Of a DNA stretch of 54,421 nt, positions 1 to 54,421 are shown piece after piece (the first letter of the stretch is position 1; each line of letters begins with the position of its first letter). Source of the stretch: Sandaracinaceae bacterium (GTDB lineage Bacteria > Myxococcota_A > Polyangia > Polyangiales > Sandaracinaceae); contig JAHBWG010000065.1 in assembly GCA_019637095.1 (NCBI GenBank), positions 1 to 54,421 on the forward strand, read 5' to 3'. Made by a program: the position numbers and the translations under genes. The notes under the pieces are model-generated. The model was not told where the DNA came from. It ran no database searches and worked only from the letters and a program-made list of their open reading frames with translations.

Positions 1-333
1 AGCGCTTCCGCTCCCGTCGAACGGGGCGGGACCCGCCCCGACAGCATCGGCCGCAACGCCGCCGGCGAGATCGACCTCGTCCACGAGCACAAGCACCTCG
101 GCGGGCAGGAGCAGACGGTGTACAACACCCGGCAGATGGAGCGACAGCGCGAGATGGGAGGAACGCACATCGTGACGATGAGCAGCGACTCGCCGGATCT
201 CACCGGCAACCCGCCCAGGCCCAGACCCAGTGGACCGCTCGCACAGGAAAGTACCGTCTACTACACCGATTCGGCAGGGACCGTGACGGCCGAATGGGAT
301 CGCAGAAACTCACGATGGAACGTGTTTTCATGA
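1..333 (+). CDS. C-terminal end of a polymorphic toxin, nuclease-like toxin domain (5' partial)
   Basis: The reading frame is open from the first base to a TGA at 331-333 and gives the last 110 residues of a larger protein whose 5' part lies outside the window. Residues 13-34 carry RPDSIGRNAAGEIDLVHEHK, an arrangement of R-P-D, a spaced D and E-x-K that resembles the PD-(D/E)xK nuclease core found at the tips of bacterial polymorphic (RHS, CDI or type VI linked) toxins. The rest is polar, with a Pro-rich stretch (PPRPRPSGPL) and a Trp-containing end. The stop overlaps the start of the next gene (ATGA), the usual arrangement for toxin followed by immunity gene. The delivery domains are not visible, so the secretion route is unknown. 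The nuclease call is inference from the motif, not from a database match. Confidence 0.6.
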   Translation, partial: SASAPVERGGTRPDSIGRNAAGEIDLVHEHKHLGGQEQTVYNTRQMERQREMGGTHIVTMSSDSPDLTGNPPRPRPSGPLAQESTVYYTDSAGTVTAEWDRRNSRWNVFS

Positions 334-1130
334 AGCCAATTGAAGCGCCCGCCGCGCGACTGGTTCTCCGAGCGTTCGCGCCCATTCCGACGCGTGAAAT
401 CGTGCTCGATGTCATCGACACGCTGATCGACGCCGAGATCACCGCGAGCCGCTACGGCATCGCCGATGGTGCTGTGCGGCTTCGGTTCAGCCGTGACTCC
501 GTGGAACGGGATGTGGACAAGGTCTTTTCTGAGGGAACCTTCTTGGCCACGGGCCCGAACGACCTCGAGATCCGCATACGGACATCATTTCGTGCGGGGC
601 TCATCGTCGACTCCGCGGTGCCGTTGAGCCCATCTGATGTCGACAAGCAGCGATGGTTGCGAGCCGCCGATCGTCTCAGGGAGACCTTGGCTCCGGAGTA
701 TCTCGTGATCGGCTGGGCGCCGATTCTCCGTGAACGTCCCCAGCGATGGGCGGACGAGCGGGATCTCGCAGAACGACTGATGGTCTACGGGATGGACCCA
801 GTGACAAAGGACTACTACCTCGTGGGGCCAACCGGACTCAGCCTCCGCACCTACCTCTGCGCCCACTACGTGGATCTCATCGGACGCGAGACGCTCTCTT
901 CCCTCCCCGCCTGCGTCACGTATCTGGACGATGGCGCAGTCCGGATCGACCTGTGCGAGGACCTTCTCCACGCGACCTTCGCCGAGCTGGTCGACCGGTG
1001 GCACGCCTGCATGAACGTCCTCTATCCGCGGGAGGTGTTCTGCGCTCCAGAGATCGTGGAGCGGATGGGGGGTATCTGGTTCAGGAACCCCGCGCCTCGA
1101 TTCGTCCCTCCACCCCGGGAGAAGCGATGA
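330..1130 (+). CDS. Putative immunity protein for the upstream toxin
   Basis: A 266-residue soluble protein starting at the ATG that overlaps the toxin stop by four bases. A frame open further upstream (to 294) would lie inside the toxin gene, so the ATGA start is preferred. I recognise no domain. Visible features are a charged N-terminal half and an aromatic C-terminal half (KDYYLVGPTGLSLRTYLC, then PREVFCAPEIVERMGG), with no signal peptide or membrane segment. The role is inferred only from position: directly after a toxin C-terminus, translationally coupled, and with visibly lower GC than the surrounding genes (one 60-base line near 481-540 is only about 55% GC). That composition fits a transferred toxin-immunity cassette. 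It could instead be an unrelated accessory protein. Confidence 0.5.
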   Translation: MKPIEAPAARLVLRAFAPIPTREIVLDVIDTLIDAEITASRYGIADGAVRLRFSRDSVERDVDKVFSEGTFLATGPNDLEIRIRTSFRAGLIVDSAVPLSPSDVDKQRWLRAADRLRETLAPEYLVIGWAPILRERPQRWADERDLAERLMVYGMDPVTKDYYLVGPTGLSLRTYLCAHYVDLIGRETLSSLPACVTYLDDGAVRIDLCEDLLHATFAELVDRWHACMNVLYPREVFCAPEIVERMGGIWFRNPAPRFVPPPREKR

Positions 1131-1666
1131 GCCCGCTCGACCGCCTGCGCGCCTCCGCCGACGCCGACGAGCCCGTGCCCGGCATCGACCTCACCGGCGT
1201 CGACGCCTCCTTCGCCAGCCTCGACGGCGTGCGCGCCGAGTCCCTCGACGCCGGCGACCTCGACGCCCGCGGCAGCTCCTGGCGCAACGCCTTCCTCGAC
1301 GTGCCGGGCCTCGCGGGCGCCTGCTTCGAGGGCGCCTGCCTCGACGGCTCCTCCATGCTCGACCCCGAGCTCGAGGGCGCCGACTTCACCGGCGCGAGCC
1401 TGCGCCACGTCGTCTGGTCCTCGCCGCTCGCCACCGGCGCTCGCTTCGACGAGGCCGACCTCACCGGGGCCGTCCTCGACGGCGGCGCCTTCCGCAACGC
1501 CTCGTTCCGCGGCGCCTGCCTCGCCGGCGCCTCGCTCATGCAGTGCGGCTTCGAGGGCTGCGACCTCACGGACGCCGACCTGCGCGGCGCGAACCTCGAC
1601 CGCACCCGGTTCGATGGCGCCATCCTCACCGGCGTCCGGCTCGACGAGGGCGTGCGCCTGCGCTGA
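1127..1666 (+). CDS. Pentapeptide-repeat protein
   Basis: A 179-residue protein made almost entirely of A(D/N)LxG-type pentapeptides, for example ACFEGACLDGSS, ADFTGASL, ARFDEADLTGAVL and CDLTDADLRGANLDRTRFDGA from about residue 20 to the end. These build a right-handed quadrilateral beta-helix. The start is the ATG overlapping the stop of the putative immunity gene (ATGA), so the three genes are probably co-translated. Pentapeptide-repeat proteins occur near type VI effector loci and some mimic DNA to protect topoisomerases. Which role applies here is not visible. Unlike its two upstream partners it has the high GC and codon use of the chromosome, so it may be resident DNA onto which the toxin pair was joined. 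Confidence 0.75.
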   Translation: MSPLDRLRASADADEPVPGIDLTGVDASFASLDGVRAESLDAGDLDARGSSWRNAFLDVPGLAGACFEGACLDGSSMLDPELEGADFTGASLRHVVWSSPLATGARFDEADLTGAVLDGGAFRNASFRGACLAGASLMQCGFEGCDLTDADLRGANLDRTRFDGAILTGVRLDEGVRLR

Positions 1667-1714
1667 GCGCCGAGCTCCTGATCGGGAGAGGGGGAGACCG
1701 AGAGAAGAGGAGAA

Positions 1715-1731
1715 GGGCGCGCTGCGCGCCC
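1715..1731. other. GC hairpin after the toxin-immunity-pentapeptide operon
   Basis: A perfect 7-bp stem (1715-1721 with 1725-1731, loop CTG) lies 48 bases after the pentapeptide gene, in a purine-rich stretch. There is no T-run, so it is at best an atypical terminator. The rest of 1667-1883 holds no gene that I can support; a TACCCT box at 1859-1864 may be the -10 of the histidine kinase gene. Confidence 0.3.
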
Positions 1732-1883
1732 CGAGGGCGAGCTCTGGGCCGATGACCGCATCCGCCGCCACGGCCGCGGCGTCGTCACGCGCGACCTCGA
1801 CGACGCCCGGACGCCCACGTCCGACCGTTTGAACATGCGCGAACCGCGCTGCGTCGGGTACCCTGAGCCTCGCGCCAGCTGCG

Positions 1884-4800
1884 ATGGACGACGTGGATGA
1901 GCCGACGAGCACCGTGAGACAGGACGATCTCGGCGACGACCTGCGCCTGGTGTTCGAGGCCTCGCCCGAGATCCTGCTCGTCCTGCGGCCCGACGCGCCG
2001 CGCTACACGATGGTCGCAGCGACGGACGCCCGCCTCGCCGTCACGCACACGACCCGCGAGCAGACGATCGGGAGGTCGCTCTTCGAGCTGTTCCCGGACA
2101 ACCCCGGCGACCCGGAGGCCACCGGGACGACCCAGCTGCGCGCGTCGCTGGATCGCGTGCTGGCGTCGCGCGCACCCGACACGATGGCGGTGCAGCGCTA
2201 CGACATCCGCGGCCCCGACGGCACGTTCCAGACGAAGTTCTGGAGCCCCATGAACCTCCCGGTGCTGTCGCCCTCGGGCGAGGTGCGCTACATCCTCCAT
2301 CGCGTCGAGGACGTCACCGAGCTCGTAGAAGCCACGGAGCGCGGTGCGGAGCTGCGCGACGAGACCCGCGCGATGGAGCGCGAGGTCGTCAGGCGCAGCC
2401 AGGAGCTCGCGGCCGCCAACCAGGCGCTGCGCGAGGCGAACGCGAGGCTCGGTGAGCTCGACGCCGCGAAGACGGCCTTCTTCGACAACGTCAGCCACGA
2501 GCTCCGCACGCCGCTCACCCTCATCCTCGGGCCCGTCGATGACGCGATCGAGCGCGGCGGCGCTCTCGCGGGCGAGCCGCTGCGCGCGGTCCAGCGGAGC
2601 GGGCTCCGGCTGCGACGCCTCGTCAACACCATCCTCGACTTCTCGCGCCTCGAGGCCGGCCGCCTCCAAGCGCGCTTCGAGGCGATCGACCTCGCCGAGC
2701 TGACCGCCGGGATCGCGGGCTCGTTCCAGTCGCTCGTGGAGTCGGCGGCCATGTCGCTGCTCGTCGACTGCCCCGCGCTACCGCAGCCGGTGTACGTCGA
2801 CCGCGCGCACTGGGAGAAGATCGTCTCGAACCTCGTCTCGAACGCGTTCAAGTTCACGTTCGAGGGTGAGATCGCCGTGCGCCTGCGCGCGCGGGACGCC
2901 GCCGTCGAGCTCGTGGTGAGCGACACGGGGACCGGCATCCCCGCGGACGAGCTCGACCGTGTCTTCGAGCGCTTCCACCGGATCGAAGGCGCCCGCGGGC
3001 GCAGCTTCGAGGGGACCGGGATCGGCCTCGCGCTCGTGCGCGAGCTCGTGGAGCTGCACGGAGGGTCGGTGCGCGTGGAGAGCGCGCTCGGGCGCGGCAG
3101 CACGTTCACGGTGACGGTCCCGCTGGGCGCGCGTCACCTGCCGGCCGACCGCGTCGTCTCCCCGAGCGAGCCGGCGTCCGGCGGCGGGGTGACGCCGTAC
3201 GTTCTCGAGGCCGCGCAGTGGACGCGCGCCGATCTCACCGGGCCCGCGGCCGACGACGCGGGCGAGGTCGGCGAGCGCCGAGAGCGCGTGCTCGTCGTCG
3301 ACGACAACGCCGACATGCGCGCCTACGTCGCGAGCCTCTTGCGCCCGCACTGGACGGTCGAGCTCGCCGCGGACGGCGAGGCAGCCCTCGCGCGCATCCG
3401 AGCGGCCCCACCGGATCTCGTGCTCAGTGACGTGATGATGCCGGGCGTCGATGGCTTCGCGCTGCTGCGCGCCCTCCGCGAGTCCCCGGAGACGCGCCAG
3501 ATCCCCGTCATCCTCCTCTCTGCTCGCGCAGGCGAGGAGGCCGTCGTCGAGAGCCTCGAGCAGGGGGCTGACGACTACCTCCTGAAGCCGTTCTCGTCAC
3601 GCGAGCTCGTCACCCGCGTGCGCGCACACCTCGACGCCGCCCACGCGCGCACGGGGGCGCTCCGCGCGAGCGAGACGCGGTTCCGCCGCCTCGCCGAGTC
3701 GGGCATCGTCGGGATCACCGTGACGGACGCCCAGGGGCGGGTCATCGAGGCGAACGACGCGTTCCTCCGCATGGTCGGTTGTACGCGTGAAGCGCTGCTC
3801 GCGGGCGATGTCGTGTGGGAGCAGCGCGGGAGAGACGCCCAGTCGTCGGACGTCAGCGCGCGCCCGTGGGAAGGTGAGTACCGCCGCCAGGACGGCCGCC
3901 GCATCCCGGCGCTGATCGCCATCGCGCCGCTCCAGGGCGGCGAGCACATCTCGATCGCGTTCGACCTCTCCGAGCACCGGCGGCTCGAGGAGCAGCTCCG
4001 GCAGGCACAGAAGATGGAGGCCATAGGGCGGCTGGCCGGCGGCATCGCACACGACTTCAACAACATGCTGTCGGTCATCCTGAGCTACGCCGAGATGATC
4101 GGCGCCGAGCTCCAACCCGAGGAGCCCCTCTACGCCGACGTCGAAGAGATCTTGGAGGCGACCCGACGCGCTGCCGATCTCACGCGGCAGCTCCTCGCGT
4201 TCAGCCGCCAACAGGTCCGCGAGCCGAAGGTGCTCTCACTCAACCACAGCGTCGCGACGATGGAGAAGATGCTCCGCCGCCTGCTCGGCGCCGACGTCAC
4301 GCTCACGTCGCTCCTCGCTCCGGACGCCTGGTCGGTCGAGGCGGATCCGAGCCAGATCGAGCAGGTCATCCTCAACCTCGCCGTCAACGCACGAGATGCG
4401 ATGCCGCGCGGCGGCAAGCTCACGATCCAGACCGCGAACGTGGTGCTCGAGGAAGGCTACGCCGCGGCGCATCACGACGTGCGCCCCGGCGCCTACGTGA
4501 TGCTGGCCTTCGCCGACACCGGCGTCGGGATGGACGCGGAGACGCAGGCGCGGATCTTCGAGCCGTTCTTCACGACCAAGGAGAAGGGGAAGGGGACGGG
4601 GCTCGGGCTGGCGACGGTGTTCGGCATCGTCAAGCAGAGCGGTGGGCACATCTGGGCGTACAGCGAGCCCTCCCACGGCACGACGTTCAAGCTGTACTTC
4701 CCGCGCGCGAGCGGGGGGGTGTCGCCCACGGCGGAGGCGCCGCGCGTCGAGTCGCTCCGCGGACACGAGACGATCCTGCTCGTCGAGGACGACGCGCACG

Positions 4801-5153
4801 TGCGAGCCGTCGCGAGGACGATCCTCCGGCGCAACGGCTACGTCGTGCTCGAGGCGGCCAACGGCGGCGAGGCGCTCCTCCTGTGCGAGCAGCACACCGC
4901 GAGGATCCATCTCCTCTTGACGGACGTCGTCTTGCCGCTCATGGGCGGGCGCCAGCTCGCCGAGCGGCTCCGCGCGCTGCGGCCCGGGATCAAGGTGCTG
5001 TTCATGTCGGGGTACACCGACGACACGGCGCTCCAGCACGGAATCCTCGAGGCCGACGCCGGCATCGCGTATCTCGAGAAGCCGCTCACGCCGTCGTCGC
5101 TCGCGCGCAAGGTTCGCGAGGTCCTCGAGCGGGGGTCGGGGTCACGTCATTGA
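1884..5153 (+). CDS. Hybrid sensor histidine kinase with two kinase and two receiver modules
   Basis: A 1089-residue cytoplasmic protein without membrane segments. Order: PAS-like domain (about 15-150), coiled coil, HisKA with H205 in NVSHELRTPL, HATPase with NLVSNAFKF, DTGTGIP and GTGIGLAL, receiver with D516 in LSDVMMPG and LKPF, a second PAS (about 595-690), a second HisKA with H723 in GGIAHDFNNML, a second HATPase with NLAVNARDAM and GTGLGLA, and a final receiver with D1014 in LTDVVLPLMGG. All phosphorylation residues are intact, so the protein holds two complete kinase-receiver units of different HisKA subtype (SHELRTPL against AHDFNN). No response regulator with an output domain lies next to it, so its output partner is unknown. 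The start is the first ATG after a possible -10 (TACCCT, 1859-1864). Confidence 0.93.
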   Translation: MDDVDEPTSTVRQDDLGDDLRLVFEASPEILLVLRPDAPRYTMVAATDARLAVTHTTREQTIGRSLFELFPDNPGDPEATGTTQLRASLDRVLASRAPDTMAVQRYDIRGPDGTFQTKFWSPMNLPVLSPSGEVRYILHRVEDVTELVEATERGAELRDETRAMEREVVRRSQELAAANQALREANARLGELDAAKTAFFDNVSHELRTPLTLILGPVDDAIERGGALAGEPLRAVQRSGLRLRRLVNTILDFSRLEAGRLQARFEAIDLAELTAGIAGSFQSLVESAAMSLLVDCPALPQPVYVDRAHWEKIVSNLVSNAFKFTFEGEIAVRLRARDAAVELVVSDTGTGIPADELDRVFERFHRIEGARGRSFEGTGIGLALVRELVELHGGSVRVESALGRGSTFTVTVPLGARHLPADRVVSPSEPASGGGVTPYVLEAAQWTRADLTGPAADDAGEVGERRERVLVVDDNADMRAYVASLLRPHWTVELAADGEAALARIRAAPPDLVLSDVMMPGVDGFALLRALRESPETRQIPVILLSARAGEEAVVESLEQGADDYLLKPFSSRELVTRVRAHLDAAHARTGALRASETRFRRLAESGIVGITVTDAQGRVIEANDAFLRMVGCTREALLAGDVVWEQRGRDAQSSDVSARPWEGEYRRQDGRRIPALIAIAPLQGGEHISIAFDLSEHRRLEEQLRQAQKMEAIGRLAGGIAHDFNNMLSVILSYAEMIGAELQPEEPLYADVEEILEATRRAADLTRQLLAFSRQQVREPKVLSLNHSVATMEKMLRRLLGADVTLTSLLAPDAWSVEADPSQIEQVILNLAVNARDAMPRGGKLTIQTANVVLEEGYAAAHHDVRPGAYVMLAFADTGVGMDAETQARIFEPFFTTKEKGKGTGLGLATVFGIVKQSGGHIWAYSEPSHGTTFKLYFPRASGGVSPTAEAPRVESLRGHETILLVEDDAHVRAVARTILRRNGYVVLEAANGGEALLLCEQHTARIHLLLTDVVLPLMGGRQLAERLRALRPGIKVLFMSGYTDDTALQHGILEADAGIAYLEKPLTPSSLARKVREVLERGSGSRH

Positions 5154-5259
5154 GGCGAGGCGCGCGGGCGCGTCACCGACCGCCGATCGCGCACGCCCGT
5201 CGCGGCAGAGCGGCCGCCATCCGGCTCGCGTCCGAGCCGGCCCCGGGGACGATGGCCTC

Positions 5260-6240
5260 GTGGACGTCGCGCCGACGGATCCGGCGATCGGGGGCACATC
5301 CAGCCAAGACGGGTCACGCTCGGGCGGTCGAGGCCCCGTGCAGTGGATCTGGTTCACGCTCTTGCCCCTCGCGCTCGCCGCGGCGAGCAAAGGCGCGCCC
5401 TCGAAGCAGGCGGCGCCCGCGCCGACGTGGGCGTCGACCGTCGGGCGCGTCGCGCCCCTGCTCCCGGCGCCCGAGGGCGTAGACAGCCTCGAGACGAGCG
5501 CCGGGGGCTCGCCCGTCGGCTTCACCGTCGCGGGCGCTCTCGACGAGACGTGGTCGCGCTGGCGCGCGGCCCTCGAAGGACGCGGCGTGCGCGTGACGGT
5601 GCTCGAGGAGGACGCGACGAGCGTGACCGCGCACCTCGACGCGGCAGACGGAGCGCGCGGCTACGTCTCGCTCGGCGCGGGGAGCGCCCGGGTGCACGGC
5701 TCGCTCGGATGGGTCGCGCGGCCGGCGCCGCCCGCGCTGCCCGGCCGGTGCGTGGAGCCGCCGCGAGTCGACGTGCGGGTGCTCGTGCACGGCCGCGAGG
5801 CCAACCCGCGGCCCGAGCACCGGGACGGCGCCGAGGTCGCCTGGCGCTTCACGACGACGCGCGCGCTCGATCTCGACGCCGACGGACGGCTCGACGTGGT
5901 GGTGCCACGCGTGAGCGCTCGCGCGTGCCCGCACGAGGTGGCGTACGACCTCTACGTGATGCGCGGCGCGTGCGGCCACCTCGTCGGGCGCACGCTCGGC
6001 TTCCCTACGGTGACCGGCCCACCTGGCGCCGGCCTGCGCGAGCTCACGAGCCAGCGGCGCTGGGCAGAGATCACCGATCCGACGCGACCGCCGGGCCCCG
6101 AGAACGTGGCGACGCTGCACGAGGTCGCCACCCCGTACGTCGCGCGCGCAGGGCGCTACCGCGCGGGGACGCCCGTCGCGCGCAGCGGGATCTGCCATCA
6201 CTGCGCGATCTCGCGCTGTCGCGTCGTCGAGCGCCGCTGA
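5260..6240 (+). CDS. Secreted protein of unknown function
   Basis: A 326-residue protein with one hydrophobic segment, WIWFTLLPLALAAAS (about residues 29-43), that looks like the core of a signal peptide. The GTG at 5260 gives an N-region with two arginines; an in-frame GTG at 5338 would start directly at the hydrophobic core and is the main alternative. The mature part contains ALDLDADGRLDVVVPR, which resembles the calcium-binding FG-GAP/VCBS signature, and ends with a Cys-rich tail (CHHCAISRC). It is probably periplasmic or cell-surface. It lies alone between the histidine kinase and the convergent DUF4143 ATPase. I do not recognise a family. Confidence 0.6.
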   Translation: MDVAPTDPAIGGTSSQDGSRSGGRGPVQWIWFTLLPLALAAASKGAPSKQAAPAPTWASTVGRVAPLLPAPEGVDSLETSAGGSPVGFTVAGALDETWSRWRAALEGRGVRVTVLEEDATSVTAHLDAADGARGYVSLGAGSARVHGSLGWVARPAPPALPGRCVEPPRVDVRVLVHGREANPRPEHRDGAEVAWRFTTTRALDLDADGRLDVVVPRVSARACPHEVAYDLYVMRGACGHLVGRTLGFPTVTGPPGAGLRELTSQRRWAEITDPTRPPGPENVATLHEVATPYVARAGRYRAGTPVARSGICHHCAISRCRVVERR

Positions 6241-6275
6241 AGCCGTCGAATCGCGAGCGCGCCATCGAGGCCACG

Positions 6276-7502
6276 TCAGATCACGCGCCACCAGGGCGCG
6301 GCGACGATGCCCTGCTCGAGGCGGAAGCAGTCGTCGCCATCGTGCAATAGCAAGGCGCCTTGCACCGCGTCGCCGTACTCGTGACGAAACGCGCGCAGAT
6401 GGCGCGCGTCGGCGGGGCTCGGGCGACCGGTGACCTTCAGCTCGACCGCGAGGAGCCGCCCCTCGTGCTCGACGACGAAGTCGACCTCCTGACCTCCGGC
6501 CGTCCGCCAGTAGAGGATCTGGGGCCGGGCACCTCGCGCGCTCTCTGACCAGGCCAAGAGGTCGAGCAGGACGAGGTTCTCGAGGTGCGCGCCCGCGGGA
6601 TCGGCGCCCGCGAGGTGCAGCGCGAGCGCGGGGTCGGTCCAGTAGAGCTTGGGCGCCTTGATGAGGCGCTTCGTTCGATTCACCGAGTACGGCTCGAGCC
6701 GCACGACGAGGTGCGAGGTCTCGAGGATCCCGAGGTGACGCTGCGCGGTCGTCGGCGGGAGGCCGACGTCGCGGGCGAGCTCGCTCTGGTTCAGCAGGCC
6801 GCCGAGGCGGAGCGCGGCGGCGCGCATGAGCCGGCGGAAGTCGGGGAGGCTCTGCACGCTCGCGAGATCGCGCAGGTCGCGCTCGAGGTAGGTGCGCGTG
6901 TAGCCCTCGAGCCACGCGGCGCGCGCGGCGTCGGCGTCGAGCTCCGTGGCAGGCACCGGGAAGCCGCCGCGCCGCGCGAGGGCGCGCCAGTCCGCCCGCC
7001 CGGTGCGGTCGGCGTCGAGCAGGCTCGGCCACCGATCGGCCTCCTCGCCGAAGAGATCGCCCCAACGACCCGCCACGCCGAGGCCGAGCTGCTCGCGCCG
7101 CGTCATCGGGTGGAGCACCCGGTACGCGGCGCGCCCGGCGAGCGAGTCGGCGACGCTCTTCATCAGGAGGAGGTTCGCCGAGCCGGTGAGGAGGAACCTC
7201 CCGGGACGGCGAGGGCGCTCGCGATCGACGAGCGCCTTGATCGCGAGCACGAGGTCGGGCTCGCGCTGCACCTCGTCGAGCGTCATCGTCGAGTGACGCA
7301 AGAGAAGTTGCTCCGGCTCGCTGCGCGCCTGATCGCGCACGTCGAGATCGTCGAGCGTGAGGTACGGCCGGCCGCGGAGCCGCTCGCTCTCGCGCGCGAG
7401 GGTGCTCTTCCCCGTCTGACGCGCGCCGGTCAGCACGACGACCGGAAAGACGGCGAGGTCGGCCGCGAGCGACGGCCCGGCGAGCCGGGGGAGGTAGCTC
7501 AT
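6276..7502 (-). CDS. AAA-type ATPase with DUF4143 domain
   Basis: A 408-residue protein starting MSYLPRLAGP. The N-terminal AAA_14-type ATPase has Walker A GARQTGKS (26-33), a strand-final TLDE (Walker B, in STMTLDEVQ) and a sensor-like LLTGSAN. The C-terminal half is DUF4143, with a winged-helix-like stretch (LARDVGLPPTTAQRHLGIL) followed by a region with the strand pattern of a restriction-like nuclease fold (GGQEVDFVVE, then LLAVELKVTGRPS: D...E-x-K). The family is widespread and patchily distributed. Its role is not established; links to toxin-antitoxin-like behaviour and DNA handling have been suggested. The ATG has a consensus-like promoter just upstream (7511-7539) and an array of repeats that may be its operator. 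Confidence 0.88.
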   Translation of the reverse strand: MSYLPRLAGPSLAADLAVFPVVVLTGARQTGKSTLARESERLRGRPYLTLDDLDVRDQARSEPEQLLLRHSTMTLDEVQREPDLVLAIKALVDRERPRRPGRFLLTGSANLLLMKSVADSLAGRAAYRVLHPMTRREQLGLGVAGRWGDLFGEEADRWPSLLDADRTGRADWRALARRGGFPVPATELDADAARAAWLEGYTRTYLERDLRDLASVQSLPDFRRLMRAAALRLGGLLNQSELARDVGLPPTTAQRHLGILETSHLVVRLEPYSVNRTKRLIKAPKLYWTDPALALHLAGADPAGAHLENLVLLDLLAWSESARGARPQILYWRTAGGQEVDFVVEHEGRLLAVELKVTGRPSPADARHLRAFRHEYGDAVQGALLLHDGDDCFRLEQGIVAAPWWRVI

Positions 7503-7510
7503 GCGGCTTC

Positions 7511-7539
7511 AATCTACCTGCACAACCGGTGATAATCAA
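7511..7539 (-). promoter_or_regulatory. Promoter of the DUF4143 ATPase gene
   Basis: On the minus strand TTGATT (7539-7534), a 17-base spacer and TAGATT (7516-7511) end 8 bases before the ATG. Both hexamers are good housekeeping sigma matches for so GC-rich a genome. The -35 lies inside the first TGATTATCA palindrome, so a protein bound there would compete with RNA polymerase. The mRNA would be almost leaderless. Confidence 0.6.
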
Positions 7540-7582
7540 CCACAACACAGGTGATAATCAACTACGCCACGGGCAATCATCA
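7530..7582. repeat. Phased 9-bp palindrome array (possible operator)
   Basis: TGATAATCA, a 9-bp palindrome with one central base, occurs at 7530-7538 and again at 7552-7560. A degenerate third copy (CAATCATCA, 6 of 9 matches) follows at 7574-7582. The spacing is exactly 22 bases each time, about two helical turns, so all copies face one side of the helix. The flanking bases also repeat (GGTGATAATCAAC twice). The first copy overlaps the -35 of the DUF4143 ATPase gene. This looks like a cooperative regulator-binding array. The regulator is not identified and could be the ATPase itself. Confidence 0.6.
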
Positions 7583-7596
7583 GCTCTCCGGGTCAT

Positions 7597-7705
7597 GGCC
7601 GACGCTCACGTCGGCCCCGTCGGGGCTCCGTGGCGACGGGCTGGTGGTCGTCGAGCGCGGCGCAGCGGATCGTCATTCGAGCTCTCCCGCGCGGGCTTCG
7701 CGCGG
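7597..7705. other. Intergenic hairpins between the TPR gene and the DUF4143 ATPase gene
   Basis: Two perfect inverted repeats stand out in this gap: 7597-7604 with 7609-7616 (8-bp stem, 4-base loop) and 7687-7693 with 7699-7705 (7-bp stem, 5-base loop). Neither has a T-run. They lie downstream of the TPR gene on the minus strand and could slow or stop its transcript. No gene is supported between 7503 and 7783. Confidence 0.3.
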
Positions 7706-7783
7706 CGGCGGCGAAGCGTCGAAGGCACGTGCGGTGTGCAAGCACGCGACGCGGCGCGCGCCTCGCGCGGCAGCTCCGCGCGC

Positions 7784-10147
7784 TCACGCCTGGAGCATGC
7801 GGTGGAACTTCTCCGTGAGGAGCGGGTCCGCGGCCATCTTCGCGCCCCACGCGGTCGCGACCTGCGTGTAGGCCGCCATGTCGAGGCCGTAGCGCGACAG
7901 CGCGCCGTTCATGTCGCCGCGCTGCATGTCGCGCAGGATGTTGACGTAGTCGCTCAGCCGCTGGACGCGCTCGCCCGGGAACACGAGCGGGTCGGCGTCC
8001 TGCGCGGGGTCGTCGGCCTCGCGCTGAGCCTGCTGCTGCTGGGCCATGCGCAGGTGCATGTCCATCTCGCCGGCGCGGATCTCGTCGAGCGCGCCGAGCT
8101 CCTGCTGCGTGACGCCCATCGCCTCGAGCTCGAGCCGGCGCTCGAGCTCCGCGAGCTGGTCCTGGAGATCCGGGCTCGCCTGGATCGCCTCGTGCCACTC
8201 GGGGACCTCGTGCCCCTCGCGGCGCCCGCGCGCGTACTCCTCGAGCGTCATCCCCGCGTAGCGGCGCTCGGGCGGACGCACCGCGTTCTTGGTGGGGAGC
8301 GTCTCGTAGTAGCGGTCGACCCACGCCTCGAGGTCGAGCCGCCGCGCCTCGTCGTAGGTGCCCAGGCCCAGCCACACCTCGGCCAGGACGATCTCCCACG
8401 CGGTGAAGCCGCGCTCCGGGATCAGCGTGCGCAGCCAACCGAAGATCGGCTCGACCTCCGGCCAGATCGACGCGTCCTCGCTCGCGCGCCACCCGAACGC
8501 GAGGATCGCGGCGCCGGTGATCCAGTCGCTCGGGCCGTAGATCATCGAGTAGAGCGCGGCGCGCGCGCTGCCCGTCTGCCACGGGCCGAGGTGCGAGAGG
8601 GCGAGCGCGGTCGCGACCTGGCAGCGCCAGGTCCAGAGGAACGGATCGAACGGGTCGTCGGGGCCCGGCACGGGCGGGTTCGTCGCGACACAGAGCAGCG
8701 CGTGGTAGCCCTCGGCGCCGAAGCGCGCGGCGACGTCGCGCGCCGCCGCGTCCCAGCGATCTCGGTGGAAGGTGAGCCGCGCGATCGAGGCGATGGCCGC
8801 CTGCGCGGCGGGGTCACCCTGCGGGTGGACCTTCACGAGCGCGTCGCCCTCGCGGCGCCACACCGGCGTCGAGAGCTGCGCCTTGTCCGCGCGAGGATCG
8901 GGCGTCTGGATCTCGTCGACGACCACGCTGAGCGAGCCGTTCGCGCCCATCGCGCGCATCGCGAGATCGAACGCGATCTCGACGCTCGGCGACTCGAGGT
9001 AGCGGGAGCCGATGGTGAGGCCGACGTGGCCACCGGCGCCGCAGCACCGGATGACGTGGCCGAGCTCGTTCGCGAGGTGGCGGGCCGCGGCGAGCGTGGC
9101 GTCCCCGGGCGCCGGCAGGACGTTGACGTACGGGTACGGCGGGTCCGCCTCGTCGGCGAACGAGCGCGCCTGCTCGTCCCACCAGTCGCGGTCGCGCAGG
9201 GTGACCAGCGCGTCGCGCTCGGCCTCGTCGCCGGTCGCCTTCCAGCGCAGGTAGTGGAGGCACGCGCGCGCGCCGGGGTAGTCCGGGTCCGCCGCGACGA
9301 TCTCCTCGAACACCGCGGCCGCGTCGCCGAAGCGCACCTGGTCGACGAGCGCCCAGGCGGCGTCGTGGAGCGGCGAGTAGTCGCCGGGGCTGATCGCGAG
9401 CGCCTCGCGCGCCTGCGCGAGCGCGTCGTCGGCGCGGCCGGCGTCGCGGTACGCGTTGAGCAGGCCGGTGCGCAGCCGCCAGTCCCCCGGCCAGCGCGCG
9501 ACGCCCTCCTCCGCGATGCGCACCGTCTCCTCGGGCTCGCCGAGGCGGCGCCGGATCAGGCCCTCGCCGTACCAGAGGATGCTCTCGTCGGTGAACACCT
9601 CGCGCAGCGCGGCGAACGTCTCGGCGGCCGCGCGCAGGTTGATGAGGCGCAGGTCGTCGTCCGGCGCGGGCACCGGCACGCCCACCGCCACCGACAGGGC
9701 GGTGCGCACGACGGACTCGAACACGCCCTCCCACGCGAGCGTGGAGATGACCGGCGGCTGCAGCCACCGCATCACCCAGTGCATGTAGGGCACGTGCGGG
9801 GCCGCCTCGATCGCGCGGCCGAGGAGGTCGAGCGCCTCCGGCAGGCGGCGGTTCATCATCAGGACGCGCGCGCGCGCGGCGGCCGTCGCGACGTGCACCG
9901 CGCCGGTGGCCACCGGCAGCGTGGAGAGCGGGTCGTCGGTCGAGGTGACGATCTCGTCGAACGTCTCTAGGTAGGCGCGCTCGTTCGGGTAGAGCATGAG
10001 CAGGTCGGAGGCGAACAGCGTCGCCGTCTGCAGCTCGCCGCGCTCGAACGCCGCGCGCGCGCGCGCCTGCAGCTCGGTGGCGAGCTGGCGGCGCTCGGCC
10101 TGATCGCGCGGGATCGACTCGGGGTCGAGGCTCTCGGTGCCGGTCAT
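7784..10147 (-). CDS. Large TPR-containing protein of unknown function
   Basis: A 787-residue soluble protein. The first 350 residues are a run of TPR-type helices (RARAAFERGELQTATLFAS, RLPEALDLLGRAIEAAPH, AEEGVARWPGDWRLRTGLL, AREALAISPGDYSPLHDA, FEEIVAADPDYPGARACL). The rest is less repetitive and Trp-rich, with a Gln/Glu-rich helix near the C-terminus (MAQQQQAQREADD). There is no signal peptide or catalytic motif that I recognise. The start is MTGTESLD, where a promoter ends 7 bases before the ATG; a longer open frame upstream crosses the alcohol dehydrogenase gene and is rejected. It is divergent from that dehydrogenase. Function is unknown, most likely a scaffold. Confidence 0.8.
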   Translation of the reverse strand: MTGTESLDPESIPRDQAERRQLATELQARARAAFERGELQTATLFASDLLMLYPNERAYLETFDEIVTSTDDPLSTLPVATGAVHVATAAARARVLMMNRRLPEALDLLGRAIEAAPHVPYMHWVMRWLQPPVISTLAWEGVFESVVRTALSVAVGVPVPAPDDDLRLINLRAAAETFAALREVFTDESILWYGEGLIRRRLGEPEETVRIAEEGVARWPGDWRLRTGLLNAYRDAGRADDALAQAREALAISPGDYSPLHDAAWALVDQVRFGDAAAVFEEIVAADPDYPGARACLHYLRWKATGDEAERDALVTLRDRDWWDEQARSFADEADPPYPYVNVLPAPGDATLAAARHLANELGHVIRCCGAGGHVGLTIGSRYLESPSVEIAFDLAMRAMGANGSLSVVVDEIQTPDPRADKAQLSTPVWRREGDALVKVHPQGDPAAQAAIASIARLTFHRDRWDAAARDVAARFGAEGYHALLCVATNPPVPGPDDPFDPFLWTWRCQVATALALSHLGPWQTGSARAALYSMIYGPSDWITGAAILAFGWRASEDASIWPEVEPIFGWLRTLIPERGFTAWEIVLAEVWLGLGTYDEARRLDLEAWVDRYYETLPTKNAVRPPERRYAGMTLEEYARGRREGHEVPEWHEAIQASPDLQDQLAELERRLELEAMGVTQQELGALDEIRAGEMDMHLRMAQQQQAQREADDPAQDADPLVFPGERVQRLSDYVNILRDMQRGDMNGALSRYGLDMAAYTQVATAWGAKMAADPLLTEKFHRMLQA

Positions 10148-10154
10148 CGGGCGA

Positions 10155-10183
10155 AGCATCGACGCGCCGGCCCCCGTCGTCAA
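10155..10183 (-). promoter_or_regulatory. Promoter of the TPR gene
   Basis: TTGACG (10183-10178), a 17-base spacer and GATGCT (10160-10155) lie on the minus strand. The -10 ends 7 bases before the ATG, so the transcript would begin at or next to the start codon. Confidence 0.55.
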
Positions 10184-10213
10184 CGCGCCCGGCGCGGGCG
10201 CGCCCCGTTCGAG

Positions 10214-10243
10214 TTGACGAGCCGCCTCCGCTGTGGGGTCATT
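10214..10243 (+). promoter_or_regulatory. Possible promoter of the alcohol dehydrogenase gene
   Basis: A consensus-like TTGACG -35 (10214-10219) is followed after 18 bases by GTCATT, 7 bases before the ATG. The -10 match is poor. The two divergent -35 boxes form a perfect inverted repeat (TCGTCAAC at 10177-10184 and GTTGACGA at 10213-10220). Confidence 0.4.
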
Positions 10244-10250
10244 GGCGTCC

Positions 10251-11402
10251 ATGACCGTCACCTGGAGCTTCCCCACCCGTGTCGTGTTCGGTGAAGGCGC
10301 GGCCGCCGAGGTCGGCCCCGAGGCCAAGCGGCTCGGCGCGAGCCACGCGTTCGTGGTGACCGACCCCGGCGTGCGCGACGCGGGCCTCACCGGCGAGATC
10401 CTGCGCGCGCTCGAGAAGGCGGGCGTCGCGAGCACCGTGGTCACCGGCGTCGGCACGAACCCGACCGAGGCCGAGGTCCTCTCGGCCGCCGCGGCGTTCA
10501 CCCAGAGCGGCGCGGACCTCGTGATCGGCCTCGGCGGCGGCGCGCCGATCGACGTGGCCAAGCTCGTCCGGCTCGCGGCGACGCACCCGCCCCCGCTCGA
10601 GCAGTACGACGACGCGATCGGCGGCGACGCGAAGGTGACGCTGCCGATGCCACCGATGATCGCCATCCCGACGACCGCCGGCACGGGCAGCGAGGTCGGC
10701 CGTAGCGGCGTCGTGACGATCGAGCGCACGCACCGAAAGACGGTGATCTTCTCGCCGCGCCTGCTCGCCGACGTGGCGATCCTCGACCCCGCGTTGACCT
10801 TCTCGCTCCCCGCGCACCTGACCGCCGCGACCGGATTCGACGCGCTGACCCACAACGTCGAGGCGTACTGCGCCAAGGGTGACCACCCGATGGCCGACGC
10901 GATCGCGCTCATGGGCATCGAGCTCATCGCGAAGCACCTCGTGACCGCCGTCGAGGACGGCAAGGACGTCGAGGCGCGGGGGGCGATGCTGAAGGCGTCG
11001 ATGATGGGCGCGGTCGCGTTCCAGAAGGGGCTCGGCGCCTGTCACGCGCTCGCGCACCCGCTCGGCGCGGAGCTCGGGATGCACCACGGCCTCGCGAACG
11101 CGCTGTGCCTGCCCGCCGTGCTCGACTTCAACCGCGCCGCGGCGACGATCCGCATCGCGCGGATCGCGCGCATCCTCGGGGTGAAGGGCAACGACGTCGA
11201 GACGCTGGCGTTCGAGTGCTCCGGCGCGGTGCGCGCGCTGCGCGCGCAGCTCGGGCTGCCGAACGGGCTCGGCGAGGCCGCCGTGACCGAGGAGCAGCTC
11301 GTCACGCTCGCACCGCTCGCGTTCGCCGACTACGTGCACCAGCCCAACCCGCGCCCGTGCACGAAGGACGACATGCTCGCGCTCTACCGCGCGAGCATGT
11401 GA
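10251..11402 (+). CDS. Iron-containing alcohol dehydrogenase
   Basis: A 383-residue group III alcohol dehydrogenase, the usual length. The Rossmann-like half has the GGGAPIDVAK nucleotide-binding motif and the family signature IPTTAGTGSEVG. The metal site is visible as D and H in TGFDALTHNVEAY and the two further histidines in CHALAHPLGAELGMHHGLANAL. It should reduce or oxidise a short alcohol/aldehyde with NAD(P)H; the substrate cannot be read from the sequence. The ATG at 10251 begins MTVTWSFPTRVVFG, the normal family start; an in-frame codon at 10233 lies within the promoter. It is a single-gene unit, convergent with the PAP2 gene only 10 bases away. Confidence 0.93.
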   Translation: MTVTWSFPTRVVFGEGAAAEVGPEAKRLGASHAFVVTDPGVRDAGLTGEILRALEKAGVASTVVTGVGTNPTEAEVLSAAAAFTQSGADLVIGLGGGAPIDVAKLVRLAATHPPPLEQYDDAIGGDAKVTLPMPPMIAIPTTAGTGSEVGRSGVVTIERTHRKTVIFSPRLLADVAILDPALTFSLPAHLTAATGFDALTHNVEAYCAKGDHPMADAIALMGIELIAKHLVTAVEDGKDVEARGAMLKASMMGAVAFQKGLGACHALAHPLGAELGMHHGLANALCLPAVLDFNRAAATIRIARIARILGVKGNDVETLAFECSGAVRALRAQLGLPNGLGEAAVTEEQLVTLAPLAFADYVHQPNPRPCTKDDMLALYRASM

Positions 11403-11412
11403 GCCGGACGGA

Positions 11413-11958
11413 TCACTCGTCGTCGGGCGGGGGGCGCAGGGCGTCGACGCGCTTGGCGACCCAGTCGAGGCCGACCGCGACCGCGGCGCCGAGCACCGCG
11501 CCGCCCAGCACGTCGGTCGGCCAGTGGATCCCGGCGTAGACGCGGCTGAGGGCGACGAGCGCGGCGAAGACGGCGGCGGGCGCGCCGGGTCGCCAGCCCC
11601 AGCGCAGCCAGATCCACGTCGCCGCCGCGAACGCGACCGTCGCGCTGCCGGAGGGGAAGCCGAGCGAGCTCGGCGGCGGCACGCTCCCGAGCACGTCGAG
11701 CGCCTCGCGCAGCCGCTCCCCGGCCGTCGGGCGCGTCCGTCCGATCAGCGGCTTGAGGATCTGCTCGCACACGAGCATCGAGAGGAACCACGTCAGCCAC
11801 CCGTCGCGGATCGAGCGCGCGTGGCCGAGCGAGCGCGCGAGCGCGGCGAGCATCGCGAGCGGCAGCGCGTAGATGCCGTACTCGGTGATCGGCGAGGCGA
11901 TCGCGTCGAGCCACGGGGCGCGCATCCCGTTGATCCAGAGGAGGAGGCTCTCGTCCAC
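11413..11958 (-). CDS. PAP2-family membrane phosphatase-like protein with altered active site
   Basis: A 181-residue protein with about five hydrophobic helices, starting at a GTG. The three lipid-phosphatase motifs are recognisable: KPLIGRTRP (K-x6-RP), FPSGSAT (normally PSGH) and SRVYAGIHWPTD (SR-x5-H-x3-D). The histidine of motif 2 is replaced by serine; the codon read from the DNA is AGC. In characterised enzymes this histidine takes part in catalysis, so activity may be reduced, altered or lost, although the nucleophilic histidine of motif 3 is present. Possible substrates are undecaprenyl diphosphate or phosphatidate. A TATACG box 9 bases upstream of the GTG may be its -10. Confidence 0.85.
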   Translation of the reverse strand: MDESLLLWINGMRAPWLDAIASPITEYGIYALPLAMLAALARSLGHARSIRDGWLTWFLSMLVCEQILKPLIGRTRPTAGERLREALDVLGSVPPPSSLGFPSGSATVAFAAATWIWLRWGWRPGAPAAVFAALVALSRVYAGIHWPTDVLGGAVLGAAVAVGLDWVAKRVDALRPPPDDE

Positions 11959-11973
11959 GGTGCGCTCCGTATA

Positions 11974-13086
11974 TCAGCCGCGCGACGAGCCGTCGCACAG
12001 CAGCGCGAGGAGGCGCTCGCCGTAGCGGGCGACGCGCTTGTCGCCCAAGCCCGGGACGGCCGCGACCGAAGCGGCGTCGACGACCGCGAGCGCGGACAGG
12101 TCCCGGAGACAATGCCCCGGCAACACCACTTGCACGTCGACACCGCGCGCGGCGGCCTCGGCGGCGCGCCACGAGGTCAGGGCGCTCTCGCGGGCGCGCA
12201 GGACGCGGCGGACCGCCGGGTCTGGCGCGGGAGGCGGCGGCTCGGGCGGCGCGGCCGCCCGCCGCTCGGCCTCGGCGAGGGCCGCGCGCAGGGCGTCGCT
12301 CGGCATGCGGTGGAGCCCGCGGATGCGGCGCAGGTCCTCGGCGCGGCGCGGGCGGCGCTTGGCGGCCTCGAGGAGCGCGGCGTTCGGCGCGACGCGGAAC
12401 GGCGGTACGTCCTGTTCGCGCGCCACCTCCTCGCGCGCCTCGGCGAGCGCGAAGAGGAGCGCCCGCGCGGGCGGCGTCAGGTCCATCGCGCCCTTGATCC
12501 GCGAGCCGGGCTCGCGGACGGGCTCCGGCTCGAGCGCGCGCTCCATCGCGTAGCGCGTCTCCTCGTCGATCTCCTCGAGCACGTCGAGCGCGAGCGCCGC
12601 CTCGCGCAGCTCGCGCGCGAGCGCCGGCAGGTGCACCACGTCGGCCGCGAGGTACGCGAGCTGATCGTCGGTCAGCGGCCGCGCGCCCCAGTCCGCCCGC
12701 TGGTGGCGCTTGTCGAGGACGACCTCGAAGCGCGCCTCGAGCAGCGCCGCGAGGCCCGTGCTCGGCTCCCCCAGCATCCGCGCCGCCGCCGCCGTGTCGA
12801 AGACCGGCGCGAGCGGCAGGCCGCGGCTCGCCAGCATCTTGCGGTCGAACGAGACGTCGTGGACGACCTTGAGCGGCCCCTCGGGGCCGAGGAGCGGCGC
12901 GAGCGGCGAGAGATCCTCGATGGCCAGCGTGTCGATCACGTGGGCGCGCTCACCGTCCGCGAGCTGGAGCGTGCAGAGGCGCGTGCGGTAGCGGAAGAAG
13001 CCGTCCCCCTCGGCGTCGAGGCCGAGGACCTCGGCCTCCGCGAGCGCCTCGGCGAGGGCGGCGAGGGCGGTGGCCGAGCGGATCAT
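11974..13086 (-). CDS. rnd: Ribonuclease D
   Basis: A 370-residue DEDDy 3'-5' exoribonuclease, close to the usual length. Exo motif I is LDAEGDGF (D-x-E), motif II lies in VVHDVSFDRKML, and motif III is YLAADVVHL (Y-x3-D). The C-terminal half holds HRDC-like helical regions (DALRAALAEAERR, then VPGLGDKRVARYGERLLALL). RNase D trims tRNA precursors and other stable RNAs at the 3' end. The ATG at 13086 (MIRSATAL) is chosen; a longer frame overlaps the divergent promoter and the dciA-like gene. A TACCAC box ends 8 bases upstream. Confidence 0.9.
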   Translation of the reverse strand: MIRSATALAALAEALAEAEVLGLDAEGDGFFRYRTRLCTLQLADGERAHVIDTLAIEDLSPLAPLLGPEGPLKVVHDVSFDRKMLASRGLPLAPVFDTAAAARMLGEPSTGLAALLEARFEVVLDKRHQRADWGARPLTDDQLAYLAADVVHLPALARELREAALALDVLEEIDEETRYAMERALEPEPVREPGSRIKGAMDLTPPARALLFALAEAREEVAREQDVPPFRVAPNAALLEAAKRRPRRAEDLRRIRGLHRMPSDALRAALAEAERRAAAPPEPPPPAPDPAVRRVLRARESALTSWRAAEAAARGVDVQVVLPGHCLRDLSALAVVDAASVAAVPGLGDKRVARYGERLLALLCDGSSRG

Positions 13087-13094
13087 GGTGCCGG

Positions 13095-13115
13095 GTGGTA
13101 GCACGGGGCTACATT
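13095..13115. promoter_or_regulatory. Divergent -10 elements for rnd and the dciA-like gene
   Basis: TACCAC (13100-13095, minus strand) ends 8 bases before the RNase D ATG. TACATT (13110-13115, plus strand) ends exactly 6 bases before the GTG at 13122. The two start codons are only 35 bases apart, so the promoters must overlap and may compete. The plus-strand element favours GTG 13122 over GTG 13095. Confidence 0.5.
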
Positions 13116-13121
13116 CAGCGC

Positions 13122-13597
13122 GTGGCGAAACGCGCGGCACGGAAGGGCTCTCTCCGCTCGGTGGCGGACATCCTCGCCGGCACCTACCCCGGGCGCACGG
13201 AGGACCTCACGCTGATCCGCACGTTCGCGTGGTGGGAGCGCGCGGTGAGCCGGCGGATCGCGGAGGCCGCGCGCCCGGTGAAGCTCTCGCACGGGACGCT
13301 CTACGTCCACACGCGCTCGAGCGCGTGGGCGCAGGAGCTCACGTTCCACGAAGAGGAGCTGCTCGCCTCGGTCCGACGCGTGGCGCCGGCCGTACAGCGG
13401 ATCCGCATCAAGATGGGCCCGATGCCGCCGCCCGGGCAGGCGCCCGATCCCGTGCCGCCCAAGACGGTACCGCTCCCGATGACGGAGCTGCCGGGCGAGA
13501 TCGCGCGCGCGCTCGCGAAGATCGGCGACGACCGAGTGCGCGAGGTGGTCGGCCGCGCCGCGTGCACCACCCTGGGCGCCGCGAAGGAGCCGAAGCG

Positions 13598-13601
<4 letters not shown>
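13122..13601 (+). CDS. DUF721/DciA-like protein
   Basis: A 159-residue basic protein. The core resembles the DUF721 (DciA) domain: SVADILAGTYPGR, then FAWWERAVSRRIAEAARPV, then GTLYVHTRSSAWAQELTF. DciA loads the replicative DnaB helicase in bacteria that lack DnaC. The C-terminal third is Pro-rich, then helical. GTG 13122 (MAKRAARKGS) is used because of the -10 element 6 bases upstream; GTG 13095 would add nine residues. The stop overlaps the ATG of the radical SAM gene (ATGA). DciA function is inferred from family membership only. Confidence 0.8.
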
Positions 13602-14680
<1,079 letters not shown>

Positions 14681-14682
14681 CC

Positions 14683-15864
14683 TCAGAGGTCGAACAGGGT
14701 GCGCGCGTCGATCTCGTCCCAAGGCGAGCGCGCCTCGAACGAGAGCGGGACGCCGGCGAGACGGAGCGTCTCGACGACGCCCGGCACGAGCACCGGCGCG
14801 CGCCGCTCCATCGGCACGTCGCACCCGAGCAAGTCCATGTACTCGTCCTCCACGAACGGCTCCGGCGCGCGCTCGGAGCGCCGGGTCGACCACGTCCGCA
14901 CGTGCGCGCCGCCGTCGAGCCAGCGGTCCCGCCGCGCGAACGCGCCAGGCGGCCCCTCGACGACCTCCACGTGGCGCTGCACGACGCCGGCCTCCGACGT
15001 CCACGTGTACCGCCACTCGGTGGGCTCGAAGTCGAGGTCGCACGGATCGGTGCGCTCCGAGACGAGGTCGCCGGCCGCGTCGTAGGCGTAGGTGCTCCGC
15101 GCGCAGTGCGTCCCCGTCGCGGCTTCCGTCCGCCACGTCGCGCTCGCGAGCGTCCCGTCCGCGTTCCACTCCACCGTCTCCTCGAGCGGCCGGATCGAGG
15201 CCGCCCGCGCCACGCGCGCCTCGTAGGCGCGCCCGCGGATCGTCGCGCGGCGCGCGACGTGGTCCACCTCGATCACCGCGCGCGAGGCCTCCGACGCACC
15301 CGGCTCCTCGACGCGCACCGCGACGAGCCGCCCGTCCTCGCCGTACTCCCACGTGCGGCGGCGCACGAGGCCCTCCCAGTCACCGTGGCGCACCGTGAAC
15401 ACCAGCGGTCGACCGTCCTCCGCGTACTCGCGGTGCTCCTCCGCGACGAGGAGCGGCGGGGGCTCCGGCTCCGGCGGCGTGTGGCCGTACTGCTCCCACA
15501 CGCGGTAGTGCGCGACGCGTCCGCCGGCGTCCCACGCGACGATCTCGACCCGCTGCGCGCGGCTGCCGTCCGGGTCCCCTTGGAACACGCGCGCGAGCCG
15601 ACCGCTCGCGTCGCGCTCGAGCTCGAGGTAGCGAGCGGCGAGGCCGTCCGGGCCGACCCGGCGACAGGTCGCGGCGATCGGGACCGCGCCGTCGCGGAGC
15701 TCGCTCGGGCCCGCGTCCGGGGCCGCCGCGTCCACGGCGCCCGCGGCGCCCGCGTCGGTGAGCGCCGCCGGGCCCGCGTCGGGCGCCGGCGCGACCCCGG
15801 ACGTCCCGCACGCGGTGAGGAGAAGGAACGCCGAGGTCCGCGAGAGACGAGAGGTGAAGGTCAT
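14683..15864 (-). CDS. Lipoprotein with YD-like (RHS-type) repeats
   Basis: A 393-residue protein with a lipoprotein signal (MTFTSRLSRTSAFLLLTAC, lipobox LTAC), followed by a low-complexity Ala/Asp/Gly linker (about 22-55). The mature part carries repeated strand pairs of YD/RHS type: YAEDGRPLVF, WEYGEDGRLVAV, VEWNADGTLASATW and YAYDAAGDLVSERTD. These suggest a beta-rich surface or periplasmic protein without a toxin tip. The ATG at 15864 is chosen for the signal peptide; a longer frame crosses the divergent gene. Function is unknown. Confidence 0.75.
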   Translation of the reverse strand: MTFTSRLSRTSAFLLLTACGTSGVAPAPDAGPAALTDAGAAGAVDAAAPDAGPSELRDGAVPIAATCRRVGPDGLAARYLELERDASGRLARVFQGDPDGSRAQRVEIVAWDAGGRVAHYRVWEQYGHTPPEPEPPPLLVAEEHREYAEDGRPLVFTVRHGDWEGLVRRRTWEYGEDGRLVAVRVEEPGASEASRAVIEVDHVARRATIRGRAYEARVARAASIRPLEETVEWNADGTLASATWRTEAATGTHCARSTYAYDAAGDLVSERTDPCDLDFEPTEWRYTWTSEAGVVQRHVEVVEGPPGAFARRDRWLDGGAHVRTWSTRRSERAPEPFVEDEYMDLLGCDVPMERRAPVLVPGVVETLRLAGVPLSFEARSPWDEIDARTLFDL

Positions 15865-15911
15865 GCGTCGGGACTCCGCAACGAGCGTTCCAGTCGGCGA
15901 CACCGACACAC

Positions 15912-15939
15912 CGCGCGCCGCGCGATCGCGCGCCGCGCG
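15912..15939. repeat. 13-bp direct repeat in a divergent intergenic region
   Basis: CGCGCGCCGCGCG occurs at 15912-15924 and again at 15927-15939, separated by AT. Each unit is itself nearly self-complementary. It lies between the divergent YD-repeat lipoprotein and cNMP/kinase genes (15865-16033), where no other gene is supported. It may be a regulatory site or just GC-rich low complexity. Confidence 0.3.
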
Positions 15940-16033
15940 TGCGGGCACGGCCGCGCCGTCACGATCGTTGCAGCCGCGCGGCGGCGATCGGCCTCGCGCC
16001 GCGGGCGAGCGGCGTGGTAGTCGATGAGGTCGG

Positions 16034-18208
16034 ATGCCCGCACCGCACGCCGACCTCGCGACCCTGCGCCGCGTCGAGCTCTTCGCCTGCTTCGACGACG
16101 ACGAGCTCACCCGGCTCGGCGACGCGCTCCAGCCGCGCCACGTCCCCGCCGGTGAGGTGATCGTCCGCGAGGGAGACCGCGACCGCGGCCTCTACGCGAT
16201 CGTCGAGGGGAGCGTGCGCGTCATGCACGACGACCTGCACCTCGGCACGCTCGGGGTCGGCGAGCACTTCGGCGAGCTCGCGCTGATCACCGGCTCGACG
16301 CGCACCGCGAGCGTCATCGCCGACCGCGCGTCGCGCCTGCTCTCGCTCGAGGCCGACGCGTTCGAGGCGTTCGCCGAGGGCCACCCGCGCATCGCGATCC
16401 GGCTCCTGCGCGAGGTGGTCGCGAGCTCCTCGGCGCACCTCAGCCGCATGAACGAGACGCTCGGCGGGCTGCTGCGCGAGCGCGGGCTCCCGCGCCGCGT
16501 CGACGTCCAGGTCCGGCTCGACGGCGAGGTGCGCACCGTCCACAACGGCACGCTCGCCCGCGCGCTCCTGCCCGAGGCGATCGATGGAACGCCGGTCGTC
16601 GCCGCGCTCGTGAACGGACGGCCCCGCCCCCTCGACGCACCCCTCAACGGCAACGCGACGCTGGCGCCGCTGACGACCGCGCATTGGGAAGGCCAGCGCA
16701 TCTACCGGCACAGCCTGGGCCTCGCCCTGCTCGAGGCGGCGCGCGAGCTCGGCGTCCGCGTGCGGCTCGGCCCCTCGCTCGGCTTCGCGCAGCGCGTGCT
16801 GCTCGTCGAGCCGACCGATCGCGCCGAGCTCGCGGACGCGCTCGAGCAGGCGATGCGCGCGCTGATCGCCCGGGACGCGCCCCTCGTGCGCGAGCGCGTC
16901 GGCGTGGCCGAGGCGATCGACTACTTCGCGCGGGTCGGCTGGGCGAGCGCGGCGCGCCTCGCGGACACCACGCGCGACGCCGCCATCACGCTCGCGTCGT
17001 ACGGCGAGCTGTTCGTCCCGGAGCACGGGCCCTTCCTGCCGAGCACCGGGCGCCTCTCGCACTTCGGGCTCGTCGAGGACGAGGCGGATCTGCTCCTCGT
17101 CTTCACCGTGCCCGGGCACGAGCGCGCCGGGCCGCCCGAGGTCGTCGCGCGCGACCGCGCGGCGCGGATCTCCGGCCTGCCGCCCGCGAGCCTCGCCCTC
17201 GTCGCGCGCGACGTCTCGCGCCGCGCCGTGCGCATGACCGAGCAGCAAGAGCGCTGGCTCGACACGCTCGGCGTGAGCTGCGTCGGCGACTTCAACCGGC
17301 GCTCGATCGACGGCGCGGTCGGCGAGCTCGTCCACGTCGCGGAGGGCTTCCACGAGAAGAGCCTCGGGCGCATCGCCGACGCGCTCGCCGCGAACGCGGA
17401 CCACGTCCGCATCGTGTGCATCGCCGGCCCCTCGTCCTCCGGCAAGACGACGTTCATCCGCCGGCTGCGCGTGCAGCTCCAGGTCAACGGCATCAACCCG
17501 AAGGGGCTCGGGCTCGACGACTACTACGTCGACCGCGACGCGACGCCGCGCGACGCCGACGGCGACTTCGACTTCGAGAGCCTCGAGGCGCTGCGCCTCG
17601 ATCTGTTGGTCGATCACCTCGGCCGCCTCGCGCGCGGCGAGCCGGTGCGCACCGCGCACTTCGACTTCAAGGCCGGGCGGAGCCACGCGGAGGGCGGCCC
17701 CGTGATCCGGCTCGAGGAGCACGATCTGTTGATGCTCGAGGGCATCCACGGCCTCAACCCGCGCCTCTACGAGCACCTGCCCGCGGACAAGATCTTCCGC
17801 ATCTTCGTCTGCCCGCTCGTGCAGCTCCCGTTCGACGATCTGACGCGCATGCACGCGAGCGATCTGCGCCTCTTGCGCCGCATCGTGCGCGATCGTCACG
17901 GCCGCTCGCAGGACGCCGCCGAGACGATCCGCCGCTGGCCCAAGGTCCGCGCCGGCGAGCGCACGCACATCTTCCCCTACCAGCACCACGCCGACGAGGT
18001 CTTCGACACCTCGCTCGTGTACGAGGTGTCGGTGCTGAAGGTCTTCGCCGAGCGCTACCTGCTCGAGGTCCCGCGGCACCACGACGCCCAGGCGACCGCC
18101 GAGCGCCTGCTCGCGCTGCTCGATCGCTGGATCACCATCTACCCGGACCACGTCCCGCCGACCTCCATCCTCCGCGAGTTCATCGGCGGCAGCGGCTTCA
18201 CGTACTGA
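16034..18208 (+). CDS. Fusion of cNMP-binding domain, TGS/tRNA-synthetase-type editing domain and uridine-kinase-like domain
   Basis: A 724-residue multidomain protein. Residues about 8-125 are a cyclic-nucleotide-binding domain (LFACFDDDELTRLGDAL, GEVIVREGDRDRGLYAIVEG, GEHFGELALITGSTRTASV). A TGS-like region follows (about 150-215), then a threonyl-tRNA-synthetase second-additional-domain-like segment with EGQRIYRHSLGLALLEAA. The C-terminal third is a phosphoribulokinase/uridine-kinase-type P-loop kinase with Walker A GPSSSGKT (465-472), LDDYYVDRDATPRD and LMLEGIHGLNP. TGS-kinase fusions are known as a branch of nucleoside kinases. The added N-terminal cNMP sensor suggests control by a cyclic nucleotide or a related ligand. 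No DNA-binding domain is present. The substrate is unknown. ATG 16034 begins directly before the cNMP domain. Confidence 0.88.
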   Translation: MPAPHADLATLRRVELFACFDDDELTRLGDALQPRHVPAGEVIVREGDRDRGLYAIVEGSVRVMHDDLHLGTLGVGEHFGELALITGSTRTASVIADRASRLLSLEADAFEAFAEGHPRIAIRLLREVVASSSAHLSRMNETLGGLLRERGLPRRVDVQVRLDGEVRTVHNGTLARALLPEAIDGTPVVAALVNGRPRPLDAPLNGNATLAPLTTAHWEGQRIYRHSLGLALLEAARELGVRVRLGPSLGFAQRVLLVEPTDRAELADALEQAMRALIARDAPLVRERVGVAEAIDYFARVGWASAARLADTTRDAAITLASYGELFVPEHGPFLPSTGRLSHFGLVEDEADLLLVFTVPGHERAGPPEVVARDRAARISGLPPASLALVARDVSRRAVRMTEQQERWLDTLGVSCVGDFNRRSIDGAVGELVHVAEGFHEKSLGRIADALAANADHVRIVCIAGPSSSGKTTFIRRLRVQLQVNGINPKGLGLDDYYVDRDATPRDADGDFDFESLEALRLDLLVDHLGRLARGEPVRTAHFDFKAGRSHAEGGPVIRLEEHDLLMLEGIHGLNPRLYEHLPADKIFRIFVCPLVQLPFDDLTRMHASDLRLLRRIVRDRHGRSQDAAETIRRWPKVRAGERTHIFPYQHHADEVFDTSLVYEVSVLKVFAERYLLEVPRHHDAQATAERLLALLDRWITIYPDHVPPTSILREFIGGSGFTY

Positions 18209-18213
18209 GCTGC

Positions 18214-18300
18214 GGGGACGATCCTCGTCATCTCGTCTTTCTCCGCTCACCGCAAAGCGCGCGACCCGAACGGAATGACGAGATGACGAGGATCGTCCCC
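18214..18300. repeat. Perfect 24-bp inverted repeat, 87-bp palindromic element
   Basis: The left arm (18214-18237) and right arm (18277-18300) are perfect reverse complements over 24 bases; the 39-base loop contains a second, imperfect complementary stretch. It starts 6 bases after the cNMP/kinase stop. With arms this long and no T-run it resembles a small palindromic mobile element or REP-like sequence more than a simple terminator. In RNA it would still form a very stable hairpin that could protect or end the kinase mRNA. No target-site duplication is obvious. Confidence 0.75.
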
Positions 18301-18359
18301 TGGATCCAGTCGGGGAGCTGTAAGCGACGGTAGGCGTCGTCGGCGCGGCGCGCGTGCTC

Positions 18360-18365
18360 TACCCT
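18360..18365 (+). promoter_or_regulatory. -10 element for the VWA lipoprotein gene
   Basis: TACCCT ends exactly 6 bases before GTG 18372, the same spacing as at several other genes in this window. It supports GTG 18372 over GTG 18354 as the start. No clear -35 is seen. Confidence 0.45.
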
Positions 18366-18371
18366 CGGCGG

Positions 18372-19493
18372 GTGCGCGCCGTCCTCGTCTCGTGGTTGCT
18401 CGCCGGGTGCGCGGTGTCGGGCGGCGGTGGGGCCGACGCGAGCGGTCCGGGCGCCGACGCGGGCACGACACGCACGGACGCGGCGCGCGAGCTGCTCGAC
18501 GCCGAGGCGCCGACCTGTGAGACGACCACCGCGCGCGCCGAGCCGCTCCCGGCGACGCTGCTGGTCAACCTCGACACGAGCGGGTCGATGAACTGCCTCG
18601 CGTCCGCCGCGTCGTGCGCGGTCGGCGACCCGACGCCCGCGCCCGACGACTCGCGCTACGACGTCCTGCGCATCGAGCTCGTGCGCGCGCTCGGGCTGCT
18701 CCCGGACACGACGCGCGTCGGCGTCATGCACTACCCGGACACGTTCAGCTGCTCGCGCGACGGGCTCCTCGTCGGCATCGCGCCGCTCGCGTCGAGCCGC
18801 GTCGCGATCGAGGCCGCGCTGCTCGGCGTCGCGCCGGAGGGCATCACGCCCACGCGCGACGCGGTCGACAACGCGCTGCGCCGGCTGCGGGCCGAGGACG
18901 ACGCCCGCCCGCGCTATCAGATCCTCGCGACCGACGGCGCGGCGACGGTGTGCCTGGGCTGCGACGCGGCGTGCTCGTTCGACGCGCTCGATCGCGACAA
19001 CGAGGCGCTCGTCGCGGACGTCGAGCGCGCGGCCACCGCCGACGACATCCGCACCTTCGTGATCGGGGTGCCGGGCTCGGCGAGCTACCGCCCGATCCTC
19101 TCCCGCATGGCGAGCGTCGCCGGCACCGCGCGCGCCGGCTGCGCGGTCGGCGGGCCCGCCTTCTGCCACTACGACCTGACCGATCCCGCGCTCGACTTCG
19201 GGGGCGCGCTGCGCGCCGCCCTCGGCGCGATCGGAGAGGCGGTGCTCTCGTGCGAGTACGCGATCCCGCCCAACCCGGACGGCGCGTTCGATCCGACGAA
19301 GGTCAACGTGCGGCACACGAACGACGAGGGCGAGGTCGAGCGGATCGGGCGCGACCCCAGCCGCCGCGACGGGTGGGACTACTCGGACGACCTGTCCCGC
19401 ATCGAGCTCCACGGGGCCGCGTGCGAGCGCGTGCGCGCGACCACGCGCGGGCAGCTCGAGGTGCTGTTCGGCTGCCCGACCGAGCTGATCTGA
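18372..19493 (+). CDS. VWA-domain lipoprotein
   Basis: A 373-residue protein with a very short lipoprotein signal (MRAVLVSWLLAGC), then an Ala/Gly/Asp-rich linker. The von Willebrand A domain has an intact MIDAS start, NLDTSGSMN (D-x-S-x-S), followed by a Cys-containing insertion, DTTRVGVMHYPD, GITPTRDAVDNALRRL, and a later strand YQILATDGAAT. Many cysteines suggest disulfides outside the cytoplasm. It is probably anchored to a membrane and binds a protein or metal; the partner is unknown. With the alternative GTG 18354 the signal peptide would be 19 residues, also plausible. It stands between the 87-bp palindrome and the convergent HupE-like gene. Confidence 0.83.
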   Translation: MRAVLVSWLLAGCAVSGGGGADASGPGADAGTTRTDAARELLDAEAPTCETTTARAEPLPATLLVNLDTSGSMNCLASAASCAVGDPTPAPDDSRYDVLRIELVRALGLLPDTTRVGVMHYPDTFSCSRDGLLVGIAPLASSRVAIEAALLGVAPEGITPTRDAVDNALRRLRAEDDARPRYQILATDGAATVCLGCDAACSFDALDRDNEALVADVERAATADDIRTFVIGVPGSASYRPILSRMASVAGTARAGCAVGGPAFCHYDLTDPALDFGGALRAALGAIGEAVLSCEYAIPPNPDGAFDPTKVNVRHTNDEGEVERIGRDPSRRDGWDYSDDLSRIELHGAACERVRATTRGQLEVLFGCPTELI

Positions 19494-19513
19494 TCGGGTC
19501 GATCGGCGCCGCG

Positions 19514-20670
19514 TCAGAGATCGAACGCGCGCTCGACGAGCCACCACGAGGCGATGAGCGCGATGAGGGCGGAGCCGCCGCGGATGACGGCGCTCCGATA
19601 CCAGCGCGCCTCGCCCGCGAGGGCGAGCAAGGGGACGACGAGGAGCACGATCGCGAGCTGACCGAGCTCGATGCCGACGTTGAACGCGAGCAGGGCGACC
19701 ACGCGCTGGCCCGCCGGCAAGAGGAGCTCGCGCAGGACGCTCGAGAAGCCGAAGCCGTGGACGAGGCCGAACGCCGCCGCGACCCAGCGCAGCCCGACGC
19801 GCGCCTCGAGGCGGACGAGGTTCCACCCGGCGACCGCGACGATGGAGGCGGCGATCGCGCTCTCGACGAGGCGCGAGGGCAGCGCGACGACGTCGAGCGC
19901 GGCGGCGATGAGCGTGACCGAGTGACCGACGGTGAACGCGGTGACGAGCAGCGCGACGTCGACGATGGCCTTCTTCTTCCCGTCGCGCGCGGCGAGCTCC
20001 CCGGCGACCAACAGCAGCGAGAGCAGGAACAGGACGTGGTCGTAGCCGGTGAAGAGGTGGATCGCGCCCTCGAGCAGGAAGGTGAGGAGCGTCTCGCCGA
20101 GCGAGGGCGCCGCGCCGACCGGCGCCTCCTGGCGACCGACGCGCAGGACGGTGACCGCGCCGCCGGCGCGGACGATCGCCTCGTGCTGGCGATCGGTCGG
20201 GAACACGGCCTCGTCGCGGAAGACCGCGCTCGCGCGCGGCTCGGGGCACGCGAACGCGAGCTCGACGCGCACCGCGCGCGCGAACCGCAGGCTCTCGACG
20301 GCGACCGCGCCGACCTCCCCGGGCGTGACGGCGCACGCGCCGCCGTCCGTGCGCATCGAGAAGACGCCGGCCGCCCACGCGCGGACCTCGTCGGCGCGCG
20401 CGAGGAGGGCGTCGAGGTCCGGGTGCTCGGGGTCGGCGACGTCGAGCTCGTAGGCGACGTCGATCGGGTCGAGGTCGACCCGGACGGTGGCGCCGCCGTC
20501 GGTCGGCTCGACCCACACGAGCTTGGTGCTGCCGAGGTGCGCAGCGGCGGGCGCGGCGAGGCCGAGCGCGAGCAGCGCGAGCAGCGCGAGCCCACGGCGC
20601 GACGGCTCCGTCGCCGAGTCGGTCGCGCGCCCGGGGAGCCCGGGCGCGTGCAGCCGGCGCGCGCGGCGGC

Positions 20671-20674
<4 letters not shown>
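19514..20674 (-). CDS. HupE/UreJ-like membrane protein
   Basis: A 386-residue protein with an N-terminal hydrophobic segment ([18 protein letters not shown]), a periplasmic beta-type domain of about 150 residues, and a C-terminal half with about six membrane helices. The HupE/UreJ family motifs are visible: [34 protein letters not shown] and [17 protein letters not shown]. Members are metal (nickel/cobalt) permeases or related proteins of unknown substrate; no hydrogenase or urease is near. The ATG overlaps the stop of the fused trpBA gene (ATGA), so it is probably the last gene of the che-trp run. It is convergent with the VWA gene, 20 bases away. Confidence 0.82.
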
Positions 20675-22737
<2,063 letters not shown>

Positions 22738-22747
22738 GCGCGGGGGC

Positions 22748-23350
22748 TTAGCCCGCGGCGCGCGCGTTGGCTACGAAGCGCGCCACCGCGGCGAGGTCCT
22801 TGTCGCCCGGGGCGCGCTCGACGCCGCTCGCGACGTCGACGCCGAACGGGCGAACGCGCGCGACTGCCTCGGCGACGTTGTCCGGGGTGAGGCCGCCCGC
22901 GAGCCAGAGCTTCCTCGTGCGCGCGAGCGCGGCCGCCGCGTCCCAGTCGCACGGGACACCGGTCCCGCCCGGCAGCTCCCCGATGCGCGCGTCCGCGAGC
23001 AGCTCGTCGCCCGGGTAGCCCTCGGGCGTCGCGCCGCCGTCGAGGTGCACCGCCTTGTACGCCTCCGGCAGCCACCGCGCGACCTCGTCGGGCGGCTCGC
23101 TCCCGTGGAGCTGGATCCAGCGCACGCCGAGCGCGCGGATCGCCTCGATGCGCGCGGCGCCGGCGTCGACCACGACCGCGACCACGCGCACGCGCGCGCC
23201 GAGGGCTGCGGCGATCGCGGCCGCCGTCGCGTCGTCGCAACGACGGGGCGAGCGCGGCCAGAAGTTGAGCCCGATCGCGTCGGCGCCCGCGTCGGCGCAT
23301 GCGCGCGCCTGCGCGAGCGACGTGAGCCCGCAGACCTTGACGCGGATCAC
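22748..23350 (-). CDS. trpF: Phosphoribosylanthranilate isomerase
   Basis: A 200-residue single-domain TIM barrel of normal length. The family signatures are clear: VKVCGLTS with the catalytic cysteine, [41 protein letters not shown] and [16 protein letters not shown]. It isomerises phosphoribosyl-anthranilate for tryptophan synthesis. The GTG start overlaps the stop of the response regulator gene upstream (GTGA), so its expression is coupled to the chemosensory genes. It precedes trpBA by 10 bases. Confidence 0.95.
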
Positions 23351-23721
23351 AGGTTCAGGAGCTCTTGGACCTTGGCGATCACCTGCGGCGCCTGGATCGG
23401 CTTGGTGATGTACGCGTTCGCGCCGAGCGCCATCGCGCGCTGCCGGTCCTCGGTCGAGCCCTCGGTGGTGATGATGATGATCGGCACCGACTTGTGCGCC
23501 TCGTCCGAGCGGATGCGCTTGACGAGCTTGAGGCCGTCCATGATCGGCATGTTGATGTCGGTCACGATGAGGTCGAACTTCGCGCCCGCGAGCTTGCGCA
23601 GCGCGTCGACGCCGTCCTCGGCCTCGGTGACCGCGATGCGCTTGATCCGCGCCAGCGCGAAGACCAAGAGCTGCCGCATCATCGGAGAGTCCTCCACGAC
23701 GAGACAGGAATAGTCAGCCAT
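23347..23721 (-). CDS. CheY-like single-domain response regulator
   Basis: A 124-residue receiver domain alone. The acidic pair is in CLVVEDS, the phospho-acceptor is D55 (LIVTDINMP), and the conserved Thr and Lys lie in IIITTEGS and AYITKPI. It has no output domain, so it probably diffuses to a target like CheY. Its stop overlaps the trpF start (GTGA), and it begins 25 bases after the GAF protein. It is the second CheY-like protein of the cluster, the other being encoded at 31719-32102. Confidence 0.93.
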   Translation of the reverse strand: MADYSCLVVEDSPMMRQLLVFALARIKRIAVTEAEDGVDALRKLAGAKFDLIVTDINMPIMDGLKLVKRIRSDEAHKSVPIIIITTEGSTEDRQRAMALGANAYITKPIQAPQVIAKVQELLNL

Positions 23722-23745
23722 GACGCGCGCTCGCTCCGTTCGGGG

Positions 23746-24600
23746 TCAAGTGAGGGTGAGTCGATCGACGAGACCGGCGAGCGCTTCGTGCACGCCCGCC
23801 TCCCGCGAGTACAGGTTCGCCGCGATCAACGCCGTCGCGGCCTGGGATCCGAGCAGATGGAAGAGCTCGCGGTCCACCTCCGCCCAGCTCGACTTCTGCT
23901 CGAAGACGCTGGCGATCGCGATCGCGCCGACGGAGACGTCGCGCGCCATCAGCGGGATCGCCGCCACCGGCGCCTCGAGCGAGCCGGCCGGCTGCGGCGT
24001 CTCCGCGATGCGCGGGAGCCCCGTCAGGAGCACCTCGCCGAGGACCCCCTCGGCGGGGTGCAGCGACGGGAGCGCGGCGAGCTCCACGCCGTCCGCGCCG
24101 AGCGGGATCAGCCGCTCGCCCGCGCGCAGGTAGATCGCGAAGACCTCCGCGCCGACGAGCTGCTGCAAGAGCTCGCAGAGGTGCCTCATCACGCCGCGCA
24201 CCGACAACGTCGAGTGCAGGTGCGAGCTCGCGATGTAGAGGTTCGCGAGGTCGTGCAGCTCCTGCTCGACCTGGAAGTGCTTGTCCTGCGTCTCGCGCGA
24301 GCTCTCCTCGAGCCGGCTCGAGCGATCGAGCAGCTCGCGGCGCTCGCGCTCGAGCGTCTCGACCTTGCGCAACAGATCGCGGATCGCGTCGTCGCTCGCG
24401 ATCTGCGCGCGCAAGAGGCCGTTCTCCTCCTCGAGCGCGGCGAGCCGCGCGCGCAGGCGCTCGTTCTCTTCGATCAGCCCCTCGGTCAGCTCGACCCCGC
24501 GACGGATGAACTGGCGCACGAACGACTCACGCTCGCGGGTGAGGTCCACCGGCTTCTCGCTCTCGCGCACCCCATCGCGCTCGCCGCCTTCGTCGCTCAT
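23746..24600 (-). CDS. Coiled-coil GAF-domain protein
   Basis: A 284-residue soluble protein. Residues about 40-115 form a long coiled coil (ENERLRARLAALEEENGLL, then LRKVETLERERRELLDRSS), and about 120-270 a GAF domain (LANLYIASSHLHSTLSVRGV, AIYLRAGERLIPLG, VAAIPLMARDVSVGAIAIA). There is no output domain. The chemosensory run around it encodes no chemoreceptor, so a coiled coil joined to a small-molecule sensor domain is a candidate input. It lacks the hairpin signature that chemoreceptors use to bind CheW and CheA, so that role is speculative. A TATCAT box upstream (24618-24623) may allow separate transcription. Confidence 0.82.
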   Translation of the reverse strand: MSDEGGERDGVRESEKPVDLTRERESFVRQFIRRGVELTEGLIEENERLRARLAALEEENGLLRAQIASDDAIRDLLRKVETLERERRELLDRSSRLEESSRETQDKHFQVEQELHDLANLYIASSHLHSTLSVRGVMRHLCELLQQLVGAEVFAIYLRAGERLIPLGADGVELAALPSLHPAEGVLGEVLLTGLPRIAETPQPAGSLEAPVAAIPLMARDVSVGAIAIASVFEQKSSWAEVDRELFHLLGSQAATALIAANLYSREAGVHEALAGLVDRLTLT

Positions 24601-24617
24601 TGGCCGCCCGAGGCGCG

Positions 24618-24623
24618 ATGATA
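24618..24623 (-). promoter_or_regulatory. Possible internal promoter (-10) before the GAF gene
   Basis: TATCAT matches TATAAT at five of six positions. It sits in an unusually A-rich stretch in the only sizeable gap (24601-24645) of the che-trp run. No convincing -35 is seen 17 bases upstream. If active, it would let the GAF, cheY, trpF and trpBA genes be transcribed without the cheA part. Confidence 0.35.
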
Positions 24624-24645
24624 CACAAAACCCACCGGGCTCGGC

Positions 24646-25710
24646 CTAGCGTTCACCGAGCGCGACGATCCGCTCGCCGAGCAACCGCAAGGGGAGCGCG
24701 AGGTCCACGTGCCCGGTCTGGAGCGCCTTCTGGGGCATCCCGTCGAGGAGCGCGTCCTCGGGCTCCTGCGCGAGGAGCGCGCCCCCCGCGGCCTTGACGG
24801 CGGCGACGCCCGCGGCGCCGTCGTCGCCCATCCCCGTGAGCACGACGCCGAGCACCCGCGCGCCCGCCGCCGCGGCGGCCGACGCGAGCGCGCGGTCGCC
24901 GGAAGGGACGTAGCGATCGTCGGGCCCGGGCGGCGCCACCCGGACGGCGAAGCCATCGGCGACCGCGACCACGTCGACGCACAGGCCGCCCGGGCAGACG
25001 AGCGCGCGTCCCGCCCGCAGCCGGTCGCCATCGACCGCCTCGCTCACGCGCAGGCCCCCGAGCCGATCGAGGCGCTCCGCGAACGTGCGCGTGAAGCGCG
25101 CGGGCATGTGCTGCACGACGAGCACCGAGAACGCCATGTCCGATCGGAAGGTGGAGAAGAGATCCACGAGCGCCGACGGCCCACCCGTCGAGGCGACGAT
25201 CACGACGAGCCGCGTGGGCGCGTCCTTGCGGGGGAGCGGCCGCGAGTCGTCCTTGGGGACGGTGCGCAGCATCGTCGAGACCGTGCGCCGCGCGCCCTCG
25301 TCGCGGATGGACGGCCGCAAGCGCTGAACCATCTCGACCTTCGCGATCAGCTCGTCGCGGATCTCGTTGAGGCGCTCGCCCGGCGCGGCGCTGGGCTTGG
25401 CGACGAAGTCGAGCGCGCCGAGCTCGAGCGCGCGGAAGACGTCTTGCTTGGCCGCGTGGCTCGACACGACGATCACGGGCACGGGCTTCTTCGCCATCAC
25501 GAAGCGCAGGAAGCTGAAGCCGTCCATCCGCGGCATCTCGAGGTCCAGCGTGACGAGGTCGGGCGAGAGCGCGCCGACCAGGCGCAGCGCCTCCTCGCCG
25601 TCGGCGGCCTTGCCGACCACCGTGACCCCCTCGATCGTCGAGAGGATCTCCGCGATGCGCTTGCGGTTGAACGCCGAGTCGTCGACGACGAGGACGCGCA
25701 GCTCCCTCAT
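24646..25710 (-). CDS. cheB: Chemoreceptor-type protein-glutamate methylesterase/deamidase CheB
   Basis: A 354-residue protein with an N-terminal receiver domain (D56 in TLDLEMPRMDG) and a C-terminal methylesterase domain. The catalytic triad is S174 (VASTGGPS), H201 (VVQHMPARF) and D297 (LTGMGDDGAAG). In classical systems CheB removes methyl groups from receptors after phosphorylation by CheA. The ATG overlaps the cheR stop (ATGA). Length and domain order are normal. Confidence 0.96.
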   Translation of the reverse strand: MRELRVLVVDDSAFNRKRIAEILSTIEGVTVVGKAADGEEALRLVGALSPDLVTLDLEMPRMDGFSFLRFVMAKKPVPVIVVSSHAAKQDVFRALELGALDFVAKPSAAPGERLNEIRDELIAKVEMVQRLRPSIRDEGARRTVSTMLRTVPKDDSRPLPRKDAPTRLVVIVASTGGPSALVDLFSTFRSDMAFSVLVVQHMPARFTRTFAERLDRLGGLRVSEAVDGDRLRAGRALVCPGGLCVDVVAVADGFAVRVAPPGPDDRYVPSGDRALASAAAAAGARVLGVVLTGMGDDGAAGVAAVKAAGGALLAQEPEDALLDGMPQKALQTGHVDLALPLRLLGERIVALGER

Positions 25711-26576
25711 CGCGCGCCCTCGGTGCCGAGCGGGCGGCGGTAGACCATGTCCGTCGCGAGGTGCACGAGCTCGAACGCCGTCGTGGCGTTCAGCAGGGAC
25801 TCGCTGTGGCCGAGCAGGAGGTAGCCGCCCGGCGCGAGCCGCTCGTAGAACGTGTCGATCACCTGCCGCCTCGCCGCGTCGTCGAAGTAGATCAGCACGT
25901 TGCGGCAGAAGACCACGTTCGCGCGGCCGATCAACGCGCTCTTGTCGCGATCGAGGAGGTTGAAGTGACCGAAGTGGCACATCGCGCGGACGTGCGGGAC
26001 GACCTCGAGGCCACCTGGGACGCGCTCGAAGTGGCGCGCGTGCACGGCGGGCATCGCGCGAAACGACGACGGCCCGTAGACGGCGCGGCGCGCGGTGGCG
26101 AGCACGCGCCGCGAGATGTCGTTGCCGAACACGCGCACGTCCCAGCCCTCGAAGAGCCCCGACTCCGCGACCAGGATGGCGATCGTGTACGCCTCCTCGC
26201 CCGTCGAGCAGCCGGCGCTCCAGATCGTCAGGTGCCGGCGGCCCTCCGCGGCGAGCCGCGCGTGGAGCGCCGGGAGGATCTCCGCCGAGAACGCGCGCAG
26301 CTGGTACTCCTCGCGGAAGAAGTACGTCTCGTTGGTGACGAGCGCGTCGACCGCCGCCTCGAGCTCCGCGCGCGCGGCGGGGTGGTAGAGCAGGTGGTGG
26401 TAGTACTGCGTGAAGTCCGAGAGCCCGAGCTCGCGCACTCGCTCGCGCAGCCGCCGCTCGAACAGGAAGGTCGTGTCCGGCCCGAGCTCCATGCCGCAGA
26501 AGCGGTTGATGAGCTCGCGCAACAGCCGGTACTCGTCCGGCTGGAGCCTGGGCCCCGCGTCGAAGAGCACGGACAC
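25707..26576 (-). CDS. cheR: Chemoreceptor methyltransferase CheR
   Basis: A 289-residue CheR. The N-terminal helical domain is followed by the SAM-binding domain, with TNETYFFRE, the glycine motif WSAGCSTGEEAYT, VFGNDISRRVLATA, FCRNVLIYFDD and PGGYLLLGHSES. It methylates receptor glutamates using S-adenosylmethionine. It starts at a GTG four bases downstream of the HEAT-protein stop. CheR and CheB without a receptor gene imply that the target receptor is encoded elsewhere. Confidence 0.96.
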   Translation of the reverse strand: MSVLFDAGPRLQPDEYRLLRELINRFCGMELGPDTTFLFERRLRERVRELGLSDFTQYYHHLLYHPAARAELEAAVDALVTNETYFFREEYQLRAFSAEILPALHARLAAEGRRHLTIWSAGCSTGEEAYTIAILVAESGLFEGWDVRVFGNDISRRVLATARRAVYGPSSFRAMPAVHARHFERVPGGLEVVPHVRAMCHFGHFNLLDRDKSALIGRANVVFCRNVLIYFDDAARRQVIDTFYERLAPGGYLLLGHSESLLNATTAFELVHLATDMVYRRPLGTEGAR

Positions 26577-26580
26577 GCGC

Positions 26581-28578
26581 TCAGCCCTCGGCCCCGAGCG
26601 CGGCGAGCGCGCGTTCGATCGCCTCGCGGACCAGCCGGTCCGCCTCGCGCTCCAAGCGGCGCTCGAGCGCGGCGCGCGCGTCCGGCGCGCGCAGCTCCCC
26701 GAGCAGCTCCGCGGCGAGCCGGCGCACGTCCCACGCGGCGTGCTCGAGCGCGAGCGCGACGCGGGCAGCGCGGCGCGGCCCGGGCCGGCGCGCGATCGAG
26801 CGCAGCGCCTCCTTCACGACCTCCGGGTCGCGCTGGCCGAGCGCCTCGACGAGGAGATCGTCGAGCGCGTCGTCGTCGAGCGTGCGCAGCGCCTCCATCG
26901 CGGCGAGCGCGACCCCGCGCCGCGAGTCCCCGACGAGCTCGCGCACCGAGGCGAGCGCCTCGCGGTCGCCGAGCGCGCCGAGCGCGCGCGCGGCGGCGGC
27001 GACCACCGGCTCGGATCCGGCGCGCAGCGCGAGGCGCAGCGGCGGCGCGCCGACCGCGGCGTCGAGGCCACCGAGCACCTGCACCGCGGCGAGCTGCACG
27101 TCCACCTCGTCGTCGGCGAGCGCGAAGCCGGCGAGCTCCGCCGCGAGGCTCGGGCCGAGCCGCGCGAGCGCGATCACCGCGGCGCGGCGCGCGCGCGGAT
27201 CGTTCGCGTTGAGCGCCGCCTGCAGCCGGTCCGCCGCGCCCTCTCCGCCGACCGCGGCGAGCGCCGGCAAGAGCCCGGCGCCGAGCGCTCCGTCGAGCGC
27301 CATCCCGTCGAGCGCGCGCGCCACGGCGTCCGGCGCCCGCGCCGCGAGCGCCTCGAGCGCGTGGCCCGCGCGCCCGGCGAGCTCGCGCTCGAACCGCCCG
27401 GCCGCGTCGACCAGCGCGGGGGCGTCCTCGCCCTGACCGAGGCGCCCGAGCGCGTCGACGGCGACGCGCGCGAGCGCGACCTCCTCCGAGCTCAGCGCGT
27501 CGCGGAGCGCCGCGCGCAACGACGCCACGTCGGCGGGCGACGCGGCGACGTCCGACAGCTCGGCGGCCATCTCGAGGGCGGTCGCCGCGGCGCGCGGCGC
27601 GAGCGCCGGCACGCTCGCGAGCAGCGGCGCGATCGCGGCCGATCCCCAGCGCCGGATCGCGTCGAGCGCGGGCGGCGGGAGGCGGTCGTCGGCGGCGAGC
27701 TCGGCGGCGGTGGCGAGCCCCGCCTCGTCGTGCGCACAGAGCAGCACCCACGCCGCGGCCCGCCGCGCCGGCAGCGCGCTCGACGCGCACACCTCGCGGA
27801 GCCGCGACAGGGTCGACGCGTCGAGCGCGCGCGCGCGCTCCTTCAGCAGTCGCGCGGGCGCGCCGCCGCGGGCGAGCAGGCGCCCGAGCGCGATCGCCAC
27901 CTCCGCCGCGACGGTCGGCGTCTCGTCGGCGAGCGCGTCGAGCAGCGCGCCGACCGCCTCGACGTCCTCCGAGTGGCCGAGCGTGCGCAGCGCGAGCCGG
28001 CGTACGAGCCGGTCCTCGAGCAGCGGCGCGAGCTCGCGGAAGCGCACCGTCGCCTCGAGGCGCTCGAGCCCCTCGAGCGCGGCGACCCGCTGCACCGGAT
28101 CCTGCGAGGCCAGGTGCCCACGGAGCACCGCCTCGGCGCGCTCGCCGCCGACCCGCGCGAGCGCCTCGAGCGCCGCCTGCGCCGTGTTCGAGTCGCGATC
28201 CGAGGAGAGCTCGGCGAGCCGATCCACGCCCGCGCCGCCCGCGAACCCGAGCGCGGCCACGAGGAACTTGCGCGCGCCCTCGGGCACGCGCGGCAGCGCG
28301 ACGAGCAGCGCGCTCGACGCGGCCGGCCCGATCCGCTCGAGCGCCTCGAGGGCGGCGTTGCGCAGCCCCACGTTCTCGTTCTGGACGAGCGCGTCGACGA
28401 GATCGGGGACGAGGCCCCAGGCCACCGCGCAGGCGGCCGCCACGCGCGCCGCCTCCTTGCGCACGCGCCAGTCCTCGTCGCCGAGCGCCACCACGAGCAG
28501 CGCTCCCCGATCGCTCGCCTCGCTCCGCTCGAGCGCGGCCGCCGCGCGCCTCCTCTCCTCGGCGTCCGGCCCGCTCAC
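26581..28578 (-). CDS. HEAT-repeat protein of the chemosensory cluster
   Basis: A 665-residue protein built wholly from HEAT/PBS-lyase-type helical repeats, for example RNAALEALERIGPAASSALL, AALEALARVGGERAEAVLRG, VAVDALGRLGQGEDAPALV and RRAAVIALARLGPSLAAELA. It has no catalytic domain, signal peptide or membrane segment. The GTG start overlaps the cheW stop (GTGA); a longer frame would run through cheW and is rejected. A HEAT-repeat partner that interacts with CheW (Cpc7) is known in the Che7 system of Myxococcus xanthus, so a scaffold role is reasonable here, but this is inference. Confidence 0.88.
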   Translation of the reverse strand: MSGPDAEERRRAAAALERSEASDRGALLVVALGDEDWRVRKEAARVAAACAVAWGLVPDLVDALVQNENVGLRNAALEALERIGPAASSALLVALPRVPEGARKFLVAALGFAGGAGVDRLAELSSDRDSNTAQAALEALARVGGERAEAVLRGHLASQDPVQRVAALEGLERLEATVRFRELAPLLEDRLVRRLALRTLGHSEDVEAVGALLDALADETPTVAAEVAIALGRLLARGGAPARLLKERARALDASTLSRLREVCASSALPARRAAAWVLLCAHDEAGLATAAELAADDRLPPPALDAIRRWGSAAIAPLLASVPALAPRAAATALEMAAELSDVAASPADVASLRAALRDALSSEEVALARVAVDALGRLGQGEDAPALVDAAGRFERELAGRAGHALEALAARAPDAVARALDGMALDGALGAGLLPALAAVGGEGAADRLQAALNANDPRARRAAVIALARLGPSLAAELAGFALADDEVDVQLAAVQVLGGLDAAVGAPPLRLALRAGSEPVVAAAARALGALGDREALASVRELVGDSRRGVALAAMEALRTLDDDALDDLLVEALGQRDPEVVKEALRSIARRPGPRRAARVALALEHAAWDVRRLAAELLGELRAPDARAALERRLEREADRLVREAIERALAALGAEG

Positions 28579-29081
28579 CGCGCGACTCCGTTGCCGAGCC
28601 GCTCGAGCCCGCCGAGGTCGAGCACCTCCGCGGCCGCCGCCACGCGGTCGACGTCGATCACGAACACGAGCCCCTTCTCGTACGGGTACACCGCGCGGAT
28701 GCCGCGCGCCGCGTCGCCGACGCCGAGCTCGGGCACGCTGCGGCGCTCCTCGTCGTTCTTGCCGAACACGTCGGTGACCGCGTCGACGACGAGCCCCGCG
28801 AGCTTCTGGCCCACGCTGACGACGATCCACTTCGTGCGCCGCGTCTCGCCGCTCGGCGGCAGGCCGAAGCGGCGCCGCAGATCGAGCACGGGCACGACCT
28901 CGCCGCGGTAGTCCGCCACGCCGAGCACGGCGGGCGGCGCGTGCGGCAGCGGCACCAGCGGCAGCGGGCGCAGGATCTCGCGCACGCGGTCGATGTCGAC
29001 GGCGTAGTGCACCTCTTGGATGGTGAAGCCGACCAGGTTCTTGTCGCGGCTGCCGCGACGACGCGCGAGGCTCGACACCAT
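28575..29081 (-). CDS. CheW-like adaptor protein (second copy)
   Basis: A CheW domain of about 168 residues: VGFTIQEVHYAVDIDRVREIL, LGVADYRGEVVPVLDLRRRFG, WIVVSVGQKLAGLVVDAV and GLVFVIDVDRV. It couples receptors to CheA. Start choice: an AGGAGG ribosome-binding site formed by the end of the upstream cheW (LLRR then stop) is followed by GTG 29084, ATG 29081 and GTG 29078. The ATG is used; GTG 29078 would have the best spacing (5 bases). The stop overlaps the HEAT-protein start. Confidence 0.93.
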   Translation of the reverse strand: MVSSLARRRGSRDKNLVGFTIQEVHYAVDIDRVREILRPLPLVPLPHAPPAVLGVADYRGEVVPVLDLRRRFGLPPSGETRRTKWIVVSVGQKLAGLVVDAVTDVFGKNDEERRSVPELGVGDAARGIRAVYPYEKGLVFVIDVDRVAAAAEVLDLGGLERLGNGVAR

Positions 29082-29608
29082 CACCTCCTCAAGAGCGGCA
29101 CGGGGTCGAGCAAGATCATGATCTCGTCGGCCGCGGCGCCGCGCTCGACGGCGCCGGGCCGCCCGATACCGTACACGTAGTCGGAGAGATCGCCGGCGAC
29201 GACCGCGGCGAGCTCGATCTCGTCGGGCGAGAGCCGGTAGACCTGGAAGACCTCGTCGACGAGCAGCCCGAGCACCTCGACCCCGGCGTCGACGAGCAGC
29301 ACGCGCGCGCCGCGCGTGACCTCGCCGTGCGGCAAGCGCAGGCGGCGCCGAAGATCGATCACCGTCGTGATCCGGCCGCGCACCGAGAGGATCCCGAGCA
29401 CGTCGCGCGGCGCGCGCGGCACCTCGGTGATGGGCGAGAGCTTGAGGATCTCGCGGACCGACGCGAGCGGCAGGGCGAAGCGCTCGCCCGCGAGCGCGAA
29501 CGCGAGGAACTCGCGCGTCTGCTCGCCCATTCGCTCCGCGCGGCCCTTGGCGCGGCCGAGCGGCGCGGGCACGACGGTCTCCCGCCGCTGGATCGGGCCG
29601 CCGCTCAC
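29081..29608 (-). CDS. cheW: CheW-like adaptor protein (first copy)
   Basis: A 175-residue CheW with a basic N-terminal extension of about 30 residues. The core is FLAFALAGERFALPLASVREIL, LGILSVRGRITTVIDLRRRL, VLLVDAGVEVLGLLVDEVF and a C-terminal MILLDPVPLL. It begins with GTG overlapping the cheA stop (GTGA). Its last codons supply the AGGAGG ribosome-binding site of the second cheW. Two different CheW proteins suggest two kinds of array contact. Confidence 0.93.
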   Translation of the reverse strand: MSGGPIQRRETVVPAPLGRAKGRAERMGEQTREFLAFALAGERFALPLASVREILKLSPITEVPRAPRDVLGILSVRGRITTVIDLRRRLRLPHGEVTRGARVLLVDAGVEVLGLLVDEVFQVYRLSPDEIELAAVVAGDLSDYVYGIGRPGAVERGAAADEIMILLDPVPLLRR

Positions 29609-31722
29609 GCGCTCGCCTCGCCGCGCGCGCCGCGCGCCTCGGTCGCCGCGGTCGCCGCGAACACCTCCTCGAGGAGCGAGGGCGCGTCGAGCACGAGCAC
29701 GACGCGCTGGTCGCCGAGGTCCGTCGCGCCCGCGAAGCCCCGCACCGAGCGCAGGCTCGGGCCGAGCGGCTTGATGATGATGTCCTCCTGCCCCTCGAGG
29801 CCCTCGACGACGATGCCGACGCGCCGCTGCCCGAGGGAGGTGACGACGACGTACTCCTTCACGCGCGCCTCCGCGGGCGTCTCTAGATCGAACAGCCGGG
29901 CGATGCGGCAGATCGGCAGCGTCGCGCCGCGCAGCGTGATCACCTCGCGCCCCTCGACGGTGCGCACCTCGCGCGGGTCGAGGAGCAAGGCCTCTTGCAC
30001 CACCGTGAGCGGGATGCAGTACGTGCGGCCCGCCGCGCGCACGATCAGGGCGCTGATGATCGCGAGCGTGATCGGCAGCGTGATCGTGAACTTGGTGCCG
30101 ACGGCGGGCTGGCTGTGCACGTCGACGACGCCGCCGAGCCGCGCGATGTGCGTCTTGACGACGTCCATGCCGACCCCGCGCCCGCTCAGGTCGCTCACGT
30201 GCTCGGCCGTGCTCACGCCGGCGAGGAAGATGAGCGCGAGCTTGTCCGATCGCGCGAGCTCGGCGCCCCCCTCGGCGGTGATCGCGCCGCGCGCGACCGC
30301 GCTCGAGACGATGCGCTCCTCGTCCATCCCGGCGCCGTCGTCCTCGATCTCGATGACGACGTGGTTGCCCTTCTGGTACGCGTTGAGCGCGAGCGTCCCG
30401 ACGCGGCTCTTGCCGAGCCGCTCGCGCTCGTCCGGCGTCTCGATGCCGTGATCGATCGCGTTGCGGATGAGGTGCAGCAGCGGATCGGTCAGCTCCTCGA
30501 CGATGAGCTTGTCGACCTCGGTGTCGGCGCCGCTCACCGCGAGGCGCACCTCTTTGCCGTGCTCGCGCGCGACCTGCCGCACCGCGCGCGCGAGCCGGTC
30601 GAACGTCTGCCCGAGCGGCACCATGCGCACGTCGAGGATTCCGTCCTGCAGGTCGTCGAGGTGCCGCTCGAACCCGCGATGGATGCGGTGGAGCTCGGCG
30701 GCGAGGGCGCGCAGCTCGGGCACGCCGCGCAGGCGATCGAGGACCTTGCCGACGCTGCTCTTCACGATCCCGAGCTCGCCGACCACGTTCATCAAGTGAT
30801 CGAGCTTGCCGATGTCCACGCGCACCGTCTTGGCGACGGCGCGCAGCGAGAGCGCGTCCGCGCCGCCGTCGTGCCCCGGCGCGGGCGGGGCGAGCCCGGA
30901 CGGGGGCGGCGGGAAGCGGGTCGGCGGGGACGCCGGTTGCTGGGTCGGAGCGCGCGCGGGCGGCGGGATCGTCGCGCTCGGCGCCACCTTGGCGACCGCC
31001 TCGAGCTCCGCCTCGTCCGGGAGGGCGAGCGCGTTGCGCAGCTCGCGCACCGTGGCGCGGCTCGCGAACAGCACCTCGAGCTCGATCGAGTCGTCGTCGC
31101 CCCCGTCCATCGACGGCAGATAGGTGATGATCTCCGCGATCGGCTTCGCGCGGCTCTTGAGGTCCTCTAGGTCGGTGTCGATCGAGCTGAGCGCGTAGCG
31201 CACGCGCAGCCGATAGAGCGGGACGCCCTGATCGATGTTCGTGCGCAGGCGGTGCTCCTCGTACTCGGTGAGCACCGAGAGCACGCCGGTGTCGAGCCCG
31301 AACGCGGCGAGGTCGGGCGGAGGCGGCGCCGGCCCACCGAGCTGGCTCTGGATCCTGCGGTGGAAGGCGCCGAGATCCGGCCGCGGCGCGTCGGGCGCCG
31401 AGGCGAGCAGGCGCTGGAGCACCTCGACGCCCTCGAAGAGCACGTCGAGCACCTCCTGCGAGAGCTCGACGCGTCCGAGGCGGAGCTGGTCGAGCAGGTC
31501 CTCGAGGCCGTGCGCGACCTCGCCGAGGTCGTAGAACCCGAACATCCCCGCGATGCCCTTGAGCGTGTGCACGCCGCGGAACACGGAGTTGATGAGGTCG
31601 GGATCGGGGTGGCCCTCCTTCTGCCCGTGGTCGAGCACGAGCAGGTCGCGCGAGAGCAGCTCGATAATCTCCTGCGCCTCGGCGATGAACTCCGCGCGGA
31701 CTCCGTCCTCGTCCTCGGTCAC
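29605..31722 (-). CDS. cheA: Chemotaxis-type histidine kinase CheA
   Basis: A 705-residue CheA with all usual parts. P1 phosphotransfer domain has H52 in GVHTLKGIAGMFG; a P2-like domain (about 145-265) and a Pro-rich linker follow. The P3 dimerisation domain begins near VRVDIGKLDHLMNVVGELG. The P4 kinase domain shows LIRNAIDHGIETP, EDDGAGMD and SGRGVGMDVVKTHI. The P5 CheW-like domain begins near AGRTYCIPLTVVQEAL. There is no fused receiver. It starts at a GTG overlapping the stop of the upstream cheY (GTGA). Confidence 0.97.
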   Translation of the reverse strand: MTEDEDGVRAEFIAEAQEIIELLSRDLLVLDHGQKEGHPDPDLINSVFRGVHTLKGIAGMFGFYDLGEVAHGLEDLLDQLRLGRVELSQEVLDVLFEGVEVLQRLLASAPDAPRPDLGAFHRRIQSQLGGPAPPPPDLAAFGLDTGVLSVLTEYEEHRLRTNIDQGVPLYRLRVRYALSSIDTDLEDLKSRAKPIAEIITYLPSMDGGDDDSIELEVLFASRATVRELRNALALPDEAELEAVAKVAPSATIPPPARAPTQQPASPPTRFPPPPSGLAPPAPGHDGGADALSLRAVAKTVRVDIGKLDHLMNVVGELGIVKSSVGKVLDRLRGVPELRALAAELHRIHRGFERHLDDLQDGILDVRMVPLGQTFDRLARAVRQVAREHGKEVRLAVSGADTEVDKLIVEELTDPLLHLIRNAIDHGIETPDERERLGKSRVGTLALNAYQKGNHVVIEIEDDGAGMDEERIVSSAVARGAITAEGGAELARSDKLALIFLAGVSTAEHVSDLSGRGVGMDVVKTHIARLGGVVDVHSQPAVGTKFTITLPITLAIISALIVRAAGRTYCIPLTVVQEALLLDPREVRTVEGREVITLRGATLPICRIARLFDLETPAEARVKEYVVVTSLGQRRVGIVVEGLEGQEDIIIKPLGPSLRSVRGFAGATDLGDQRVVLVLDAPSLLEEVFAATAATEARGARGEASA

Positions 31723-32102
31723 GTCGAGGCCTCGGCCACGAGGCGCGTGACCGCCTCCGTGAGCGCCTCGGCGGTGAACGGCTTGGCGAGGTAGGCGTTG
31801 GCCCCGAGCCCGAGGCCGCGCTCGCGGTCGCGCGCGGACGCCTCGGAGCTGATGATGAGCAGCGGCGTCGCCGCGTGCTTGTCGCTCGAGCGCATGAAGC
31901 GGATGAGCTCGAGCCCGTTCACGTCGGGCATGTTGATGTCGATGATCGCGACGTCGAACGCCTCGCGCGGGAGGATGCGCAGCGCCTCGAACCCGCTCTC
32001 GGCCTCGACGACCTCGCGCGCGACGCCGCCCTCCTCGAGCGCGGCGCGCACGAACGCGCGCATGGCGCTGGAGTCTTCGACGACGAGGACGCGCGTGGTC
32101 AC
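31719..32102 (-). CDS. CheY-like response regulator, first gene of the chemosensory run
   Basis: A 127-residue single receiver domain. It has the acidic pair in LVVEDSS, phospho-acceptor D55 (VAIIDINMPDVNG), Ser in LIISSEAS and the conserved Lys in AYLAKPF. It has no output domain. It starts at a GTG preceded by GGAG, with a possible promoter at 32112-32140. Its stop overlaps the cheA start. Confidence 0.93.
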   Translation of the reverse strand: MTTRVLVVEDSSAMRAFVRAALEEGGVAREVVEAESGFEALRILPREAFDVAIIDINMPDVNGLELIRFMRSSDKHAATPLLIISSEASARDRERGLGLGANAYLAKPFTAEALTEAVTRLVAEAST

Positions 32103-32111
32103 GATTCTCCG

Positions 32112-32140
32112 ATTCTCACAAATCGCGGCGCCGGGGTCGA
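32112..32140 (-). promoter_or_regulatory. Possible promoter of the che-trp gene run
   Basis: On the minus strand TCGACC (32140-32135), a 17-base spacer and GAGAAT (32117-32112) end 9 bases before the cheY GTG. The 7-mer GATTCTC occurs twice (32103-32109 and 32111-32117), overlapping the -10 region, and may be a regulator site. The gap 32103-32180 contains nothing else that I can support. Confidence 0.4.
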
Positions 32141-32180
32141 CTCCCGAGCGATCCGGGCGGCGCCGAGTGCGGCGACTCCC

Positions 32181-32528
32181 TCACCGCATGAAGCTGCGGC
32201 CGCGCACGAACGCGCTCTCGGACTCGCCGATCTCCGCGAGCGCGCGCAGGAACCGGAACGTGTAGATCCCCGTCGCGTGGCCGTCGCCCCAGCCGAACTG
32301 GAGCGCGTAGGTGCCGACCTCCTCGATCGAGGCGAGCTCGAGGTTCAGCTCGTCCGCCCCCTCGACCCACGCGACGGGGCCGTGGTGCCCCTGGCAGTGC
32401 GCGCACGGGCAGAAGCCCCGCAGGATCGCGTGCCGGTAGGCCGTCGTGACTCCGTCGGACCAGTCGATCTCCAACCGGCGCGCACCCTCGGGCGCGCGCA
32501 CCTCCACCGGCGTCACCGGCTCGCTCAT
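32181..32528 (-). CDS. DUF971 domain protein
   Basis: A 115-residue protein matching the DUF971 (gamma-butyrobetaine hydroxylase N-terminal-like) fold: RRLEIDWSDGVTTAYRHAILRGFCPCAHCQG, with a CPCxxC cluster likely to bind zinc or an iron-sulfur cluster, then YALQFGWGDGHATGIYTFRFL. Proteins of this type are linked to iron-sulfur cluster delivery in some bacteria. The ATG overlaps the recO stop (ATGA). Confidence 0.88.
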   Translation of the reverse strand: MSEPVTPVEVRAPEGARRLEIDWSDGVTTAYRHAILRGFCPCAHCQGHHGPVAWVEGADELNLELASIEEVGTYALQFGWGDGHATGIYTFRFLRALAEIGESESAFVRGRSFMR

Positions 32529-33286
32529 GGGTGTGTCCTCCCGTTCGAGCCCCGAACCTGGTCCCGCATCGCGCCCGCCGCCAGCGGCTTGCCGAGGTGC
32601 CACTCGAGGAACGCGCGCAGCGGCGCGAGGCCCGCCAGCCCGAGGTCGGGGTCGTCCTCGTCCCACGCGCGGGTGCCCGCGCGCAGCATCGCCATGCGCA
32701 GCGGCCCCGCGAGGACGTGCGGACCGCCACCGCACGCGCGACACACGATCGCGCCGGCGCGCGGCGCGAACAGCGCCGCCTTGCCCGCGGGGGCGGGCCG
32801 CCCGCACGATCCGCAGCGCTCCAGGTTGGGGGCGTGGCCGGTCAGCGCGAGCAGCCGCAGCGCGAACGCGACGTGGACGCGATCGAGCGCCTCCGGCGCC
32901 GCGTCCTCCACCCGCTCGAAGAAGCGCGCCACCGTCGGCAAGAGGCGCGCGTCGGGCGCCTCGTGCGCGCTCGCCGTCTCGCGCACCAGCTCGAGCCCGG
33001 CCGCGGCGGCCGCGATCCGGTCGAGGCTCGCGAGCACGCGCGGGAAAGCGCGCACGACCCGCGCCTGCGCGAGGCGGCCGACCTCGCCGCGGCCGAGCGC
33101 GAGCTCCGCCTCGAGCAGCGCGTACGGCTCGAGCGCGCCGGCGAACCGGCGGCGGCTCTTGCGCGCGCCTCGCGCCATCAGCGCGACCTTACCGTGCGCC
33201 TCGGTCAGCAGCGTGACGATGCGGTCCGCCTCACCGTAGTCGACGGAGGCGAGGAGGACCGCCGCCGTCGTCTCCGTGCGCGCCAC
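32525..33286 (-). CDS. recO: DNA repair protein RecO
   Basis: A 253-residue RecO of normal length. The N-terminal OB fold has the family start AVLLASVDYGEADRIVTLLTE and KVALMARGARKSRRRF; the C-terminal helical domain holds a zinc finger (CGSCGRP, then CRAC). RecO works with RecF and RecR in loading RecA at gaps. The GTG at 33286 is chosen for the family start; the frame is open much further upstream but crosses the RodZ-like gene. It is coupled to DUF971. Confidence 0.93.
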   Translation of the reverse strand: MARTETTAAVLLASVDYGEADRIVTLLTEAHGKVALMARGARKSRRRFAGALEPYALLEAELALGRGEVGRLAQARVVRAFPRVLASLDRIAAAAAGLELVRETASAHEAPDARLLPTVARFFERVEDAAPEALDRVHVAFALRLLALTGHAPNLERCGSCGRPAPAGKAALFAPRAGAIVCRACGGGPHVLAGPLRMAMLRAGTRAWDEDDPDLGLAGLAPLRAFLEWHLGKPLAAGAMRDQVRGSNGRTHP

Positions 33287-33297
33287 GAGCGGAGAGC

Positions 33298-33735
33298 TCA
33301 GGTCCGCGCTTCGGCGAGCTCGAGCGACACGCTCGACAGCTCGATGGGCGTGTCGCGGTGCCGCGGGCGCATGACGATCGAGAGCGCGAGGGTGAACAGG
33401 ATCAAGAGGATCACCAACGCGATCGCGATCCCGAACCGGCGGCCGCCCTCGGCGGGCTGCACGCTGGTGAGCGGGGCGACGCCCGGGTCCTCGGCCGGGC
33501 GGGGCTCGTCGCGGCGCGCGTGGCGCTCGAGCACGTCGGCCGGGTCCAGCCCGACACTCTGCGCGTAGGACTTGAGGAACCCGCGGACGAACACCTCGCC
33601 GGGCATGCGGTCGAGCTCGTCGCCCTCGAGCTGGTGCAGGGTGCGGAGCGGGATGCGGGTGCTCTGCGCGACCTCCTCGAGGGAGATCTGGCGCAGCTCT
33701 CGTTCGTGGCGGAGGTAGGTTCCGAGTGAGTCCAT
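33298..33735 (-). CDS. RodZ-like protein (XRE helix-turn-helix plus membrane segment)
   Basis: A 145-residue protein with an N-terminal HTH of RodZ type (LGTYLRHERELRQISLEEVA, STRIPLRTLHQLEGDE, PGEVFVRGFLKSYAQ), a Pro-rich stretch, and one membrane helix (GIAIALVILLILFTLALSIV, about 101-120). The tail after the helix is only about 25 residues, so the periplasmic domain of typical RodZ is missing. A GGAG lies 9 bases before the ATG. It heads the run RodZ-like, RecO, DUF971. Confidence 0.85.
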   Translation of the reverse strand: MDSLGTYLRHERELRQISLEEVAQSTRIPLRTLHQLEGDELDRMPGEVFVRGFLKSYAQSVGLDPADVLERHARRDEPRPAEDPGVAPLTSVQPAEGGRRFGIAIALVILLILFTLALSIVMRPRHRDTPIELSSVSLELAEART

Positions 33736-33854
33736 CGCTGTGCTCTCCGCGGGCGAGTTCAGGCCCCACCACCCGCCTCGCCCGGCGGAGCCGATCCTCT
33801 AGCACGATCTCCGGACGGATCGGATCGAAGATCGACGCAATCCAGTGATTTCGC

Positions 33855-33971
33855 GGGTTTAACCCTACAGGATCACGTGCGAAACGCCCTGATCCGGGTC
33901 CCCGAGGGCGATCGTCGAGGGCCTCGTGCGGGGGCGTGTCGCGGGCGATCCGTCGGGATCACGGGTGATCC
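33855..33971. other. Intergenic palindromes between the PilF-like and RodZ-like genes
   Basis: GGGTTTAACCC (33855-33865) is an 11-base palindrome in a relatively AT-rich patch and could be a protein-binding site for the RodZ-like promoter. GGATCAC-GG-GTGATCC (33956-33971) is a perfect 7-bp stem with a 2-base loop, placed 35 bases past the PilF-like stop on the minus strand and flanked by a repeated GATCCGTC. It may be a terminator without a T-run. No gene is supported in 33736-34005. Confidence 0.35.
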
Positions 33972-34005
33972 GTCGCACGACGTCTTGCGGGTCTGCGCGG
34001 CTCGC

Positions 34006-34839
34006 TCAGGGGGCCTCGCCGCCCGCGCTCGCCGCCGCGCCGGTGGCGCCGCCCTGACCCTCGAGCATGCGATGACAGGCCTGCCCGTCGTCGGTCTCCG
34101 CCGACAGCTCGACGCAGCGCTCGAGGTCGGAGATCGCGCCCGCGCGGTCGCCGACGTACGCCCGCACCTCGCCGCGCAGCCGCCAGGCCGCTTGCATGCT
34201 CTGGCACGCCCGGTCCTCGAGCCCGAGCAGGTGGTCGAGCCGCTGCTGCGCCGCCTCGCGCTGGTCGAGGGCGACGTGGACCTCCGCGAGCCGGAAGAGC
34301 GCGACGCAGTGCCCCGGGTCGCGCTGCACCGCTTGGCGCGCGACCAGGAGCGCGTCCTCGAGCCGGCCGAGCTCGCGGTACGCCCAGGAGAGGTTCGCCC
34401 ACGTGAGCGGCTGGTGCCGGTTCATCAGATCGCTCGAGGCCTCCTCGAGGATCGCCGCGGCCTCCTCGTAGCGCTCGGCGTTGTTGTAGAGCACGCCGAG
34501 CGCGTTGCGCGCCTCGGACGGAAGGCCCGCGCGGCTCTCGCTCGACCCGTGCGCGCGCAGCGCTTCGCGCATGTGCCGCTCCGCGCGCGCGAAGTCCTGC
34601 CGGTGGATCATGAAGAGGTTGCCGACGAGCAGGTGCGCCTCGGCGTTGTCCGGGTCGAGCTCGATCGCGGCGAGCAGGTGCTCGAACGCGCCGGCGACGT
34701 CGGACTCGCCGTAGAGGCCGACCGCGAGGTCGTACTCGCGCTGCGAGCGCAGGAGCTGCTCCTGCGAGACGCCGCCGCACCCGGCGAGCGCGATCGCGAC
34801 CGCGAGGACCGGGGCCAGGCGAGCCACGTCACGCGTCAT
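34006..34839 (-). CDS. PilF/PilW/Tgl-like TPR lipoprotein
   Basis: A 277-residue lipoprotein (MTRDVARLAPVLAVAIALAGC) carrying about five TPRs: REYDLAVGLYGESDVAGAFE, AIELDPDNAEAHLLVGNLF, ARNALGVLYNNAERYEEAAA, TWANLSWAYRELGRLEDALL and VQRDPGHCVALFRLAEVHVA. The order and spacing resemble type IV pilus pilotins PilF/PilW and myxobacterial Tgl, which assemble the PilQ secretin. No other pilus gene is nearby, so the pilus role is inference. The ATG overlaps the stop of the Crp-type regulator (ATGA). Confidence 0.75.
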   Translation of the reverse strand: MTRDVARLAPVLAVAIALAGCGGVSQEQLLRSQREYDLAVGLYGESDVAGAFEHLLAAIELDPDNAEAHLLVGNLFMIHRQDFARAERHMREALRAHGSSESRAGLPSEARNALGVLYNNAERYEEAAAILEEASSDLMNRHQPLTWANLSWAYRELGRLEDALLVARQAVQRDPGHCVALFRLAEVHVALDQREAAQQRLDHLLGLEDRACQSMQAAWRLRGEVRAYVGDRAGAISDLERCVELSAETDDGQACHRMLEGQGGATGAAASAGGEAP

Positions 34840-35504
34840 ACGAGCCCTCCGCGCGCTTCCTCTTTCTTGCCGAGCAGCTCGTAGAGCTCGCGCAGCGCCG
34901 CGAGGTCGGGGACGATGATCCGCTCGTCGTGGATGCGGATGTAGCCGCCATCGCGCAGCTGCTGGACCGCGCGCTTGACCGCGTCGACGTCGAGGCCGAC
35001 GCGGCTCGAGAGCTCGAGCGGCGAGATCGACAGGACGTGCCCTTCGGGCGTGCGCTCGTGGAGCGCGGCCAGGCGCAGGAGCGTGTTGACGACGCGGCTC
35101 GGCCGGTCGCGCAGCATCGCGTTCTCGAGCTGCTCCTCCGCGTGACGCAGGCGCCGGACGACCTGCTCGACCAGGCGCAGCGCCACGTCCGGGTTGCTCG
35201 AGAGCAGGACCCCGAAGGTGCGCCGATCGAGCGCGAGCGCGGAGACGTCCGTCAACGCGACCGCCGCGGCGCCGCGCCGCGCGGAGGTCATCAGCGCGTC
35301 CTCTCCGAAGAGATCGCCGGGGCGCAGCACCGTCAGGCTCCGTTCGGTCGAGCGGATGCGCTTCACGAGCCGCACCCGTCCGTCCTGGATCAGGTAGCAG
35401 TGGGTCGCCTCGTCGCCCTCGGCGTAGATCGGCGCGCCCGCCTCGAACGACCGTCCGAACCGCGAGAACAGCTGCGCACGCTCCGCATCCCCGAGCTCGT
35501 CCAC
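34836..35504 (-). CDS. Crp/Fnr-family transcription regulator
   Basis: A 222-residue regulator. The cNMP-binding domain covers about 10-130 (GAPIYAEGDEATHCYLIQDG, RPGDLFGEDALMT). A long helix follows, then the winged HTH (SISPLELSSRVGLDVDAVKRAVQQLRDGGYIRI). The ligand pocket has GEDAL in place of the FGEL-arginine pattern of true CRP, so cAMP binding is not assured. The start is a GTG with TACCAA 6 bases upstream. It is translationally coupled to the PilF-like lipoprotein. Confidence 0.92.
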   Translation of the reverse strand: MDELGDAERAQLFSRFGRSFEAGAPIYAEGDEATHCYLIQDGRVRLVKRIRSTERSLTVLRPGDLFGEDALMTSARRGAAAVALTDVSALALDRRTFGVLLSSNPDVALRLVEQVVRRLRHAEEQLENAMLRDRPSRVVNTLLRLAALHERTPEGHVLSISPLELSSRVGLDVDAVKRAVQQLRDGGYIRIHDERIIVPDLAALRELYELLGKKEEARGGLV

Positions 35505-35510
35505 GCCCGC

Positions 35511-35516
35511 TTGGTA
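35511..35516 (-). promoter_or_regulatory. -10-like element of the Crp-family gene
   Basis: TACCAA on the minus strand ends exactly 6 bases before GTG 35504, matching the spacing seen at other genes here. The overlapping CTAGTA is an alternative. Confidence 0.35.
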
Positions 35517-35579
35517 CTAGGAAGCGCTCGCCCGAGCAACCGGCGGAGCGCCAAAAGGTCGTTGCCCCCCGCGGCGGGC

Positions 35580-36554
35580 TCACTCCGCGAGGTGGCAGGC
35601 GACCTGGTGCCCCTCGCCGATCGCGCGCAGCGCCGGCACCTCGCGATCGCACAGCCCCCGCTTCGCGATCGCGCAGCGCGGGTGGAAGTGGCAGCCGGGC
35701 GGCGGATCGAGCGGGCTCGGCACGTCGCCCTCGAGCACGATGCGCGCGCGCTCGCGCTTCGGATCGGGCACCGGCACCGCGCTCAGCAGCGCGCGCGTGT
35801 ACGGGTGCTTGGGCTCGCGGTGGAGCGCCGCGCTCGGCGCGAGCTCGACGACGCGCCCGAGGTACATGACGGCGATCCGCCGGCTGACCAGCTCCACGAC
35901 CTTCAGGTCGTGCGCGATGAAGAGGTAGCCGAGGCCCAGCTCGTCCTGCAGCTCGCCGAGCAGGTTGACGATCTGCGCCTGGATGGAGACGTCGAGCGCG
36001 CTGATCGGCTCGTCGCAGACGATGAAGCGAGGCCTCACGGCGAGCGCGCGCGCGATGCCGATCCGCTGGCGCTGCCCACCCGAGAACTCGTGCGGGTAGC
36101 GGCTCGCGTGCTCCGGGCGCAGGCCCACCTTCGCGAGCAGGTCGGCGACGCGCGCCTCCTCCTCGGCGTCGTCGGCGACGAGCCCGTGGATGCGCATCGC
36201 CTCGCCGATCGTGGCGCGCACCGTCATGCGCGGGTTCAGCGAGCTGTATGGGTCCTGGAAGATGATCTGCATGTGCCGCCGCAGCGGCCGGAGCGCGGCG
36301 GCGTCGAGCCGCGTGATGTCCTGGCCCTCGAACCGGATCGAGCCCGCGGTCGGATCGAGCAGGCGCAGCACCACGCGCCCGAACGTGCTCTTGCCACACC
36401 CGCTCTCGCCGACGAGGCCGACCGTCTCGCCGGGGTGGACCTCGAGATCGACGCCGTCGACCGCCTTGATCGGGCGCTTGCGCACGCCGAACGGGCCCTC
36501 GCGGTGCACGAAGTGCTTCGTGAGCCCCTCGACCGAGACGAGCGGCTCGCTCAC
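35580..36554 (-). CDS. Oligopeptide/dipeptide ABC transporter ATP-binding protein (OppF/DppF type)
   Basis: A 324-residue ABC ATPase with Walker [11 protein letters not shown]-loop [13 protein letters not shown], signature [15 protein letters not shown], Walker [15 protein letters not shown] and H-loop FIAHDL. The C-terminal oligopeptide-transporter extension contains the Cys cluster [22 protein letters not shown]-like region, known to bind an iron-sulfur cluster in some family members. The GTG overlaps the stop of the OppD-type gene (GTGA). No permease or binding-protein gene is in the window. Confidence 0.93.
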
Positions 36555-37567
36555 GCGCGGGCTCCGTCGCGGTACGGCCCGCCCTCGTGGGCGAAGCACG
36601 CCACGTCGCGGCGCGCGCCGATCGGCGCGAGCGGCGGCTCGCTCTCGCGGCAGCGCTCCCTCACGAGCGGGCAGCGGTCTTGGTAGCGGCACCCCCGCGG
36701 CAGCCGCGACAGATCGGGCACCATCCCCGCGATCGTCGGCAGCCGCAGCCGCCCGCTCGCCGACCGCTCGGCCGCGCCGTAGCCCGGGATGCTCGCGAGC
36801 AGCCCGCGCGTGTAGGGGTGCGCGGGCTCGGCGAAGAGCTCCGCGGTCGGCGCGCGCTCGACGATCTTGCCCGCGTACATCACCACCACCTCGTCGGTCA
36901 GCTCGGCCACCACCCCGAGGTCGTGCGTGATGAAGAGGATGCTCATCCCGAGCCGCGCCGAGAGCTCGCCGAGCAGCTCGAGGATCTGCGCCTGGATCGT
37001 CACGTCGAGCGCCGTCGTCGGCTCGTCCGCGATCAACAGCTTCGGCTCGCACGCGAGCGCGATGGCGATCACCACGCGCTGCCGCATGCCGCCGCTCAGC
37101 TCGTGCGGGAAGGCGTCGACGCGCTTCTCGGGCGCCGGGATCCCGACGAGCGAGAGCATCTCGATCGCGCGCGCGCGCGCCTCCTTCGCGGACGCCCCGC
37201 GGTGCTGCCGTACCGCCTCGCCGATCTGCTTCCCGATGCGCTGCACGGGGTTCAAGCTCGACATCGGCTCCTGGAAGATCATCGAGATCTCGTTGCCGCG
37301 CAGCGCGCGCATCTCGCGCTCCGGCAGCGTGACGAGGTCGCGCCCGCGGAAGCGGATCGCGCCGCGCTCGATCTCGCCGGGGGGCGAGGGCAAGAGGCGC
37401 ATGATCGACAGGCTCGTCACGCTCTTGCCGCAGCCGCTCTCGCCGACGACGCCGAGCGTCTGCTTCTCCGCGAGCTCGAACGAGATCCCGTCGACGGCGC
37501 GGATCGTCCCCTCGTCCGTGTGGAACGCGGTCACGAGGTCCTCGACGCGGAGCAGCGGCTCGCCCAT
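36551..37567 (-). CDS. Oligopeptide/dipeptide ABC transporter ATP-binding protein (OppD/DppD type)
   Basis: A 338-residue ABC ATPase paired with the OppF-type gene. Walker A is [10 protein letters not shown]-loop [14 protein letters not shown], signature [15 protein letters not shown], Walker [15 protein letters not shown] and H-loop FITHDL. The tail has the [14 protein letters not shown] cysteine cluster. Together the two ATPases would power import of peptides or similar solutes. A TATCCT box 10 bases upstream of the ATG may be the -10. The membrane subunits must be encoded elsewhere. Confidence 0.93.
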
Positions 37568-37592
37568 GGCGGCGCGCAGGATACCCCACTGC

Positions 37593-37598
37593 TACCAT
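37593..37598 (+). promoter_or_regulatory. -10 element of the membrane protein gene
   Basis: TACCAT ends exactly 6 bases before GTG 37605. It supports that start and suggests a leaderless mRNA. It lies only 26 bases from the divergent OppD-type ATG. Confidence 0.45.
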
Positions 37599-37604
37599 TG
37601 GCAG

Positions 37605-38534
37605 GTGACCTCGACGCGGGCCTGCGTTCCCCTCCTCGTCCTCGCGCTCCTCGCGCTCGCGGGCCCGGCCGCCGCGCAGCAGGGGCTCGGCGGGCGCCTC
37701 GACGACCCCACCGGACGGACGCCGACGCGCGCCCGCGCAGCGCCGAGCGAGGCGCCGGCAGCGCCGCCGGCGACAGGCGGAGCGCGAAGCGACGCGGAGG
37801 TCCCCGCGCCGCCGCCCGCGGGCTACCGCGTCGAGGTCCCCGAGCCGCCCGGCGTCGACGGCCCGCGCTCCGAGACCGACGCGCGCATCAGCGACCGGCT
37901 CCGGATGCTCGACGCCTCGTTCAACATCCTCGGCGCGCAGGGCCTCAACTACACGAACGCGGTCCTGTCGCTGATCATCGGCTCCGCGCAGGTCGTCGTC
38001 GGCAGCGTGTTCCTCGAGATCGGCCCGCCGTGGGACTTCATCGCGCCGATCTTCATGGTCACGGGCGGCGTGCAGGTGCTGCGCACGATCGTCGTCGACT
38101 TCATCCTGCGCCCGAACCCGCAGCCGGTCGCGCTCGAGTACCTCTCGATGCGCAGCGGCAACCGCGCCGAGCGCCTCGCGCGGCTGCGCTTCGGCGAGCA
38201 GCAGCTCGAGCGCCTCGCGGAGCAGTCGGCGATCCTCCGCTACGTCGACACGGGCTTCAACGTCGCCGGCGCCGCCGCGCTGGTCGGCGCGTACTTCGGC
38301 ATGCGCCCCGACGGGGACTTCCAGGAGTTCGAGCTGATCTTCTTCATCGGGCCGGCGATCTCGCTCGTGATGGCGATCGTGAACCTCTTCTCGGCCTCGA
38401 ACGCCGAGCGCCGCTGGGAGGCCTACCGCACCATGCGCGAGCGCATGGGCGGCGACCTCGTGGAGCTCACGCCCACGTTCGCGATCGATCCGTTCTTCGG
38501 CGGCGGCTCCGCGGGCCTGACCGGCCGGTTCTGA
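37605..38534 (+). CDS. Exported membrane protein of unknown function
   Basis: A 309-residue protein with a signal peptide ([26 protein letters not shown]), then a Pro/Ala-rich segment (to about 85), then about four hydrophobic helices ([53 protein letters not shown] and [17 protein letters not shown]) separated by a charged helical loop. I recognise no family. GTG 37605 is chosen because it begins the signal peptide and has a -10 6 bases upstream. It is convergent with the lipoprotein gene ending at 38554. Confidence 0.72.
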
Positions 38535-38553
38535 GCGGGGGGGGGCGCCGCTG

Positions 38554-39381
38554 CTACTCGCAGCCGAGGTGGCGGACGGTGAGGCCGGGGCGCGGCGTCT
38601 GCGTGAACGCGTCGGGCGGGACCTCGACGTTGAGGTCGAGGCGCTCGAAGCGCACGCGCGTGTCGGCGCCGTTGCCCGGATCCTCGAACCGCACGGTGAA
38701 CGGCATCACGACGCCGCGCCCTTCTGCGTCGCGCGGGTCGACGACGAAGCGATAGTCGTCGTAGGTCACGCGCCACTGGAGCCGCCCGTCCGGGTGGAAG
38801 ACCTCGCTCCGCCGCAGGCGCATGCGCTGCGCCTCGGGCGGCGCGTCGCGGTCCGCCTCGCGCACCTCGAGCTCGAGCTCCTGGCGGCGCCCGTCCGCGT
38901 CGCGCAGCGTCACGCGGTAGCGGCCGCCCTCGCAGCGCACCACGCGCGCCTCGGCGTCGATCTCGGGCGACTCGCCGAGCAGGAGGCGCGTGACCTGCGC
39001 GGCCGACAGCCGCAGCCCGAGCAGCCGCTCGATGTTCGCCTCGCAGGTCGGGCCGACGAAGAACTCGTTCTCGCGCAGGTCCGTGAGCGCGAAGCGCTCG
39101 CCGTCGCTCGTGAGGATCGCCGCGGCCCCGAACTGGGTCATCGCGTCGAAGCGCACGCGGTCGTCGCGCTCGACGAACATCAGCACCGTGCCGCGCACCC
39201 GGCCGTCTCCGTCGCGGCGATCGACGGAGGCCTCGGCGCGGAGCACGCGCGCCGGGCGCCGCATGTCGCGGTAGCTCGCGAGCACCTCGCTCGCCTCGGC
39301 GAACGTGTGCAGAGGGCACGCGGGGCCCGAGCAGCCGGCCGCGACCGCCGCGAAGGTGGCCGCGCACAGGGCGCGCCTCAT
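38554..39381 (-). CDS. LolB-like or DUF4292-like outer membrane lipoprotein
   Basis: A 275-residue lipoprotein ([17 protein letters not shown]). The mature part looks like the half-barrel fold of LolA/LolB or DUF4292 proteins: [61 protein letters not shown], then a lipid-facing strand region to [17 protein letters not shown]. Such proteins carry lipoproteins or sit in the outer membrane. The ATG overlaps the stop of the methyltransferase/MTHFR gene (ATGA). The family call is by pattern only. Confidence 0.65.
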
Positions 39382-41279
39382 CGCACGATCCCTTCGATGA
39401 CCTCGAGCGCGAGCTCGTAGCGCCCGAACGGCGGCATGATGTACGCGCCGTCGACGCGATCCGCGACCGACGCGAGCATCTCGCGCGCGATGCGCACGCC
39501 CTCGGCGCGCCCCTCGGGCCCGCCGCCCGCGCGGCGCATGCGCTCGCGGATCGGCTCGGGGATGCTCATCCCGGGCACCTCGTTGTGGAGGAACTCCGCG
39601 TTGCGGTAGCTCGCGAGCGGCAACAGCCCGACGAGCACCGGGATCCCGAGCGGCCTGACGTCGTCGAGGAAGCGATCGAGCACCTCCGGGTCGTACACCG
39701 GCTGCGTCATCACGACCTCGGCGCCCGCGTCGCGCTTCTGCGCGAGGCGGCGCAGCTCGCGCTCGTAGTCGCGCGCCGCCGGCTCGGCGCCCGTCGCGCA
39801 CAGGAACGAGGTGGCCGCGTCGAGCGGCTTGCCGCCCGGGTCGAACCCGCGGTTGAGCCCGTTGACGATCCGCAGCAGGCCCACCGAGTCCACGTCGTAG
39901 ACGGGCGTCGCGTCGGGGAAGTCGCCCATCTTCGGCGGGTCGCCGGTGATGATCACGAGGTCGCGCACGCCGAGCTCGTGCGCGGCGAGCAGGTGCGCGA
40001 CGAGCCCGAGGAGGTTCCGGTCCCGCGTCGTCACGTGCATCAGCGCGGGCATCCCGAGCGTCTCCTGGATGCGGTGACAGAGCGCGAGGTTGCCCATGCG
40101 CGCGGTGGCGCGCGCGCCGTCGGCGACGTTGATCACGTCGACGCCGCCGTCCTTCAAGAGGCGCGCGCCCTCGAGCGCGCGCTCGAGCGAGAGCCCGGGC
40201 GGCGGGTTCACCTCGACCGACACGACGAAGCGGCGCGAGGCGAGCGCGGCGCCGAGCGCGCCCTTGTCGGCGAGCGCGGTGACCACGACGCCGGGCGCGA
40301 CCTCCGGAGGCCGCTCGAGATCGCGCGTCGCGGAGCTCGCGACCTCGGGGGGCGAGCTGTCGCGCGGGGGCTCCTCGCCGCGCAGCATCCGCGCCGCCGC
40401 GGCGATCTTGCGGACGTGATCGGCGGTCGTCCCGCAGCAGCCGCCGACGCCCCGCACGCCCGCCTTGAACAGCCGGCGCGCGTACACGAGGAAGTACTCG
40501 GCGGTGGCCATGTACGCGAGGCGCCCCTCGACGCGGCGCGGCAGGCCCGCGTTCGGCTGCGCGACCACCGGCACGCCGACGTCGAGCATCCGCGTGACCA
40601 TCTCGTAGACCCCCGCGGGGCCGTCGGCGCAGTTGACGCCGATGGCCTCGACGCCGAGGTCCGCGAGGCGCTTGGCCATCTCCTCGGGCCCGGTGCCGTC
40701 CGCCATCGTGCCGAAGGCGTCGAACGAGACGCTCGCGAGGATCGGCACCGCGCCGCGGGAGCCGGCGCGCGCGCCCTCGATCGCGAGGGTGAGCTCCTCC
40801 GGTTGCCGGAACGTCTCGAGCGCCAAGAGATCGACGCCGGCCTCGGCGAGCGCCGCGGCCTGCTCGCGGAAGGCCGCGCGCAAATTGGCTTTCTCGCTAT
40901 CCGGCACGGTCTTGAAGACCCGGCCGCTCGGGCCGATCGAGCCGGCCACCCAGGCCTTGTCCCGCGCGACCGCCCGCGCGAGCTCGACGGCCGCGCGGTT
41001 GATCGCCTCGACCTCGCCCTCGAGCCGGTGGGACGCCAGCCGGTAGCGGTTCGCGCCGAACGTGTTGGTCGTCAGCACCTCGGCGCCGGCCTCGAGGTGC
41101 GCGCGGTGGATCGACTGGATCAGGTCCGGCTTCAGGAGCGTCTGCTGGTCGAAGTTGCTCGTGAACAGCACGCCGCGCTCGTAGAGCGCCGTCCCCATCG
41201 CGCCGTCGAACACGACCGGCCGCTCCTTGAGGACCTCGATCAGAGCCCGCGCGGGTCGCTCCGCCATCGCGCGTGGCAT
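39378..41279 (-). CDS. Bifunctional homocysteine S-methyltransferase / methylenetetrahydrofolate reductase
   Basis: A 633-residue fusion like Bacillus YitJ. The N-terminal half (about 20-300) is a homocysteine methyltransferase barrel: VVFDGAMGTALYERG, LTTNTFGANRYRL, and zinc cysteines in GVNCADGP and GVGGCCGTT. The C-terminal half (about 345-633) is a MetF-type barrel: VSVEVNPPPGLSLERAL, VHVTTRDRN-like MHVTTRDRN, LVIITGDPPKMGD and MTQPVYDPEVL. It would pass one-carbon units to methionine. ATG 41279 is used; an in-frame ATG at 41267 is equally possible. Confidence 0.93.
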   Translation of the reverse strand: MPRAMAERPARALIEVLKERPVVFDGAMGTALYERGVLFTSNFDQQTLLKPDLIQSIHRAHLEAGAEVLTTNTFGANRYRLASHRLEGEVEAINRAAVELARAVARDKAWVAGSIGPSGRVFKTVPDSEKANLRAAFREQAAALAEAGVDLLALETFRQPEELTLAIEGARAGSRGAVPILASVSFDAFGTMADGTGPEEMAKRLADLGVEAIGVNCADGPAGVYEMVTRMLDVGVPVVAQPNAGLPRRVEGRLAYMATAEYFLVYARRLFKAGVRGVGGCCGTTADHVRKIAAAARMLRGEEPPRDSSPPEVASSATRDLERPPEVAPGVVVTALADKGALGAALASRRFVVSVEVNPPPGLSLERALEGARLLKDGGVDVINVADGARATARMGNLALCHRIQETLGMPALMHVTTRDRNLLGLVAHLLAAHELGVRDLVIITGDPPKMGDFPDATPVYDVDSVGLLRIVNGLNRGFDPGGKPLDAATSFLCATGAEPAARDYERELRRLAQKRDAGAEVVMTQPVYDPEVLDRFLDDVRPLGIPVLVGLLPLASYRNAEFLHNEVPGMSIPEPIRERMRRAGGGPEGRAEGVRIAREMLASVADRVDGAYIMPPFGRYELALEVIEGIVR

Positions 41280-41371
41280 GCCTCAAAGCCACGATGGCGA
41301 CAAGTGCGGCGCCCACGCCGTCGAACGCGCCATCGAGACCAGCCCGGGGTTGGAACGTGCTCCTCCAGAGA

Positions 41372-42484
41372 TCAAAGCTCGACGCGGTTCGAGCACTGCG
41401 CGGTCGTCCCGCACCCGGACGCCTGCGCGGGATCCGCGTTGCAGGTCGTGCGCGCTCGGTCGAGGCAGGCCGCGCAGGCGCCGCCGTCGGCCTCGACGCA
41501 CGCGCCGCACGCGATCCACTCGAAGATCACGCACCGTCGCTGCAGGCCGAGCGGGTTGCCCGCGAGCGGCATGCGGCTGCCGCACACGTCCATGGAGCTC
41601 GCCGCCGCCACCTTCAGGAACAGGAGCGACTCGTCCGCGGCGGACGGCTCGATCATGCGCATCCCGGTGGCGCGGCACTGCGCGCCGTCCGCGACCTGTC
41701 CGCCCGCGACGAGGCGCGCGTGCACACCCTCGGCGCCGCCCGTCGCGAGGTCCAGCCGGCCGGCGGGGTCGTCCTCGTCGTGGCACCGCGAGCTCGCGCA
41801 GCTCGGCGCGATGATGCGCTCGTAGATCGACGGCCAGCGGACGTCGACGCACGTGCGCTCGCACTCCGGGACCGTGTAGCCCGCGGGGTTGGGCCGACGG
41901 CTGTCCACCGTCCGCTCCACGACCGGCGTCCCGCACGAGAGCCAGTTGCGCAGGATCTCCTCGGCCTCCGCGCGGCGCGCGGGGTCGGGGTCGAGCAACG
42001 TCGGCATCGGCCGGAACGTCGTGCCGTCGTCGTCGAAACGATCGAAGACGAGGTCCTCCTCCGGTGCGCCGCCGCACGCCGACGGGGTGACCTGGCACCG
42101 GTACGCCTCGCCGGCGCCGCCGGTGGGCGGCATGCGGCCGAGCTGCACCTGCTGCAGGATCGCGCCGCGCATGCGCAGCGCGCGCGTCTGGTGATCGACC
42201 AGACGCTGGACGGCCGCGGTCTCCGCCTCGCTGCTCGTCGCGGCGAGGCGCACGTCGAAGCCGAGCCCGAGCGGCACGCCGAAGCGGTCGGCGAGCGGGA
42301 TGTCGTCCGCCGCGTGGCAGAAGCCGCCGTTGCCGCAGCTCGTCTGCAACACCGCCTGCCCGGCGAACGCCGGCAGACCGTCCGCCGTGTAGACGATCTC
42401 GCGCACGTCGAAGGTCTCGCAGGGCCCGGGCCCCGGCAGACAACCGGTCGCGCCGAGGGCGGTGAGGACGAGCCAGCGCTTCAT
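41372..42484 (-). CDS. Cytochrome c-like lipoprotein with atypical CxnCH motifs
   Basis: A 370-residue lipoprotein (MKRWLVLTALGATGC). Two stretches resemble widened heme c sites: CGNGGFCH (C-x5-C-H) and CASSRCHDEDD (C-x4-C-H), each followed by a region ending in a Met (GRMPPTGG and SRMPLAGNP). These resemble the predicted periplasmic cytochrome-like proteins common in myxobacteria. Canonical CxxCH is absent, so heme attachment is uncertain. The C-terminus is Cys-rich (CGACVEADGGACAACLDRAR). TACCAT ends 9 bases before the ATG. Confidence 0.72.
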   Translation of the reverse strand: MKRWLVLTALGATGCLPGPGPCETFDVREIVYTADGLPAFAGQAVLQTSCGNGGFCHAADDIPLADRFGVPLGLGFDVRLAATSSEAETAAVQRLVDHQTRALRMRGAILQQVQLGRMPPTGGAGEAYRCQVTPSACGGAPEEDLVFDRFDDDGTTFRPMPTLLDPDPARRAEAEEILRNWLSCGTPVVERTVDSRRPNPAGYTVPECERTCVDVRWPSIYERIIAPSCASSRCHDEDDPAGRLDLATGGAEGVHARLVAGGQVADGAQCRATGMRMIEPSAADESLLFLKVAAASSMDVCGSRMPLAGNPLGLQRRCVIFEWIACGACVEADGGACAACLDRARTTCNADPAQASGCGTTAQCSNRVEL

Positions 42485-42493
42485 CGCCCGAGG

Positions 42494-42518
42494 ATGGTAG
42501 CAGACCTCGCGCTATGCT
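42494..42518. promoter_or_regulatory. Divergent -10 elements for two lipoprotein genes
   Basis: TACCAT on the minus strand (42499-42494) lies 9 bases before the cytochrome-like ATG. TATGCT on the plus strand (42513-42518) lies exactly 6 bases before the ATG of the small lipoprotein. The start codons are 40 bases apart, so the promoters overlap. Confidence 0.45.
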
Positions 42519-42524
42519 CCGCGC

Positions 42525-42686
42525 ATGTCGCGCGTCCTCGGGCTCCTCACACTCTTCGCCCTGACCTCGGCGTGCACGCCGGCCATCCCCGACGGGCGCT
42601 TCGCCTGCGCCGCCGACGACGACTGCCCGCCCGGCCAGCGCTGCGCGCTGCCCCGCGGGCGCTGCCACCTGCCCGACGGAGGCTGA
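42525..42686 (+). CDS. Small Cys-rich lipoprotein
   Basis: A 53-residue peptide with a lipoprotein signal (MSRVLGLLTLFALTSAC, lipobox TSAC) and a short mature part in which cysteines are regularly placed (FACAADDDC, PGQRCALPRGRC). This resembles the D-C-x-x-G-x-x-C-x-x-G-x-C element that follows many myxobacterial lipoprotein signals, also seen in the MopE-like protein of this window (VDEDCAAGQRCIDGRC). The -10 6 bases upstream supports the start. It precedes DUF2277 by 3 bases. Confidence 0.65.
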   Translation: MSRVLGLLTLFALTSACTPAIPDGRFACAADDDCPPGQRCALPRGRCHLPDGG

Positions 42687-42689
42687 GCC

Positions 42690-42983
42690 ATGTGCCGCAA
42701 CATCAAGCTCCTGCACCACTTCGAGCCGCCCGCGACCGAGGAGGAGATCCGCGCCTCGGCGCTCCAATACGTCCGCAAGGTCAGCGGGATCACGCGCCCC
42801 TCGCAGGCGAACCGCGAGGCGTTCGAGCAGGCGGTCGACGCGATCACCGCGATCACCGCGCGCCTGCTCCTCGAGCAGCTCGTGACGGCCGGCCCGCCGC
42901 GCGACCGTGAGCGAGAGCGCGAGCGCGCGGCCGAGCGCGGCCAGAAGCGGGAGGCCCAGTTACGCGCCCGTTACGGAGGGTGA
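42690..42983 (+). CDS. DUF2277 domain protein
   Basis: A 97-residue protein that starts with the DUF2277 signature MCRNIKLLHHFEPPATEEEI, followed by QYVRKVSGITRPSQANREAF. Function is unknown for the family. The last 30 residues are a highly charged Arg/Glu helix. It starts 3 bases after the small lipoprotein stop and is probably co-transcribed with it. Confidence 0.9.
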   Translation: MCRNIKLLHHFEPPATEEEIRASALQYVRKVSGITRPSQANREAFEQAVDAITAITARLLLEQLVTAGPPRDRERERERAAERGQKREAQLRARYGG

Positions 42984-43017
42984 GCGACCCCATCGACACA
43001 CCCGCGCGCTCGATGCG

Positions 43018-45132
43018 ATGATCGCCATCGGGATGAGGGACGGGACGACGCCGAGCGGCGGCCTGCCCCGGGCGGGGGCAAGACGCGACAGGGCGCGCTC
43101 GAGGAGCGGCTCGGGGCGGAGCGGTACGCACGTGCGCGCGCCGCGCGCGGCGGGGTTCGTCGGCCGCGAGCGGGAGCTCGATCGACTGCTCGCGCTCGCC
43201 GAGCGGGGGGAGCTCGCGATCGCCTGGATCCACGGCCCGGGCGGCGTCGGCAAGACGTCGCTGCTCCGCGAGGTCGAGCGGTGGGTCCGCGGGACGGGCC
43301 GCCCCACCGCGCTCGCGCGGCTCGACCGCGTCGCGCCGAGCCCGGCGGCGATCGGCGCGGCCCTCGGCGAGGCGCTCGGCGCGCCGCACGCGCGGGGCCT
43401 CGCCGCGCTGCTCGCGCGCGACGACGCGCCCGTGATCTTGCTCGACGCGCTCGAGGCGACGCCCGCCCTCGAGGCGTGGCTCGCGGACGAGCTCTCCGGG
43501 GCGCCGCGCGCCGGCGGGCTCGTGATCGTCGCGTCGCGGGACGCGCCCTCGCGCGAGTGGCGCGTGCCCGCCCTCGAGCGGCGCCTCGTCCGCCTCGCGC
43601 TCGGCAACTTCGATCCCGACGAGTGCGACGCGTACCTCGCCCAGCGCGGCGTCCCGTCCGAGCGCCGCCCCGCGCTCGTCGCGTTCACGCGCGGCCACCC
43701 GCTCGCGCTCGCCCTCGCGTCGGAGGCGCCCGACGCGCCGCCCCCGACCGACCCGGCGAGCCCCCGGCCCGAGGTGCTCCACGCGCTGCTCGACGCGCTC
43801 GTCGAGCGCTCGCTGCCGCCCGCGCGACGCCGCGCGCTCGAGTGCCTGGCGATCGTGCCCGCGCTGACCCAGTCGATGCTCGAGCACCTCGCGCGCGACG
43901 ACGACCCGCTCGAGACCTTCCGCTGGCTGCAAGCGCGGCCGTACGTGCGCGCGAGCCACGACGGCTTGGTCGTCCACGACCTCGTGCGCGACGTGCTCGT
44001 CTCGGACATGCGGTGGCGCCACCCCGAGGGGTACGCCGCGCTCGCGACGCGCGCGGTGGAGAAGTACGCCGAGGAGCTCGGCGCGCGTGGCGCGAGCGCG
44101 CGCGCGCCGGCCCTCGCGCTCGCGTGGATGTTCTGCCGGCAGCCCGCCGTGCGCCGCACGTTCGAGAAGGCGGCGGACGAGCTCTACTTCGACGACCTGC
44201 GCGACGAGGACGTGCCCGCGCTCGCCGCGCTCGTCGAGCGCGAGGACGGCGCGAGCGCGCGGCGCGCGTGGGAGCGCTCGCTCGCGTGGCAACGACGAGC
44301 GAGCAGCGTGGCGCGCGACGGGTCGCGGCGGGCGCGCGGGCTCTGGGTCGAGCTCGTCTTCGCGCCGGGCGCGCGCCCCGACGCGACGGGGGACCCCGCC
44401 CTCGAGGTGATCGCCGAGGCGCTCGACGCGCTGCGCCTCGAGCCGCACGAGCGAGGTTCGCTGCAACGCTGGCAGCTCGACGTCGACGCGGGCCGGGCGA
44501 TCGGCGCGACGATCTCGCTGCGCGTCGCGCACGACGCGCGCGTCCTGCTCGGCACGCCCAACCTCGCCGTGCGCTGGATCGCGGCGCCGAGCGGGTTCAA
44601 GTGGGCGCGCGTGTGGGAGTCGCGCGGGTACGTGCGCCTGGACCGGACCTTCTCGATGGACGGACGCGAGCACGCGATCTGGCAGCTCGATCTACGCGGG
44701 ACGCGGGTCGCCGAGTACGTGCGCGCGGCGTTCGTCGGCGCAGGCGCCGTACCCACCGAGACGCTCGCCCCGCGCGCCGCGCCCGCGGCCCCCGCGATCA
44801 CCGTCGCGGCGCTCCGCGAGAGCCTCGCCGCGCTGCACGACCCGGCCGCGTTCGTGCGCACCCCCCTCGCGCAGCTCGCGCCGGCGCGCGGTCGCGACGC
44901 GAGCCCGCGCGCGCGCGTGGCGCGCTTTCGCGCGCAGATCGAGCGCGCCTTGGCCACGATGGAGGGCACACCCCGCGGCGCCCGCCTCAAGCGCGCGATC
45001 GAGGCGACCTACCTCTGGCCGCTCGGCGACTCGCAGGAGCGGATCGCGGAGGCGCTCCACCTGCCGTTCCGCACGTACCGCGACCACCTCACGCACGGGC
45101 TCGCAGAGCTGGCGCGCCGCCTCGCCGCGTGA
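43018..45132 (+). CDS. NTPase with C-terminal helix-turn-helix (STAND-like)
   Basis: A 704-residue protein. After a basic N-terminal stretch the ATPase domain starts at FVGRERELDRLLALAERG, with Walker A GPGGVGKT (73-80) and a hydrophobic strand VILLDALEA as the likely Walker B. The middle is helical with an HDLVRDVLVSDM winged-helix-like part. The C-terminus (GDSQERIAEALHLPFRTYRDHLTHGLAEL) is an HTH like sigma region 4 or LuxR. It may act as an ATP-dependent regulator. ATG 43018 is used; ATG 43033 is possible. The Ser/Thr kinase gene follows after 44 bases. Confidence 0.78.
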   Translation: MIAIGMRDGTTPSGGLPRAGARRDRARSRSGSGRSGTHVRAPRAAGFVGRERELDRLLALAERGELAIAWIHGPGGVGKTSLLREVERWVRGTGRPTALARLDRVAPSPAAIGAALGEALGAPHARGLAALLARDDAPVILLDALEATPALEAWLADELSGAPRAGGLVIVASRDAPSREWRVPALERRLVRLALGNFDPDECDAYLAQRGVPSERRPALVAFTRGHPLALALASEAPDAPPPTDPASPRPEVLHALLDALVERSLPPARRRALECLAIVPALTQSMLEHLARDDDPLETFRWLQARPYVRASHDGLVVHDLVRDVLVSDMRWRHPEGYAALATRAVEKYAEELGARGASARAPALALAWMFCRQPAVRRTFEKAADELYFDDLRDEDVPALAALVEREDGASARRAWERSLAWQRRASSVARDGSRRARGLWVELVFAPGARPDATGDPALEVIAEALDALRLEPHERGSLQRWQLDVDAGRAIGATISLRVAHDARVLLGTPNLAVRWIAAPSGFKWARVWESRGYVRLDRTFSMDGREHAIWQLDLRGTRVAEYVRAAFVGAGAVPTETLAPRAAPAAPAITVAALRESLAALHDPAAFVRTPLAQLAPARGRDASPRARVARFRAQIERALATMEGTPRGARLKRAIEATYLWPLGDSQERIAEALHLPFRTYRDHLTHGLAELARRLAA

Positions 45133-45176
45133 CGAGTGGACAACGCGCCGTGCGCGCTCAATGCTCCGGGCGCGGG

Positions 45177-46070
45177 ATGAGGACACCGAGCGCGGAGATG
45201 CGAGCGCTGGCGCGCGTGGGCCAGCGCGTCGGGGAGCACTACCTCGTCGAGGAGCTCCTCGGCCTGGGCGCGATGGGTAGCGCCTGGGCGGCGCGCGACG
45301 AGCGCACGGGCGAGGCGGTCGTCCTCAAGGTCCACGAGGAGGGCTTCGACGGCCCCGAGCCCGAGCTCTCCCTGCAACGTTTCTTGCGGGAGGCGGAGAC
45401 GCTCGCCTCGGTCCGGCACGACAACGTCTGTCGCCTGCTCGCGAGCGGCACCGACGCCCAGACGGGCGAGGCCTTCCTCGTGCTCGAGCGGCTCTCGGGC
45501 ATGACCCTCGCCGAGGCGTGCGGGGGCAGGCCTCGCGAGGTGGGCTGGGCGTCGCGCGTCACCGCGCAGCTCGCGCGCGGGCTCGAGGCGGTGCACGCGG
45601 CCGGGATCCTCCACCGCGACATCAAGCCCACGAACGTGATCCTCGATCGCACGAGCGGCGCGGTCGTCCCGAAGATCATCGACTTCGGGCTCGCGCGCCC
45701 GCTGCGTCCGCGCGTGCCGGTCACCGCGGGGCGCGTCGCCGTCGGCACGCCGGGCTACATGGCGCCCGAGCAGTGCCGCGGGCTCGCGGACCTCGACGCG
45801 CGCATCGACGTCTACGCGCTCGGCGTCACGCTCTACGAGATGCTGACCGGGGCGCTGCCCGTCGACGGCGCGACCGGGATGGACCTGATGATCGCGACGG
45901 TGACGCGCGGCCCGACGAGCCCGCGCGCGCACCGCGCGGACCTCTCGCCCGCGCTCGAGGCGCTCGTCCTGACGGCGCTCGCGACCGATCGCGACGCGCG
46001 CTTCGCGAGCGCGAGCGCGCTGCGCGAGGCGATCGAGGGGCTCGGGCGCGAGACGCGCGTCCACGCGTGA
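45177..46070 (+). CDS. Serine/threonine protein kinase
   Basis: A 297-residue Hanks-type kinase without a transmembrane or extracellular domain. It shows the glycine loop GLGAMG (29-34), ATP lysine K51, catalytic HRDIKPTN (H146-D148), DFG (169-171), GTPGYMAPEQ and IDVYALGVTLYEML. It consists of the catalytic domain only, so regulation must come from partners; the NTPase gene 44 bases upstream is the obvious candidate. ATG 45177 is the start. It is convergent with the FGE-fold gene, 4 bases away. Confidence 0.92.
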   Translation: MRTPSAEMRALARVGQRVGEHYLVEELLGLGAMGSAWAARDERTGEAVVLKVHEEGFDGPEPELSLQRFLREAETLASVRHDNVCRLLASGTDAQTGEAFLVLERLSGMTLAEACGGRPREVGWASRVTAQLARGLEAVHAAGILHRDIKPTNVILDRTSGAVVPKIIDFGLARPLRPRVPVTAGRVAVGTPGYMAPEQCRGLADLDARIDVYALGVTLYEMLTGALPVDGATGMDLMIATVTRGPTSPRAHRADLSPALEALVLTALATDRDARFASASALREAIEGLGRETRVHA

Positions 46071-46074
46071 GGCG

Positions 46075-46731
46075 TCAGCGCGCGTCGGCGCAGCAGCGGA
46101 AGCCGACGCCGTCGTACTCGATGTCCGGCGGCTGGAAGGCGTGGGTGTCGGCGCAGCCCGCCGAGGCCTGATAGCTCCCGTACGAGCCGCCGCGCAGCTC
46201 GCGCAGCGTACGCGTCGGATCGGCGTCGGCGAGCCACTCGCCGACGTTGCCCGACAGGTCGTGGACGCCCTCGGCGGTCACGCAGCGCTCGAACGCCCCC
46301 CCCGGGGCGAGGCGCCGCCCGGCGAGCTCCACGTCCGTGCTCGTCTCGGCGACGTTGCAGCGCGCGGGCTCGGCCTCGTCGCCGTAGGGGTACGAGCGCC
46401 CGCCCTCCGCGTCGAGCGATCCCGAGCACGCGTAGCGCCACTCGCGCGAGGTGCAGAGGCGGAACCCCGCGTTGCGACACGCGCGCTCCGCGGTCGGCCA
46501 CGAGACCGCGTTCGAGGGGAGCCGGCCCGCCGCCGGCTCGGCCGCCGCCGCGCGACCCTCCCCGTCGATCACCGCCTCGTACCGGTCGATGCACGCGCCG
46601 ACGGGCGCGAGGTGCGCCATGCGCGGCGGGCACGTCGCCGAGGCCAGGCGCGGCGCGTCCGCGTCGGGCCCGGAGCCGCAGCCGGCCGACCACGCGAGCG
46701 CGCCGAAGAGCGCCGCCCTCAGTAGGCCCAA
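46075..46731 (-). CDS. FGE-sulfatase-fold lipoprotein
   Basis: A protein of about 218 residues with an apparent lipoprotein signal (LLRAALFGALAWSAGC) and an FGE/SUMF1-type domain: ACIDRYEAVIDGEG, AVSWPTAERACRNAGFRLCTSREWRYAC, GVHDLSGNVGEWLAD, ELRGGSYGSY and VGFRCCADAR. The two-cysteine active site of true formylglycine-generating enzymes is not visible, so it is probably a binding or structural member. No ATG fits; TTG 46731, overlapping the MopE-like gene by 13 bases, is the best start, with CTG 46722 as the alternative. Confidence 0.75.
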   Translation of the reverse strand: MGLLRAALFGALAWSAGCGSGPDADAPRLASATCPPRMAHLAPVGACIDRYEAVIDGEGRAAAAEPAAGRLPSNAVSWPTAERACRNAGFRLCTSREWRYACSGSLDAEGGRSYPYGDEAEPARCNVAETSTDVELAGRRLAPGGAFERCVTAEGVHDLSGNVGEWLADADPTRTLRELRGGSYGSYQASAGCADTHAFQPPDIEYDGVGFRCCADAR

Positions 46732-49664
46732 CTCGCCGTGACCGAGTGCAGGATCGGGCGCTCGGTGCCGGTCGCGGTGAGCCGCGCGCTGACCGAGAGG
46801 AACCGATGGTTCTGGAAGCCCGCCGGGCAGCCCGACAGGTCCGCCGGCGAGGCCGTGAACGGACCGCACGCGACGCCGGTCGGCAGGCCCGCGACCGTGT
46901 CCGCGGTGCGCGCGGTGATCTCGATGCTCGTGCCCGGCGGCACGATCGAGCCCCACGTGATCCGCGTCCAGTACGCGAGCGCGTAGCCGGAGTCGAAGAT
47001 CTGGCCCCACGTGCCCTCCGGTGCGACGAAGGTGCGCAGGAGGTGACCCGTCATGTCGGAGTAGGAGTAGAGCTCCTGCCCGGCGTCGACGGTGTACGTC
47101 GCGAGGTGACCGCACGAGGTGTTGAACACGTTGACGGTGCCGCTGCCGAAGCGCGAGGGGACCCAGAGCCGGCCCATCCGGTCGACGGCGATGCCGTGCG
47201 GGTTCGTGCCCGACGGAATCGCGCCGAGGCACCGGGTGGCGCCGTCCGAGTTGAAGCCGACGATCTGGTTCGTCCCGTAGCGGGAGCCCCAGATGCTGCC
47301 CTCGGGGTGGACGGTGACCGCGGTCACCTGGTTGATCGCGGTGTTGGTAATCGCGCCGGTCGTGCGGTCGAGCGCGTGCACGACGCCGCCCCCCGACCAG
47401 CCGCCGAACCACATGCGGTTCATCCCATCGCCCGCGACGCCGTAGTAGCTCGGGTTGTTGAACGGCATCTGCGCGTAGGTCGCGATGTCGACGCGCACCG
47501 TCTGCGGCGAGCTCGCCGTCCACACGTACCCGTCGGCGTCCGCCGCGAGGCCGTAGATGTTGCGCCCGACGTTGATGCGGTTGAGCACGACGCAGGTCGG
47601 CGGCGAGGTGGTCGTGTCCACCATCGTGCCGCTGATGTGGTAGAGGTCGCCGTTGTTCCAGGAGCCCGCCCAGATGTCGCCGCGACGATCGATGGCGACC
47701 GAGCGGGCGACGTTGAGCACCGGCGCGCGGCAGATGAGCCCGCCGTCCGAGGCGCGCAGATGCACGACGTTCGACTGGTTCGGGTCGGAGACCACGTCAC
47801 CGCCGCCGATCGCCCGGTTGCTCACCCAGACGCTGCCGTCCCCGGCGACCGCGGTGCGCGAGGGCCAGCGACCGTGCGAGGGCACGAGCCAGTTGCGCAC
47901 GCCGGTGCGCGTGTCGAGCTGCGCGACCATGTTGCGCGCGGTGACCGCGATGTAGATGTAATCGAAGTCGACCGTCGACTCGCCGAGCGTGACGCTGCCC
48001 GGGTGGTCCGGGTGCTCCACGACCGAGTCGCACGTGCGCCCGTCGACGCCGCAGTCCGCGGGCCGATCCCACATCTCCGTGAAGCAGGGCTCGGGCGGGC
48101 ACGTGCCGCACGCGTTGACCACGCCCTCGTCGATGCGCCCGTCGCAGTCGTCGTCGAGCCCGTTGCACGTCTCGACCGGCTCCGGGCCGCAGAGCCCGCA
48201 GGAGTTGGACACGCCCTCGTCGACGAGCCCGTCGCAGTCGTTGTCCATCGCGTCGCAGATCTCGGTCGAGTCGCAGAAGCCGCACGCGTTGCTGCCGGCG
48301 GCCCAGCGCTCGTCCGTCTCGCCGTCGCAGTCGTCGTCGACGCCGTTGCACACCTCGGGCAGCGGCAGACGCTGCCCGACGCACGCGCCCCACATCGGGA
48401 ACTCGGTGTCGCCCTCGCACGCCTGCGTGCCGAGCCGGCAGATGCCGACGCCCGCCGTGCCCTCGGGGCCGCCGTAGCAGTCCTGCGAGCCGCCGCTGCT
48501 GCACGTGCAGCCGTCGTCGACGAGCCCGTTGCAGTCGTCGTCGAGCCCGTTGCCGCACGTCTCGCTCATCGCGGGCACGCCGCAGCCGCCGCACGCGTTC
48601 GTCACGCCCTCGTCGGCGACGCCGTTGCAGTTGTCGTCGCGGCCGTTGCACACCTCGGGCGCGCCCGGGTAGACGGTCGGGTCCGAGTCGTCGCAGTCCG
48701 TCGGCCACGGCGATCCGTCGCCGTCCGCGTCGATGCAGCCGTCGTCGACGAGGCCGTTGCAGTCGTCGTCGAGCCCGTTCGCGGTGCCGCCCGCGCACTC
48801 GGCGCGCGGGAGCACCTGGCCCATGCACGCGCCCCAGAGGTTGCCCATGCCGCCGGGGCCGGGGACGCAGTCCCGGCGCCCGCCGCGGCAGATGCCGGTG
48901 CCGCCGGTGCGGAAGGGGCCCTCGTAGCAGGGCTGGTTCGTCGGCGGCTCGCACACGCACGACGTGGCCGGCACGCACATGCAGCGGTAGTCGCACTCGC
49001 AGTCCTCGTCGACCATGCCGTCGCAGTCGTCGTCGATCTCGTTGCCGCACATCTCGGTGCGCTCGGGCGCGCACTCGCCGCACGCGTTGCGCACGCCCTC
49101 GTCGACGGTGCCGTCGCAGTCCTCGTCGACGCCGTCGCACGTCTCCTCCGAAGGCAACCGCTGGCCGCGGCACTCGTCGGTCATCCCCGGCATGAGGCAG
49201 ATCGTGACGCCGTAGCCGCACGCGCCGACGCCGACGGTGCCGACCGGGCCGTCGTAGCAGAGCAGCCGGTCGCCGCGCCGGCAGTCGCAGTCCGGCTCGT
49301 CGACGCGCCCGTCGCAGTCGTTGTCGACGGTGTCGCCGCAGAGCTCGCGTGCGCTCGGCGAGACCGCCGCGTCCCCGTCGTCGCAGTCGTCGCCCTCCGG
49401 GCAGTCGTCCGAGATCGCGAAGTGGCCGTCGCGGTCCGCGTCGACGCACATCGCCGGCGGCGGCCCCGAGTCCGGCCGAGGCGTCGCGCCGTCGCCCGTC
49501 TCCGAGCCGCGGCAGCGCCCGTCGATGCAGCGCTGGCCCGCCGCGCAGTCCTCGTCGACCGAGCAGGGCGTCGGCGGAACCTCTCCGTCGCAGTCACAGC
49601 CGGACAGGGAGAGCGCCATCGAGAGAGAACAACCGAGGAGCAGCAGGCGCGAGCGTTGGACCAT
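46719..49664 (-). CDS. MopE-like repeat lipoprotein with beta-propeller
   Basis: A 981-residue lipoprotein (MVQRSRLLLLGCSLSMALSLSGC). Residues about 95-480 contain nine copies of the MopE-type metal-binding motif, E-x-C-(N/D)-G-x-D-(D/E)-D-C-(D/N)-G-x-x-D-E, for example ETCDGVDEDCDGTVDEG and EVCNGRDDNCNGVADEG. The C-terminal part (about 500-890) looks like an NHL/Vgb-type beta-propeller with repeating blades (VAGDGSVWVSNRAIGGG, VAIDRRGDIWAGSWN, LAADADGYVWTASSP, VAVDRMGRLWVPSRF-like). It is probably a surface calcium- or copper-binding protein. ATG 49664 has TACCAT 6 bases upstream. Confidence 0.9.
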   Translation of the reverse strand: MVQRSRLLLLGCSLSMALSLSGCDCDGEVPPTPCSVDEDCAAGQRCIDGRCRGSETGDGATPRPDSGPPPAMCVDADRDGHFAISDDCPEGDDCDDGDAAVSPSARELCGDTVDNDCDGRVDEPDCDCRRGDRLLCYDGPVGTVGVGACGYGVTICLMPGMTDECRGQRLPSEETCDGVDEDCDGTVDEGVRNACGECAPERTEMCGNEIDDDCDGMVDEDCECDYRCMCVPATSCVCEPPTNQPCYEGPFRTGGTGICRGGRRDCVPGPGGMGNLWGACMGQVLPRAECAGGTANGLDDDCNGLVDDGCIDADGDGSPWPTDCDDSDPTVYPGAPEVCNGRDDNCNGVADEGVTNACGGCGVPAMSETCGNGLDDDCNGLVDDGCTCSSGGSQDCYGGPEGTAGVGICRLGTQACEGDTEFPMWGACVGQRLPLPEVCNGVDDDCDGETDERWAAGSNACGFCDSTEICDAMDNDCDGLVDEGVSNSCGLCGPEPVETCNGLDDDCDGRIDEGVVNACGTCPPEPCFTEMWDRPADCGVDGRTCDSVVEHPDHPGSVTLGESTVDFDYIYIAVTARNMVAQLDTRTGVRNWLVPSHGRWPSRTAVAGDGSVWVSNRAIGGGDVVSDPNQSNVVHLRASDGGLICRAPVLNVARSVAIDRRGDIWAGSWNNGDLYHISGTMVDTTTSPPTCVVLNRINVGRNIYGLAADADGYVWTASSPQTVRVDIATYAQMPFNNPSYYGVAGDGMNRMWFGGWSGGGVVHALDRTTGAITNTAINQVTAVTVHPEGSIWGSRYGTNQIVGFNSDGATRCLGAIPSGTNPHGIAVDRMGRLWVPSRFGSGTVNVFNTSCGHLATYTVDAGQELYSYSDMTGHLLRTFVAPEGTWGQIFDSGYALAYWTRITWGSIVPPGTSIEITARTADTVAGLPTGVACGPFTASPADLSGCPAGFQNHRFLSVSARLTATGTERPILHSVTASWAY

Positions 49665-49670
49665 CCGGGC

Positions 49671-49676
49671 ATGGTA
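49671..49676 (-). promoter_or_regulatory. -10 element of the MopE-like gene
   Basis: TACCAT on the minus strand ends exactly 6 bases before ATG 49664, the same arrangement as at 37593 and 42513. The 140-base gap to the divergent TonB receptor gene holds no other gene that I can support. Confidence 0.5.
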
Positions 49677-49804
49677 CCCGCGAACGCAACCGTCGAGAAC
49701 GGTCGCCCGGTGCGATTTCACAGGAGCGACGCGCGTGATAGGGGTGGCGCATCGGAGCGGCGGGGAGAACGTGGGGCGCGGGTCGAGCCGGACGGACCGC
49801 CGGG

Positions 49805-52156
49805 GTGGCCTGGTGCGCCGTGCTCGCGGCGCTCGCGCCGGCGCCCGCCGACGCGCAGCCGGTCGTGCGCCCGCCGCACCTCGAGCGCGCGCCGGAGGTG
49901 CGCCTGCCGCCGGACGCGCCGCCCCTCGACGATGGAGACGCGCAGGTCGTCTTGTCGCTCGACCTCGACACCGAGGGCCGCGTCCGCGACGCCGAGGTGA
50001 TCGAGGGCGTGCGCGAGGACGTCGACGCGCTCGCGCTCGAGGCGGCGCGCGCGCTCGTGTTCTCGCCCGCGACGCGGGACGGCGAGCCGGTCGCGGCGCG
50101 GATCCGCTTCCGCTTCGTCGTCGGCCCCGCGCCACCGGCGAGCGAGGAGGCGGCTCGGGAACCGGCCGCGCCCGGCGAGGTACCCGCCGAGCCCGACACC
50201 GCGCCGGCACCCGGCGAGGACGAGCTCGGCGTCACCGCCCAGATCGAGCGCGTCGAGGAGGGCGCGGCGGATCGCGTCACCCTGCGCGGCGCCGAGCTGA
50301 CCACCGTGCCCGGCACCTTCGGCGAGCCGCTCCGCGCGGTGGCCACCCTCCCCGGCGTCGCCCGCTCCCCGTTCGGCCTCGGCTTCTTCCTCGTGCGCGG
50401 CTCGAACTTCCAGAACACCGGCTTCTTGGTCGACGGCTTCCAGGTGCCGCTCCTCTATCACGTGGGCGCGGGCCCCGCGATCCTGAGCAACCGCTTCGTC
50501 GAGGAGCTGCGCTTCTACGCGGGCAACTACCCCGTGCAGTACGGGCGCTACTCCGGCGGCCTCGTCGCGCTCGACACGAGCATCCCGCGCACCCGCGGCC
50601 CCGAGGGTGAGGCGTCCCTCGACGCGGTCCGCGCGAGCGCGCTCGCGATCGTGCCCTTCGACGAGGGGCGCGGCGCCGTCGCGGCCGCGTTCCGCCGCAG
50701 CTACTTCGAGCTCTTCGTCCCGCTCATCCAGCCGGGCCTCGACGTCGCGTTCATGGACTACCAGGTGCTCGGTCGCTACCGCGTCGACGATCACCTCGAG
50801 CTCTCCCTCTTCTTCTTCGGCGCCAACGACTACCTCGACCAGAGCGGGCAGATCGGCGACGGCGGGTTCCTCTCGGAGGGCAGCCGCTCGTCGGTCTCGT
50901 TCGACCTCTACCGGCTGATCACCACCGCGCGCATCCGCGCGGGCACGACCCGCGCGAGCATCAGCGCGATGGTCGGCCGCGACGCGAGCGGGTTCGACGC
51001 CGCGCAGCCCGGCTTCGGCGTCCTGCGCTTCGACCTCGAGGCGTTCTTCGCGGGCTGGCGGGCGGACGTGCAGGTCGTGCACGACGAGCACCTGCGCACC
51101 CGCGTCGGGATCGACGTCAACACGCTCGACGCGCGCATCCTGGGCACGGCGCCGGTGCCGCCCGGCCTCGGCGAGCTGCCGCGCCCGCTCCCCTCGATCA
51201 CCTCGAGCGACGCCGCCCTCGGCGTGGTCGAGGCGTTCGCCGCGGCCTACGTCGAGCAGGTCTTCGACTACGCCCCGTTCGAGCTGAGCGCGGGGCTGCG
51301 CCTCGAGGCGATGCGCTACGGGGACGTGTTCGAGATCGTGCCCGACCCGCGCGTGGTCCTGCGCCTGCGCCCGCACCCGATGGTCACGCTCAAGGCGGCG
51401 GGCGGTCTGTTCGTCCAGCAGCCGAGCCCCTTCACGATCTTCCGCGTCGGCGGCAACCCCTCGATCCCCCCGGAGCGCGCGTACCAGTCGAGCGGCGGGA
51501 TCGAGCTCGCGCTCCCGTTCGGGCTCGAGGCGTGGCTCACCGCGTTCTACAACCGCCAGTGGAACATCGCGCGCGGCGTCGACGAGATCGTGCCGACGCA
51601 GGACGGATTGCGGCGTGTGTTCTTCCGCGCCGACGAGGAGGGGCGCTCGTTCGGGCTCGAGGCGATGGTGCGCCTGCGCGTCGAGGGCCCCGATCGATCC
51701 GGGTTCTATGGCTGGGTCACCTACACGCTCAGCCGCTCCGAGCGCTGGGTCGGCGATCAGGCGGCCGACGTCTTCGGGTTCGACCAGACGCACGTGCTCA
51801 ACGTGGTCGCGAGCTACCGCGTCGACGGCTGGCGTTTCGGCGCCCGCTTCTCGCTCGCGAGCGGCCGCCCCGCGCGCGCCCTGGCCGCCGTGCGCTTCGA
51901 CGCGGACACCGGCGGTTACGCGGGGATCTTCGGCCCGCGCGACGAGCGCATCGACTACGCCCACCAGCTCGACGTGCGCATCGACCGCGAGTTCGACGTC
52001 GGCCCCATCACCGGCTCGGTCTACCTCGACGTGATGAACGTGTACTTCAGCGAGCTGCCCGAGGGGCGCATCTACCAGTACGACCTCGCGCGCTCGGCGA
52101 ACCTGCGCGGGCTCCCGATCATCCCGTCGATCGGCGTCCAGGGGACGATCCGATGA
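49805..52156 (+). CDS. TonB-dependent receptor with N-terminal TonB C-terminal-type domain
   Basis: A 783-residue outer membrane protein with a short signal peptide (MAWCAVLAALAPAPADAQ). Residues about 25-105 match the TonB C-terminal domain (VVLSLDLDTEGRVRDAEVIEG, then ALEAARALVFSPATRDGEPV), followed by a Pro/Glu linker. The plug starts near 150 (VPGTFGEPLRAVATLPGV, FLVRGSNFQNTGFLVDGFQVP), and the rest is a barrel ending in GVQGTIR. Substrate unknown. GTG 49805 is the only in-frame start before an upstream stop. The stop overlaps the next lipoprotein start (ATGA). Confidence 0.88.
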   Translation: MAWCAVLAALAPAPADAQPVVRPPHLERAPEVRLPPDAPPLDDGDAQVVLSLDLDTEGRVRDAEVIEGVREDVDALALEAARALVFSPATRDGEPVAARIRFRFVVGPAPPASEEAAREPAAPGEVPAEPDTAPAPGEDELGVTAQIERVEEGAADRVTLRGAELTTVPGTFGEPLRAVATLPGVARSPFGLGFFLVRGSNFQNTGFLVDGFQVPLLYHVGAGPAILSNRFVEELRFYAGNYPVQYGRYSGGLVALDTSIPRTRGPEGEASLDAVRASALAIVPFDEGRGAVAAAFRRSYFELFVPLIQPGLDVAFMDYQVLGRYRVDDHLELSLFFFGANDYLDQSGQIGDGGFLSEGSRSSVSFDLYRLITTARIRAGTTRASISAMVGRDASGFDAAQPGFGVLRFDLEAFFAGWRADVQVVHDEHLRTRVGIDVNTLDARILGTAPVPPGLGELPRPLPSITSSDAALGVVEAFAAAYVEQVFDYAPFELSAGLRLEAMRYGDVFEIVPDPRVVLRLRPHPMVTLKAAGGLFVQQPSPFTIFRVGGNPSIPPERAYQSSGGIELALPFGLEAWLTAFYNRQWNIARGVDEIVPTQDGLRRVFFRADEEGRSFGLEAMVRLRVEGPDRSGFYGWVTYTLSRSERWVGDQAADVFGFDQTHVLNVVASYRVDGWRFGARFSLASGRPARALAAVRFDADTGGYAGIFGPRDERIDYAHQLDVRIDREFDVGPITGSVYLDVMNVYFSELPEGRIYQYDLARSANLRGLPIIPSIGVQGTIR

Positions 52157-53028
52157 GGCGCGCGTGGGCGCTCGCGCTCCTCGGCCTCGCCGCGTGCGAG
52201 GGGCCCGCGTTCGACGAGCCGAGCCTCGTGCGGGGGGCCCGCGTGCTCGCCGCGATCGCGGAGCCGCCCGACGCCGCGCCGGGCGAGGACGTGACGCTGC
52301 GTGCGCTCACCGCGCTCGCGCCGGGCGCGACGGTGGAGTGGTCGCTCGACGCGAGCCCGGCCGCGCTCGCGCTCTGGGCGGGGCAGACGCTCTTCGAAGC
52401 GGGCTCCCCCGAGGCGCTCCCCGAGGGCCGGCTCGATGGCGCGCGCACGCAGGCTTCGATCGACGCGCTCTACGCGCGCGTCGGCGACGCGCCCCCGGGG
52501 ACACCCGAGCACGTCGTGCGGCTCGTGTACGAGGAGGTCGGCCTCGTGTTGTTCGCGACGTTCGTCGTGCGCGACGCGGACGGCGGGCTCATCGCCGAGG
52601 GCCACAAGCGGATCGGGCTGAGCCCGCGCGCGGAGCGCACCACGAACCCGCCCCCGCCGCGCGTTCGTGTCGGCGAGCGCTGGGCGAGCGCGCGGGCGGG
52701 CGACCCCGCCGCGTGCACGCCCGAGGACGCGCCGCTCGAGGCGCGCGCCGGCGAAGTGATCGTCCTGGCGCCCGACCCCGACGAGGGCTGGCTCGAGAGC
52801 TACCCCGCGCTCGACCTCGCGGGCCGCCCGATCCGCGGCATGGAGAACGCGTACTACTCGTGGTTCGCCACGGCAGGCCGCTTCCGGTTCTCCGTCACCC
52901 GCGCGCCCGAGCGCGACGTCGAGTGGACCGCGCCCGACGTGCCCGGCGACGTCGCGCTCTGGCTCGTCGTGCGCGACGGCCACCTCGGCGTCTCCGCCTG
53001 CGCGCTGACGATCCGCGTCGTGCCGTGA
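52153..53028 (+). CDS. Lipoprotein coupled to the TonB receptor
   Basis: A 291-residue lipoprotein (MRRAWALALLGLAAC). It seems to hold Ig-like or PKD-like beta domains (EPPDAAPGEDVTLRALTALAPGATVEWSLD, then FRFSVTRAPERDVEWTAPDVPGDVALWLVVRDG). It overlaps the receptor stop (ATGA), suggesting that the two act together, perhaps as a surface-exposed substrate-binding partner. I do not recognise a family. It is convergent with the sigma factor gene, 4 bases away. Confidence 0.8.
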   Translation: MRRAWALALLGLAACEGPAFDEPSLVRGARVLAAIAEPPDAAPGEDVTLRALTALAPGATVEWSLDASPAALALWAGQTLFEAGSPEALPEGRLDGARTQASIDALYARVGDAPPGTPEHVVRLVYEEVGLVLFATFVVRDADGGLIAEGHKRIGLSPRAERTTNPPPPRVRVGERWASARAGDPAACTPEDAPLEARAGEVIVLAPDPDEGWLESYPALDLAGRPIRGMENAYYSWFATAGRFRFSVTRAPERDVEWTAPDVPGDVALWLVVRDGHLGVSACALTIRVVP

Positions 53029-53032
53029 GACC

Positions 53033-53842
53033 TCACGCCGCGAGGGGGCTGTAGTCGGCGAGGGCGCCGCGGAGCTTGCCGCACGCGCGCGCCTCGAGCT
53101 GGCGCACGCGCTCCTTGCTCACGCCCATCTCCTGGCCGATCGCCGCGAGGGTGCGCGGGTGCTCGGAGAGGAGGCGCTCCTCGACGACGCGCCGCTCGCG
53201 CGGCGAGAGCGCCTCGAGCGCGCGGTCGAGCGTCTCGCGCACGCCGCGGAGCTCCTCGCGACGCACGAGGACGTCCTCGGGGGTCGCGGTGCCCGCGTCG
53301 AGGCGGCCGACCGCCGGGCCGCGCTCGTCGGTGGTGGCGTCGAGCGAGTAGTCGCGCTGCGTCAGGATCGGCCAGAGCTTCTTCGCGCGCTCGCGCGGCA
53401 TCCCGCTCGCCTCGACGAGCTCGTCGAGCGTCTCGAGCCCGTCGCGCCGGTACGCGCGCAACGCCTTGCGCTCGGTGCGCGTCGAGCCGAGGCGCACGAT
53501 GCGATAGCTGCGCACCACGTACTCGCGGATCTCCGCGCGGATCCAGTAGACGGCGTAGGTCACGAGCCGCACGCCCTGCTCGGGATCGAAGCGGTCGGCC
53601 GCGCGCAAGAGGCCGAGGTTCCCCTGCTGGATCAGGTCCTCCATCGGGACGCCCCACCGCCGATACTCCTTCGCGATCCGGATCACGAACGGGAGGCTCG
53701 CCTCGACGAGCCGCGCCCCGGCGCGCGCGTCACCCGCACGCCAGGCGAGCGCGAGGGCGCGCTCGGTCGCGGGGTCGAGGGGCACGACCGCGCTCAGGTC
53801 GCGCCGGTAGCAGTCGAGGCTGGCCGAACGAGTGTGGGACAT
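53033..53842 (-). CDS. RpoH-like sigma-70 family factor
   Basis: A 269-residue sigma factor with regions 2-4 but no large region 1. Region 2 has LVEASLPFVIRIAKEYRRWG, EDLIQQGNLGLLRAADRFDPEQGVRLVTYAVYWIRAEI; region 4 has LSPRERRVVEERLL and TLAAIGQEMGVSKERVRQLEARA. The pattern between regions 2 and 3 (RTERKALRAYRR) corresponds to the RpoH box position but differs from its consensus. A strong GGAGGT lies 4 bases before ATG 53842, which decides the start over an upstream ATG. The 214-base leader region (53843-54056) holds no other gene. Confidence 0.9.
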   Translation of the reverse strand: MSHTRSASLDCYRRDLSAVVPLDPATERALALAWRAGDARAGARLVEASLPFVIRIAKEYRRWGVPMEDLIQQGNLGLLRAADRFDPEQGVRLVTYAVYWIRAEIREYVVRSYRIVRLGSTRTERKALRAYRRDGLETLDELVEASGMPRERAKKLWPILTQRDYSLDATTDERGPAVGRLDAGTATPEDVLVRREELRGVRETLDRALEALSPRERRVVEERLLSEHPRTLAAIGQEMGVSKERVRQLEARACGKLRGALADYSPLAA

Positions 53843-54056
53843 CGGGACCTCCAGGCGGTGGCATCGGAGCCGCCGGAGTCCCAGTGCAGAGGGCATGCCG
53901 CGCGCGCCCCGCCGAGCGCGAGCCCACGCGCGCGCATTCGCGCCGCACCGTGCGCAGCAAACACGCCGCGGCAGATTGCCGCAGGCGCACGATCGCCTCG
54001 CGCGGCCGCCGCCACGCTCGAAGTGCGCGCCCCCCGCCCCGCCGCGGTGACGGTGC

Positions 54057-54421
54057 TCACTCCATCGAGAAGCGGAACGACACGAGCAGCCGCTCCGTCG
54101 CGATGGTGCGGCGCACCGCGCCGAGCGGAGCGCGCAGGCACGCGAGGACGGCGTCGCGGTCGAGCCGGGCCACGTCGTCGGCGAACGTGTCGCGCCACTC
54201 GACGAGCGGGGCGTCGTCGGCGCGCAGCTCGAGGCGCAGGTCGGCGTGGCCCGCCGCGCTCGGCGGGCTCGCGCACGTGGGGAGCGCCTGGATCGCCGCC
54301 CAGACCGCCTGCTCCATCGGCTCGTCGCGCGCGCACGCGCGGCCCGACGCGCCGTCGCAGCGCAGGTACGCGACGCGGCCGCGGCGTACGGTGAGCGCCC
54401 CGCTCGCCCGCTCCGCGTCGC
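54057..54421 (-). CDS. Hypothetical protein, 5' end outside the window
   Basis: An open frame runs from the right edge to a stop at 54057, giving about 121 residues. It contains VRRGRVAYLRCDGASGRAC, MEQAVWAAIQALPTCASPP, GHADLRLELRADD, and a C-terminal AVLACLRAPLGAVRRTIATERLLVSFRFSM. The regular strand pattern and cysteine positions look like a real extracytoplasmic protein. An internal ATG at 54317 is probably not the start, since coding-like sequence continues upstream of it. Family unknown. Confidence 0.6.
   Translation of the reverse strand, partial: DAERASGALTVRRGRVAYLRCDGASGRACARDEPMEQAVWAAIQALPTCASPPSAAGHADLRLELRADDAPLVEWRDTFADDVARLDRDAVLACLRAPLGAVRRTIATERLLVSFRFSME

Follow-up and report, generated by a model that had tools for sequence, protein, structure and literature searches.

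Gene and domain architecture

The window that we analyzed is a 54,421-nucleotide stretch of DNA from a Sandaracinaceae bacterium (GenBank assembly GCA_019637095.1, contig JAHBWG010000065.1, positions 1 to 54,421). Within it, a gene on the plus strand (16034..18208, +) begins with an ATG start codon and encodes a protein of 724 aa. Based on Pfam and a structural model, the product is assigned four parts in the order cNMP domain, TGS domain, threonyl-tRNA synthetase (ThrRS) editing-like domain, and P-loop kinase. Pfam analysis of the 724-aa protein identified cNMP_binding (PF00027) at residues 35-115 (E 3.5e-20, 72.2 bits against a cut-off of 27.5) and PRK at residues 460-658 (E 2.6e-12, 47.4 bits against a cut-off of 22). 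The AlphaFold2 model of the full-length protein has a pTM of 0.75 and a mean pLDDT of 88.5; when this model was used as a Foldseek query, the matches included cNMP domains of the PKG/CRP type, ThrRS (1qf6), and the editing domain of ThrRS (1tje, TMt 0.71). Fused full-length homologues, encoded in genomes from its order and its phylum, align to the 724-aa protein with 44-61% identity. Together with the Pfam and Foldseek results, these homologues confirm that the fusion architecture is real and far beyond chance. The first-pass annotation had described a 724-residue protein that joins cNMP, TGS, synthetase-editing-like, and P-loop kinase parts, and this description proved correct based on Pfam, the ThrRS profile, and Foldseek.

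Upstream of the gene are a DciA-like gene and the gene for an AmmeMemoRadiSam enzyme, with a divergent ORF in between. The enzyme (13070-14680, +) is a radical SAM enzyme of the AmmeMemoRadiSam system (614 bits against a cut-off of 220). The divergent ORF (14683-16110, -) has a weak RHS-repeat match, and its listed frame runs into the beginning of the kinase gene; its true start is probably further inside. The kinase gene is followed by an ORF (18354-19493, +) to which Pfam assigned no family, and both this ORF and the divergent ORF appear lipoprotein-like by eye. Elsewhere in the window, a frame on the minus strand (20671-22737, -) encodes a 688-aa TrpB-TrpA fusion, with tryptophan synthase beta at residues 4-383 and alpha at residues 444-674. 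A promoter and terminator scan found nothing.

Distribution, phylogeny and gene neighborhood

Among 56 genomes of relatives, including that of the window itself, 20 contain a match to the non-cNMP part of the protein, with best E-values <1e-100. Within its own family, the gene was identified in only two of 10 genomes (G000 and G007), suggesting that it is accessory. In a draw of genomes from across the phylum, at least 82 of 377 gave matches with E-values of 1e-40 or lower, a count that may be low because two candidates per genome were scored at a strict E-value. In 46 of these 82 genomes, a listed match reached the cNMP part (query start ≤100); the rest hold unfused copies, fragments, fusion-length frames without a listed cNMP segment, or proteins of the ATP-cone type. 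Forty loci were additionally searched in all six reading frames, using the kinase part and the cNMP part as queries.

To place the fusion on a tree, we used 66 kinase rows (42 fused and 24 unfused) in a careful and a quick IQ-TREE run. A single clade holds all 42 fused rows and three unfused rows (L045, L118, and L100), with bootstrap and SH-aLRT values of 100 and 100. The tree is rooted on a single long-branched sequence (L049). The fusion label requires three changes on this tree, and the starred branches force three; based on such counts, which cannot separate gain from loss, one gain and two losses would be the simplest history. One row without the cNMP domain, L100, is among the five rows nearest to the 724-aa protein. 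Absence of the N-terminal domain from close relatives was the outcome that the first-pass annotation had named as a refutation; for the most part the domain is retained, with 42 of the 45 clade rows fused and L100 as the exception. Fused and unfused copies of the kinase occur within one genome in G100 (L099 and L100) and in G167 (C342 and C507). Using a six-frame HMM search, we found no separate cNMP domain in the DNA around the unfused copies L045, L100, L118, L079-L098, and L049.

Some loci were handled separately. Four (L040, L042, L044, and L047) come from contigs equal in length to those that carry L010, L011, L015, and L018; we regarded them as duplicates and dropped them, and L048 was excluded because it diverges from its relatives past about query residue 380. 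L041 and L099 are identical; both are among the 66 rows of the tree, and L099 is left out of the 65-row residue counts. L025 is cut by a contig edge, which leaves just the last part of its cNMP domain; it is labeled as fused in the tree and falls outside the 40-row count of the phosphate-binding cassette.

For the neighborhood comparison, we aligned 27 clade loci and 21 unfused loci using six-frame BLAST, with L042 and L044 standing in for L011 and L015. The flanks of the clade loci extended up to about 6 kb or to the contig end, and they were wider in the window. Among the matches listed for the 27 clade loci, no frame other than the kinase is common to more than three loci (the close trio L105-L107); among the 21 unfused loci, a neighboring frame is common to at most five. 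Of the larger groups in the clade comparison, two were listed incompletely or include long frames that extend beyond the kinase gene. Because no neighbor is conserved beyond close relatives, the pattern fits a stand-alone regulated enzyme.

Cyclic-nucleotide-binding domain

Based on Pfam and the secondary structure of the model, the cNMP-binding domain and its long C-terminal helix occupy residues 8-149 (16055..16480, +), with the Pfam core at residues 35-115. Structure comparison aligned this domain with CRP/PKA-type domains (Z 16-19). The phosphate-binding cassette, FGELALITGSTRTASV, occurs at residues 79-94 (16268..16315, +) and includes Glu81 and Arg90; we take these two cassette residues to be the ones that hold the cyclic phosphate-ribose. 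Based on residue counts, 35 of 40 aligned fused sequences retain Glu and Arg together. Position 91, which presumably helps to set the preference for cAMP or cGMP, is Thr in the 724-aa protein (8/40 fused sequences) and Ala in 25/40.

Five fused sequences (L046, L113, L114, L115, and L116) lack both the cassette Glu and the cassette Arg, and in these the sensor has probably decayed or acquired a changed ligand. The absence of the domain in L045, L100, and L118, together with the loss of the cassette Glu and Arg in these five, suggests that cNMP control is dispensable there. The genome of the window contains 10 class III cyclase matches, as well as 15 further places that resemble a cNMP domain. 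One of the latter is located elsewhere in the window (35073-35453, -; E 3.3e-6), within a 226-aa open frame.

These observations also bear on a reading in which the kinase is not gated by a cyclic nucleotide, and the cNMP domain serves instead as a structural or dimerization unit or as a sensor of some other ligand (FNR/CooA-type). CRP-fold domains bind diverse ligands, which we count in favor of this reading along with the loss or degeneration of the domain in several lineages; however, 35 of the 40 fused sequences retain Glu and Arg in the cassette, and class III cyclases are encoded in the genome. We therefore regard the absence of gating as improbable and prefer the reading in which the domain would respond to a cyclic nucleotide.

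TGS/ThrRS-like middle module

The middle of the protein consists of a TGS-like beta-grasp domain at residues 155-214 (16496..16675, +), identified by ThrRS profile alignment, the model, and Foldseek, and a domain resembling the N2 (editing) domain of ThrRS at residues 215-360 (16676..17113, +), identified by the profile and Foldseek and shown by residue counts to lack conserved metal ligands. We built a profile of residues 152-362 from 23 sequences; this profile matched the N-terminal domains of ThrRS (1tje, E 4e-13; 1nyq, 1.2e-12; 1qf6, 3.9e-12), and the alignment to 1nyq begins at profile position 12, from the TGS region of ThrRS. The profile also matched the mitoribosomal protein mL39 (E about 2e-5), and the TGS domain of an RSH (stringent-response) protein, 2kmm, reached only E 0.23. 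Pfam gave no match to TGS (PF02824) in the 724-aa protein; in two of the six relatives scanned (L088 and L092), a match to this family was detected below the threshold.

The editing domain of ThrRS carries a metal/editing motif consisting of HxxxH and CxxxH, and we take its metal ligands to be numbered H73, H77, C182, and H186. Residues 226, 230, 330, and 334 of the 724-aa protein align with these four positions; the first is His226, and the other three are L, E, and F. Across the family, His occurs at the H73 position in 6/65 rows and Cys occurs at the C182 position in 5/65 rows. At the H77 position, His was found in none of the 65 rows, and at the H186 position, it was found in none of the 62 of 65 rows that were listed. 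Because the ThrRS metal ligands are lost, editing activity is not expected, and a ThrRS editing enzyme was rejected as a candidate on the same grounds. The earlier label “tRNA-synthetase-editing-like” thus holds for the fold and does not extend to the metal and editing residues, which are not conserved.

The first-pass annotation had also pointed to the binding of (p)ppGpp by TGS domains. This was not borne out: the TGS domain of RelA is pinned by the CCA end of the tRNA (PMC4974054). Given this contact, tRNA is a more natural guess than (p)ppGpp for what the middle module may bind.

In one alternative, the protein acts as a translation-linked switch. Its TGS/ThrRS-like module would bind the tRNA acceptor end or the ribosome, the kinase would phosphorylate an RNA end or act as an ATPase timer, and the cyclic nucleotide would be a second input. 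The homology of the middle module to the N-terminal domains of ThrRS and to mL39 points in this direction, as does the contact between the RelA TGS domain and the tRNA CCA end (PMC4974054). However, no conserved translation genes adjoin the kinase gene, and mean column identity is lower in the TGS/ThrRS-like part (49%) than in the kinase (72%). Considering these points along with those from the kinase module and its relatives described below, we view a translation-linked switch as unlikely.

Kinase module and altered acceptor pocket

Based on Pfam and on sequence and fold matches, the kinase module comprises residues 392-724 (17207..18205, +). The Walker A motif, or P-loop, has the sequence GPSSSGKTT at residues 465-473 (17426..17452, +), and the catalytic Asp495 (17516..17518, +) occupies the position of Asp62 in UCK2. 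Lys471, Asp495, and Glu569, which include the equivalents of UCK2 Asp62 and the Mg-binding UCK2 Glu135, are present in 65/65 rows. An arginine-rich lid, DLRLLRRIVRDRHGR, was identified from the alignment and residue counts at residues 610-624 (17861..17905, +), and the lid arginines are invariant. The module ends in a family-specific C-terminal tail (residues 709-724; 18158..18205, +) that finishes with REFIGGSGFTY; based on residue counts, R714, E715, F716, and G718 of this tail are invariant in 65/65 rows.

According to PMC9163393, the 5'-hydroxyl in UCK2 is activated by Asp62, the ribose hydroxyls are bound by Asp84 and Arg166, and base specificity is set by His117 and Tyr112. Two of these residues are replaced in the 724-aa protein: Glu515 (17576..17578, +) stands where UCK2 has the ribose-recognizing Asp84, and Gly548 (17675..17677, +) stands where it has the base-recognizing His117. 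Both replacements occur in 65/65 rows. At the position of UCK2 Tyr112, Tyr is found in 56/65 rows, and the 724-aa protein has Phe. The T. thermophilus structure 3asy has Tyr at the base-reading position of UCK2 His117.

When the kinase module was used as a Foldseek query, uridine-cytidine kinases ranked first (3asz, E 7.4e-10). In the VIA-align comparison, the top Z score was that of type I pantothenate kinase (CoaA; Z 17.3 over 221 residues, rmsd 3.5, 16% identity), and the aligned range of CoaA takes in the N-terminal helices of the kinase module; UCK2 aligned with Z 14.6 over 190 residues. Pantothenate kinase is absent from the Pfam and NCBIfam listings for the 724-aa protein. A kinase-like fold was also matched in the N-terminal domain of S. 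pombe Tad2 (7eey), a tRNA deaminase subunit (Z 14.2 over 172 residues); this match spans residues 62-318 of the kinase model, so that here, too, a URK-like domain forms part of a tRNA enzyme. The match to Tad2 counts in favor of the translation-linked switch.

TmUK of Thermotoga maritima is described as a “uridine kinase” with three domains, one of which is a threonyl-tRNA synthetase domain, and the protein is common to T. maritima and Treponema pallidum (PMC10248530). According to that report, full-length TmUK has no uridine kinase activity, truncated TmUK formed no UMP (one truncation was insoluble), and the full-length protein has ATP phosphatase activity when uridine is present (PMC10248530). 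Its authors state that these results fit the hypothesis of Wolf 2000, which concerns translation autoregulation (via PMC10248530), and this fit is a further point for the translation-linked switch.

The kinase evidence also bears on whether the protein is an ordinary salvage kinase for uridine or cytidine, equipped with a cyclic-nucleotide switch and a merely decorative TGS module. Uridine kinases or uridine-cytidine kinases are the top sequence and Foldseek matches, 56 of the 65 rows have Tyr at the position of UCK2 Tyr112 (Phe in the 724-aa protein), and the ATP phosphatase activity of TmUK arose with uridine present (PMC10248530), all of which would suit a salvage enzyme. However, the 724-aa protein scored only 55.2 and 65.3 bits against the NCBIfam uridine-kinase models (TIGR00235 and NF004018), for which the cut-offs are 220.3 and 180, and the residues that read ribose and base are swapped for Glu515 and Gly548. 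Moreover, the genome already has a canonical Udk: its other PRK-family protein is a 207-aa open frame with normal FDHP and YDFATH motifs. TmUK is reported to have formed no UMP (PMC10248530), which also speaks against salvage. We find an ordinary salvage kinase very doubtful.

A reading as a uridine kinase only was rejected based on the low NCBIfam scores and the changed pocket residues. The proposal of a nucleoside kinase in the first-pass annotation is weakened by the Glu/Gly pocket in 65/65 rows, by the separate canonical Udk, and by the reported lack of UMP formation by TmUK (PMC10248530). The acceptor pocket differs from the pocket found in uridine/cytidine kinases; judging from homology and the residue swaps, the enzyme probably has a natural substrate other than uridine.

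ATP-cone relatives

We drew 148 genomes from Bacteroidota, the phylum of the genome that contains L049, and 15 of them had a kinase match at the threshold of E 1e-30 or better. None of these 15 matches reached the cNMP part; they consist of the TGS/ThrRS-type protein of L049 and 14 frames of 446-475 aa, nine of which are represented by the loci L122-L130. Pfam identified an ATP-cone at the N-terminus of the three short-form proteins that were scanned (E 7e-21, 3.6e-22, and 1.7e-21). In the same Pfam scan, no TGS/ThrRS module was seen in these three relatives (446-447 aa), which argues against the translation-linked switch. Using phmmer with a stretch of L122, we identified the ATP-cone in 13/13 short-form loci (L122-L130, including the query, and L133-L136); the last four loci come from three genomes of the phylum of the window and were picked for their short frames.

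The ATP-cone is a nucleotide sensor, and its presence in 13/13 short-form loci indicates that nucleotide-sensing domains of no fewer than two kinds have been combined with the kinase module. The kinase of L122 aligns with 36% identity over 325 residues, and Glu515, Gly548, and the C-terminal tail are shared in 10/10 rows, comprising the 724-aa protein and nine ATP-cone kinases. The same catalytic module is thus paired with cNMP-TGS-ThrRS, with TGS-ThrRS alone, or with an ATP-cone.

Proposed function

The fusion protein is conserved and under-described, and it belongs to a functionally orphan family. Three-domain ThrRS-like/kinase proteins were already known; the cNMP-fused form is a variant of them. 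In open-licence PMC literature, as represented by titles and the start of abstracts, we found no paper on the cNMP-fused form, which is no proof of its being unpublished, and the papers searched there named no reaction for the ThrRS-like/kinase family.

Our preferred reading, in which our confidence is evenly balanced, is that the protein belongs to the uridine-kinase superfamily and works as a cNMP-controlled P-loop kinase, or as an ATPase stimulated by its substrate, probably acting on a substrate other than uridine. Such a cNMP-controlled kinase or ATPase is possibly linked to tRNA or the ribosome. In the mechanism that we propose, a 3',5'-cyclic nucleotide would bind the N-terminal domain; the simplest candidates would be cAMP or cGMP produced by the organism's own class III cyclases. 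Control would then run toward the C-terminus, with the change upon cyclic-nucleotide binding relayed to the kinase through the long helix at residues 118-149 and then the TGS/ThrRS-like module. The kinase module would act with its retained ATP-Mg and catalytic residues, on an acceptor held in a pocket that is not of the uridine/cytidine-kinase type. The sequences show the domains and their conservation, the catalytic residues, the altered pocket, the loss of the editing site, and the single clade of fused proteins, whereas ligand binding, the direction of control, the substrate, and any contact with RNA are inferred. Points against this reading are the lack of a conserved partner gene, the three clade members without the cNMP domain, the five fused sequences without the cassette Glu and Arg, and the Asp at the UCK2 Glu135 position in the ATP-cone kinases.

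A more far-reaching version, which we consider speculative and rather unlikely, is that the Glu/Gly pocket and the REFIGGS tail mark an unrecognized kinase family whose substrate is the end of an RNA or else some unlisted nucleotide. Bacteria would have wired this family repeatedly to sensors of nucleotides, using a cNMP domain in Myxococcota and an ATP-cone in Bacteroidota as well as in some Myxococcota, and also to a ThrRS relic that binds tRNA. In myxobacteria, a cyclic nucleotide would then directly set a phosphorylation linked to translation or to RNA.

Should the preferred reading prove correct, a cyclic-nucleotide second messenger would be linked directly to a bacterial metabolic or RNA kinase. 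Handles on this protein are offered by the existence of fused and ATP-cone forms and by the pair of invariant changes in the pocket: a ligand, residues to mutate, and a search for substrates other than uridine.

Comparison with known systems

If TmUK has the domain order TGS-ThrRS-URK, as we assume, then the 724-aa protein fits that description, with a ThrRS-like module on a URK-superfamily kinase based on Pfam, Foldseek, and the profile. As described, TmUK resembles the 724-aa protein in combining nucleoside-kinase-superfamily and ThrRS domains under a “uridine kinase” annotation; unlike TmUK, the 724-aa protein has an N-terminal cNMP domain (PMC10248530). The findings that no UMP was formed and that ATP phosphatase activity occurred with uridine are reported for TmUK only and not for the 724-aa protein (PMC10248530).

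Compared with the N1-N2 domains of ThrRS and with mL39, the middle module has the same TGS and editing-domain fold; in contrast to ThrRS, the 724-aa protein has neither the conserved editing/zinc ligands nor the synthetase core. UCK1, UCK2, and T. thermophilus Udk (3asy/3asz/3w8r) share with the kinase module the P-loop, the catalytic Asp, the Mg-binding Glu, the arginine lid, and the fold. Whereas uridine-cytidine kinases have Asp and His at the positions of UCK2 Asp84 and His117, the family has Glu515 and Gly548 (65/65 rows), and it differs further in an insert before the lid, the conserved REFIGGS tail, and a helical N-terminal extension.

The ATP-cone kinases L122-L130 have the same Glu515/Gly548 pair and the same tail as the 724-aa protein; however, they carry an ATP-cone instead of cNMP-TGS-ThrRS. 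All nine have Asp, not Glu, at the position of UCK2 Glu135 (9/9), indicating that the active site differs in part among the relatives.
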